A stretch of DNA of 40,977 bases from Nitrosarchaeum sp. (GTDB lineage Archaea > Thermoproteota > Nitrososphaeria > Nitrososphaerales > Nitrosopumilaceae). The position numbers and the translations under genes are program-made. Positions 1-40,977 of the stretch are shown one piece after another. The stretch's first letter is position 1. The number at the start of each line of letters is the position of its first letter. Under the pieces are notes generated by a model, which saw only the letters and a list, made by a program, of their open reading frames with translations, was not told the DNA's origin and searched no databases. The stretch covers positions 1 through 40,977 of the forward strand of contig JAHFUM010000012.1 in the NCBI GenBank assembly GCA_023265135.1, given 5' to 3'.

Positions 1-510
<510 letters not shown>

Positions 511-538
511 TTCAGCCACTTACATAGAGACTATGCAC

Positions 539-562
539 GATGAATTCATTTTTGAATTCATC
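539..562 (+). repeat. Perfect 10-bp hairpin in the 23S trailer
   Basis: Arms 539-548 (GATGAATTCA) and 553-562 (TGAATTCATC) are exact reverse complements around a TTTT loop. It lies about 30 nt after the presumed 23S end. It may be part of rRNA 3' processing or a termination signal. The function is inferred only from position. Confidence 0.6.
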
Positions 563-575
563 AAGTGGAAACAAA

Positions 576-673
576 TACACGACATGTACGATGATTTATT
601 TTAAATCACTCTTAGCGAAAGCTATGCATTTTGATTTGATTTAATCCCTCCTAGCGAACGCTATACACGACAT
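576..673 (+). repeat. Duplicated hairpin units after 23S rRNA
   Basis: Two related 20-nt units, CTCTTAGCGAAAGCTATGCA (609-628) and CTCCTAGCGAACGCTATACA (648-667), match at 17 of 20 positions. Each forms a TAGC/GCTA stem with a four-base loop (GAAA, a GNRA loop, in the first). They sit among repeats of TACACGACAT (576-585 and 664-673) and a second small hairpin (592-598 with 602-608). The stretch 511-751 otherwise holds no gene. Its location suggests an rRNA trailer with processing or termination elements. Confidence 0.5.
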
Positions 674-751
674 AATGAAATTAATTTTGAGTCTATGCTG
701 CTGATGATTTATACACAAGTCTTAAATTATCAATTTTTCAGGGTTTAATAC

Positions 752-1888
752 ATGCGTAATAATTTCAGTGTGGTTTTCTTGTTTTCGATTCTTGTAGCTG
801 GACTAATTATCAATCCATCTCTATTTCCAACTGGTGTAAATTCTGCATCTGATAATTCTGGTTCTTTTAATGTGTCACATTTTGCCTATGCAGAAGAAAA
901 TATGCAAAATGAAACTGAAGATAACGAAACAATGCCCATGCTAAACATGACTTCAGAAGATAACGAAACAATGCCCATGCTAAACATGACTTCTGAAGAT
1001 AACGAGACAATGTCCATGCTAAACATGACTCATGGTGGCAATGTTACGATACCAATTCTAAATGCAACTTCAGATAAAGTCCTCTTATGTCATGTTCCAT
1101 CAGGTAACGAAACCAAATCTAACAGCATTACTGTAGCCTCTGAAGCCGTTTCGGCACATTTGGCTCATGGCGATTATTTAGGAGCCTGTAATGATGATTT
1201 AGATAATGAAATTAGTGGAATCCATGATCAATTAACTCAGTTTGTCAAAGAATCAAGATCACTGTTTAAAGAGCAAAGAGATGAAACACGTGCTGTAATT
1301 AAAGAATGTCAAGCTTCATTGGCTGCAGCTGATCCAACTCAACGAGATGAAGTAAAACAACAATGCAAAGATAACCTTAATGCAATTAAAGAATCGTATA
1401 AAGTAATCAGAGAAACTTACAAGGAATCATTTAAAGAATTAAAACAAATTATGCATATTGCAATCCAAGAGGCTAAGGGATTAAGTGTAGATGACTCTGA
1501 AAAAATGGCTGCACTCTCTGATATTAAATCTCATTTAAAATCTGGCGCTGATTTAGAAAAAATTAAAGCACTACACAAATCCATTGAAGATCAACTGTCC
1601 TCTGAGCAAAAACAACTTCATGAACAACAAAAAACAGAACGTATGCAAATAAGAGAAGACAAAAAATCACAACACGATGCCATGAAAGAACAAACTCAGG
1701 CAGAACGTGATGCCATGAAGGAACAAAAACAAGCAGAACGCGATGCCATGAAGGAACAAAAACAAGCAGAACATGATGCAAAGAAACAAGAAAACCAAAC
1801 CCAAAATGATGGCGATCAAGAAGACAATGAATCTGGACAAAATTCAGGCAATGAAGGCAACGAAAATGAAAACGAAGGTAACAAGTAA
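752..1888 (+). CDS. Secreted repeat and coiled-coil protein (unknown function)
   Basis: A 378-residue exported protein. The N-terminus carries a signal-peptide-like hydrophobic stretch (about residues 6-24). Three 13-residue repeats DNETMPMLNMTSE follow (DNA units of 39 nt at 917-955, 956-994, 995-1033), rich in N-x-T sequons that could be N-glycosylated. Next is a short Cys/His module with CHVPSGN and HLAHGDYLGAC, a pattern known from many extracellular proteins. The C-terminal half (about 150-350) is a charged Lys/Glu helix, probably coiled coil, with three 11-residue repeats DAMKEQKQAER (33-nt units, 1676-1774). The tail is Asn/Glu/Gly-rich. No catalytic motif is seen. A cell-surface or extracellular structural role is inferred. 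Confidence 0.85.
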   Translation: MRNNFSVVFLFSILVAGLIINPSLFPTGVNSASDNSGSFNVSHFAYAEENMQNETEDNETMPMLNMTSEDNETMPMLNMTSEDNETMSMLNMTHGGNVTIPILNATSDKVLLCHVPSGNETKSNSITVASEAVSAHLAHGDYLGACNDDLDNEISGIHDQLTQFVKESRSLFKEQRDETRAVIKECQASLAAADPTQRDEVKQQCKDNLNAIKESYKVIRETYKESFKELKQIMHIAIQEAKGLSVDDSEKMAALSDIKSHLKSGADLEKIKALHKSIEDQLSSEQKQLHEQQKTERMQIREDKKSQHDAMKEQTQAERDAMKEQKQAERDAMKEQKQAEHDAKKQENQTQNDGDQEDNESGQNSGNEGNENENEGNK

Positions 1889-2077
1889 ATCATAATCTGA
1901 TATTTTAAATTCTAATTATTTTCAACTAAAATTCAAATAATGTATTGATGCTTTTTGGGAGGTAATTTCTGCATCTGATGTGATTATTTGATTTTTATTC
2001 TTAATTTGTGTAAAGTACTATTTTATAATAACAAAATTATGCTCTTGGCGCTGCAAATTTTTTACTGAATTTGATTT

Positions 2078-2176
2078 TTAATCTCTAGTTTTTTGAATGT
2101 ATTCGTATTCTATTTCAATGTCTTTTTGCAGTTCTTTGGCAAGTCCAATCCACCAATCTATTGTATTTTCAGGCAT
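2078..2176 (-). CDS. Small ORF, 32 residues (hypothetical)
   Basis: A 32-codon frame with an ATG start, beginning MPENTIDWWIGLAKELQKDI and continuing with an acidic helix. It contains a Trp-Trp pair and no low-complexity sequence, so it reads more like a real peptide than random frame. It lies alone between the repeat protein and the RDD gene, downstream of the latter on the same strand. No function can be assigned. The rest of 1889-2259 holds nothing recognisable beyond T-rich, probably terminator-like runs. Confidence 0.35.
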   Translation of the reverse strand: MPENTIDWWIGLAKELQKDIEIEYEYIQKTRD

Positions 2177-2259
2177 TATTAAAACAAAAAAACTCAAAGT
2201 CAGTAATAGATCTGCTGGTTAATTCTACAAAACAATTGCGTAACAAAATATGACAAAAT

Positions 2260-2748
2260 TCAGTCTTTTTTGTATGTGATATTTTCTTTATTTTCCGCTA
2301 GGTTTTTTATTTTTATTATGACGGTATCTCCTATTTTGTTGAAAATTCTTTGACGATTCTCATTTGTAAAAATCCAACCTAATAAAATATCCAACGGTAA
2401 AAGAAATGATTTGCCAAAACTGCTGATCATGACTCCCTTCAAATCTGGGTTTTTGCCGTACATGTTTGTAAGTTTTAAATTTAGAATTTTTTTGCCTATT
2501 GTCTGACCTGTTTTATATTCTAAAATCGTAAAATATGTAAAAAAGAATATGCTAGTAGGAATAAACTGTGTAGTTTCTGCCCAAAACCATTTCTCACTTA
2601 ACTCATAATCCATTGTTCCAAAGACTGAGAAAATTATAGATAATGAAATAATTGAAATAATACAAAAATCAATCAACCAAGCAAAAAATCTGTCACTCCA
2701 CTTTGCAATCACTATTTCTGTAAATTCCTTGGGGCTTGACTCGCTCAT
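2260..2748 (-). CDS. RDD family membrane protein
   Basis: A 162-residue integral membrane protein of the RDD family. The family signature is present: Arg20 and Asp27 in the first helix (RFFAWLIDFCII), the GQTIGKKIL motif at 81-89, and a later Asp141. Three hydrophobic segments are seen at about 21-43, 62-76 and 115-127, the usual number for this family. The biochemical role of RDD proteins is poorly defined; some are linked to ion or sodium transport. The gene is monocistronic, transcribed away from the small zinc ORF at 2869. Length is typical for a minimal RDD protein. Confidence 0.85.
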   Translation of the reverse strand: MSESSPKEFTEIVIAKWSDRFFAWLIDFCIISIISLSIIFSVFGTMDYELSEKWFWAETTQFIPTSIFFFTYFTILEYKTGQTIGKKILNLKLTNMYGKNPDLKGVMISSFGKSFLLPLDILLGWIFTNENRQRIFNKIGDTVIIKIKNLAENKENITYKKD

Positions 2749-2868
2749 ATTCTGACTGTCCTGATCAAACTAATAAAACATCTTCGGTTTAGACATAAAA
2801 TACAGCTAATCTCTACTTAACACTGGTTACAACACAGTCAATTTATCGCTGATAAACTATCTTATATC

Positions 2869-3000
2869 ATGAAAGCAAAATTTGCATCCTCTTGTGTGTC
2901 CTGTGGAGATAAAATACAGTTAGGCAAAGAAATTGCCAAAAATAAAGATGAGAAATGGGTTCACAAACACTGCATCGATGAGACTGAAGGTTTACCCTAG
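2869..3000 (+). CDS. Small zinc-binding protein (CxxC...HxxC), 43 residues
   Basis: An ATG frame of 43 codons. It contains C-V-S-C, then 19 residues, then H-K-H-C, so four potential zinc ligands in a minimal treble-clef or half-LIM-like arrangement. The 87-residue protein at 21291-21554 has the same C-x2-C ... W-[FV]-H-x2-C layout, which supports both as members of one small family. It lies 29 nt before the methyltransferase start and could be cotranscribed with it. A nucleic-acid or protein-binding adaptor role is possible but unproven. Confidence 0.6.
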   Translation: MKAKFASSCVSCGDKIQLGKEIAKNKDEKWVHKHCIDETEGLP

Positions 3001-3029
3001 AAATTAATAAGATCTAATTTCAACTACAT

Positions 3030-3875
3030 TTGAAAATCTTTTTGGTCTTAATTAATCCTCTAGATGTATTTTTTTGGACTGTAAGAAAAAATGAGAAAGA
3101 TGTCATAAATCTATACAATTCTCTTTCTCCAATAATGCAACTTGCCACAGGTGGCTCGATGCTAAATTTTGGTTACTGGGTTGAAAACACTCCAGAGCCT
3201 GTTTCTGCTCAAGAAAACCTCTGTTCCTACTTTGGTAAATTGGCAGAACTAGAAAATGCAAAAAATGCTGTCGATGTTGGAAGTGGCTTATCTGCACCCG
3301 CAATTTTTTGGAGAAATAAATATGAAAAGTTGAATCTATTTTGTATCAATATCAACTATAATCAATTGTCTTTTTCAGGTCCTCAAAGAAATCTTGAATT
3401 TCTAAATTCAACTTCCACAAAATTACCTTTTTCTGATAAATCCGTAGATCGCGTGCTGGCATTAGAATCGTCACAACACTTCAAACCTCTAGAAGATTTT
3501 GTTTCTGAATCAAAACGAATTTTAAAATCCTATGGGGTTCTAGTTTTGGCATTGCCTGTGACTTTACACAATTCTTCTTTTACAAAATTAGGCATCTTAA
3601 AATTTACTTGGTCTTCAGAGCATTATGGGTTAGAACATGTACGAGATCTTGTCAAGTCAGGTGGGTTTACAATTGATCATGAAGAGTTGATCGGAAAAAA
3701 TGTCTACATCCCGCTGGCAAACTACTATACTAAAAACAGACATGAATTAAAAAAATCCATTTTGCAAAAATATCCCAGTTATGTAGAAAAGATACTGTAC
3801 CTGTCTATTATTAAAATGAAAAAAGCTTCTGAGCAAAAAATCATCGATTATGTAGTTCTAAAATGTAGGGCATGA
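3030..3875 (+). CDS. SAM-dependent class I methyltransferase
   Basis: A 281-residue protein with a Methyltransf_11-type Rossmann core. Motif I, VDVGSGLSAPA, lies at 81-91; NINYNQL at 107-113 resembles the post-I region of small-molecule and lipid methyltransferases; PFSDKSVDRVLALES follows at about 133-147, and a late strand after KRILKSYGVL. The MLNFGYW segment (44-50) before the core is typical of UbiE/tocopherol/rifamycin-type enzymes that act on hydrophobic substrates. The start is TTG at 3030, since no in-frame ATG precedes the fold. The substrate is unknown. The small zinc ORF lies just upstream. Confidence 0.85.
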   Translation: MKIFLVLINPLDVFFWTVRKNEKDVINLYNSLSPIMQLATGGSMLNFGYWVENTPEPVSAQENLCSYFGKLAELENAKNAVDVGSGLSAPAIFWRNKYEKLNLFCININYNQLSFSGPQRNLEFLNSTSTKLPFSDKSVDRVLALESSQHFKPLEDFVSESKRILKSYGVLVLALPVTLHNSSFTKLGILKFTWSSEHYGLEHVRDLVKSGGFTIDHEELIGKNVYIPLANYYTKNRHELKKSILQKYPSYVEKILYLSIIKMKKASEQKIIDYVVLKCRA

Positions 3876-3978
3876 TTTAGATAATAATACAGTGTTTTTA
3901 TTCTATCTTGAACGATAGATTTGATCCCTTTGGTATCATTGGCTAAGTTTTTATTTTTGATATGTACACAGTACTCCG

Positions 3979-4365
3979 TTGTCTACTCAAAATAGCTCTA
4001 CTCCAAAACTTTACAGTGAAAAATGCTCACAGCTTCTCAAAGAGGCTGAGATTCGATTTGCTGGAATTGTAGATAGTAATGGAAATCTAATTGCTGGCGG
4101 CTTTAAAGAAGGGCTTGTTCCTTATGAGGGGGATGAAACTAAATTGCACTCTTTTTTCGAATTTGTATCAAAATTTTCTATTCGGAAAGAGTTTGATCAA
4201 AGTTTGGGTCCTATTAATTATCTTGCTGCAAGACGTGACAAGGCCGTACTGGTAAGTTTTCCATTTCCTATATCGCAAATTCTCCTTTTAATCTCTGCTG
4301 AGCCTTCTGCCAACATTGAAAATTTGGCAAAGAAGGTAGTTAAAATTTTTACAAACGTGAATTAG
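3979..4365 (+). CDS. Roadblock/profilin-like thaumarchaeal protein (copy 1)
   Basis: A 128-residue soluble protein with a TTG start. The pattern of a strand RFAGIVDSNGNLIAGG, a helix containing IRKEFDQSLG, then AARRDKAVLVSFP and a final strand/helix looks like a Roadblock/LC7 or profilin-like alpha/beta fold. It is paralogous to the gene at 8971: both share the 'I(V)DSxGxLxAGG' strand, [RH]EFD, the Y/A-RDK-VLVS(F/Y)P strand and an SxE near the end. Archaeal relatives are often annotated DUF6659 (from memory, unverified). Roadblock proteins usually regulate small GTPases; no such partner adjoins here. Confidence 0.75.
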   Translation: MSTQNSSTPKLYSEKCSQLLKEAEIRFAGIVDSNGNLIAGGFKEGLVPYEGDETKLHSFFEFVSKFSIRKEFDQSLGPINYLAARRDKAVLVSFPFPISQILLLISAEPSANIENLAKKVVKIFTNVN

Positions 4366-4565
4366 TGATTTCATCTCATCTAATAAATTCATTAATACCT
4401 GATGATTTCTATTCTTAGTTTATCCGGATGGTTTTAATTTTATTCTCAATTTTAATTGAATCAACTAATTTTATCACTTATTTGTCTTCAAAATTTTTCT
4501 ACAGATAAATTGCTATGCCACCACAAGATCAAATGGTTTTAATCTGATAAAATTATTATAAAATT

Positions 4566-5021
4566 ATGAAAGCTACATTTGGTGCCGGGTGTTTTTGGCA
4601 TGTCGAGGATCTACTTCGTAAAACCAAAGGTGTTAAATCAACACAAGTAGGTTACATTGGAGGCAAATTGGCAAATCCCACTTATGAAGAAGTTTGTACT
4701 GATACAACAGGACATGCAGAAGCAGTTCAAGTAGAATATGACCCAAGTGAGATCTCTTATGATGAATTACTCCAAGTGTTTTGGAATAATCATAATCCTA
4801 CGACATTAAATCGCCAAGGACCTGATATTGGAAATCAGTATCGTTCTGCAATATTTTTTCACAATGAAGAACAAAAAAAAATTGCTCAAAAATCCAAAGA
4901 AGACCTGGAAAAATCAGGAAAACTTCAAAAACCAATCGTGACTGAAATTGTTCCAGCTCCGGAATTTTACAAGGCTGAAGAATACCATCAAAAATATTTT
5001 CAAAAACACGGACTACATTAA
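4566..5021 (+). CDS. msrA: Peptide-methionine (S)-S-oxide reductase MsrA
   Basis: A 151-residue enzyme that reduces methionine-S-sulfoxide in proteins, repairing oxidative damage in the cytoplasm. The signature GAGCFW places the catalytic Cys at residue 9. Other family motifs are GYIGG (about 29-33), [12 protein letters not shown] and NQYRSAIFF. No C-terminal resolving Cys is visible, so recycling probably needs an external thiol. Length is at the lower end for MsrA. The gene converges with the decayed UspA gene, whose ancestral stop (5024-5026) lies just 2 nt past the msrA stop. Confidence 0.95.
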
Positions 5022-5023
5022 AA

Positions 5024-5442
5024 TCATTTTACAATGAGTAATGGAATTTTTGATAAATAAATGATTTAATTTGAAACACTGCCTAAGATAGTCTCTTACT
5101 TCACTTCTCCCTATGTACACATCACAATCCGATTAAATTTTTCTTTCTTATTATGAGCATTTTTATGAGATTGTATCCTATATCGTACATTATTTTTTCT
5201 TTGAAAACTATGCTGTTTTGTACTGATAATACCTTGCATCAATCCTCTTTTTTTATTTCTCTGCTTAATTCTTTGTTTATGATTACTTGAAATTCTAAAT
5301 TTGGCTGGATGTTATATGAATAGGCATGCGTAATTGTAGAACCGATCTGTTTTGCACTGGATATGGCCATCTCAAGTGCGCAGATAGAATTTTTGGAACG
5401 ATCTAATGGAACTAAAATCTTGGTGATTTTTTTACCTATCAT
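5024..5442 (-). pseudogene. Universal stress protein (UspA family), decayed
   Basis: The first 67 codons (5239-5442) read as a normal UspA N-terminus: KILVPLDRSKNSICALEMAI. A TGA at 5239-5241 then interrupts it. In the same frame beyond the stop the protein resumes (KVLSVQNSIVFKEKIMYDIGYNLIK), then shifts frame. The final part reads LGSVSN, stop, IIYLSKIPLLIVK, ending at a TGA at 5024-5026, which is the usual UspA C-terminus (LGSVSNYV...SKxPVLIVK). The total span, about 139 codons, equals an intact UspA. It has at least two stops and one or more frameshifts. Loss of function is very likely, although the 67-residue N-terminal piece might still be translated. Confidence 0.88.
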
Positions 5443-5571
5443 GTTATGTTTTATGATTAGATCTTAAACAACATAGTTTCACTTATCATATGCGTGAAAA
5501 TTTTGAAAAACAATAAAACCTCTGATCGACATTTTTAACTAAATTTAACTAGCCAATTAATTGAATCTTAA

Positions 5572-6363
5572 ATGGTGAAAGAAAATTTCATTCAAGTTGA
5601 TGGAAATAAGATTCGCTATCTAGAGTCTGGAGACTCGACAAATACTTTGTTATTAGTTCATGGATTGGGGGCATCAGCTGAAAGATGGAATAATGTAATT
5701 CCTAATTTTGCAAAATATTATCGTGTGATCGTTCCTGATTTGATTGGATTTGGGTACAGCGATAAACCCATTGTAGATTACACCCCTGATTTCTTTTCAT
5801 CATTTCTTGGAAAATTTTTAGATGTACTAGAAATAAAACGTCTGAATATGATCGGTTCTTCTTTAGGAGGTCAAATAGCTGCAGAATACGCATCTGCAAA
5901 TCCTAACAATGTAGAAAAACTAACTCTTGTATCTCCTGGAGGTTCAATGAAACAATCTACTCCTGCATTAGATGCTTACATAATGGCTGCCTTGTATCCA
6001 AATGAACAAAGTGCTAAAAATGCATTTGAGATGATGGAATCTTCTGGTAATGACGTTAACAATGAAATTGTTCAAGGATTTATTGAAAGAATGCATTTGC
6101 CCAATGCGAAATTGGCTTTCATGTCTACTGTTTTAGGAATGAAAAATTCAGCAAATATTACCCCTAAACTACATTTGATTCATAGCCCCACTCTGATAAT
6201 TTGGGGTTCTAAAGATCCAGTTATTCCAATTAAACATGCAGAACAGTTTGTATCATATCTTACAAATTGCCAATTTCAAATAATGGATGGCTGTGGGCAC
6301 ACCCCATATGTCCAGGACCCTACTACGTTTTCATCTATAGTTTTAAAATTTCTTTTATCCTAG
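5572..6363 (+). CDS. Alpha/beta hydrolase
   Basis: A 263-residue alpha/beta-hydrolase-fold enzyme. The oxyanion strand LLLVHGLGAS (26-35) and nucleophile elbow G-S-S-L-G with Ser97 are clear. Asp215 (WGSKDPVIP) and His243 (GCGHTPYVQDP) complete the triad. The shape fits the Abhydrolase_1 group (esterases, C-C hydrolases, lactonases). It lies 36 nt before the phasin-like gene in the PHA locus, so a role in polymer turnover or thioester/ester hydrolysis is an attractive inference, but the substrate is not given by sequence. The nucleophile is Ser rather than the Cys of PHA synthases. Confidence 0.9.
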   Translation: MVKENFIQVDGNKIRYLESGDSTNTLLLVHGLGASAERWNNVIPNFAKYYRVIVPDLIGFGYSDKPIVDYTPDFFSSFLGKFLDVLEIKRLNMIGSSLGGQIAAEYASANPNNVEKLTLVSPGGSMKQSTPALDAYIMAALYPNEQSAKNAFEMMESSGNDVNNEIVQGFIERMHLPNAKLAFMSTVLGMKNSANITPKLHLIHSPTLIIWGSKDPVIPIKHAEQFVSYLTNCQFQIMDGCGHTPYVQDPTTFSSIVLKFLLS

Positions 6364-6368
6364 TTTAA

Positions 6369-6376
6369 TTTATATA
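6369..6376 (+). promoter_or_regulatory. TATA box for the phasin-like operon
   Basis: TTTATATA lies 24-31 nt before the ATG at 6400. This archaeal spacing places transcription initiation at or next to the start codon, so the first cistron is probably leaderless. Confidence 0.6.
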
Positions 6377-6399
6377 CCAAACCTTTCCTATAATTACCA

Positions 6400-6825
6400 A
6401 TGAGTGGCAACTATAACCAATTCAATCCAACTGAAATGTTCAAAGATTGGATTCAAAAAAATGGTCGTGCACAAGCTGAATTTATGAAAAACTTTGGTTC
6501 CTTGATGGCAAATCAGAACACTCAGACATTCAATCCTTTAGAAACCCTAAAAGAAGTATCTGATAGTACAAGAAACACTCAATCTGATTTAATGAAGAAT
6601 GTATCTTCAATGCAAAGTAAAAGCATGGAAACAATGTTTCAGATTGGTCAAATGCTCCCATCCTTTGTAAATTGGGGTGCTTACAAAACAACTGTCAGTA
6701 GTAATGGCAGAATTTCGATTCCAGAGGCAGAACGTAATGCACTTGGATTAGGAGAAGGCGACTTGGTTCAAGTCATAGTCCTTCCAATAGCAAAAAAATC
6801 AAAAAATAAGGAGGTGAAACAATGA
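6400..6825 (+). CDS. Phasin-like protein with C-terminal AbrB domain (PhaR-like)
   Basis: A 141-residue protein in two parts. Residues 1-90 are amphipathic and helical (Met/Gln/Asn/Phe-rich, MFKDWIQKNGRAQAEFMKNF), resembling phasins that coat PHA granules. Residues about 95-130 (YKTTVSSNGRISIPEAERNA, then GLGEGDLVQVIVLP) are an AbrB/SpoVT swapped-hairpin DNA-binding domain. Haloarchaeal PHA operons contain an AbrB-type repressor (PhaR) next to the phasin PhaP, so this is probably a granule-associated autoregulator. It overlaps the next gene by 4 nt (ATGA). Function is inferred from domain pairing and context. Confidence 0.8.
   Translation: MSGNYNQFNPTEMFKDWIQKNGRAQAEFMKNFGSLMANQNTQTFNPLETLKEVSDSTRNTQSDLMKNVSSMQSKSMETMFQIGQMLPSFVNWGAYKTTVSSNGRISIPEAERNALGLGEGDLVQVIVLPIAKKSKNKEVKQ
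6808..6817 (+). promoter_or_regulatory. Strong Shine-Dalgarno inside an operon
   Basis: AAGGAGGTGA lies 4 nt before the ATG at 6822. It is nearly fully complementary to the 16S 3' end. Its presence on the second cistron, in contrast to the leaderless first cistron, supports the chosen start and the operon. Confidence 0.75.
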
Positions 6826-7247
6826 GTAAAAACGAACAAACACCAGGAACTAAAGATATGTTTTCAGTTTATCAGGAAAACGTAGACAAACTATTCTCCG
6901 GTATTAGACATTCAGTACCACAGTATCATCAGTCAATTACCAATGTTCAGCAAGAATTCCTACAAGCATATGAAAATATTGTTGATTCTACAATCACATT
7001 ACAAAAAGAATATGCAAAGAAAGCAGGTATTGCAACAAACATTCCACAAGCAACACTAAAAGTAATTCATGATACAACTGAAGAATTTGTCAAAGTATCT
7101 TCTATACAGAATCAAATTACACTTGCAACAATTGATGCAACACAACAAAACATCAAAACATTCAATGATAATGCAAAGTCATTTGCTGATCTAAATAGAA
7201 ATATTCTACAGTCCTGGATAACCGCAGTCACCACAAAGAACAACTAG
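6822..7247 (+). CDS. Phasin family protein (PhaP-like)
   Basis: A 141-residue, all-helical, Gln/Thr/Asn-rich protein without Cys or membrane segments. The pattern (DMFSVYQENVDKLFSGIRHS, repeated FLQAYENIVDS and ATIDATQQNIKTFNDNAKS helices) is typical of phasins, amphipathic proteins that cover the surface of PHA granules and control their size and number. It overlaps the AbrB-phasin gene by 4 nt and uses the strong ribosome site at 6808. It converges with phaC, whose stop lies only about 20 nt away. Sequence similarity among phasins is low, so context carries much of the call. Confidence 0.75.
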   Translation: MSKNEQTPGTKDMFSVYQENVDKLFSGIRHSVPQYHQSITNVQQEFLQAYENIVDSTITLQKEYAKKAGIATNIPQATLKVIHDTTEEFVKVSSIQNQITLATIDATQQNIKTFNDNAKSFADLNRNILQSWITAVTTKNN

Positions 7248-7266
7248 TGGTAAAATTTTTATTTTT
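7248..7266. terminator. T/A-rich shared terminator between convergent operons
   Basis: The 19-nt gap between the phasin and phaC stops contains TTTTTATTTTTTTAT when continued into the phaC end, matching the oligo-T terminators of archaea on the plus strand. No separate T-run serves the minus strand within the gap. Confidence 0.35.
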
Positions 7267-8331
7267 TTATGATCTTTCTGCAAGCCACTTTCCTAGTTCT
7301 GGAAGTACCTTGGTTTGGGATAATGAACTAGCAATCATGCCTACATGACCTGTTGGATACATCTTTAATGTTTTATCTTCACTTCCAACTGCATAATGAA
7401 GAGGCATACTGCACTCTGGTGATACCAGATGGTCTCCAACTGCAACTTGTGTGAATATTGGCATGTCTATTTTCTTCAAATCTATGTGGCTACCACCAAC
7501 ATACATTTTGTTTTGAATTAACAGGTTGTCTTGATAGATGTCTTTAATCCATTGTCTGAAAAGTGCTCCTGGAATTGGCGGTGTATCTCCAAGCCATTTT
7601 TCAACTCTTAGGAAACTATCTACGAATTTCTTATTCTCAATGTTTTTGAAAAAATTCACGTATTTTTCAATTCCCTGCTCAAATGGTTTTAGAACTGAAA
7701 AGCAATAATACATAAACTCAGGAGGCATGTTTCCTATGATCTCTACCATCTTATCTACATCCATGTGTTTGGCTAGATTGCTAATCACTGTAGTATCTCG
7801 CCATCCGTCAATTACAGGTGCTGTGGCGATATAGTTTTTCACACTTTCTGGATGCAGTGTAGTGTATGCTGTTGCTATTGTAGCTCCAGTACAATATCCT
7901 TGCAACGAAATTTTTTCTGTAGATGATTCATCCTTGATAAATTCTACACTGCTGTCTAAATATCCATTGACATAGTCATCAAAATCTAAATATTTGTCCA
8001 TGCTTGTAGGTGATCCCCAATCTAGCATGTAGACATCAAATCCCTGTAATAGTAAATTTCTAACCCAACTTTTTTCTGGTTGTATATCTAAAATATGATA
8101 TCTGTTAATTAACGCATAAGAAATTAACAATGGTGTTTTGTATTGTTTATCTGTAAGTGGTCTATAATGCAGTAATCTTGTTTTGTCTATTTCCTGTACT
8201 GTGTCATGCGGAGTCACCTCCAGATTAATTTCATCTGGGGCTGAAACAAATTTGGGTGCATCAATAATGTTTTTGCCAAATTTTATCAACTCCTCTATTA
8301 GTTTAGGGTCAAATTTTGTCTCATTTTTCAT
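7267..8331 (-). CDS. phaC: Class III poly(R)-hydroxyalkanoate synthase subunit PhaC
   Basis: A 354-residue catalytic subunit that polymerises (R)-3-hydroxyacyl-CoA into PHA storage granules. The lipase-like box G-Y-C-T-G holds the catalytic Cys147; Asp300 (AVGDHLVSP) and His329 (TGHVGM) complete the triad. These positions nearly coincide with the known class III enzyme of Allochromatium vinosum (Cys149, Asp302, His331), and the length matches. The ATG start lies inside the end of phaE (11-nt overlap), implying coupled translation of the two subunits that form the active complex. The Cys replaces the Ser of ordinary hydrolases. Confidence 0.95.
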   Translation of the reverse strand: MKNETKFDPKLIEELIKFGKNIIDAPKFVSAPDEINLEVTPHDTVQEIDKTRLLHYRPLTDKQYKTPLLISYALINRYHILDIQPEKSWVRNLLLQGFDVYMLDWGSPTSMDKYLDFDDYVNGYLDSSVEFIKDESSTEKISLQGYCTGATIATAYTTLHPESVKNYIATAPVIDGWRDTTVISNLAKHMDVDKMVEIIGNMPPEFMYYCFSVLKPFEQGIEKYVNFFKNIENKKFVDSFLRVEKWLGDTPPIPGALFRQWIKDIYQDNLLIQNKMYVGGSHIDLKKIDMPIFTQVAVGDHLVSPECSMPLHYAVGSEDKTLKMYPTGHVGMIASSLSQTKVLPELGKWLAERS

Positions 8332-8917
8332 TTTTTGTACCTTCTTCAGTTTTTAGTTCTTTTTTCTTTTTCAATTCAATTTCTAATTTTGTCACCCTTT
8401 TTTTAAGAGCATGCATCTCTTTGTATACCTCGTCAATTTCTTCTTTGCTTGGCAAATTCGCTGACTGTAAAATCACATTTGAAATATTGTGCCAGTGTTT
8501 TGTCAGTTCAAGCTCTTTTGAAACCAGCTTTCCGTAATTCACTCCAAATTTTTCTGAATCAAATAATTCTGTAAAATCATTATCAAAAATATCTATCCAT
8601 ATTCTCTTAAATGACTCCATTTGTTCTATGTCATGAGGCACATCTGGTGCTTTCAGATTGACTTTCTTTTGTGCCTCCCCCCAAGTTTCTGATAATTGTT
8701 TATAGTATTCTGTGACAAATTTGTTAAACTCCATTAGACTCTCGTTAACTTCGATTAATTCAGTCGAGATTTTCTTTGCATTTGAAGCAAATGCCCGCAT
8801 AGGTCCCAACGAAGCTAAAGCCTGTGGCTTGCTTGACATTAGATGGATAATATCAGTCCAGAACAAGGATAGGTGTTTGTAATAATCCATTGAATCTTTA
8901 GGAGATTGTGCTTCCAC
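8321..8917 (-). CDS. phaE: Class III PHA synthase subunit PhaE
   Basis: A 198-residue helical protein, the partner required by class III PhaC. Landmarks are the N-terminal WTDIIHLMSSKPQ region, a central 'YKQLSETWGEAQ' helix and a C-terminal Lys/Glu-rich coiled coil (about 165-198). It is shorter than bacterial PhaE (often 300 or more residues) and nearer the archaeal form. Translation starts at GTG (8915-8917). It is the first gene of a phaE-phaC operon and overlaps phaC. It sits only about 50 nt from the divergent roadblock-like gene at 8971, so the two share an intergenic promoter region. Confidence 0.88.
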   Translation of the reverse strand: MEAQSPKDSMDYYKHLSLFWTDIIHLMSSKPQALASLGPMRAFASNAKKISTELIEVNESLMEFNKFVTEYYKQLSETWGEAQKKVNLKAPDVPHDIEQMESFKRIWIDIFDNDFTELFDSEKFGVNYGKLVSKELELTKHWHNISNVILQSANLPSKEEIDEVYKEMHALKKRVTKLEIELKKKKELKTEEGTKNEK

Positions 8918-8970
8918 GGCTTACTTTCTCCATAGATCGCAATAAATAGTTCGCTTGTTTAATTAGACAA

Positions 8971-9363
8971 ATGGCTAATGTTGAAGAACTAGAAAAATTA
9001 TGCCAAAAAATTACTAGTCTGGATCCTGCTATGAGGTCTGCTAGAATTATCAACAGTAGAGGGCATCTTGTTGCTGGTGGCATGAAGACTGGATTGATGG
9101 CATTGGAATCCCAAAAACAAGATGAGATGATGTTCATGGAACTTGCACTTAGAGTTCGTATGCGACATGAATTTGATAAGGAATTTGGCGAAGTTCATTT
9201 TTCAATGTCTTATAGAGACAAGGTGATTGTAATGAGTTATCCTTTGGCAAATGATGATGTTTTACTGGTCTCCTCTGAAAAAGAAGCTGATTTTGGCAAA
9301 ATCGCTTTTAAAATTCTTAAACTTATCGCACCACATAAAAAATCCGTTTCGGGAATTTTCTGA
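8971..9363 (+). CDS. Roadblock/profilin-like thaumarchaeal protein (copy 2)
   Basis: A 130-residue protein paralogous to the one at 3979. Shared landmarks are the strand SARIINSRGHLVAGGMKTGL (about 23-42), the helix RMRHEFDKEFG, the strand YRDKVIVMSYP and the closing VSSEKE segment. The start is ATG, TATA-like sequence lies in the short gap, and the gene is divergent from phaE. The fold (alpha/beta, Roadblock/profilin-like) is inferred from pattern. Proximity to PHA synthase may be fortuitous. Confidence 0.75.
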   Translation: MANVEELEKLCQKITSLDPAMRSARIINSRGHLVAGGMKTGLMALESQKQDEMMFMELALRVRMRHEFDKEFGEVHFSMSYRDKVIVMSYPLANDDVLLVSSEKEADFGKIAFKILKLIAPHKKSVSGIF

Positions 9364-9406
9364 TCTTTTTTATGATGAGAACCTAATTCTGGTATAATGT
9401 GTAAGA

Positions 9407-9829
9407 ATGAAAACTGATTATCAAAACGTGACCTGGACCGATATTGAAAAACTCGCTAAACTACTTTCCAAGAAAATTCTTGCACAGTCAAAAGATTTTT
9501 CAAGCATTTCTACAATTAGTCGTGGAGGTCTAGTTCCGGCAAGACTGCTGGCTGATCATATGGGAATTGATACAATACTAGTTGATAAAAACAAAATTCC
9601 CTCTGATTCTCTTTTTGTAGATGATATTTATGATTCAGGTAAAACATTTAAAAAAATAATTCCAAAAGTAACCGATCCTTCAAATTTTGTTTATGCTACA
9701 TTATTTGCAAGACGATACAAAAAATATCCCAAACAACTAGTGTATGCACAAATTACTAAAGGTAATGAATACATTGTATACCCTTGGGATAAGATGGAGT
9801 ATAAGAGACTCAAAGATTTTGCGCTTTAA
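9407..9829 (+). CDS. Phosphoribosyltransferase (type I)
   Basis: A 140-residue type I PRTase. The PRPP-binding loop is LFVDDIYDSGKTF (69-81), with consecutive acidic residues and the GKT end. The other conserved turn, STISRGGLVPARLLA (35-49), matches the xanthine-guanine/hypoxanthine PRTase group (SRGGLVPA). It probably salvages a purine base with PRPP in the cytoplasm; which base cannot be told. The hood region is short (RRYKKYPKQLVYAQ), as in small archaeal homologues. The gene stands alone between a roadblock-like gene and the convergent GIY-YIG-like gene. Confidence 0.9.
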   Translation: MKTDYQNVTWTDIEKLAKLLSKKILAQSKDFSSISTISRGGLVPARLLADHMGIDTILVDKNKIPSDSLFVDDIYDSGKTFKKIIPKVTDPSNFVYATLFARRYKKYPKQLVYAQITKGNEYIVYPWDKMEYKRLKDFAL

Positions 9830-9857
9830 TTTTTGAAACTATATCTAGTTTAATTTT

Positions 9858-10157
9858 TTAATGTGTCTGCATACATTGAGGAAGTTTTCCATCATGTCTG
9901 TCTTGATAATCTTTGATTAAATCATCTGTAATTTGTTCGTAAGATGGTGTTTGCATATATCTTACTCTTGTAGCCCTTGATATGCAGGGATCTCCTTCTT
10001 TGTCTTGAATGCTTGATTTGATATCTTCAGAACCGCTGATAAATAAAATTTTCATAGATGTGTGCATCATGTATACTCCTGCAGATTGTGGTATTTTTGA
10101 AATAGTTTCTTTGTTAAAGTCTAACCAATCTGACCATGCATTTTCATCGTTTAGCAT
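9858..10157 (-). CDS. GIY-YIG-like small protein
   Basis: A 99-residue protein lying 10 nt after the TFB stop and probably cotranscribed. The stretch AGVYMMHTSMKILFISGSED (26-45) resembles the GIY-YIG core, with GVY for GIY and LFI for YIG, followed by a helix containing Lys and a charged tail. The catalytic Arg and Glu of true GIY-YIG nucleases are not clearly identifiable, so activity is uncertain. Similar small proteins occur in archaea as uncharacterised domains. DNA repair or RNA handling is possible. Confidence 0.6.
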   Translation of the reverse strand: MLNDENAWSDWLDFNKETISKIPQSAGVYMMHTSMKILFISGSEDIKSSIQDKEGDPCISRATRVRYMQTPSYEQITDDLIKDYQDRHDGKLPQCMQTH

Positions 10158-10167
10158 CTCTCACACA

Positions 10168-11079
10168 CTAGTCTTGCATCATTTTTCTCAAACCTGCACA
10201 TCTGTTTCTAATTGTAACTTCTGTGACTCCAGATGCAATTGAGATGTCTTTTTGTGATTTTACTTCACCTGAACTAATACATGCCAAATATAATGCAGCA
10301 GCAGCTATGCCCATAGGGTCTTTTCCAGCAACCATGCCGATTTTCTTTGCTTGTTCGAGCATTGCAACTGCTTTTCTTTTAGTTTTCTCACTTAATTGTG
10401 CAATGCTTGCGATTCTAGAGACTCCTTTCACAGGATCTACTACTGGCATTTTTAATTCTAATTCTCTAAAGATTAACCTGTAACATCGCGCTACATCTTT
10501 TCTTCTAATGTTTATTCCCTTGGCAACATCATCCAAAGTTCTAGGTGTTTCCGTATTTCTACATGAAGCATAAAGACAGGCTGCTACTAGACCTTGAATC
10601 GAACGACCTCTTACTAGTTTTTTCTCCATGGCTTTTCTGTAGATGTATGCAGCTTTCTCAATTACTGCATCTGTTAATGCAAGTTTATCTTTTAATTTAT
10701 CCATCTCATTTAGTGCTTGTCTTAGATTTCTATCTGCAGAAGAATGTGCTTGTGTTCTGCTATCCCAGGTTCTTAGTCTCTCAATTGAACTCTTCATTGA
10801 TGATGTGAGTGGTTTTCCAGTAGAATCTTTGTTTGCAGCACCGATTACTGTAGATAATCCCATGTCGTGCATTGTCAATGATGTTCCTGCTCCAACTCTG
10901 GTTCTGTTTGTATCATCATTTGCAAATGAACGCCATTCTGCACCAGTTTCTGCAATTTTATCTGAAACTACTAAACCACATTTTCCACAAAACAATTCTC
11001 CCGTAGTTTCATCTGTTACCATTTTTTTATCACCACATGAAGGACACTTTGGTCCGGAAATTACTGTGCTCTTAAGCAT
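10168..11079 (-). CDS. tfb: Transcription initiation factor IIB (TFB)
   Basis: A 303-residue general transcription factor that bridges TBP at the TATA box and RNA polymerase. The N-terminal zinc ribbon uses Cys12, Cys15, Cys31 and Cys34 (CPSCG...FCGKCG). The B-reader/linker follows (EWRSFANDDTNRTRVGAGTS), then two cyclin-like repeats (about 110-200 and 205-300); the second contains the YLACISSGEVKSQKDISIAS and TEVTIRNR recognition helix. The ATG at 11077-11079 is preferred because it gives the standard TFB N-terminus; an in-frame ATG at 11115 would add 12 unlike residues. Thaumarchaeota often have several TFBs. Confidence 0.95.
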   Translation of the reverse strand: MLKSTVISGPKCPSCGDKKMVTDETTGELFCGKCGLVVSDKIAETGAEWRSFANDDTNRTRVGAGTSLTMHDMGLSTVIGAANKDSTGKPLTSSMKSSIERLRTWDSRTQAHSSADRNLRQALNEMDKLKDKLALTDAVIEKAAYIYRKAMEKKLVRGRSIQGLVAACLYASCRNTETPRTLDDVAKGINIRRKDVARCYRLIFRELELKMPVVDPVKGVSRIASIAQLSEKTKRKAVAMLEQAKKIGMVAGKDPMGIAAAALYLACISSGEVKSQKDISIASGVTEVTIRNRCAGLRKMMQD

Positions 11080-11333
11080 AATTACTATATAATGGCAATT
11101 TAGCTTATTATTCATTTTACATAACTTCTGCAGGTTAATTGTGTGTAGGTTAAGCTAATGCTTATTCTAATTTTATAGAATCAGTCTAAATAATTAGGAG
11201 ACACTAATAGAGAATTTGTTCTGAATCTGCAATTAATTTCCATTTTTTGGCAAATTACGCATTCTTATTTCTAGGCAAAATTCTATTTGATTTTAGAAAA
11301 TCTTTAATCTTTTAACAAATACACATTTTTAGA

Positions 11334-11687
11334 TTGAGCAAGATAGGAGTCGGTGAAATAATTTATGAACTTCGTAAAAAAATTCAAGTTATTCAGTCGG
11401 AATTAGATAAATTGGGTAGTCCTATTTCAGACATGCCTGAACTGATCATCTCTGCTAATCTTTTACGCTCAAATGAACACTATGCACAAGTATTGGAAAA
11501 ACAATCCGAGTTACTATCTGCATATGACCAATATTCCAGAGCACTAGAAGACATGATTGCGGTAGTTTTTGATATTCAAAATGATTTAAAAAACATCTTA
11601 AAGGAACAGTCTGAACTCCTCTCAGATAGAAAAACTGGAAAAACATCTTCATTAAAAAAGAGAACCCGAAAACATTCAAAAAAATAA
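11334..11687 (+). CDS. Hypothetical helical protein, 117 residues
   Basis: An unrecognised protein with a TTG start and a 34-nt TATA-like AT stretch before it. It is almost entirely helical: a leading helix IIYELRKKIQVIQSELDKLG, a loop with Pro residues, then two long amphipathic helices (about 45-98) and a very basic Lys/Arg tail (KKRTRKHSKK). The basic tail suggests contact with nucleic acid, and the helices could form a coiled-coil dimer. Codon use and lack of conflicting frames support a real gene. It converges with the biotin ligase gene. Confidence 0.65.
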   Translation: MSKIGVGEIIYELRKKIQVIQSELDKLGSPISDMPELIISANLLRSNEHYAQVLEKQSELLSAYDQYSRALEDMIAVVFDIQNDLKNILKEQSELLSDRKTGKTSSLKKRTRKHSKK

Positions 11688-11704
11688 CTCGATTTCTCAT
11701 TTTA

Positions 11705-12712
11705 TCATTTTAAAATATACGTGATATCCCCTGATGTAATTCGTCTATTTTTCTTATTTTCCGATATGACTAGTGCCCCATCATAGTCTATTTTAATTGC
11801 CTTGCCTTTGATTTTTACGTCCTCAGTGGTCAGTTCTATGTTTTGACCAATTGTCGATGATTTTTTTGTCCAGCCTCTGATGATTTTTTTAGTATCTCCC
11901 GCACTCAATAAATTATAAATTTGTTCTAACTCCATCAAAAATGACTGTACTAATAAAATCGGCTTTACAGTTTTATTGTGCTCACTCAATGATGCGACTC
12001 CGTAGAAATTTGGTGTGTCTCTTAAGATCTTTTCGATTTGCTTAACGTCCACATCAAAATTTATTCCAACACCTAGTACCATGTTTTCAATTTTGTTTGA
12101 TTCCAATGATGCGTCAACTAACATTCCTGCAACTTTTTTACCATTAATTGTTATGTCGTTTGGCCATTTCAATTCTGATTTTATGTTGAGGGTTTTTTCA
12201 ATTGCGTTTGATAGTGCTAATGCTGAAGCTATTGGAAATAATGTGATGACTGAAATGTCAAATTTTGGATGCAAAATTATTGAAAGCCAAATACCTCCTT
12301 TAGGTGAAATCCATTTCCTACCTAGTCTTCCTTTTCCATCTGTTTGTTTTTCTGCAATTATCACTGTTCCGTTATTTGCTTCATCTAAAGCCATTTTCAT
12401 TGCTTGATTTTGTGTAGAATCTATTGAATCAAAATAATATGCACGCTTTCCAAATATTTTGGTTTTTAATCCAGAAGAAATTTCCCATGGCAGTAACATG
12501 TCTGTGCTTGATTCCAGTCTGTATCCAAGCTTTTGTTTTGATTCTATTTTGTAGCCCAACTCTCTGATTTTTTTAATATGTTTCCAAACTGCAACTCTGC
12601 TTATTCTTAAGACATCGCTCAAATCTTGACCTGAAAGATATTCTGTATTGTGTGATTTTAGAAATGATAATACTTTGACTAAGCCTGGATTGTCATAAGA
12701 ACTGTAAATCAA
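11705..12712 (-). CDS. birA: Biotin-[acetyl-CoA-carboxylase] ligase with HTH domain (BirA)
   Basis: A 335-residue bifunctional biotin ligase. Residues about 10-65 form a winged helix (LSGQDLSDVLRISRVAVWKH), which in BirA represses biotin genes. The catalytic domain has the biotinyl-adenylate loop GKGRLGRKW (126-134), a substrate strand KGGIWLSIIL, KWPND (182-186) and the Lys of NGKKVAGML. A C-terminal SH3-like domain follows. It activates biotin and transfers it to the biotin carrier protein, used in thaumarchaea by the acetyl-/propionyl-CoA carboxylase of the CO2-fixing 3-hydroxypropionate/4-hydroxybutyrate cycle. DNA-binding activity is inferred. Confidence 0.95.
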   Translation of the reverse strand: MIYSSYDNPGLVKVLSFLKSHNTEYLSGQDLSDVLRISRVAVWKHIKKIRELGYKIESKQKLGYRLESSTDMLLPWEISSGLKTKIFGKRAYYFDSIDSTQNQAMKMALDEANNGTVIIAEKQTDGKGRLGRKWISPKGGIWLSIILHPKFDISVITLFPIASALALSNAIEKTLNIKSELKWPNDITINGKKVAGMLVDASLESNKIENMVLGVGINFDVDVKQIEKILRDTPNFYGVASLSEHNKTVKPILLVQSFLMELEQIYNLLSAGDTKKIIRGWTKKSSTIGQNIELTTEDVKIKGKAIKIDYDGALVISENKKNRRITSGDITYILK

Positions 12713-12758
12713 TGGTATGTGTTTTCTGCTTCAAGTATAAATTATCAACTTATTTAAT

Positions 12759-13337
12759 TTAGAATCCGACATTAAAGTCAAATCCGCCGCCATCAGAACC
12801 TCCGCCATCAAATCCACTGCTATCAGAACCTCCAGCATCAGAACCTCCAGCATCAGAACCACTGTCTGATGAATTACCTGCACCTGTATCACTTGGAATA
12901 CTATCTGCTGGTACATAGTCTGTCATCATCATTCCCATCATGCTAAACATCATTGAGAACATCATCATGTCCATTATTCCAAAAAACATCATCGAAGGAA
13001 GAATCGATTTGTTATCGTCCATATACTGTTTTAATTTTTGTTTATCTCCACCTTTGTACAATAATGACATTTGATCCCATTTTCCTTGCAATTCATGAAT
13101 TCTCTCTTCTATCTCTCTTGATCCTTTTTCTGTAATTTTGATCTCTATTTTTTTACCAAACCATCCCTTTTTTTCTTCAATAGTGATCATCTCTCTTTTT
13201 TCTAATTTTTCAAGAATAGAATTTAATTCCTCAGCATCTATCTGAGCAGCATTTTGTATCTTGTCGAATTTTTTGGCTCCTTTTTTAATTGCCCCAAGAA
13301 CAATTACATCTTTTGGCTCTTCTGGAGTTGGTTCCAT
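12759..13337 (-). CDS. Winged-helix protein with Met-rich segment and Gly/Ser/Asp tail
   Basis: A 192-residue unrecognised protein of three unlike parts. Residues 1-85 look like a winged helix: helices, then a basic hairpin with MITIEEKKGWFGKKIEIKIT. Residues about 117-138 are hydrophobic and extraordinarily Met-rich (MMFFGIMDMMMFSMMFSMMG), possibly a membrane-inserting or metal-contacting stretch. The rest is a low-complexity Gly/Ser/Asp tail with repeated SDAGG and GGGSDGGGFDF, ending in Phe. It is 46 nt upstream of birA on the same strand. A membrane-linked regulator or copper-related protein is conceivable, but no function is assigned. Confidence 0.7.
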   Translation of the reverse strand: MEPTPEEPKDVIVLGAIKKGAKKFDKIQNAAQIDAEELNSILEKLEKREMITIEEKKGWFGKKIEIKITEKGSREIEERIHELQGKWDQMSLLYKGGDKQKLKQYMDDNKSILPSMMFFGIMDMMMFSMMFSMMGMMMTDYVPADSIPSDTGAGNSSDSGSDAGGSDAGGSDSSGFDGGGSDGGGFDFNVGF

Positions 13338-13448
13338 AAAATGTAGTTTTTGTTATTATTAAAATACCCTGCTATTTTTCTCTGCATTGTTTCTTCGTTT
13401 TTTTTGGATTAATTCAAAAATTATATTCTACTTAGCTTTAGATTTTTC

Positions 13449-13859
13449 ATGAAACGCGATTCTCACACTGATGATGAAATTAGAGATATTCTTTCTTTGA
13501 AAAATGTTGTAGTAATTGGTATGTCTAAAGATGATCACAAGGCAGCACACTATGTTCCAAAATATCTGTCTGAAAATGGATTTAACATAATTCCAGTGAA
13601 TCCTACAACTAACAATATTTTGGGAAAAAAATGTTATCCTTCTATTTCTGATGTTGAAGGTGATATTGACATTGTTGATGTGTTTAGACCCTCTGAACTT
13701 GTATTGCCTTTTGTAGAGGAATCTTTAAAGAAAAATCCTAAGGTAATATGGCTTCAAGAAGGAATACATAATCCTGATGCCGAAGAAATAGCAAGAAAAA
13801 AAGGTATCCGAGTTGTATTTAACAGATGTATGCTGGCCGAGCATCAGAGACTATTCTAA
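13449..13859 (+). CDS. CoA-binding domain protein (YccU/YneT type)
   Basis: A 136-residue Rossmann protein of the CoA_binding_2 family. The nucleotide turn VVVIGMSKDDHKAAHYVPKY (20-39), the second strand NIIPVNPTTNNILGKKCYPS and the third (DIDIVDVFRPSEL) are classic, as is the late WLQEGIHNPDAEEIARKKGI helix and the Cys-containing FNRCMLAEH end. Family members bind CoA; a function beyond that is not established. It is followed after 2 nt by the next ORF and likely forms an operon with it and possibly the GTPase. Confidence 0.9.
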   Translation: MKRDSHTDDEIRDILSLKNVVVIGMSKDDHKAAHYVPKYLSENGFNIIPVNPTTNNILGKKCYPSISDVEGDIDIVDVFRPSELVLPFVEESLKKNPKVIWLQEGIHNPDAEEIARKKGIRVVFNRCMLAEHQRLF

Positions 13860-13861
13860 AC

Positions 13862-14230
13862 ATGACTGCTTTTGATGCTTTTTACAATGATTTGCTTGAA
13901 TTAGTAAATGAGCATGAAAAAAAGAACACTCCATTAAAAGTTGAAAAAGATCTAGAAGTTGATATTGTAAAAATTTTTGGTGAAAATGTTACTGCTCTGA
14001 CAAGAGCTAAAAATGGATTAAACGATGTCACTGAACTTGCATATGCAACTGCAGAACACCACCCATATTGGAATCTGCTTTACAACTGCTCTGAAATAGC
14101 AAATATTGTTTTAGAGAGATGGAAAAGTGAACTTTCAAAAAAAGATGCAAGCGACATTGAATGGTCCATAAAGGAACTAAAACAATCCCTTGAAAAGATC
14201 AGTGAGAAAATTAACGACCCTGATATCTAG
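13862..14230 (+). CDS. Hypothetical helical protein, 122 residues
   Basis: Not recognised. The ATG at 13862, 2 nt after the preceding stop, is chosen over a longer in-frame start at 13826 that would overlap the CoA-binding gene. The protein is helical and acidic, with a conserved-looking AYATAEHHPYWNLLYNCSEI segment near the middle (His-His and Cys). The C-terminal third is an amphipathic Lys/Glu helix. Tight spacing suggests cotranscription with the CoA-binding gene and, 34 nt further on, the GTPase. Confidence 0.75.
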   Translation: MTAFDAFYNDLLELVNEHEKKNTPLKVEKDLEVDIVKIFGENVTALTRAKNGLNDVTELAYATAEHHPYWNLLYNCSEIANIVLERWKSELSKKDASDIEWSIKELKQSLEKISEKINDPDI

Positions 14231-14264
14231 GCAGAGATAAATATTCTTAGATTGCAATCAAACT

Positions 14265-15476
14265 ATGCCAATCAGACTTGGGCTAATAGGCAAAACAAAT
14301 ACTGGCAAGACAACTTTCTATAATGCCGCAACTCTATCTTCCGAAGAAATATCCTCATATCCATTTACAACAAAAAAACCTGTTACTGGAATAGCACACG
14401 CAATTACATTATGTGTTCATCCTGAATTCAAAATACAAGATAATCCAAATAATTCTAAATGTGTTGAGGGCTGGAGATACATTCCTGTCGAACTAATTGA
14501 TTTGCCTGGACTCATCAAAGATGCATGGAAAGGAAAAGGTTTGGGAAATCAATTTCTCTCAATTGCCGCACAGTCTGATGCATTGCTTCATGTAGTTGAT
14601 GCATCTGGGGGTGTAGACTCGTCTGGAAAGATAACCGAAGTTGGAAGTGGTGATCCTATATCTGATTTTGCAGATATTGAAGAGGAATTAATCATGTGGT
14701 ACCATAAAATTTTGGAAGGAAATAGAGACAAGGTTTCAAAATTAATTCGAACTGGAACTAGTACTATTGATGCTATAACTGATTTGTATCGTGGCATAGG
14801 TGTCAATAAAATACATGTAAAGGATGCCCTGATCACACTTAGTCTGGAAGAGAAAGAGTTTGATAATTTTGATATGAATGAAAGCAAAAAACTTGCTTCA
14901 CATATTAGAAAAATTTCAAAGCCTACCTTGATTGTTGCAAATAAAATAGATGTTGAAGGTGCTGACAAAAATTTTGCCAGACTACGAGAACGCTACAATG
15001 ATTCTATTGTAATTCCTGTAAGTGGAGACAGTGAATTTAGTTTAAGAAGAGCAGAACAAAAGGGACTGATAAAATATTCTCCAGGCTCAGAACAATTTGA
15101 AATAATAAAATCTGAGGAACTTAATGAAAAGCAAACCAATGCATTGAATTTTATCAAAAAAGGAATAATGGGTGAATACATGCGAACTGGAGTGCAATTT
15201 GCGATAAATGTTGCAGTCTTCAAACTTTTAAAGATGAACTCAATTTATCCTGTAGCTGACGAGAAACATCTTTCAGATAAAAAAGGGCGTGTCTTGCCTG
15301 ATTTGATCTTGCTTAAGGCTGGTGCAACAATTGCTGATCTTGCAGGTGCGATTCACACTGATCTTACCAAAGGATTGCTTTATGGAAAAGATTTGAGATA
15401 TAACTTAAGATTGCCTGTGGATTATCAGCTAAGAGATAGAGATGTGGTGTCTCTGGTTAGTGCATCAAAAAAGTAA
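14265..15476 (+). CDS. YchF/Obg-family GTPase with TGS domain
   Basis: A 403-residue P-loop NTPase of the archaeal YchF-like branch of the OBG group. G1 is GKTNTGKT (9-16), where bacterial relatives have GxPNxGKS. G3 is DLPGL (79-83), preceded by switch I around YPFTTKKPVTG, and followed by a Lys/Gly-rich loop KDAWKGKGLGNQF. G4 is NKID (about 226-229), which favours GTP; bacterial YchF lacks this and prefers ATP. A TGS domain (about 315-400) follows. These proteins bind ribosomes and act in translation or stress. The cell role here is inferred from family. Confidence 0.93.
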   Translation: MPIRLGLIGKTNTGKTTFYNAATLSSEEISSYPFTTKKPVTGIAHAITLCVHPEFKIQDNPNNSKCVEGWRYIPVELIDLPGLIKDAWKGKGLGNQFLSIAAQSDALLHVVDASGGVDSSGKITEVGSGDPISDFADIEEELIMWYHKILEGNRDKVSKLIRTGTSTIDAITDLYRGIGVNKIHVKDALITLSLEEKEFDNFDMNESKKLASHIRKISKPTLIVANKIDVEGADKNFARLRERYNDSIVIPVSGDSEFSLRRAEQKGLIKYSPGSEQFEIIKSEELNEKQTNALNFIKKGIMGEYMRTGVQFAINVAVFKLLKMNSIYPVADEKHLSDKKGRVLPDLILLKAGATIADLAGAIHTDLTKGLLYGKDLRYNLRLPVDYQLRDRDVVSLVSASKK

Positions 15477-15494
15477 GATACATTTTTAGTGTTT

Positions 15495-15641
15495 TTAAAA
15501 TTCTTTTATATTTTGACGAATGATGTTGTTATCACCATCTACATAGTTGGCACACGTTTCACAAAGCCATTGCGTCTTGTTTTCTATTTTTATCCATTTT
15601 GGCAGTCTTCTGTTATTGCATTTCACACAAAATAACGACAT
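15495..15641 (-). CDS. Small zinc-ribbon protein, 48 residues
   Basis: An ATG frame with FCVKC near residues 5-8 and LCETC at 27-30, two CxxC knuckles of a zinc ribbon, joined by a basic Trp-containing loop. A polar helix follows. Such tiny zinc ribbons are common in thaumarchaea, often of unknown function; RNA or DNA contact is plausible. The start lies 3 nt after the stop of another short frame (15645-15734), suggesting a minute operon. It is convergent with the GTPase gene, whose stop is 18 nt away. Confidence 0.6.
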   Translation of the reverse strand: MSLFCVKCNNRRLPKWIKIENKTQWLCETCANYVDGDNNIIRQNIKEF

Positions 15642-15644
15642 GTT

Positions 15645-15734
15645 TCATTGTGTGTCTTCTTCTATTTGTACTGGCGCTGCATAGTTTTTTTGAGTTTTAA
15701 AATAATCCATGTACTGTGCCTGATCTTTTATCAT
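15645..15734 (-). CDS. Small ORF, 29 residues (hypothetical)
   Basis: A short ATG frame, MIKDQAQYMDYFKTQKNYAA and an acidic end, immediately before the zinc-ribbon ORF (3-nt gap). In the same frame upstream a Cys-containing stretch (RCTKQTISC) precedes the ATG, back to a stop, without an evident start codon. It could be a leader or a small protein. Evidence is limited to coding-like composition and tight spacing. Confidence 0.3.
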   Translation of the reverse strand: MIKDQAQYMDYFKTQKNYAAPVQIEEDTQ

Positions 15735-15831
15735 ACATGATATTGTTTGTTTAGTACATCTTACATTTTCTCATATGACCCAAAAATAAAGACTACTTAA
15801 GTCCTGATATTTTAGAATCAAGAGTTCAGAA

Positions 15832-18273
15832 TCAGATTTGTCGTATGACTCCTTGATGTATTAGAAATTCAATTCCTTTGAGAAATTCCTCCTCTGAAAT
15901 TTCTCCAGTTGACCACCATTTTGCATTGTTTTTGATCCAAGATGGAATTTGATTACTTGTTGATCCTGAACTTTGTGCAGTTTGTGGTACATCTATTATT
16001 TTTTCTTTGATCAAAAACTGAATTCCAAGTACAAATGAATTATCATCTATTTTGCCATCTGCCCACCATCCAGCATTGTTTTTGACCCAAGATGGGATTT
16101 TGGATGTTACAACATCCTTTGAATTTATTTTACTTATTAGGACTGTTTTTATTTTCATGTCTTTAACGGATTTAATCAGTTCTTTTAATTCGTTGAATTG
16201 ATTTGAATCAATTTCGTTGACGTATGTTCCATTTTTAATAACTGAAAATTCTTGTGGGTGAAGTGTAACTACAGCAAATCCGTATTTTTGATTACTGTAC
16301 TCTATCTGTGATAGTGTCTCCATGTGATCTATTTTTAAAAATAACATTCCTTCAGAATTCAAATTGCCTGTAACTGCAGTTTCTGGAAATTGATAGATCT
16401 CTAGACCTGAAAATTTGTAAGGTGGACTTGATTTATCGATCTCTGAACTAAAATACGTAAATTCTGCTTCTTTGAGCGCTTTGATAGTATCATTGTTGTA
16501 TTGATTCATTGGAGGAATAAACACAGTTGGTTTTTTTAGTAACGTCTCAGAAATTTTTTTATTTGTTTTTTGTAAAAGATCTAACTGTTCATCATAAGTT
16601 GACAGTGTAAAATCTTCGTGTTTCCATCCATGGTTGGCAACTTCGATTTGTTCTTGAGTTTCCAACTCTTTTTTGATATAATCGACTAATTTCTTGTCAT
16701 CACCAAATGAATTCCCAATAATTCCTATGGTAATTGGTGTATTGTCACGCTTGAATGTTTCTAGTATGTTTAACTGAACATCATCTAACCAAAAATCCTG
16801 AATGTCATCTAGTCTAAATGCAACACAATTACATCTGTCTATGAGTTTAGTTGTAATCACATCTTTTTTATGAACTGAAATCTCATTCAAATATAAAATT
16901 ACTTTTTGATTATTATCTGCAATTCTAACCTGAATTTTATTTATTGATTTGATATTTGGCATTCCTGTAATCTGTCCCTTTGAAAGATCAACTGCAATAT
17001 CTTGCCATTTTCCAGAAGTAATAGTTGAAGGGTCAATCTGTACAATATACCAATTAGATTTGGTGTCATCATCTGAAAATGAAAAAGATAGTTCTTTAAG
17101 ATGTGTAGAATTATCTACTTTGACTCTTGCAACTATTGTTTTATCACTCAAGTCAAATGATGAATATTTTGGGCTACGTGAAAAAACTGCTTTTCCATCT
17201 CCTTCTGTTTCTAATCTTAGACTTTGATCCCCGCTAATAAAGTGAAATACGTCATCACTTTGTATTCCCTGAATAGATTGTTTTTTCCATTTGTGACTTG
17301 CTTGAAAGTTCTCAATTATTTCATCGTTGATCTTGACATTGTTGGATTGTTTTAATTGAGTGCTGTTATTTGATGTCTGATTAAGAAATACGTTCATCTG
17401 GATATCTTTCTCATTAAAAATTACTGAATGATTATCCAACTCTGCAGTGTTGTTTCCAACTAACTTTGAGATTGTTATCTTGTACTCTCCAACTTTGATA
17501 TTTGAGAAATGAGCATCTCCGCGAATTAATTTTGACTCTTCTATTTTGTTTTCATTCTCAAACAGAGAAACAAAAAATACTCCGTCCGAATCTGATAGTT
17601 TTTTTGATTCGCTTGTATATACGGAAACTAATGCTGATTCGACATATTTTGGCCATTTTGTTATTACCTTGATTTGTGATGACCCGGAATCTGGTCTGAT
17701 TGTTTCAGGATAAAATACTAACTTATCTCCCAGATGAACCTCTGGTACGTAATAATCCTCCTCATTCACAACTGACGGAATCCAAAATCTCATTGTTTTT
17801 CCCTCCAAGTCTGTATATCCCTGCGAAATATCTCCACTGTTTTTTGTTTTTAATATGACCTTTGCATTCGGAATGGGAGTTTGTCCATCATTATAAAATA
17901 CATTGAATTGAACTCCAGATGAAAATGGAATTGATATGTGTAATTCCTTACTTCTGTCTACTGCAAAAATCTGGTACCCTGAAAACATATCCTCAATGAA
18001 TACTTCCACTTTGTAGTGGTTGTCTCTTGGCAGTTTTACGTCAAAAAATTGTAAATTTGAGTTTCCCTCTAACTCTGAAAGTTTCTCATTTTCTTTAAAG
18101 ATTATAATTTTTGTGTCTGATAGATCTACTCTGTCTCCATTTGGATAATTCAGTGATATCTGAATTTGTTCTGTAGGAGTTTGCGCCAAAGCGGGTAAGT
18201 ATGTGACAGCAAAAAGCACAGATATTGTAAGTAATATGGAATTTTTCATGTTCATTTTTATCTTGTCAGCCAT
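15832..18273 (-). CDS. Large secreted polysaccharide deacetylase-like protein with WW repeats
   Basis: An 813-residue exported protein. A signal peptide lies at the start (hydrophobic ILLTISVLFAVTYLPALA). About 35-300 are beta-rich, Ig- or carnopeptidase-like modules; about 325-475 resemble a carbohydrate-binding or jelly-roll module (KWKKQSIQGIQSDDVFHFIS). About 480-700 form a NodB/DUF2334-like deacetylase domain with FRLDDIQ (metal Asp pair) and NHGWKHED near 546 (metal His). Two C-terminal repeats of IPSWIKNNAKWW plus a helix end the protein, a module frequent in thaumarchaeal surface proteins. The start could also be 18255 or 18249. It is the last gene of the polysaccharide operon. Confidence 0.85.
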   Translation of the reverse strand: MADKIKMNMKNSILLTISVLFAVTYLPALAQTPTEQIQISLNYPNGDRVDLSDTKIIIFKENEKLSELEGNSNLQFFDVKLPRDNHYKVEVFIEDMFSGYQIFAVDRSKELHISIPFSSGVQFNVFYNDGQTPIPNAKVILKTKNSGDISQGYTDLEGKTMRFWIPSVVNEEDYYVPEVHLGDKLVFYPETIRPDSGSSQIKVITKWPKYVESALVSVYTSESKKLSDSDGVFFVSLFENENKIEESKLIRGDAHFSNIKVGEYKITISKLVGNNTAELDNHSVIFNEKDIQMNVFLNQTSNNSTQLKQSNNVKINDEIIENFQASHKWKKQSIQGIQSDDVFHFISGDQSLRLETEGDGKAVFSRSPKYSSFDLSDKTIVARVKVDNSTHLKELSFSFSDDDTKSNWYIVQIDPSTITSGKWQDIAVDLSKGQITGMPNIKSINKIQVRIADNNQKVILYLNEISVHKKDVITTKLIDRCNCVAFRLDDIQDFWLDDVQLNILETFKRDNTPITIGIIGNSFGDDKKLVDYIKKELETQEQIEVANHGWKHEDFTLSTYDEQLDLLQKTNKKISETLLKKPTVFIPPMNQYNNDTIKALKEAEFTYFSSEIDKSSPPYKFSGLEIYQFPETAVTGNLNSEGMLFLKIDHMETLSQIEYSNQKYGFAVVTLHPQEFSVIKNGTYVNEIDSNQFNELKELIKSVKDMKIKTVLISKINSKDVVTSKIPSWVKNNAGWWADGKIDDNSFVLGIQFLIKEKIIDVPQTAQSSGSTSNQIPSWIKNNAKWWSTGEISEEEFLKGIEFLIHQGVIRQI

Positions 18274-19664
18274 TGATTTTTTCTAAATGTGAGTAATGCT
18301 GGGATTACAAGCCAACACAATCCGAATGATGTGAAAATGTTCATGAAAGGTTTGTATTTCCATGTTCTTGATTTTGAATCGCGGAATTTGTAATCAATAC
18401 CATGAGACAATCCTGCCAGTAACGAACCTCCTACAAATGCAAAAGGAACCCAATAATTTTTGAGAATAAATGGTTCGTAAAGCAGTACAATCAATGTGAT
18501 AAATGGAGCAGTAAATGTCGTCATAAACTCAATATAGAATATAGATGAAATTAATGGATTTTTCTGCCAAAAGAATGTGCTTACAAAAAAGTTGGAGCGA
18601 ATAAATCCTTTCTTCCATCTGGTTTGTTGCCTTATGTATCCTCTAAATTTTTCTGGAACATCGGTATATGCAATTGCTGAAGCTACATAGACTGATTTCC
18701 ATTGTGTCAATGACTGTGCAGTTAAAATTCGGTCTTCGGCATCATCATATTTTGCACTATTCTCTAATAGTTGCTGAGAAATTGGTGCCAGGTGTTTTTT
18801 TGCCCATGGTTTGGCTATGACATAAGTGGTAAGATCTCTATCATCGCTATTTTGTGTTTTTGATTTAATCCAATATGGGATGAAATCTTCTATTACTTCA
18901 CGCCTGTATCCGGCTAAACAACCAGAACAACACGTGACATTTCCTAGAACACTTTCCGTGGTCTTGTGAATATTAAATGCATAATCATACCATGCATCCT
19001 GACACTTTGTTAGTATATTTTTTCTAGAATTCCACACCTTTGCATATCCTACTACTGATCCTATTTTGAGATCTCCATTAAACGTCTTCATGAACTCTTC
19101 AATTGCATGATTGTCTACAACACTATCTGAATCGATTAAAACTATGAATTTTCCTTTTGAATGATTAAACCCAGTTGCAACTGCGTGTCTTTTTCCCTCA
19201 TTTGCTTTGTGAATTACTTTAAGGGTTGGATATTTTTTTGCAAGATTATTTAGAATATTTTTTGTATTATCCTTACTACCATCATTAACTGCAATCACTT
19301 CGATATTTCTGTATGTAGATCTGAATATTGATTCGATTACAATGTCTATCATTGATTCTTGATTGTACACTGGAATAATTATCGAAACCAATTCGTTTCC
19401 TGCTTTTCCTATTGCTGGATTTTTGTAAAATATCCATCCTATTATTATGACCAAAAATGCATGAATTGGCATAATTGTAGAATATGCTACAAGCGTATCA
19501 TTTTCAAGCATTCCCTGATATAGGTTGAATCCGATGATAAACGCCAATCCGATAATTACTGTTCCTCTTACAATCCATCCCTTTTTACTAATGTGAATTC
19601 TCCTGTCTAGTGAAATTTTTTGTTCACATACTGGTTTGAAATCATTTTCAAGAACGGTTGCCAA
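18258..19664 (-). CDS. Membrane glycosyltransferase, family 2 (hyaluronan synthase/NodC-like)
   Basis: A 468-residue processive-type GT2. Hydrophobic helices flank the cytosolic domain (about 32-47, 63-80 and three at about 370-460). Catalytic motifs are ordered as in hyaluronan, chitin and cellulose synthases: nucleotide strand SIIIPVYNQ (94-102), NDGS (127-130), metal DSDS (178-181), a Cys/Gly acceptor loop (CCSGCLAGYRRE), the base motif EDRILT (310-315) and QQTRW (346-350). It likely polymerises a nucleotide sugar at the membrane and extrudes the chain. The donor is unknown. It follows the membrane deacetylase gene by 1 nt and its end may overlap the next gene's start. Confidence 0.93.
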   Translation of the reverse strand: MATVLENDFKPVCEQKISLDRRIHISKKGWIVRGTVIIGLAFIIGFNLYQGMLENDTLVAYSTIMPIHAFLVIIIGWIFYKNPAIGKAGNELVSIIIPVYNQESMIDIVIESIFRSTYRNIEVIAVNDGSKDNTKNILNNLAKKYPTLKVIHKANEGKRHAVATGFNHSKGKFIVLIDSDSVVDNHAIEEFMKTFNGDLKIGSVVGYAKVWNSRKNILTKCQDAWYDYAFNIHKTTESVLGNVTCCSGCLAGYRREVIEDFIPYWIKSKTQNSDDRDLTTYVIAKPWAKKHLAPISQQLLENSAKYDDAEDRILTAQSLTQWKSVYVASAIAYTDVPEKFRGYIRQQTRWKKGFIRSNFFVSTFFWQKNPLISSIFYIEFMTTFTAPFITLIVLLYEPFILKNYWVPFAFVGGSLLAGLSHGIDYKFRDSKSRTWKYKPFMNIFTSFGLCWLVIPALLTFRKNQWLTR

Positions 19665-19665
19665 T

Positions 19666-20379
19666 TTAGGAACCTCTCACTGTTAGCTGATTGCCAACTA
19701 CCTCTGATGGACTCTTGAAGACAACATTTTGTTTTTTGATTAAATCTATGGACTCAAAAATAGATTCAATCGAATCTGTGTTATCAAAATTAATTAAAAG
19801 AGGAGTGGTCTTGTCTGCATTGTCAATCTTAGAGTCTTTGCTAATCTCCTGAAGGTTATATTTGATAAATTGTCCATTTTGGTAATAGTTGTACTGTTTG
19901 TCATATGAAAAATCAGCAATTATTCCTGATTTTGTCAGTAAAGAGTAGATGTTTTGGTCAGTGTAGCCATACGGAGCCTTGAAAATTTTGGAATCTAGGT
20001 TTCCTGCTTTGTCTAACAAATATTTTCCATTTTTAATTACATCCAGCTGATTTTGGTAGTCTAACTGGGATTCAAGACTTGTATATCTTATAGTGGAACT
20101 GCCAATATCAAAATTTTTCCCAAACAAATTCACACATTCTGGAAACTCTCGAGCGATTTCCCCTGGAATGAAAATGACTCCTTTCAGATCTTCTTTTTTT
20201 ACTCTTGCTGCAAGGTCATTGCACCATTCTGGAAGATTGTCTGTATTTTTAATTTCAAACGATAAAAGTATGGTATGTGTAACTGGCATATTTGGAATTA
20301 TTAGTGCAGGTGCAACAAGAGATATCCCTGCAATGATTACTAGACTAGTCGAAATGATTCCGATATGAACTAGTTTCAT
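19666..20379 (-). CDS. Membrane-anchored polysaccharide deacetylase-like protein (degenerate)
   Basis: A 237-residue protein with an N-terminal membrane anchor (about 8-30) and an extracellular NodB-like fold. The family order is recognisable: strand ILLSFEIKN where the catalytic TFDDG should be, VIFIPGEIA, IGSSTIRYTSLES where HTxxH metal ligands are expected, and FKAPYGYTDQ matching the RxPYG motif. The metal-binding Asp and both His seem lost, so it is probably inactive, perhaps a substrate-binding or assembly partner. It lies 1 nt from its neighbours on both sides within the operon. Confidence 0.75.
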   Translation of the reverse strand: MKLVHIGIISTSLVIIAGISLVAPALIIPNMPVTHTILLSFEIKNTDNLPEWCNDLAARVKKEDLKGVIFIPGEIAREFPECVNLFGKNFDIGSSTIRYTSLESQLDYQNQLDVIKNGKYLLDKAGNLDSKIFKAPYGYTDQNIYSLLTKSGIIADFSYDKQYNYYQNGQFIKYNLQEISKDSKIDNADKTTPLLINFDNTDSIESIFESIDLIKKQNVVFKSPSEVVGNQLTVRGS

Positions 20380-20380
20380 A

Positions 20381-21298
20381 TTATATTACAATGTTTGTAG
20401 TCGTAATTTCAAATTCTGTGGGCTTCTGTGATTTTTGTGGCGTTCTTTGATTTATGGATGTTCTATACTCTACATCTATTTTTTTTGCAGCTTCAATTAT
20501 GCTGCTACCTATGGATTTTTTTGAAAGATCCAATAACATTTGACTGTCTTTTGGAAGACAGTGACCTCCAATTCCTTCCATTGCTTGTAGAATCTGAATA
20601 TTCCATTTTGTATTGATTGCGTTTCGAAGCTCTTCAAAATTTAGATTGTTATTTTCACAAATTAATTTTAGTTCTTCAGCATATGCAATTTGTACATACC
20701 TGTATGTGTTTTCTGCAATCTTTGTCATTTCAGCAACATCTGCAGATTTTACATAATAGAGTGGTATCCCAAGAATTTTTCCATAGAAGTTTGTTGCTTC
20801 TTTATAACAACATTCCTTGCATGCTCCAACTACGCGTTTTTGGTTGACACCATGTGTGTCTCTTTCAGGTTTGTAATATCTATGTGGAACATGCGCCACA
20901 TGTAATTTATGATTTAAAATTTCGTAAATTTTTTGAGTTGTTCCACGTGGGATTGTGCTATCTATACCTAAAAACGATCCTTTCTTTGATTCTCTCAAAA
21001 TTTTGTATGTAATTTCATATAGACCGTCAAGGAAAGGCTCAGCCATATTATCAGGTCTGTGCGTTGAAATACAGATCAAATAATAATCATAATCTTTGAA
21101 ATCAACCGCGGCATTTTTTATTATGCCTGCTTTTAGAGCTCTCTTAATTGCAGCATCACTAATGTCATAACCATCGACTGAAAGACCTATCTTTGTCATG
21201 TACTCTGCGTTACTATATCCTATTTCCCCTAATCCTATTATTAGAATTCTAGAATTATCTGAACCGAATGCTGAAGTTTTGTGAACGTGTTTATCCAT
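20381..21298 (-). CDS. Nucleotide-sugar dehydrogenase, short form (UDP-glucose/GDP-mannose DH family)
   Basis: A 305-residue NAD-dependent 6-dehydrogenase homologue. The Rossmann nucleotide turn is ILIIGLGEIGYSN; the catalytic Cys sits in EGIGGHCLPKDSQML near residue 260; and the linker helix with AEMTKIAENTYRYVQIAYAEE is typical. Full-length family members have a further C-terminal UDP-binding domain; this protein stops after the central domain (EYRTSINQR), so it may be altered in activity. It presumably makes a sugar acid for the polysaccharide. The ATG at 21298 overlaps the upstream zinc-protein gene; a longer frame to 21409 is rejected for that reason. Confidence 0.85.
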   Translation of the reverse strand: MDKHVHKTSAFGSDNSRILIIGLGEIGYSNAEYMTKIGLSVDGYDISDAAIKRALKAGIIKNAAVDFKDYDYYLICISTHRPDNMAEPFLDGLYEITYKILRESKKGSFLGIDSTIPRGTTQKIYEILNHKLHVAHVPHRYYKPERDTHGVNQKRVVGACKECCYKEATNFYGKILGIPLYYVKSADVAEMTKIAENTYRYVQIAYAEELKLICENNNLNFEELRNAINTKWNIQILQAMEGIGGHCLPKDSQMLLDLSKKSIGSSIIEAAKKIDVEYRTSINQRTPQKSQKPTEFEITTTNIVI

Positions 21299-21554
21299 TT
21301 TTAAGTCCCTCAAATTCATTCCAACAAGAATCATGGAACCAGTTGGTATCAAAAAGTATAGTTCCTTCTTGAATTTCCATTTGTTCTTTACAAGAAAAAC
21401 ATGATGCAATTCGATTATTTGTTACGTTTGTTTTTATGTTTGTAGAATTATCTGTTGAATATTTGTGATATGCTCCTTGGATTAAATCATTTTTTTTAGA
21501 CAAAGATACATTTACCGAATCAGTATTTTTTATAATATTAGACATTTGTTGCAT
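21291..21554 (-). CDS. Small zinc-binding protein, first gene of polysaccharide operon
   Basis: An 87-residue protein. The N-terminal half is polar; the C-terminal half has C-F-S-C, 18 residues, then W-F-H-D-S-C, the same layout as the 43-residue protein at 2869. A ribosome site GGAGGT (21561-21566 on the complement) precedes the ATG by 6 nt. Its end overlaps the dehydrogenase ATG, implying coupling. It may be a regulator of the operon or an assembly factor; neither is shown by sequence. Confidence 0.65.
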   Translation of the reverse strand: MQQMSNIIKNTDSVNVSLSKKNDLIQGAYHKYSTDNSTNIKTNVTNNRIASCFSCKEQMEIQEGTILFDTNWFHDSCWNEFEGLKNG

Positions 21555-21818
21555 AGAAAAACCTCCATATTTTTGTATATAACAAAGACGAATTATTCTT
21601 ACTGATGTTTAATACGTAATTCATAAATAGAATGAATTATTTGTTGATATTATCTGTGTGTGAGAATCAATTGAACAACATTTTTTATTTTATGATCAAA
21701 AAATAAAATTCCATTGCATTTGAGTCATTTCAAATTTTTCAATTCATAAATTTAAAAATATTTGCAAGTATTGTGTAATATTTTAGAACACCATTTTAAA
21801 AAAATCCATTTATGATAT

Positions 21819-21840
21819 AATGTGTTACAAAATAGATCGC
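21819..21840 (+). promoter_or_regulatory. 22-nt TGTTACA/GATCGC element, copy 1
   Basis: AATGTGTTACAAAA, one variable base region, AGATCGC. It matches 40429-40450 at 21 of 22 positions. It lies about 265 nt upstream of the polysaccharide operon start. Here only one palindrome half is present. A shared operator is inferred. Confidence 0.5.
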
Positions 21841-21937
21841 TAATTTTTTTAAATAACACATTTTTTCTTTAATGAATTTGTGTTTGTTAAATATAATCAA
21901 AATTTGTTAGTTGAAATAAAATGTTACATACAATATC

Positions 21938-22001
21938 TGTGAGATTGATGCTGCTGGGAGTTTGTCAATTCCAAGATAACCCAGGATCAACAAAACTCAC
22001 A
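21938..22001 (+). ncRNA. Possible structured leader or small RNA
   Basis: Alternative, mutually exclusive stems can form: CTGGG (21954-21958) with CCCAG (21980-21984); GAGTTTGT (21958-21965) with ACAAAACTC (21990-21998) with one bulge; and TGTGAG (21938-21943) with CTCACA (21996-22001). A TTTTATTTT run follows at about 22011. It is GC-richer than its surroundings. It could be an attenuator for the ORF at 22038 or a small RNA. Evidence is base pairing only. Confidence 0.25.
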
Positions 22002-22037
22002 ATGATCTGATTTTATTTTCATAAATTCTACAAATCC

Positions 22038-22202
22038 ATGCGAGAAATTATCATCAAACTAAATACTCTGGACTATCTTGACTTTCAGAAGATAGCCAAC
22101 GCGTCAAGCCTTACGGCAGAACAAAAAATACGCGAAATTATACAATATTATCTGATAATTGAGCGAAATCGCAAGAAATTCACACAAAAACTACTAGTAT
22201 AG
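22038..22202 (+). CDS. Ribbon-helix-helix-like small protein, 54 residues
   Basis: The frame starts MREIIIKLNTLDYLDFQKIA and continues with SSLTAEQKIREIIQYYL, a strand-helix-helix pattern that closely resembles CopG/Arc ribbon-helix-helix repressors (strand R-x-I-x-I-x-L, helix with D-Y-x-x-x-x-K-I-A, second helix starting after a short turn). The tail is basic. Dimeric RHH proteins bind operators as antiparallel ribbons. It sits in the gene-poor region between the TGTTACA element and a C2H2 zinc-finger ORF, so it could regulate the divergent polysaccharide operon (inference). Confidence 0.6.
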   Translation: MREIIIKLNTLDYLDFQKIANASSLTAEQKIREIIQYYLIIERNRKKFTQKLLV

Positions 22203-22359
22203 TGCCTGAATTCTGATGTTTGTGTCATTTGCTGTTATCTCTCTGGCATGATTTTCAGACCATCATTATTTCCTTGCAGAACGGTCTTTTTGAATGAGTG
22301 CAAGTAATGGTACCTCATCTTGACATGTCCTTTTGTGTTACGCCCTAAAATGTTACAAA

Positions 22360-22482
22360 TCATGACCATCCATCTACTTTGGATTCTCTTTTCTTGCCCC
22401 ACCTGTGCTCTATTTGCAAGTGATCCTCTAATTTTCTGGGAGATTCAAGTACCGTGTTGCAGATAAGACATCGATAAGACAT
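22360..22482 (-). CDS. C2H2 zinc-finger small protein, 40 residues
   Basis: An ATG frame of 40 codons beginning MSYRCLICNTVLESPRKLED and continuing HLQIEHRWGKK. The spacing C-x2-C-x12-H-x4-H fits a single classical C2H2 zinc finger, followed by basic residues. Small single-finger proteins of this type are known in thaumarchaea. Nucleic-acid binding is likely but its target is unknown. It is convergent to the RHH-like ORF. Confidence 0.6.
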   Translation of the reverse strand: MSYRCLICNTVLESPRKLEDHLQIEHRWGKKRESKVDGWS

Positions 22483-22681
22483 GGAATCAAAACTAGATTA
22501 ATTTTAGATTAAAGGTATTGGTTATAATGAAAACAAAAGAAATTCTACTCAAGTTGACTCTTAAAATCTCAGTAATCATAAACAAACAAAAATGCGATCT
22601 ATTGCCAGTGTAGCAAAAATATAGAATATGTGATTTCAAATTACTTTGAATAAAATAAACTAATTTAACTTACTTTGATAA

Positions 22682-23149
22682 TTGTATGGTGTGAAAATAA
22701 TTAATGCAATTCCTGGGTTTGGTCCTCAACTAACAGAGCAGCAGATAAATGAATTTCTCACAAAAAACCTGAATCTGCAATTGGGCACTATAGATGAAAA
22801 AGGAGAACCAAACATCACTCCTGTTTGGTTTGACCACAAAAATGGAAAACTTTACATCGCAACTCCAAAAAAATCAAAAAAAGCTCAAAACGCTTTACGG
22901 GGAGATACAATTTATTTCTCAATTGATGATGAAACTTTTCCATACAAGGGTGTAAAAGGTAAGGGAAATGTAAAACTCGTAGACGATTTTGATGCAAAGA
23001 TTGCTATTGCAGAAAAAATTATAATCAAATACATGGGAAGTTTGGAAAACGATATTGGAAAATTCATTATAGGACAAATTAAGGAAGGTACTCAAGCGAT
23101 TCTGGAAATTACGCCAAAATACTATTCTGCGTGGTCATTTCAGGCATAA
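22682..23149 (+). CDS. Pyridoxamine 5'-phosphate oxidase-fold flavoprotein
   Basis: A 155-residue split-barrel protein of the PPOX/FMN-binding superfamily. The typical strands are present: LQLGTIDEKGEPNITPVWFD (about 32-51), KLYIATPKKSKKAQNALRG (the phosphate-contacting segment) and IYFSIDDET..GVKGKGNVKLVDD. Such archaeal proteins bind FMN or F420 and act as uncharacterised reductases or oxidases. The start is TTG at 22682; an in-frame GTG three codons later is also possible. It stands alone, convergent with cysS. Confidence 0.85.
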   Translation: MYGVKIINAIPGFGPQLTEQQINEFLTKNLNLQLGTIDEKGEPNITPVWFDHKNGKLYIATPKKSKKAQNALRGDTIYFSIDDETFPYKGVKGKGNVKLVDDFDAKIAIAEKIIIKYMGSLENDIGKFIIGQIKEGTQAILEITPKYYSAWSFQA

Positions 23150-23253
23150 TTCTGGTCTCTATGGATAGAATGTATCTCTAGTAATCTAGTAAATTAATGA
23201 AATATTTCTTTTATTAGATTTATGCCCTCCTGGGATTTTTGCCACTTGCGAAA

Positions 23254-24648
23254 TTATTGAATATCTGCTTTGATCTTTTCTTTAATCATCCAGATTGTTT
23301 TCCCTTTATGGTCAATTAGATTGATATTCATCTCATTGATTTTGTCTCGAATTTTATCAGCTTCCTGAAATTTCTTTTCTTTTCTTAATTGCTCTCTTGC
23401 TGTGATTAAATTATCTATCTCTTGTTTTTTATCCAAAGTTATCTTTGGAATGACCAATCCTAAGATTTCAAGCATTCTTTCAAATTCTGGAATGATGATT
23501 TTGGCGTCATTTAGGTTCATCTTTTCTTCAGCGGCTAAATAATTTACTTCTTTTACAAGTTTGAAAAATGTCAAAAGTGCCAGGTGTGTGTTAAAGTCAG
23601 ACTCTAATGAATCATCAAACTCTGAGTGTATCTCTTTAACTAGTGATTCGATTTCACTATTTTGTTTTTCACCATTTGCATGAATCAGTTCATAATAACA
23701 TGTCTCTGCTTGGCGCCATTTTATGAGATTCTCTTTTAGTAATTCTTCAGAATAGTCTATTGGTTTTGAATAGTGCCCTGACAAACAAAATAGCCTGATT
23801 ATGTTTGCTCCCCAATTATCCAGGACATGTTTTATTGATTTGATGTTTCCAAGGGATTTTGACATCTTTTCTCCATTGATTGTAACCATTCCAACATGCA
23901 TCCAAATTTTTGCAAATTGCTTTGAGGTAAAAGACTCTGACTGTGCAATTTCATTTTCATGATGAGGAAATATCAAATCCCTGCCGCCGCCATGAATGTC
24001 AAAATTTTCTCCAAGGTATCTTATGCTCATTGCAGAACATTCTATGTGCCATCCTGGTCTACCTTTACCCCATGGGCTATCCCAAAGTGGGGGAACGTCT
24101 GAAAATTTCCATAATGCAAAATCTAGAGGATCTTCTTTTGCTTCATCTACTTCTATTCTTGCCCCTGATTGCAGTTCGTCTATCTTCTTTTTTGATAATT
24201 TACCGTATTGTGGAAACTTTGACACTGAGAAATACACTCCGTTCTTTGAGACATATGCCATATTTTTTTCAATTAACCCTTTGATAAAATTAATAATGTC
24301 GTCTATGTGCTCAGTTGCTTTGGGATATTTTGTTGCACGCTTTACGTTTAGTCTGTCAAAGTCGTCAAAATAATTTTGAATGTACCTTGTACTAATCTGT
24401 TCTGCGGTTGAATTTTCTAATTTTGCACGATTGATTATTTTATCATCCACATCTGTGAAATTTTGAATAAATTCAACACTAATTCCCTTGTTTTCCAAGT
24501 ATTTTCTTAGAACATCAAAAACGATTATCGTTCTTGCATGTCCTATGTGTGACTCATCATAAACTGTAACGCCACACAGGTAGACTCTGACTTTTTTTGA
24601 AACATCTAAGGTTTGTTCAGAATTGCTAAGTGTGTCTTGTAGTTTCAT
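23254..24648 (-). CDS. cysS: Cysteinyl-tRNA synthetase
   Basis: A 464-residue class Ia enzyme that charges tRNA-Cys. HIGH is HIGH at 34-37 and KMSKS at 261-265. Zinc ligands are Cys25, Cys204 and the HHENE region (229-233), which holds the cysteine substrate thiolate. A short DALR-like anticodon domain and the C-terminal helical segment complete the normal architecture. The start overlaps the nadE stop by 4 nt (ATGA on the minus strand), so the two genes are translationally coupled. No missing residue is seen. Confidence 0.97.
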   Translation of the reverse strand: MKLQDTLSNSEQTLDVSKKVRVYLCGVTVYDESHIGHARTIIVFDVLRKYLENKGISVEFIQNFTDVDDKIINRAKLENSTAEQISTRYIQNYFDDFDRLNVKRATKYPKATEHIDDIINFIKGLIEKNMAYVSKNGVYFSVSKFPQYGKLSKKKIDELQSGARIEVDEAKEDPLDFALWKFSDVPPLWDSPWGKGRPGWHIECSAMSIRYLGENFDIHGGGRDLIFPHHENEIAQSESFTSKQFAKIWMHVGMVTINGEKMSKSLGNIKSIKHVLDNWGANIIRLFCLSGHYSKPIDYSEELLKENLIKWRQAETCYYELIHANGEKQNSEIESLVKEIHSEFDDSLESDFNTHLALLTFFKLVKEVNYLAAEEKMNLNDAKIIIPEFERMLEILGLVIPKITLDKKQEIDNLITAREQLRKEKKFQEADKIRDKINEMNINLIDHKGKTIWMIKEKIKADIQ

Positions 24649-25442
24649 TGCTTGTCCTCAAATGGCTTTTGTTGTGTTTCTCTTTTGTGTGCGCTGTTAA
24701 GATGAAATTGGTACACTTTTTCCACAATTTGTTTTTCAATTTGTAATGTTTCAGCCGTTTTTTCAACTGATAATTTTTTATCAAAAATGCAATAAAGTAT
24801 GGAATCAATGTCTTCATATGACATTCCTAATTCCTTTTCTGCTATGTGTTCCTTCCACAGATGAGGACTGCTTTTTTTATCAATGACGTTTTGGGGAACT
24901 CCTAAAAATTTTGCAATCCCTCTTACCTGTAATTTGTATAGCGAAATTATTGGGGCTACATCTGATGCCCCATCTCCATATTTTGTAAAGTATCCAATAA
25001 GATGCTCGCTTTTATCACTTGATCCTAACACCAGATAGTTTTTTGCATTTGCATAATAATACAAAATATTTGCTCTGACTCGCGCTCTGAGATTTCCCCG
25101 TGCCCATTCATTTGGTTCCAAATAATGTAGGTATTCATTTACGATTGGTTTGATGTCTATGAGTTTGTATTCTAATCCTGTAAATGCAATCATTTTCATT
25201 GCATCTTCTGTCTCGATGCTCGGAGTAACTTGTGTGTCTGGCATTATTAGTGCGAGTGTTTTTTCTTTGAGTGCTCTTTTGCAAATATATGCCAATACTG
25301 CAGAATCTATTCCTCCACTTAGGCCCAGGATCAATCCGTTTGCCTTGTTTTTTTCAATCTGCTTTATTAGAAATTTCTCAATGGTATCTGTAATTGCGGC
25401 ATAATCTTGATTAATTATCTCATCTAAAATCTTCTGGTTCAA
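24645..25442 (-). CDS. nadE: NH3-dependent NAD+ synthetase
   Basis: A 265-residue enzyme that amidates nicotinic acid adenine dinucleotide with ammonia, the last step of NAD+ synthesis. The ATP-pyrophosphatase loop LGLSGGIDSAV is clear (SGGIDS at 42-47). Further family segments are NLRARVRANILYYYAN, LVLGSSDKSEHLIGYFTKYG and GDGASDVAPI, ending with the helical dimer region. There is no glutaminase domain, so free ammonia is used, which suits an ammonia oxidiser. It overlaps cysS by 4 nt. Confidence 0.95.
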   Translation of the reverse strand: MNQKILDEIINQDYAAITDTIEKFLIKQIEKNKANGLILGLSGGIDSAVLAYICKRALKEKTLALIMPDTQVTPSIETEDAMKMIAFTGLEYKLIDIKPIVNEYLHYLEPNEWARGNLRARVRANILYYYANAKNYLVLGSSDKSEHLIGYFTKYGDGASDVAPIISLYKLQVRGIAKFLGVPQNVIDKKSSPHLWKEHIAEKELGMSYEDIDSILYCIFDKKLSVEKTAETLQIEKQIVEKVYQFHLNSAHKRETQQKPFEDKQ

Positions 25443-25588
25443 TAGATTATTTTCAGAAATCGTTAGAATAAAAGTTGTGCCAAGTATTAAATCTAAATTA
25501 ATTACTACCTGATCCTGATTTTGAAAACATCTTGGCTTTTGTTTTTGGAGATATTGCCTAAAAATAACGTCATTGTTGCTTTTAAAAT

Positions 25589-25891
25589 TTAAATGTCTAC
25601 GTAGATTCCATCGTTTCTGGCTTCAACATGATATGTTGCCAATTTTACATCTTTAAGATAGTCTTTTAATTCTCCTGTTTTTATGTTGTAATGCCAAAAA
25701 TGTAATGGGCATTCTACTATGTCTCCTTCAAGTTTTCCTGGCGCAATTGAACCGTCCTGATGAACACAAAGATCATCTATTGCATGATATCCGTCTTGAT
25801 TAAATATGGCAATTTGTTTATTGTCAATTTTAAAGGCTTTACCTTTGCCTGCAGCAATTTCCCCTTTTTCAGCAATTTTCTTCCAAGCCAT
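25589..25891 (-). CDS. Rieske [2Fe-2S] ferredoxin-like protein
   Basis: A 100-residue small soluble Rieske protein. Cluster ligands are Cys42 and His44 (LCVHQDG) and Cys61 and His64 (CPLHFWHYN), with normal spacing for the ferredoxin-type Rieske proteins of dioxygenase systems. The disulfide Cys pair of respiratory Rieske proteins is absent and there is no membrane anchor. It probably carries electrons to an oxygenase or reductase not encoded here. It precedes nadE on the same strand by 146 nt; an operon is doubtful. Confidence 0.92.
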   Translation of the reverse strand: MAWKKIAEKGEIAAGKGKAFKIDNKQIAIFNQDGYHAIDDLCVHQDGSIAPGKLEGDIVECPLHFWHYNIKTGELKDYLKDVKLATYHVEARNDGIYVDI

Positions 25892-26046
25892 ACCGAATCT
25901 GTGATTCTGTCATATTAAATTCTAATTGTTTTACATATTATGAATTTGATTTAATCGTAAACTGAATACTAGAAACTGTTAACCTGTTTGTAATTACTTT
26001 CAATTAACAAGTTTGAATATGCGATTTGATGGAATTGGCTTGAGTC

Positions 26047-26724
26047 ATGAATAAAGTCTTGTTTACTTGTATTGCCAGTTTACTAGTGTTATCTTGTTTA
26101 TCGAGCGTTTTTGCTCAAGAAAATCAACCAGTGAAAACTATGGACCCCATTACCGAAATGGGAGGCTCATTTGAAAAATGGATTACAATTGCTCATTGGG
26201 TCACCGGTGTTAGTACGGTAGTTTTGGCAATAGCGATCTTTATGACGTTCCGTCATCTGGAGGCTTCTACTAAAATGAGTAAAATTCAAACTGAATATCG
26301 CCTACGACCATGGATAGGTCCTATTGGTGGAATTAAAAGAATGGATAATTCAATTAATGGTGATTTACAATTCTCAATTACAATTAAAAATTTTGGTGAC
26401 CTACCTGCAAATTATGTAAAGGCCAAATCAATTGTCTCCTCAACACCGCTGACAAAAGAATCTCTAAAACAATCCATGTCTGAATTCAATTTGGGACCCG
26501 TGTTGCCTCACATGGAAAAAAGTTATTTGTTTTTCATAAAGCCTGACATGTGGAAAAAAGTCACCGATGAAAATGATCCTCTTTATGTTGCGTTATATTT
26601 TGAATACCCTTCATTGACTGGCTCTAATGGTTATGGCAGTATAAGCGAATACAACAAAACTAATCAGACATTTATTCACAAAGATATGTGGATCGATTAT
26701 CCTGAAATAAAATCTGACAAATGA
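26047..26724 (+). CDS. Membrane-anchored paralogue A (unknown)
   Basis: A 225-residue protein. A signal-like N-terminus ends at VFAQEN; a single membrane helix follows at about 50-72 (HWVTGVSTVVLAIAIFMTFR). Beyond it a soluble domain of about 145 residues starts with a charged EYRLRPWIGP segment and carries beta strands (LQFSITIKNFGDLPANYVKA) typical of an Ig/arrestin-like sandwich. It is a tandem copy of the next gene: the C-terminal 125 residues are nearly identical while the first 60 diverge. The function is not recognised. Confidence 0.8.
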   Translation: MNKVLFTCIASLLVLSCLSSVFAQENQPVKTMDPITEMGGSFEKWITIAHWVTGVSTVVLAIAIFMTFRHLEASTKMSKIQTEYRLRPWIGPIGGIKRMDNSINGDLQFSITIKNFGDLPANYVKAKSIVSSTPLTKESLKQSMSEFNLGPVLPHMEKSYLFFIKPDMWKKVTDENDPLYVALYFEYPSLTGSNGYGSISEYNKTNQTFIHKDMWIDYPEIKSDK

Positions 26725-26804
26725 TAATTGATTATTCCTTTTGACTATTAGATTAATTTAGTTACTTCCGATATCACATTAATTTATCTGAAACAATGTA
26801 ACTT

Positions 26805-27500
26805 GTGAATAAAATACTGCTTACCAGTATTGTTAGTTTGTTTTTTTTAGTTTCTTTCTCCAGCGTTTTTGCTCAAGAAAACTCACCTCTTGACACTTCA
26901 TCACCTACTGAAACCTCAGAACATGGTACTACAATACTAGGTGCACCTCTTGAAATATGGATTGCTATCGCTCATTGGCTAACTGGAATAGGTACAGTGG
27001 CATTGACAATTGCACTCTTTATGACATTCCGTCATCTGGAGGCTAATACCAAAATGAGCAAAATTGAAACTGAATATCGTCTACGGCCCTGGGTGGGTCC
27101 GACTACTGGGATCAAAAGAATGGACAACTCGATTAGCGGAGATTTACAATTCTCAATTACAATTAAAAATTTTGGCGACCTACCTGCAAATTATGTAAAG
27201 GCCAAATCAATTGTCTCCTCAACACCGCTGACAAAAGAATCTCTAAAACAATCCCTGTCTGAATTCAACTTGGGGCCCGTATTGCCTCAAATGGAAAAAA
27301 GCTATTGGTTTTTCATAAAGCCTGACATGTGGAAAAAAGTTACAGATGAAAATGATCCTCTTTATGTTGCATTATATTTTGAATACCCTTCATTGACTGG
27401 CTCTAATGGTTATGGCAGTATAAGCGAATACAACAAAACCAGTCAGATATTCATTCACAAAGATATGTGGCTGGATTATCCTGAAATCAAATTAGCGTAA
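26805..27500 (+). CDS. Membrane-anchored paralogue B (unknown)
   Basis: A 231-residue duplicate of the preceding gene with a GTG start. It has the same layout: export signal (SSVFAQEN), membrane helix about 57-79 (HWLTGIGTVALTIALFMTFR), then the beta-rich domain. DNA blocks such as 27177-27254 match the upstream copy (26398-26475) base for base. The linker after the signal is longer and Ser/Thr-rich. The two genes are 80 nt apart, possibly with separate promoters (ATTAATTT sequence upstream). Confidence 0.8.
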   Translation: MNKILLTSIVSLFFLVSFSSVFAQENSPLDTSSPTETSEHGTTILGAPLEIWIAIAHWLTGIGTVALTIALFMTFRHLEANTKMSKIETEYRLRPWVGPTTGIKRMDNSISGDLQFSITIKNFGDLPANYVKAKSIVSSTPLTKESLKQSLSEFNLGPVLPQMEKSYWFFIKPDMWKKVTDENDPLYVALYFEYPSLTGSNGYGSISEYNKTSQIFIHKDMWLDYPEIKLA

Positions 27501-27560
27501 AGATATTGTTTGCTCTATTACAAATCTAAAATCTAGTTTTTGATTTTTGAGTCTTAAGGA

Positions 27561-27584
27561 TTTTATACATCAAAAAATTGATGT
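27561..27584 (+). promoter_or_regulatory. ahcY promoter with overlapping inverted repeat
   Basis: TTTTATACA (27561-27569) lies about 25 nt before the ATG, so the transcript is probably leaderless. A 7-bp inverted repeat, ACATCAA (27567-27573) with TTGATGT (27578-27584), starts in the TATA box and runs to the start site, a location suited to a repressor. Confidence 0.45.
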
Positions 27585-27589
27585 GATTA

Positions 27590-28831
27590 ATGAGCAAAGT
27601 AAAGTCATCTGCAAAACTGATCAAAGACGGACAGCTATCATACGAGTGGGCAAGATCTCACATGCAAATTTTAGATAATACAATTAATCGATTAAAAAAA
27701 TCTAAACCTCTCAAAGGAGTCACACTTGGGTTTTGTCTGCACATCACAAAGGAGACATCAGTTCTCTTAATGGGAGCAAAGGAACTAGGTGCCACTGTGG
27801 CATGTTGTGGTGGAAATCCTCTTACCACTCAAGATGACATTGCAGCATTTTTGGCATCTCAGGGAATTCATGTTTATGCATGGCATGGGCAATCTGTAAA
27901 AGAATATGATTGGTGCATTGACCAAGTATTGAATCACAAGCCGACAATTTTGACTGACGATGGAGCTGACATGAATGTAAAGGCTCATTTTGATAATAGA
28001 TACAAGAACATGAAGATTTTAGGAGCAACTGAAGAGACAACTGCTGGTGTAACTAGAATCAGAGCGGTTGCAGATCAAGGCAAGCTCCGCTATCCTGTAA
28101 TTTTGGTAAATGAAGCATACACAAAACACATGTTTGATAATAGATATGGAACCGGACAAAGCACAGTTGATGGATATCTTCGGGCAATGAATTTGCTTTT
28201 GGCATCAAAAAGAGTCGTCGTAGTTGGATATGGTTGGGTAGGACGCGGTGTCGCATCAAGATGTCATGGAATGGGTTCCAAAATTATAGTGACAGAAATT
28301 GATCCTGTAAAGGCATTAGAAGCTCACATGGATGGATTTGAAGTGATGCCAATGGGACAAGCATGCAAAATAGGTGACATTTTCATTACTTGCACTGGAA
28401 TGACTAGCGTGATTAGAAAGGAGCACATTTTACAAATGAAAACTGGCGCCATCATGGGAAATGTGGGACACTTTGATGTTGAAATTGACAGCAAGTTTTT
28501 ACTTAAAGAATCAAAATCTGTAAAAAGAGTAAGACCAAACTTGGATGAATGCACACTCAAAAACGGTAAACGGGTTTATCTTATTGGTGAGGGAAGACTG
28601 GCAAATCTTGTAGCAGCAGAAGGACATCCACCAGAAGTAATGGCACAGTCGTTTTCCAATCAAATTTTATCAATTTTGTATATTCTCAAAAACCATGCAA
28701 AGATTGGAAACAAAATCATCAACGTTCCAGAAGAAATTGACAAACAAGTTGCATTTGATGCGCTAAAGGCAATGGATGTAAAAATTGACAAGCTCACACC
28801 AGAGCAAGTCAAATATTCTCACAGTTGGTAA
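27590..28831 (+). CDS. ahcY: S-adenosylhomocysteine hydrolase
   Basis: A 413-residue NAD-dependent hydrolase of the methyl cycle that splits S-adenosylhomocysteine into adenosine and homocysteine, relieving inhibition of methyltransferases. Substrate-domain motifs are present (CLHITKETSVLL, CCGGNPLTTQDDIAA, ILTDDGADM, EETTAGVTR). The NAD Rossmann turn is VVVGYGWVGRGVASR around residue 211-225. The C-terminal end is somewhat shorter than the bacterial and eukaryotic enzyme and ends in KYSHSW, close to the archaeal form. It is monocistronic and leaderless. Confidence 0.96.
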   Translation: MSKVKSSAKLIKDGQLSYEWARSHMQILDNTINRLKKSKPLKGVTLGFCLHITKETSVLLMGAKELGATVACCGGNPLTTQDDIAAFLASQGIHVYAWHGQSVKEYDWCIDQVLNHKPTILTDDGADMNVKAHFDNRYKNMKILGATEETTAGVTRIRAVADQGKLRYPVILVNEAYTKHMFDNRYGTGQSTVDGYLRAMNLLLASKRVVVVGYGWVGRGVASRCHGMGSKIIVTEIDPVKALEAHMDGFEVMPMGQACKIGDIFITCTGMTSVIRKEHILQMKTGAIMGNVGHFDVEIDSKFLLKESKSVKRVRPNLDECTLKNGKRVYLIGEGRLANLVAAEGHPPEVMAQSFSNQILSILYILKNHAKIGNKIINVPEEIDKQVAFDALKAMDVKIDKLTPEQVKYSHSW

Positions 28832-28859
28832 TTGTTTTCACTTGTTTTTGTGTGGTTTG

Positions 28860-29507
28860 CTATATCACTAAGAAATCGACTTCATACACTGGATAATCTT
28901 GTCTTAATCCTGTTTCAAGTTTTTTCACTTCGGTGAATTTGTGTTGGCTGGATTTTTTAATTATCTGATAAAAGTCATTTCCTATCACCATTCCGTTTGG
29001 TTTTGCTGTACGGTTAATTTTTGAGCAGAGGTTTACAGTTGAACCAAATATGTCTTCACAACAGGACGTTTTGCAATCTGCAATCATTAATGGTCCATAA
29101 TCAACACTTACTCTATATTGAATTTTGGGTAGGTCTCTTTTTGCAAATATCTTGTTAATCATTTCTAATGACTCTAGCATTTTTCTCCCACAAGTGACTG
29201 GAATTGAGAAATCCATATCTTTTGATAATTTTGGAAAGTAAAACAAGATGCTGTCTCCTATGTTTTTTACAACCTTTGCTCCGTTTGCCTCTGCGATATA
29301 GCCCAAGGCGTTGAGAAATACTGTATAATACTCACATGCTTGTGCTTGTGATAATTTTGCTGTAATTTGTGTAGAGTTTACAATGTCAACTATTCCAACA
29401 CAATAACAATGGTCTATTTCTTTAAATGATATCATCTGATCTTTTAAAAATACTTCTTCCTTTGAGCCAAATATCACATCACTTTTAATTTTAGGCCCTA
29501 GCATCAT
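28860..29507 (-). CDS. Class III nucleotide cyclase-like protein (short)
   Basis: A 215-residue protein that is a single class III cyclase catalytic domain. Metal Asp residues are Asp41 (GIVDIVNST) and Asp85 (KNIGDSILF). The strand VSVDYGPLMIADC and the segment DIFGSTVNLCSKINRTA follow. The transition-state Asn is present (VN) but the Arg four residues on is replaced by Lys (SK), so activity may be changed. It could make cAMP or cGMP as a dimer in the cytoplasm. No receptor domain is attached. It is convergent with ahcY. Confidence 0.85.
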   Translation of the reverse strand: MMLGPKIKSDVIFGSKEEVFLKDQMISFKEIDHCYCVGIVDIVNSTQITAKLSQAQACEYYTVFLNALGYIAEANGAKVVKNIGDSILFYFPKLSKDMDFSIPVTCGRKMLESLEMINKIFAKRDLPKIQYRVSVDYGPLMIADCKTSCCEDIFGSTVNLCSKINRTAKPNGMVIGNDFYQIIKKSSQHKFTEVKKLETGLRQDYPVYEVDFLVI

Positions 29508-29614
29508 TGCTATGAGTATGGCATACCATGAGATAACTAATCGTTAGCTAATCACTTAACTTTCTATAAATCTTGATAACAGTTTTTAATATCTCAAATA
29601 ACTGTAATATCTTC

Positions 29615-29743
29615 ATGGATGAATCAAAGAAAATATTTTGCAATACATGTGCAAAAAAATCGGCTTTTGTAATTTGGGATGAACGTTATTCTGGATATAG
29701 GGGGGTATGTATCTTCTGTGGTGGCAATTGGCCTGAATCTTAG
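29615..29743 (+). CDS. Small zinc-ribbon protein, 42 residues
   Basis: An ATG frame with CNTC at about residues 9-12 and CIFC near 32-35, joined by an aromatic strand (FVIWDERYSGYRG). This is a classic two-knuckle zinc ribbon, like the one at 15495. It is 41 nt before the metG start, so cotranscription is possible. No function is assigned. Confidence 0.6.
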   Translation: MDESKKIFCNTCAKKSAFVIWDERYSGYRGVCIFCGGNWPES

Positions 29744-29784
29744 AAAAGATTAACTTCTTAACCTCTAATATTATAAAATTATCA

Positions 29785-31440
29785 TTGAGAACAAAAGCAG
29801 TCATTACCAGTGCATTACCTTATGCAAATGGGGAGATTCACCTAGGACATGTAGCATCAACGTATCTGCCGGCTGATGTAACTACACGATTTCTAAAACT
29901 AAAGGGAGTTGAGGCTTACTATATCTGTGCATCTGATGATTTTGGTACTCCTATTTTGATCCAGTCTGAAAGGGAAGGAAAGACGCCTTCTGAATATGTG
30001 GCGCATTGGAATAAACGTGATTATGATGATTTTACTGCATTTGGTATTGACTTTGATTTTTTCTACAAAACAAGCTCGATAGAAAATATTGCATTTGTTC
30101 AAGACGTATTTAGAAAACTAAATTCAGCTGGACACATTTACGAAAAAGAGATAATCCAGTTTTATTGTAGCAATGATAAAAAATTTCTGCCTGACAGATA
30201 TGTCAAAGGTGTCTGTCCTTATTGTAATGTCGCTGACCAGTACTCTGATCTTTGTGAGAGCTGCGGTCGTGTTCCTGAAGAAATATCTGACCCGCGATGT
30301 TCCATTTGCGGACAAACTCCCACCAAAGAAAAGACGACTCATTTTTTCTTTAAGCTGAAAAATTTTGGCGATTCATTATACAAGTGGTTAGACGAAAATG
30401 ACAATCTGCAAAAAGATGTAAAAAAGTATGTTCAAAATTGGATAAAATCCGGTCTGATTGATTGGGATATTACGCGAGATATCTCCTGGGGTGTTCCTGT
30501 TCCAGTTGAAAGTGCCAAAGACAAGGTATTCTATGGCTGGTTTGATAATCATTTGGCGTACATTTCCACTACGCTAAAGTTTCTTGAAGACAAGGGGATT
30601 AACGGAAAAGAGTTTTGGAACTCGGCAGACATTTACCATTTTATTGGCAAGGATATAGTGTATCATCACTATCTGTTTTTGCCTGCAATGCGTTTGGGAA
30701 TAGACAGTGAATACAAGCTTCCTGATTTTATTCCAACTAGGGGGCATCTCACACTACAATCAAAAAAGATATCCAAAAGCAGAAACTGGTATATTGGACT
30801 GAGACAATTTTTAGAATACTATCCTGCTGATTATTTGAGGTACTATTTGGTTGCAATTAATCCATACTCTCAGGATGATTTGAATTTTGATTGGGATGAA
30901 TTTACAAATAGAATCAATTCTGAATTAATTGGAAATCTTGGTAACTTTGTCAACCGCGCATTGGGATTTACAAAAAAAGCATTTGATGGAGTAATTCCAG
31001 AGACTGAAAATTTTGATCAAAAAGATACAGAGGCAGAAAACAAAATTAAGAATTTATCTGGAGAACTTGGAATACTAATGGAGCAAAACCATCTGGACCG
31101 GGCTCTGAAGAAGATAATGGAGTTTTCTTCATTTTTTAACCAGTATTTTCAGCACAAAGAACCCTGGAAAAAAGGACCCGGGACTGCAAACTGTGTATTT
31201 TTATCAGTAAATGCGGCTCGCAGCATGGCAATAGCATTGTTTCCATTTCTGCCAGAATCTGCACAAAAGATTTGGGTCCAGCTTGGATTTTCTGGCAAAA
31301 TAAATCAAAACAGTTGGGATTCTATTTCGGATATTGCAGTAAAGCCAGGACATCGACTTGGCGATGCAACTCCACTATTTGCCAAAATAGAAGAAGCAGA
31401 CATTGCAAAATACAAAAAACAACTAGGCCCATCAGAATGA
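29785..31440 (+). CDS. metG: Methionyl-tRNA synthetase
   Basis: A 551-residue class Ia enzyme charging tRNA-Met. HIGH appears as HLGH (19-22) and KMSKS as KISKS (about 327-331). The zinc knuckle region has paired Cys motifs (CPYC, CESC and CSIC) typical of the two-zinc archaeal/E. coli form. Anticodon-binding helices fill 390-540. There is no C-terminal dimerisation EMAP-like domain, which archaea usually carry separately. The start is TTG at 29785. The stop overlaps the next ATG by 4 nt (ATGA). Confidence 0.96.
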   Translation: MRTKAVITSALPYANGEIHLGHVASTYLPADVTTRFLKLKGVEAYYICASDDFGTPILIQSEREGKTPSEYVAHWNKRDYDDFTAFGIDFDFFYKTSSIENIAFVQDVFRKLNSAGHIYEKEIIQFYCSNDKKFLPDRYVKGVCPYCNVADQYSDLCESCGRVPEEISDPRCSICGQTPTKEKTTHFFFKLKNFGDSLYKWLDENDNLQKDVKKYVQNWIKSGLIDWDITRDISWGVPVPVESAKDKVFYGWFDNHLAYISTTLKFLEDKGINGKEFWNSADIYHFIGKDIVYHHYLFLPAMRLGIDSEYKLPDFIPTRGHLTLQSKKISKSRNWYIGLRQFLEYYPADYLRYYLVAINPYSQDDLNFDWDEFTNRINSELIGNLGNFVNRALGFTKKAFDGVIPETENFDQKDTEAENKIKNLSGELGILMEQNHLDRALKKIMEFSSFFNQYFQHKEPWKKGPGTANCVFLSVNAARSMAIALFPFLPESAQKIWVQLGFSGKINQNSWDSISDIAVKPGHRLGDATPLFAKIEEADIAKYKKQLGPSE

Positions 31441-32189
31441 CAAAGATCATTCCGCGAATCTCTACTCGTGGATACTATGATTTGAAATATGGCAAAACCC
31501 TCAAAAATAATTCATATTTTTTATATCCCAAAAAAGATTTCAAAAAATTTATCGGCTCTAAAGAACTAGTAATAATGATTCATGGTTTACGAAATGATAA
31601 TGCAGGAGCAATTGCCAAAGTAGTTCTGGCAAAAAACCGACTATCTCATCTTGGGTATCATTACCCTGTGATTGGATTTAGCTATGACTCAAACACCACT
31701 GGGGCACATCTGACAAAATATGTCAAGCGTGCACTTTTGGCAGGACAGGTAATTGCACAAAAAAATGGTCGCAATTTGGCGCTCTTTATTGAGGATTTCC
31801 AATCTGCCAGTCCCAAAACCCTGATTCGTCTTATGGGACACTCTTTGGGTTCTCAGGTGATTTTGAGTACCGTGGAAAATCTGGCAAAAAAGAATCTGCC
31901 TGGAATAATTGAAAGTGTTCACTTTTTTGGTGCATCCATTACAAGTGATGTACCTTCATCAAAAAAATACGGACCGTTACTAGATAAAATAATTAGGCAA
32001 AAAATTGTAAATTATTTCAGTCCCGTTGATGAGGTGCTATCATGGGCAAACAAGGAGAAATTTGTCAACGGTCCACTTGGGCTAAATGGCTCTATTGGAA
32101 AGACCATCTCAAAATACCATCAGAAATTAGTGAGCCCAGAGAATCATCGATTTGCAAGTTATGTTGAAAAATTGAACTCGTTTCCCTAG
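31437..32189 (+). CDS. Alpha/beta hydrolase (DUF726-like)
   Basis: A 250-residue protein with an alpha/beta-hydrolase nucleophile elbow LMGHSLGSQVIL (GHSLG) and the oxyanion strand LVIMIHGLRNDNAG. Asp candidates are in FSPVDEVLSW and a late His in ENHRFASY. The style resembles DUF726/TMCO4-like hydrolases rather than the locus hydrolase at 5572. The start ATG is set by the 4-nt overlap with metG; a longer frame from 31272 would lie inside metG. The substrate is unknown. Confidence 0.85.
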   Translation: MTKIIPRISTRGYYDLKYGKTLKNNSYFLYPKKDFKKFIGSKELVIMIHGLRNDNAGAIAKVVLAKNRLSHLGYHYPVIGFSYDSNTTGAHLTKYVKRALLAGQVIAQKNGRNLALFIEDFQSASPKTLIRLMGHSLGSQVILSTVENLAKKNLPGIIESVHFFGASITSDVPSSKKYGPLLDKIIRQKIVNYFSPVDEVLSWANKEKFVNGPLGLNGSIGKTISKYHQKLVSPENHRFASYVEKLNSFP

Positions 32190-32253
32190 TTTAGTATAAT
32201 TCAATCGTCAGGGTTTTATACCTAAAATTAAGATCTTATCTTATTACACAAAG

Positions 32254-32349
32254 ATGATACAGATGACTGACAGAAAACGAATTTTATTTCATTTGAATGT
32301 AATTGATGAAAAAACTGAAGACTCTAAATTATCAGAGTATGACTGCTGA
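32254..32349 (+). CDS. Small ORF, 31 residues (hypothetical)
   Basis: An ATG frame MIQMTDRKRILFHLNVIDEK with an acidic end closing in Cys. A TATA-like TTTTATACC (about 32214-32222) lies upstream, which supports transcription. The peptide has no recognisable domain. It precedes the large cyclase-like gene by about 60 nt. Confidence 0.3.
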   Translation: MIQMTDRKRILFHLNVIDEKTEDSKLSEYDC

Positions 32350-32410
32350 TTAAACCTCTGAAAATTATGCCAAAGTAATCTTTATTGATGATTGCCCTTA
32401 CTTTACCTCA

Positions 32411-33820
32411 TTGGCACAAACTCAGGACAATCTTGTCGCAAAACTTGATCAAATTGCAGAGATACTGGGAATACTAAATGAGACTCATAGAGGAAGGGAG
32501 TGGCTTTTAGAGCAGTTAAAAAAACACAAAATTTCAATAAAGACTCATGGCAACTCGTATGACATCTTAAAAGAATGTCCTGAAGATTTTACCTATCAGA
32601 TGCTCAGATCACTTCGCGGTGAGGACATTGAGGGCTTTGAGGATATCAAAACTTTAACAAAGACATTTCACTGGTTTTTTATTGATATTGTTGCTGCATC
32701 AAACCCAAAAATCCCTACAAAAAACCAGGTAAAAAAAATCATTGTCCTAAATGAACTGATTTCGCGAACTGAGACATTTCAAAAAAGAATTCCAGAATCT
32801 GTGGTAATTCTGCCAACCGGTGACGGAATGGCAATAGGATTTTCAGACAGTCCTGAAAAGCCAATTAGATTGTCAATGGAGCTGCACAGCGGAATTAATC
32901 GATACAACAAGTCGCAAAAAGGTGATGATATTTTACTGGTACGAATTGGCATAGATATGGGTCCAGTCTATGTAATCAAAGACCTAAACAACATGGATAA
33001 TGTCTGGGGACCAGGAATTATCCTTACAAGAAGAGTGATGGATTTGGCAGGGGATATGAACATCTTTGCATCTGCAAGAATTGCTGATGAAGTGCGAAAG
33101 CTTTCAGATGAATACAAAAAGATAGTTCATCCAATAGGGGATTACAGCATAAAGCACGGTGAGGAATTGCAGATTTTTAATATCTACGGAGAAGGCTTTG
33201 GAAACAAGATTGCACCAAAGATAAAAAAAGTCAAAAAACTATCTTTAGATGAATCTCTAAAGTCATCAAATAATTTCAAGTTTGAAAAAGTAGAGATGCT
33301 GTTAGATGTATTGGATGTAAAGACAATGCTTACGCGTCACACCTGGATCTGGACCTTGTTAAATATCTCAAAGGAGGCAAAGAACCAAATTTTTTATTCA
33401 GTTGATGGAGATACTCCTAAAGAATTTGCTGACATGAATGTAAATATCTCTGATGATAGGGGAAGGCAAATTGAGATTATGAGCTTAAATGTTAACAAGC
33501 CATACCACAAGGAATTTTTTGCAAAGATTTCTCCAGTGGAGCCAAAAAAATTAAAGACACTCAAACTACGATATGACTGGGAGGAACCTGAAAAGAACTT
33601 TTTATTTCGAGTTCCATCTGATTGCAAAGAGATGACTTACATGTTGACCGTTCCAAAAGAGTATGAGCCGCAAATTAAAATTTTAAAAGTGGATTTAGAG
33701 ACAGGATTGAAAATTCATGCAACTCCTAGCCCGACGATTAAAAGATTTGATGATAAAACAATCATTAGCTGGACCAAAAATGGTCTGAAGGCATTTGATG
33801 CATATCAGATATTTTGGTAG
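32411..33820 (+). CDS. Class III cyclase-like protein with C-terminal unknown domain
   Basis: A 469-residue protein with a TTG start. Residues about 85-255 form a class III nucleotide cyclase domain: metal Asp92 (FFIDIVAA), Asp138 in LPTGDGMAIGF, and VRIGIDMGPVYVIKD. At the helix that normally reads VNxAARL it has IILTRRVMDLA: the Arg is kept (Arg208) but the Asn is Ile204. Before it is a helical region (about 10-55); after it (about 280-469) is a beta-rich domain of unknown role. Products may be nonstandard or absent. No membrane segment is seen. Confidence 0.75.
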   Translation: MAQTQDNLVAKLDQIAEILGILNETHRGREWLLEQLKKHKISIKTHGNSYDILKECPEDFTYQMLRSLRGEDIEGFEDIKTLTKTFHWFFIDIVAASNPKIPTKNQVKKIIVLNELISRTETFQKRIPESVVILPTGDGMAIGFSDSPEKPIRLSMELHSGINRYNKSQKGDDILLVRIGIDMGPVYVIKDLNNMDNVWGPGIILTRRVMDLAGDMNIFASARIADEVRKLSDEYKKIVHPIGDYSIKHGEELQIFNIYGEGFGNKIAPKIKKVKKLSLDESLKSSNNFKFEKVEMLLDVLDVKTMLTRHTWIWTLLNISKEAKNQIFYSVDGDTPKEFADMNVNISDDRGRQIEIMSLNVNKPYHKEFFAKISPVEPKKLKTLKLRYDWEEPEKNFLFRVPSDCKEMTYMLTVPKEYEPQIKILKVDLETGLKIHATPSPTIKRFDDKTIISWTKNGLKAFDAYQIFW

Positions 33821-33842
33821 TGTAACATTTTACATGTTACAC
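33820..33842. promoter_or_regulatory. 9-bp palindrome GTGTAACAT / ATGTTACAC
   Basis: Arms 33820-33828 and 33834-33842 are exact reverse complements around TTTAC. It starts on the last base of the cyclase-like stop codon and lies about 245 nt before the metzincin gene. TGTTACA halves match the sites at 21819 and 40419. A reverse GATCGC (GCGATC) follows at about 33868. Confidence 0.5.
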
Positions 33843-33912
33843 AAATTTTGAAAATACTGATGTGGTGCGATCAAAGTTGTATTTTATTTTAAGCGAATAT
33901 CGTGTATTTTTT

Positions 33913-33948
33913 GCTAATTTAGTAATTTATTTAGGCTAATTTAGTAAT
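33913..33948 (+). repeat. Tandem direct repeat, period 22
   Basis: GCTAATTTAGTAAT occurs at 33913-33926 and again at 33935-33948. The 22-nt period is about two helical turns, so factors bound to both copies would lie on the same face. It is within the 268-nt region upstream of the metzincin gene, which otherwise holds only AT-rich DNA. Confidence 0.5.
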
Positions 33949-34088
33949 ATATTAATGATTTAGATTAGATATTCGTATAATTGTGATGAATTAGATTATA
34001 CATTATATTTTAGTCGATCAACTGTAACATTTTTTTAATACAGTTATAATCTGATCTACTTTATAATGATCTTTGACCATTATCAATT

Positions 34089-37000
34089 ATGAAAGTAATA
34101 ATTGATGGCAAAAAGAATTTGCCGAAAAATATTTTACTGTTTTCTGTTTTAACATTAAGTCTTGTTTTCCTGTTTTCATCATTTGAAATTTTACCTGTTT
34201 ATGCGCCATCCGAATCCGATCCATCTGTTTTATCAAAATCAGTCAGTGATGATCTGATATCTGATTCTGATGCCGATGACACATTTGATGCAGTTGTTAC
34301 TTTTAATGAACCAATGAATGCAGGTGCTATTCCAACAATAACATTCTTACATGATGTTAGTTCAACATTAGCATTTAGTAGTGGTGTATGGACAGATGGT
34401 AATACAGTATACACTGCAATTTATGATGTTATAGATGATAATGTGACAGAACCTCACATCACTTTCACAGTCTCTGATGCAGAAGATGCTGCAAATAATC
34501 CTCAAAATTCTGATGATGTACCAATGGACTACTTTGCAATTGATACAGAGAATCCAACTGTAAGCATTGGATATCTGGATGATGATAATTTTTCAACGGA
34601 CCTTTATGCAAAGTCTGGAACTGTTGTAACACTTACTGCAACATTTAGTGAATCTGTAAATGACCCCCCACAAATCTCAATCTCTGGTGCAAACATATTA
34701 TTGGCAACTGACATGTTACAAACATCTACCACCGTTTACACTTATGATTATACTATCACTTCTGGTGATGGTATTGCCACTGTTGCAATTGCAGCCCAAG
34801 ATTTGGCTGGAAATTCAGTTGAATCTCCAACAGGTGATGTTAATTTCAATGTGGATAACACCCCTCCTACAGGTACTATATCGATAGATAGAACAGATGC
34901 AATACCTGTCACAGATGTTAATCCTGATAGAACATATGTTCGCAGTGTTGATCTTGCCTTAGCATGCACTTCTGATTCTGGTTCTGGATGTGACGATATA
35001 GTTAGCATCTTTGGTGCAGGACTAGATGGAGAACAACCTGAGTCTGAGACAATATCTAGTTCAAGAGCTGCAACACTTACAGAATTCCGTGATCTTAAAG
35101 TTGCAAGTGCAACATATTATGACAAAGCTGGTAACACAGCAACTTTTTCTGATGACATCGCACTTGACTCAAAAATCAGTGGCATTACAGTAACTAATGA
35201 ATCCCCATATTGGGGTAAAGATGTTACATTTGATGGAACCGTATCAAATGCGCGTACTGATGATACAATTTCATTTTCATTTGGTAGTCCAACTGTTACA
35301 GGAATATCTCTTGCTGGTGGAGACTCTAGCTCATTTTTAGTAACTGGTGCATATCCTAAAATTTCATTAGATATTACAAATCCCCACCAATCAAGTGCAA
35401 CACTAGTTGATTCTGCTGAAAGCAATGTAGTTGATGCAAATTCTCAAATTGTAAAGACAAATGGTCCTTTGGTAACTGTCAAACCGCATCTTACTTCAAT
35501 TAGTACTGAAACTTTCTCTGACGGATTTTTTGGAAACTCTGTTAGTGAAATTGGAACAATACTAGATGATACAGACAGTGTTGGAGTATCTGATCTTCCA
35601 ATAACCTTTACAGAACTTGGATTACCTGCAACAACCTCTTCAGGAGTTATAATTAGTGATTCCAATCAACTAAGTATTTCATCAAATAATCTGCTAGTAC
35701 ACAAAGACGCTATAATTTCAAATCCATCGTTTTACAGAGCAGATATTACATTCCCTGGACTACCATCTGGTCAAGTTCAAGTTAAGCTAGTACCTGTAAG
35801 TAATAATCTTGCACCGATCACTTTGACATTTGATAATCCAACAAGCGGTGTTGACTTTACCCCATCCATCTTTGCCGGTAGTGAACTACTCAAAGAAATT
35901 AAGATAACTAAATTCCCTGGAAGTAACATCCCAGATGCAACTGTTCCAATCTCACACATTGAAATGATAAACAAATCCGGACATACCTTCCAAGATATTC
36001 GATTTAGTGGTTCTCTTGGTTCTGGTGTTTTAAGTCTAAATGAAAATGATGGCCGATTCTATTCAGAGAGTGTCTTACCTGATGCTCCTCCTGCGTCAGT
36101 TAATGCAATTTTTGCTGGTAATGCTGATTACGTTACATCTAGCGGCACTGCTCCGATCTTTGGTGGGTCTGCATCCGGAGTTGGTGGCTCTGCCACTATA
36201 GTGTCTGATTCTGGAAGAGGCATTGCTGCAATCTCTTGTAGTACAACATCAGGAGATCCTGCATTTGATACAGACGGAGACTATCTCTGTGATAACTGGG
36301 AACTAACTGGAATTCCATTTTCTGTTGTGAATTATGCTGCTTCTACCTCTTCACCATACTTGTATACGCTAACAAATTCTAGCAAAACTGTTCAGGACAT
36401 TTATGTTGAATCTGATTATATGAATGGCCATGTTCCAGATGCTAATGCATCTAATGATGTTAAGGGTAAATTTGGTTCACACGCAATTGAATTACATCAT
36501 GAAATAGATGAAGTATTGCCACATTCTGATAATACCGCACTATGGACTGACAGTGACATGGTAATTGGAAATGACTTTGGAACTCTGAAAAATATTTACT
36601 TTGGAAAATCAAGTGAGCATCCATCTTTGGGTGGAACAGAATCAATCACATGTGCAAATTGCGCAGCCTCTCAAGATTCACACACACTCAAAATATCTGG
36701 TGTAACATTACAGACTCCTTCTAGTCCTTTGACTGGAGGCGCTACTAGTGGTAAAGTAACATTAAGGACAACTGTTACAATTACTCCTTCCACAGCAGTA
36801 GTACACATAGTTGTATCTCCAACTGTTTCTGCTGGTACCACAGGAGCAGGTGTCACTATTGGTACAATGACCCCAACTGATGTCGTAGTGACAGGTTCTA
36901 CTGGTGTAAAGACGTTCTCTGTAACTGTTCCATTTAGTAGTACGTCTCCTACTGCTTTGGTAAATCTCGGTGATGTAAATATCACATTTAATACAAAATC

Positions 37001-38306
37001 TACTACTGATGTTTTGTCTGCTCCTGTCTCTACTACTGCAACAGGTGCACCATATACTGCAGGCCCTCCTTCCATAAACACTAGTCTTACTGATGCCAGG
37101 GCTCAGGCGTATCACTATATCCCATGGATTCATTCCGTAGGTACATGTGGACCATCTGGACAATCCGAGATGCCTGGAAATGATGGTGTCATTTCGTTAG
37201 GTTGTAATTTTGCAACTGCTGAAAATTCTGCCATATTCACATATCCTGCAGGTGACACTAGAGTTGCAACAGTGGGAACAAGAGAGCAACAGGCAGGAAC
37301 ATTCTTCCATGAACTTGCCCATAATTTGGGAATAAATCACGGCGGACCACAAAAACTCAAAGTTGCTGAAAATGGTTTTGCAGCAGGTACATCTCCAGCT
37401 GATACCACACTAAACTGCAAGCCACAATATACCAGTATAATGTCATATGCAAGACAATATCCAAGCTATTTGACAACAAATGAATGGAACCTTGATTTAT
37501 CAAGTGGTGGACATTCTGCATTAAAGGAGTCTGCTTTGGTTGAATCTACCGGTGTTACTGGAACTTCTGCAACTATAGTTTGGGGTACTCCTGGATTGGT
37601 TCCTGCTTTCAAAAAGGGTTCTACTGGTACTGCGCTAGATTGGAATGGTAATGGTGCTGCTACACAAACTATAGGTGTAGATATCAATAACTTGGGAATT
37701 TCTGGTTGTAATACTGCTTCTGTAAGCACTGCTAATTCATTTGATTGGAATGATTGGGCTAACTTGGACTTTAATTTGAGAAAGAGTGTGGGTGGACAAT
37801 TTGATGGTGTTTTGGGAGAAGAGACACCTGGAGCACTGAGACAAATTTTAATCGCATCATCTACATTTGATGGCTTTTACAACCCCCCACCATATGATGA
37901 TGCAACAAAGAACACTGCAAAGCAGGGCTCTACAGTTCCACTTAAAGTAAGATTGTTGACCACCAATAAAGATATAATATCTTTTGCACAAATTCGCGGA
38001 GATTATCGTCTTAGTAATGGCCCCAATGGCATATTCACTCCTATGTCTTGTAGTAACACTGGCACACAATTCTTTAAATGGAGTCCAACAGCACAATTTA
38101 GCCAATGTGATATGAAACTTCCTGCCAAGATTCCTCTTAATACTAAGGTCTATCTTCGAGTCTTTGTAGATAATCCTGGTGCTAACCCCGCAACAATTCT
38201 GTTAATTGATAAATCTCCACCCACAGGTCTAACAGTACCACCTTTCCCATACCAAGATAATAGTACTCCTAAAGTAACAATTACCAATTATCTCACAATC
38301 AAATGA
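34089..38306 (+). CDS. Secreted metzincin metalloprotease with Ig-like domains
   Basis: A 1405-residue exported protein. A signal peptide lies at about 15-38 (ILLFSVLTLSLVFLFSSFEI). About 44-370 contain at least three Ig/Big-like beta modules (VVTFNEPMNAGAIPTITF, VDNTPPTGTISIDR). More beta modules follow to about 700. A Ca2+-site-like DTDGDYLCDNWE is near 725. The catalytic motif HELAHNLGINHGG begins at His1074 (HExxHxxGxxH) and the Met-turn SIMSYA has Met1118, a full metzincin signature with normal spacing. A beta-rich end follows. It probably processes surface or extracellular proteins. It overlaps the next gene by 4 nt. Confidence 0.85.
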   Translation: MKVIIDGKKNLPKNILLFSVLTLSLVFLFSSFEILPVYAPSESDPSVLSKSVSDDLISDSDADDTFDAVVTFNEPMNAGAIPTITFLHDVSSTLAFSSGVWTDGNTVYTAIYDVIDDNVTEPHITFTVSDAEDAANNPQNSDDVPMDYFAIDTENPTVSIGYLDDDNFSTDLYAKSGTVVTLTATFSESVNDPPQISISGANILLATDMLQTSTTVYTYDYTITSGDGIATVAIAAQDLAGNSVESPTGDVNFNVDNTPPTGTISIDRTDAIPVTDVNPDRTYVRSVDLALACTSDSGSGCDDIVSIFGAGLDGEQPESETISSSRAATLTEFRDLKVASATYYDKAGNTATFSDDIALDSKISGITVTNESPYWGKDVTFDGTVSNARTDDTISFSFGSPTVTGISLAGGDSSSFLVTGAYPKISLDITNPHQSSATLVDSAESNVVDANSQIVKTNGPLVTVKPHLTSISTETFSDGFFGNSVSEIGTILDDTDSVGVSDLPITFTELGLPATTSSGVIISDSNQLSISSNNLLVHKDAIISNPSFYRADITFPGLPSGQVQVKLVPVSNNLAPITLTFDNPTSGVDFTPSIFAGSELLKEIKITKFPGSNIPDATVPISHIEMINKSGHTFQDIRFSGSLGSGVLSLNENDGRFYSESVLPDAPPASVNAIFAGNADYVTSSGTAPIFGGSASGVGGSATIVSDSGRGIAAISCSTTSGDPAFDTDGDYLCDNWELTGIPFSVVNYAASTSSPYLYTLTNSSKTVQDIYVESDYMNGHVPDANASNDVKGKFGSHAIELHHEIDEVLPHSDNTALWTDSDMVIGNDFGTLKNIYFGKSSEHPSLGGTESITCANCAASQDSHTLKISGVTLQTPSSPLTGGATSGKVTLRTTVTITPSTAVVHIVVSPTVSAGTTGAGVTIGTMTPTDVVVTGSTGVKTFSVTVPFSSTSPTALVNLGDVNITFNTKSTTDVLSAPVSTTATGAPYTAGPPSINTSLTDARAQAYHYIPWIHSVGTCGPSGQSEMPGNDGVISLGCNFATAENSAIFTYPAGDTRVATVGTREQQAGTFFHELAHNLGINHGGPQKLKVAENGFAAGTSPADTTLNCKPQYTSIMSYARQYPSYLTTNEWNLDLSSGGHSALKESALVESTGVTGTSATIVWGTPGLVPAFKKGSTGTALDWNGNGAATQTIGVDINNLGISGCNTASVSTANSFDWNDWANLDFNLRKSVGGQFDGVLGEETPGALRQILIASSTFDGFYNPPPYDDATKNTAKQGSTVPLKVRLLTTNKDIISFAQIRGDYRLSNGPNGIFTPMSCSNTGTQFFKWSPTAQFSQCDMKLPAKIPLNTKVYLRVFVDNPGANPATILLIDKSPPTGLTVPPFPYQDNSTPKVTITNYLTIK

Positions 38307-40228
38307 TAATGATCATGAATAACAAATACGTAATTCTTTTGTTTGTTTCTGCTCTTGTTTTCTTTCTTGGTATAAATCCACTACAACCAAGTCATGCTGC
38401 AACACTTACGCTTTCTGGACTAGACGCTGGAACTCATGAGATTGATTTTAGAGATATTGGAATTTTGTCTGATTTTACTCCTGTTATTTCTACTGATAAA
38501 CAAAGATATCATCCAGGTCAGGATGGAATCTTGACAGTTACAGATCACAGTGCAAATGTTGATCTTAATACTATTGAAACAGTTTCTGCCAATATTGGTT
38601 CTAATACTGTAATTCTGACTGAAACTGGTGAAAACACTGGAATATTTCGAGGTCCGTTTATTGCAGACGGGTCAATTACTTACTCCCCAGAAAATCCATC
38701 CGATGCCGTACGAGCTAAAATTAGCATTACTCTGGCTCAACCAGGAGATGTCACAATTAGCGATGTTAATCTATCTGATGGAATAGGATGTCCAAACGAA
38801 CCAGTATCACAAGGTGTAAACATTTCATTATCAAATGGGGCTGAACTAGCAAGTGTTGATTCTGTCATAATATCATATGCAAATGCGGTACTATCCTTTA
38901 CAAATTCAGATGGACAATTAATTCAAACTTCTCCTGAATTTTTAAGAATGCATTATCAGTTTGATCCGAATTTTCAATATGCGTTGGTTGCACAACTAAA
39001 TATTCCTGGATTCAATGAAGTATTAGACAATCCATATCTTCTTACAGTAAAAACGGATCAAGACATAGAACAGATTGCTGAAGAAGATGATGGCCGAGAA
39101 CCATTAACTCTTGGAGAGGGAACATATGTGCTTACATCTGACACCGGATGTGGAGGTGGAGGAGGTGGAGGTATTTCTAGATCTGGACTAGTAATTCAGG
39201 CACTTGGTGCACTTTCATTATCTAGTGGTTCTCAGGTAAATGCTCCTCCAACTATGGGTCTAGGCCAAAACGAAAAAAGAATTGTTGATGGTGGTTTTTC
39301 ATTTAATGATAATCCAATTAATGTACTACAATACTATACTCCATATCCTCTAGTTACAACTCCAGTTGGACAAAATAATACAATCAAGCTAAAAATCTAT
39401 GAAGAAGAGGGATTGAATAACATTGCACATGTTGGATTATCATACGGATTGGGCAAAGGTGAAACTTTCAATGAAGGAAGAGCTACCATAGAATATGATC
39501 GAACCTTTGATGGCGTAGAATCTGTTACTACATTTGATCCAAATCATGTGCTGGGAGATGTCAATGTAACTACTAGTGATGTAAGGTGTGGCGAAAACAG
39601 CAATGCAGTTTGCCGTGAATTTACATTCTATCATGTATTTAGAGAGCCACTAGAGTACAACATGGTAGCTACAAACATTTGGGATTCTCAACTAAACAGC
39701 TGGCAGAATTACTTTAACCACGGAGTACAGATAACGGGAGAATCCATGAATCCACCAAAGCAATACTCTGGAATATTTGAAGGTCACATATACCAACTAA
39801 CAGAGACTGGAAAGAATATTGCAGTAGATGAAAATGGAAATACTTGGACTAATGACAAAACCTGGACACGTGATTATATTAAACCAATCGCAGTGGACAA
39901 CAATATCTTAAATGATCAAAAGATAGCTGCAATAGAACAGTTAGGATTTGGATATTCTGATGGTCAGGCAATTTTCGGATTTGATAGAATGGACCATCGC
40001 TTTGTAGATGCAAAGGAGCAGCAGAAAAATTATGCTCAAAGCATAATGAATGACTTGTGTCCAAAGTGCCAAAATGAATCCTATGATAAAATAAATAATA
40101 TTTTTTCATATGACTTGCCAGTAACTTCTAAACTGGAGCAGCAAAATCAGATGCACATTGAGGATCAAAAGGCTCGTCAATTCTTGCAAGAATATTTTGA
40201 CACAATTTATCACAAGTCTATTGACTAG
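38303..40228 (+). CDS. Secreted surface-type protein, 641 residues (unknown)
   Basis: An exported protein whose ATG overlaps the protease stop (ATGA), so the two are cotranslated and likely act together. A signal peptide occupies about 8-32 (ILLFVSALVFFLGINPLQPSHA). The body is beta-rich, with 60-180 resembling Ig-like or invasin modules (TDKQRYHPGQDGILTVTD), a Gly-rich linker (CGGGGGGGISRSG, about 285) and a C-terminal domain with Trp-rich strands and CPKC. No C-terminal membrane anchor or sorting signal is seen. It may be the protease's partner, substrate or inhibitor (inference from overlap). Confidence 0.8.
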   Translation: MIMIMNNKYVILLFVSALVFFLGINPLQPSHAATLTLSGLDAGTHEIDFRDIGILSDFTPVISTDKQRYHPGQDGILTVTDHSANVDLNTIETVSANIGSNTVILTETGENTGIFRGPFIADGSITYSPENPSDAVRAKISITLAQPGDVTISDVNLSDGIGCPNEPVSQGVNISLSNGAELASVDSVIISYANAVLSFTNSDGQLIQTSPEFLRMHYQFDPNFQYALVAQLNIPGFNEVLDNPYLLTVKTDQDIEQIAEEDDGREPLTLGEGTYVLTSDTGCGGGGGGGISRSGLVIQALGALSLSSGSQVNAPPTMGLGQNEKRIVDGGFSFNDNPINVLQYYTPYPLVTTPVGQNNTIKLKIYEEEGLNNIAHVGLSYGLGKGETFNEGRATIEYDRTFDGVESVTTFDPNHVLGDVNVTTSDVRCGENSNAVCREFTFYHVFREPLEYNMVATNIWDSQLNSWQNYFNHGVQITGESMNPPKQYSGIFEGHIYQLTETGKNIAVDENGNTWTNDKTWTRDYIKPIAVDNNILNDQKIAAIEQLGFGYSDGQAIFGFDRMDHRFVDAKEQQKNYAQSIMNDLCPKCQNESYDKINNIFSYDLPVTSKLEQQNQMHIEDQKARQFLQEYFDTIYHKSID

Positions 40229-40536
40229 TTTTTGTGACTTTAGAAATTTCTGCAATTAATATTTTCAATAATTATTTGTAATTTTATTTGCAGAACTTTG
40301 TATAACTTGGAAATAAAATATCTCTAATTTTTTCCACCATTTCACCTTGTTCAAATTATAGATTAGTTTCTATTTTTTCTAAATCAAGTAATTTGGAAAA
40401 TTATTGTAAAAAAATTAATTTGTAACACAATGTGTTACAAAAAAGATCGCAATATTTAGAAATTTAATGAATTACAATTACTAAAATAATATGATTAACG
40501 ATTAGTATAAGTAACTGTATTATTTAATTATGACAC
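40229..40536. other. Gene-free region before the MopE-like gene
   Basis: About 308 AT-rich bases with no ORF of note. T-runs just after 40240 can terminate the preceding operon. The region contains the TGTAACAC palindrome described separately, and TATA-like ATTATTTAATTA directly before the start. Confidence 0.5.
40419..40450. promoter_or_regulatory. 10-bp palindrome TTTGTAACAC / GTGTTACAAA plus GATCGC
   Basis: Arms 40419-40428 and 40432-40441 are exact reverse complements separated by AAT. The right half continues into AGATCGC at 40444-40450. The 22 nt from 40429 match 21819-21840 except for one base. It lies about 90 nt before the MopE-like ATG. It looks like a dimeric-factor operator. Confidence 0.55.
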
Positions 40537-40977
40537 ATGAAAAGTTTCATTTATCTATCTGTTTTTGCAGTTTTGTTTTTTACATTATCTGTTACAATAA
40601 TTCCTTTTGCACATGCAGGAGTGTCGCTTGATGTTGACGGTGATGGTTACACAATTGATGGTTCTGGACTTGGACTGGACTGCAATGATGGTAATGCTCT
40701 AATCAATCCAGGCGCTACTGAAATTCCATATGACGGAATAGACCAAGATTGTAATTCATCTGACCTAACTGATGTTGATGCAGATACTTATGCATCTACT
40801 CAAGCTGTAGGTGGTACTCCTGATTGTGATGATGGTAATGCTCTAATCAATCCAGGCGCTACTGAAATAGCAAACGATGGCATTGATCAAGACTGCAGCG
40901 GTGCAGATTTAGTTACTGATGCAGACAGTGATGGTTACACAACTGACGCAGGTCCAAGTCAAGATTGTGATGATGGT
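40537..40977 (+). CDS. Secreted MopE-type metal-binding repeat protein (partial)
   Basis: The open frame runs past the window end; 147 codons are seen. A signal peptide begins [19 protein letters not shown] and ends near AHA. It is followed by repeats of the form D-C-[ND][13 protein letters not shown] and D-G-I-D-Q-D-C, the 'putative metal-binding motif' (MopE/PF11617 type). Asp-rich loops such as [11 protein letters not shown] resemble Ca2+ sites. Two repeats are visible, with 40 identical bases at 40685-40724 and 40829-40868 (period 144 nt, 48 residues). It is probably an extracellular, metal- or Ca2+-binding surface protein. Confidence 0.85.
40685..40868 (+). repeat. 40-bp exact direct repeat inside the MopE-like gene
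   Basis: Bases 40685-40724 recur exactly at 40829-40868. The spacing of 144 nt is a whole number of codons, so the repeat unit is 48 residues. Exact DNA identity suggests recent tandem duplication or homogenisation of the units. Confidence 0.85.

Follow-up and report, generated by a model that had tools for sequence, protein, structure and literature searches.

What product is made by an ammonia-oxidising archaeon from an operon in which a hyaluronan-synthase-like GT2 stands beside a sugar-nucleotide dehydrogenase and two deacetylase-type proteins? What is said of the surface polysaccharides of ammonia-oxidising archaea (AOA) derives by inference from microscopy and from gene lists scattered over several sources, and no assigned pathway was found in the literature examined, supplements aside. 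The locus lies in a window of 40,977 nucleotides (the whole stretch of DNA that was analysed) from contig JAHFUM010000012.1 of Nitrosarchaeum sp. On the minus strand, from 21554 to 15832, five ORFs follow one another in the order zinc protein, short UGD, CE4a, GT2 and CE4b, with intergenic spacings of -8, +1, +1 and -16 nt (Table 1). The original prediction had described a five-gene operon with 1-nt gaps or overlaps; all of its ORFs were found, and its gene identities agree with the Pfam calls (UDPG_MGDP_dh central domain, Polysacc_deac_1 twice and Glycos_transf_2). Gene coordinates are start-corrected; the UGD ORF was listed with 342 aa, beginning at an upstream TTG within the zinc gene, and has 305 aa after correction.

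Table 1. Features of the operon and of the island that carries it (positions in the window).
Feature	Position	Strand	Details
Zinc-type protein, first gene	21291..21554	-	87 aa; CxxC-x18-HxxC; ATGGATAA
Short UGD	20381..21298	-	305 aa; PF00984 E=1e-20, PF03721 E=7e-8
CE4a	19666..20379	-	237 aa; PF01522 E=1e-6; TM 8-26
GT2, processive-type membrane protein	18258..19664	-	468 aa, TTG start; PF00535 E=8e-34
CE4b, predicted secreted deacetylase	15832..18273	-	813 aa; PF01522 E=1e-14
CE4b catalytic domain Polysacc_deac_1	16453..16833	-	58.9 bits
CE4b carbohydrate-binding-like domain (residues about 319-470)	16864..17319	-	blastp to relatives
CE4b C-terminal 'WVKNNAGWW' repeats, n=2	15844..16107	-	general surface-protein module
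Accessory island with operon	15695..23253	.	blastn vs empty sites L123-L132
Pyridoxamine-5'-phosphate-oxidase-like ORF	22682..23149	+	155 aa; family assigned by eye from sequence

The UGD-CE4a-GT2 core order is far beyond chance: about 20 loci share it, their genes being spaced by -29 to +84 nt. The genomes that bear it belong to three families of the order, with additional Bathyarchaeota and Chloroflexi MAGs, so that the gene order, suggested as something to look for in other ammonia oxidisers, is present there and is not peculiar to one genome. As a putative thaumarchaeal pathway the system is found in other ammonia oxidisers but is not general, being confined to an accessory island and to about 5% of genomes. 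The island of the Nitrosarchaeum genome measures 7.56 kb and corresponds to a precise empty site in ten same-genus genomes by blastn. On the left, homology ends at about 15,671-15,695 in nine of these and at 15,510 in the tenth (L130); on the right, it restarts at about 23,250-23,264, as far as the stop codon of cysS. The Pyridoxamine-5'-phosphate-oxidase-like ORF lies inside the island and is divergent from the operon. A search of the island ends for direct repeats or a tRNA gave nothing convincing, no GT2 relatives are encoded on the viral contigs searched, and plasmids carry distant GT2s only (<60% identity). The operon is accessory, horizontally transferred and patchily distributed in AOA. 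Divergence of UGD, CE4a and GT2 is correlated (r=0.63-0.78, with at most 1 in 5000 permutations as high), a correlation that shared transfer of linked genes could give by itself. GT2s of 30% identity that are common in another family (L016-L033) were considered as members of the system and rejected, their short flanks, to which the neighbour check was limited, being devoid of UGD, CE4a, CE4b and sulfoquinovose synthase.

The GT2 itself carries the motifs DSDS (178-181), DDxED (307-311) and QQTRW (346-350), and D178-D180, E310-D311 and QQTRW are invariant in all complete close homologues (21-27 aligned). Hydrophobic segments are predicted by hydropathy towards both ends (30-48, 58-76, 377-395 and 440-458). 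When the GT2 profile was searched against the PDB, hyaluronan synthase scored best (93.8 bits), followed by chitin synthases (46 bits), and a chitin synthase match to PF03142 was also obtained (E=1e-14); the label 'hyaluronan-synthase-like' is supported in so far as the closest solved relative by profile is a hyaluronan synthase. Single-sequence comparison with hyaluronan synthase gave low similarity over two split stretches (46 and 25 bits), and identity to the NodC/HAS superfamily is about 24% along 88% of the protein. The best NCBIfam model is TIGR03937 for PgaC/IcaA (145.6 bits, E=2e-42, below its cut-off of 422), ahead of TIGR04242 for NodC (103 bits, E=2e-29, below its cut-off of 550). 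An AlphaFold model built from four sequences reached a pLDDT of 44 and was not used for fold search. The motifs, the HAS profile match and the presence of the core in other ammonia oxidisers support the earlier reading of a synthase-type GT2 operon for surface polysaccharide, as do the polysaccharide genes that accompany the core in relatives (glmS, an MBOAT/DltD acylation pair and further CE4 genes).

The position before CE4a, here termed slot 1, is held by a short UGD consisting of an N-terminal NAD domain and a central domain. The description of this protein as a sugar-nucleotide dehydrogenase agrees with its family domains and with its catalytic residues (T115, E145, K193, N197, C247, K250 and D251 are retained, and C247, K193 and N197 are invariant in the homologue alignment), but the C-terminal UDP-binding domain is missing in all 22 homologues compared by alignment, and the step to UDP-glucuronate or hyaluronan is therefore not established. 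By Pfam, PF03720 is absent from the Nitrosarchaeum protein and from that of L034, and homologues are 282-348 aa long throughout. A UGD of this form may not use a UDP-sugar substrate. Three further invariant cysteines (C160, C163 and C164) form a CxxCC motif and, with a conserved His, are candidate ligands of a metal site. The TIGR03026 score is 140.5 bits, below the cut-off of 189.8 bits, and the protein is closest to UDP-ManNAc dehydrogenases, with 4r16 as its nearest PDB relative, and not to UDP-Glc dehydrogenases. AlphaFold gave a pLDDT of 66 with a poor C-terminal third, and fold search only confirms the family. The short UGD is the sole PF00984 protein of the genome, and PF03720 is absent from the whole genome; supply of UDP-GlcA by a full-length UGD encoded elsewhere was accordingly rejected (25 contigs, 99.96% estimated completeness). 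Upstream of the UGD, the zinc ORF has no match in a Pfam search. Homologues overlap the UGD by the same 8 nt in L072, L073, L074 and L077, the motif also precedes the UGD in L041 and L076, and in L034 and L079 the zinc domain is fused in frame with the UGD. The possibility that the ORF is a frameshifted UGD N-terminus was rejected in view of the separate overlapping zinc ORFs in other genera.

Slot 1 is exchangeable. In L046 and L047 it is occupied by a UDP-sulfoquinovose synthase instead of a UGD, the two proteins scoring 625.7 and 577.3 bits against NF041015 (cut-off 575 bits) and matching SQD1 structures at E=3e-123 and 3e-107, and the genome of L047 (G194) contains no UGD-family proteins at all. 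In L036 the slot holds a full-length dehydrogenase nearest to TviB. The GT2s of L046 and L047, from different families, cluster with 100/100 support, a link between GT2 type and slot-1 type that rests on two sulfoquinovose-type loci. The products of UGD, TviB and SQD1/Agl3 are established as acidic sugar nucleotides. Slot 1 would thus supply an acidic sugar nucleotide, and so the polymer is probably anionic.

CE4a and CE4b are the only two CE4 proteins of the genome. CE4a has lost the Asp-Asp of motif 1 and the His-x3-His of motif 2 and retains APYG, its family profile matches solved CE4 deacetylases (best E=7e-13), and its membrane anchor is predicted by hydropathy. The catalytic motifs are missing in all aligned homologues (24 rows, one masked there), and decay of CE4a in the Nitrosarchaeum genome was rejected on this ground. 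The degenerate deacetylase of the original prediction is thus no case of local decay; judged from its residues, CE4a represents a conserved inactive deacetylase family. CE4b, with a signal segment predicted at 12-30 by hydropathy, retains D489/D490, H548, H552 and H672; D489, D490, H548 and H672 are invariant in eight homologues, and H552 is Asn in L034 and L079. Residues of about 319-470 share 40-42% identity with proteins of L072, L074 and L077 (blastp, E about 1e-25 to 1e-28) and form a putatively carbohydrate-binding-like domain, which in relatives occurs on the DltD/pentapeptide protein as well. The WW repeats are indeed present as two C-terminal copies, but the module to which they belong is a general one of surface proteins, matched 34 times across the genome. 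Several additional CE4 genes occur in relatives.

The alternative that survives best, and which is nonetheless rather unlikely, is a neutral or cationic amino-sugar homopolymer resembling PNAG or chitosan, in which the GT2 would use UDP-GlcNAc, CE4b would deacetylate, and the UGD would be otherwise employed or be a sensor or structural protein unable to use UDP-sugars. PgaC/IcaA as top model, the flanking of the GT2 by two CE4 proteins, the glmS genes adjoining the core in L036 and L044, the chitobiase C-terminal domains on one relative's CE4b and the truncated UGD are all consistent with such a product; however, the invariant catalytic residues of the short UGD argue for catalysis, and a role in sugar-nucleotide supply is indicated by its replacement in slot 1, either by a full-length TviB-like enzyme or by a UDP-sulfoquinovose synthase.

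QxxRW is present in some GT2 families that produce glycolipids, and a weaker and quite improbable rival is that S-layer or N-glycan decoration is what the GT2 serves, its product being a glycolipid or lipid-linked sugar and no polymer. The Sulfolobus UDP-sulfoquinovose synthase Agl3 serves glycoconjugates (PMC4388408), and AOA possess N-glycosylation pathways (PMC12153357). Against this, the synthase motif set is complete, no oligosaccharyltransferase or flippase was recognised in the inspected clusters, and the two deacetylase-type proteins, together with the MBOAT (E=8e-34) and DltD-like proteins encoded directly after the GT2 in genus g8, fit a polymer outside the membrane. Least probable is a chondroitin- or heparosan-like glucuronate polymer or true hyaluronan, itself an unlikely product, made by a dual-specificity synthase from UDP-glucuronate of the short UGD, a reading favoured by the solved relatives of the GT2, by the glmS of the Nitrosarchaeum genome and by an operon shared between UGD and GT2, as hasA and hasB share one in streptococci, but opposed by the low, split similarity to HAS, by PgaC outscoring NodC, by the UDP-ManNAc dehydrogenase affinity and missing domain of the UGD, and by slot-1 replacements that are not UDP-GlcA makers.

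It is therefore considered, with moderate confidence, that the operon is horizontally transferred, accessory machinery for a synthase-dependent surface polysaccharide, in which slot 1 supplies an acidic sugar, the GT2 polymerises and deacetylation follows. In the cytoplasm, the short UGD and its zinc partner would generate the acidic sugar by oxidising a sugar nucleotide at C6, UDP-GlcNAc or UDP-Glc being the likeliest substrate. The GT2 would polymerise this sugar, alone or with UDP-GlcNAc, and pass the chain through the membrane in the manner of hyaluronan or chitin synthases. The inactive, membrane-anchored CE4a may hold or guide the emerging chain, and secreted CE4b, presumably active and kept at the cell surface via its repeats, would remove N-acetyl groups, leaving an anionic, partly deacetylated amino-sugar polymer as capsule or matrix. 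More tentatively, this may be a novel archaeal exopolysaccharide synthase module in which the exchangeable slot 1 sets the acidic sugar and the dead deacetylase has become a chain-handling subunit, with uronate or sulfonate polymers possibly making some AOA sticky and negatively charged. The uronate-type slot 1 would comprise the UDP-domain-less dehydrogenase and its zinc partner, with sulfoquinovose as the alternative slot-1 sugar. An anionic polymer would bear on the formation of AOA aggregates and possibly on ammonium gathering at the cell surface, which has reportedly been proposed for AOA S-layers. From the exchange for UDP-sulfoquinovose synthase it is predicted that some archaea make a sulfonated polymer, for which mass spectrometry could be used, and the compact, conserved module offers a defined gene set for expression and assay.

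The truncated UGD and the always-dead deacetylase are unusual parts that are not known from other systems of this kind; both belong to enzyme families that have been studied well, in which they stand out as oddities open to test. An amino-sugar glycocalyx has been proposed for Nitrosocosmicus and EPS clusters described for N. viennensis, in both of which glycosyltransferase and deacetylase genes of AOA are tied to EPS; the UGD-CE4a-GT2 set was not found in the portions of these descriptions covered, supplements aside (PMC11559005, PMC11561398). The O-acylation module of genus g8, of AlgI/DltB-DltD type, is absent from the Nitrosarchaeum operon. With NodBC the system shares a NodC/HAS-superfamily GT2 and a CE4 protein, but it lacks the NodA acyltransferase, its adjoining CE4 is inactive and a dehydrogenase is added. 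The PNAG/PIA systems (PgaABCD, IcaADBC) likewise combine a GT2, here PgaC-like below cut-off, with an extracellular CE4 deacetylase, whereas the present operon has no PgaD/IcaD or IcaC and possesses two parts of its own, a dead CE4 anchored in the membrane and a sugar-nucleotide dehydrogenase. Operons for class I hyaluronan synthase, in which HasA is paired with the UDP-glucose dehydrogenase HasB, are similar in that a single GT2 with HAS-like motifs adjoins a UGD-family gene and outer-membrane parts are absent, but differ in that the archaeal UGD has no UDP-binding domain, two CE4 proteins are present, one of them dead, slot 1 can be replaced by UDP-sulfoquinovose synthase and similarity to HAS is distant only. 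The short UGD has the same NAD and central domains and the catalytic Cys, Lys and Asn of WecC, Cap5O and TviB, from which all 22 members are distinguished by loss of the C-terminal nucleotide-binding domain, by the conserved CxxCC and by a small zinc domain that is either separate or fused.

The five genes of the operon are spaced, in order, at -8, +1, +1 and -16 nt, which bears out the original prediction of 1-nt gaps or overlaps throughout. The conserved start of the short sugar-nucleotide dehydrogenase (UGD) is ATG 21298, which overlaps the stop of the zinc gene (ATGGATAA); the 342-aa dehydrogenase ORF of a mechanical ORF list starts too early relative to this ATG. Elsewhere in the window, genes resembling polyhydroxyalkanoate synthase subunits, phasin-like ORFs and two cyclase-like ORFs were recognised by eye from sequence, the proximity of the latter two being unusual for a small archaeal genome.

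Coordinates and lengths of the operon genes (window 21554-15832, minus strand) and of other features
Feature	Length (aa)	Strand	Position
Zinc-motif protein	87	-	1st gene of operon
Dehydrogenase (short UGD)	305	-	2nd gene
Deacetylase homologue CE4a	237	-	3rd gene
GT2	468	-	4th gene
Secreted deacetylase CE4b	813	-	5th gene
PhaC-like and PhaE-like genes, adjacent		-	7267-8917
Phasin-like ORFs		+	6400-7247
Adenylate/guanylate-cyclase-like domain ORF		-	28860-29507
Adenylate/guanylate-cyclase-like domain ORF		+	32411-33820
Secreted protein, locus L040	528-559		12726-14405
Secreted protein, locus L073	528-559		4452-6038
GT2 + CE4 pair of other type, genome G034			C3:254072-256532
Same, genome G058			C1:730452-733703
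Same, genome G080			C1:95041-98290
Same, genome G102			C1:497780-500288

The succession of UGD, inactive deacetylase homologue (CE4a) and processive-type glycosyltransferase (GT2) recurs, closely spaced, in about 20 loci, those of other ammonia oxidisers among them. The neighbours of this core are variable. The zinc gene lies 5' of UGD in nine loci of Nitrosopumilaceae (f1), with a common 8-nt overlap in five (the window, L072, L073, L074 and L077); the two are fused in frame in L034 and L079, and only a zinc motif is seen upstream of UGD in L041 and L076. The secreted deacetylase CE4b directly follows GT2 in the window, L034, L076, L078 and L079, follows a small intervening ORF in L145, and lies 214 nt downstream in L039. 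In genus g8 extra genes separate GT2 from the CE4b downstream: one for an MBOAT acyltransferase, another for a DltD-like protein that has pentapeptide repeats and shares the domain seen at CE4b residues 319-470. L036 and L044 have glmS next to the core. The cluster of two families also encodes a secreted protein (L040, L073) with the motif 'GMW(F/Y)PPHGRPQ(F/Y)GVYDID' and no Pfam match, which may bind the polymer as a lectin or cleave it as a lyase.

Most loci have a short UGD in the first core position; L036 has instead a full-length dehydrogenase that is closest to TviB, and L046 and L047 have UDP-sulfoquinovose synthase. The GT2s of these last two loci, from different families, pair with 100/100 support, which suggests that GT2 type tracks the sugar nucleotide, sulfoquinovose loci numbering only two. 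The 22 aligned short UGDs (282-316 aa; 344-348 aa when fused to zinc) retain catalytic Thr115, Glu145, Lys193, Asn197, Cys247 and Asp251, lack the C-terminal UDP-binding domain, and carry an additional invariant CxxCC and several His. In the window's genome (G000) the short UGD is the sole protein of its family.

Among 250 genomes from the family, 13-14 have a strong match to CE4a, the most specific marker for the operon; the remaining listed matches are weak, mostly partial and to much larger proteins. Among 400 genomes from the order, 21 have a strong match. Carriers belong to f1, including a named Nitrosarchaeum MAG (L034), f3 and f8; the core also occurs in MAGs labelled Bathyarchaeota (two) and Chloroflexi (one), labels that may be wrong. 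The Chloroflexi-labelled contig (L036), which encodes glmS, the TviB-like dehydrogenase, CE4a and GT2 consecutively, is explained either by bacterial transfer or by mis-binning of an archaeal contig. In the GT2 tree the f1 members do not form one group (AU p=1.3e-6, a test weakened by the long branch L048), a topology that fits transfer between families.

In this species the operon lies on a 7.56-kb accessory island, since 10 same-genus genomes have the two flanking genes, a GTPase gene and cysS, side by side, the flanks lying 0 to about 430 bp apart. Homology to these ends at about window 15,671-15,695 (15,510 in one) and restarts at about 23,250-23,264. Besides the operon, the island holds an oxidase-like ORF in divergent orientation and about 1.1 kb of non-coding sequence rich in AT; the genome is 1.8 Mb and an estimated 99.96% complete.

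The fold family of CE4a is clear from profile search, with Asp-Asp and His-x3-His lost in all homologues aligned and the APYG motif mostly kept; a single N-terminal membrane anchor probably places the rest of the protein on the extracellular side. CE4b has catalytic residues, a signal peptide and two 'IPSWVKNNAGWW' repeats (15844-16107). The repeat, with 34 matches across G000 and no Pfam match, is a surface module in these archaea. G000 encodes no Polysacc_deac_1 protein other than CE4a and CE4b. A 1070-1075-aa f1 protein, mostly of genus g6 (L067, L064, L066, L069 and similar), includes a stretch with weak similarity to CE4a (E about 1e-4). In a different pair, apparently commoner in the family, the GT2 measures about 610-645 aa and has as its neighbour one or two CE4 domains of 610-845 aa. 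This pair is absent from G000, whose only CE4s sit in the island, and present in three same-genus genomes; Nitrosarchaeum-type G102 has both systems.

Surface-polysaccharide synthesis is the best-supported predicted function, because a polymerising GT2 and a sugar-nucleotide enzyme are combined with deacetylase-type proteins beyond the membrane, and with glmS neighbours and an O-acylation pair in relatives. The original prediction of such a thaumarchaeal pathway is supported as to function; its breadth is that of an accessory island, with a strong CE4a match in 21 of 400 genomes of the order. A polysaccharide or oligosaccharide pathway is highly probable and a polymeric product likely; the full anionic model is only slightly favoured. 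Acidic charge would follow from both kinds of first-position enzyme, whose products in known cases are uronates or sulfoquinovose.

Processive-synthase motifs are invariant in the GT2 homologues, and a profile of 21 of them ranks hyaluronan synthases top (93.8 bits) and chondroitin synthase next, chitin synthases scoring 46 bits; matches to the curated models for PgaC and NodC fall far under the cut-offs. Hyaluronan itself is an unlikely product, because UGD is nearest to UDP-ManNAc/UDP-GlcNAc dehydrogenases, has no UDP-binding domain and can give way to enzymes that do not produce UDP-GlcA. No description of the gene set was found in the literature searched. For soil ammonia-oxidising archaea, two papers propose exopolysaccharide genes of glycosyltransferase/deacetylase type and an amino-sugar glycocalyx (PMC11559005, PMC11561398).
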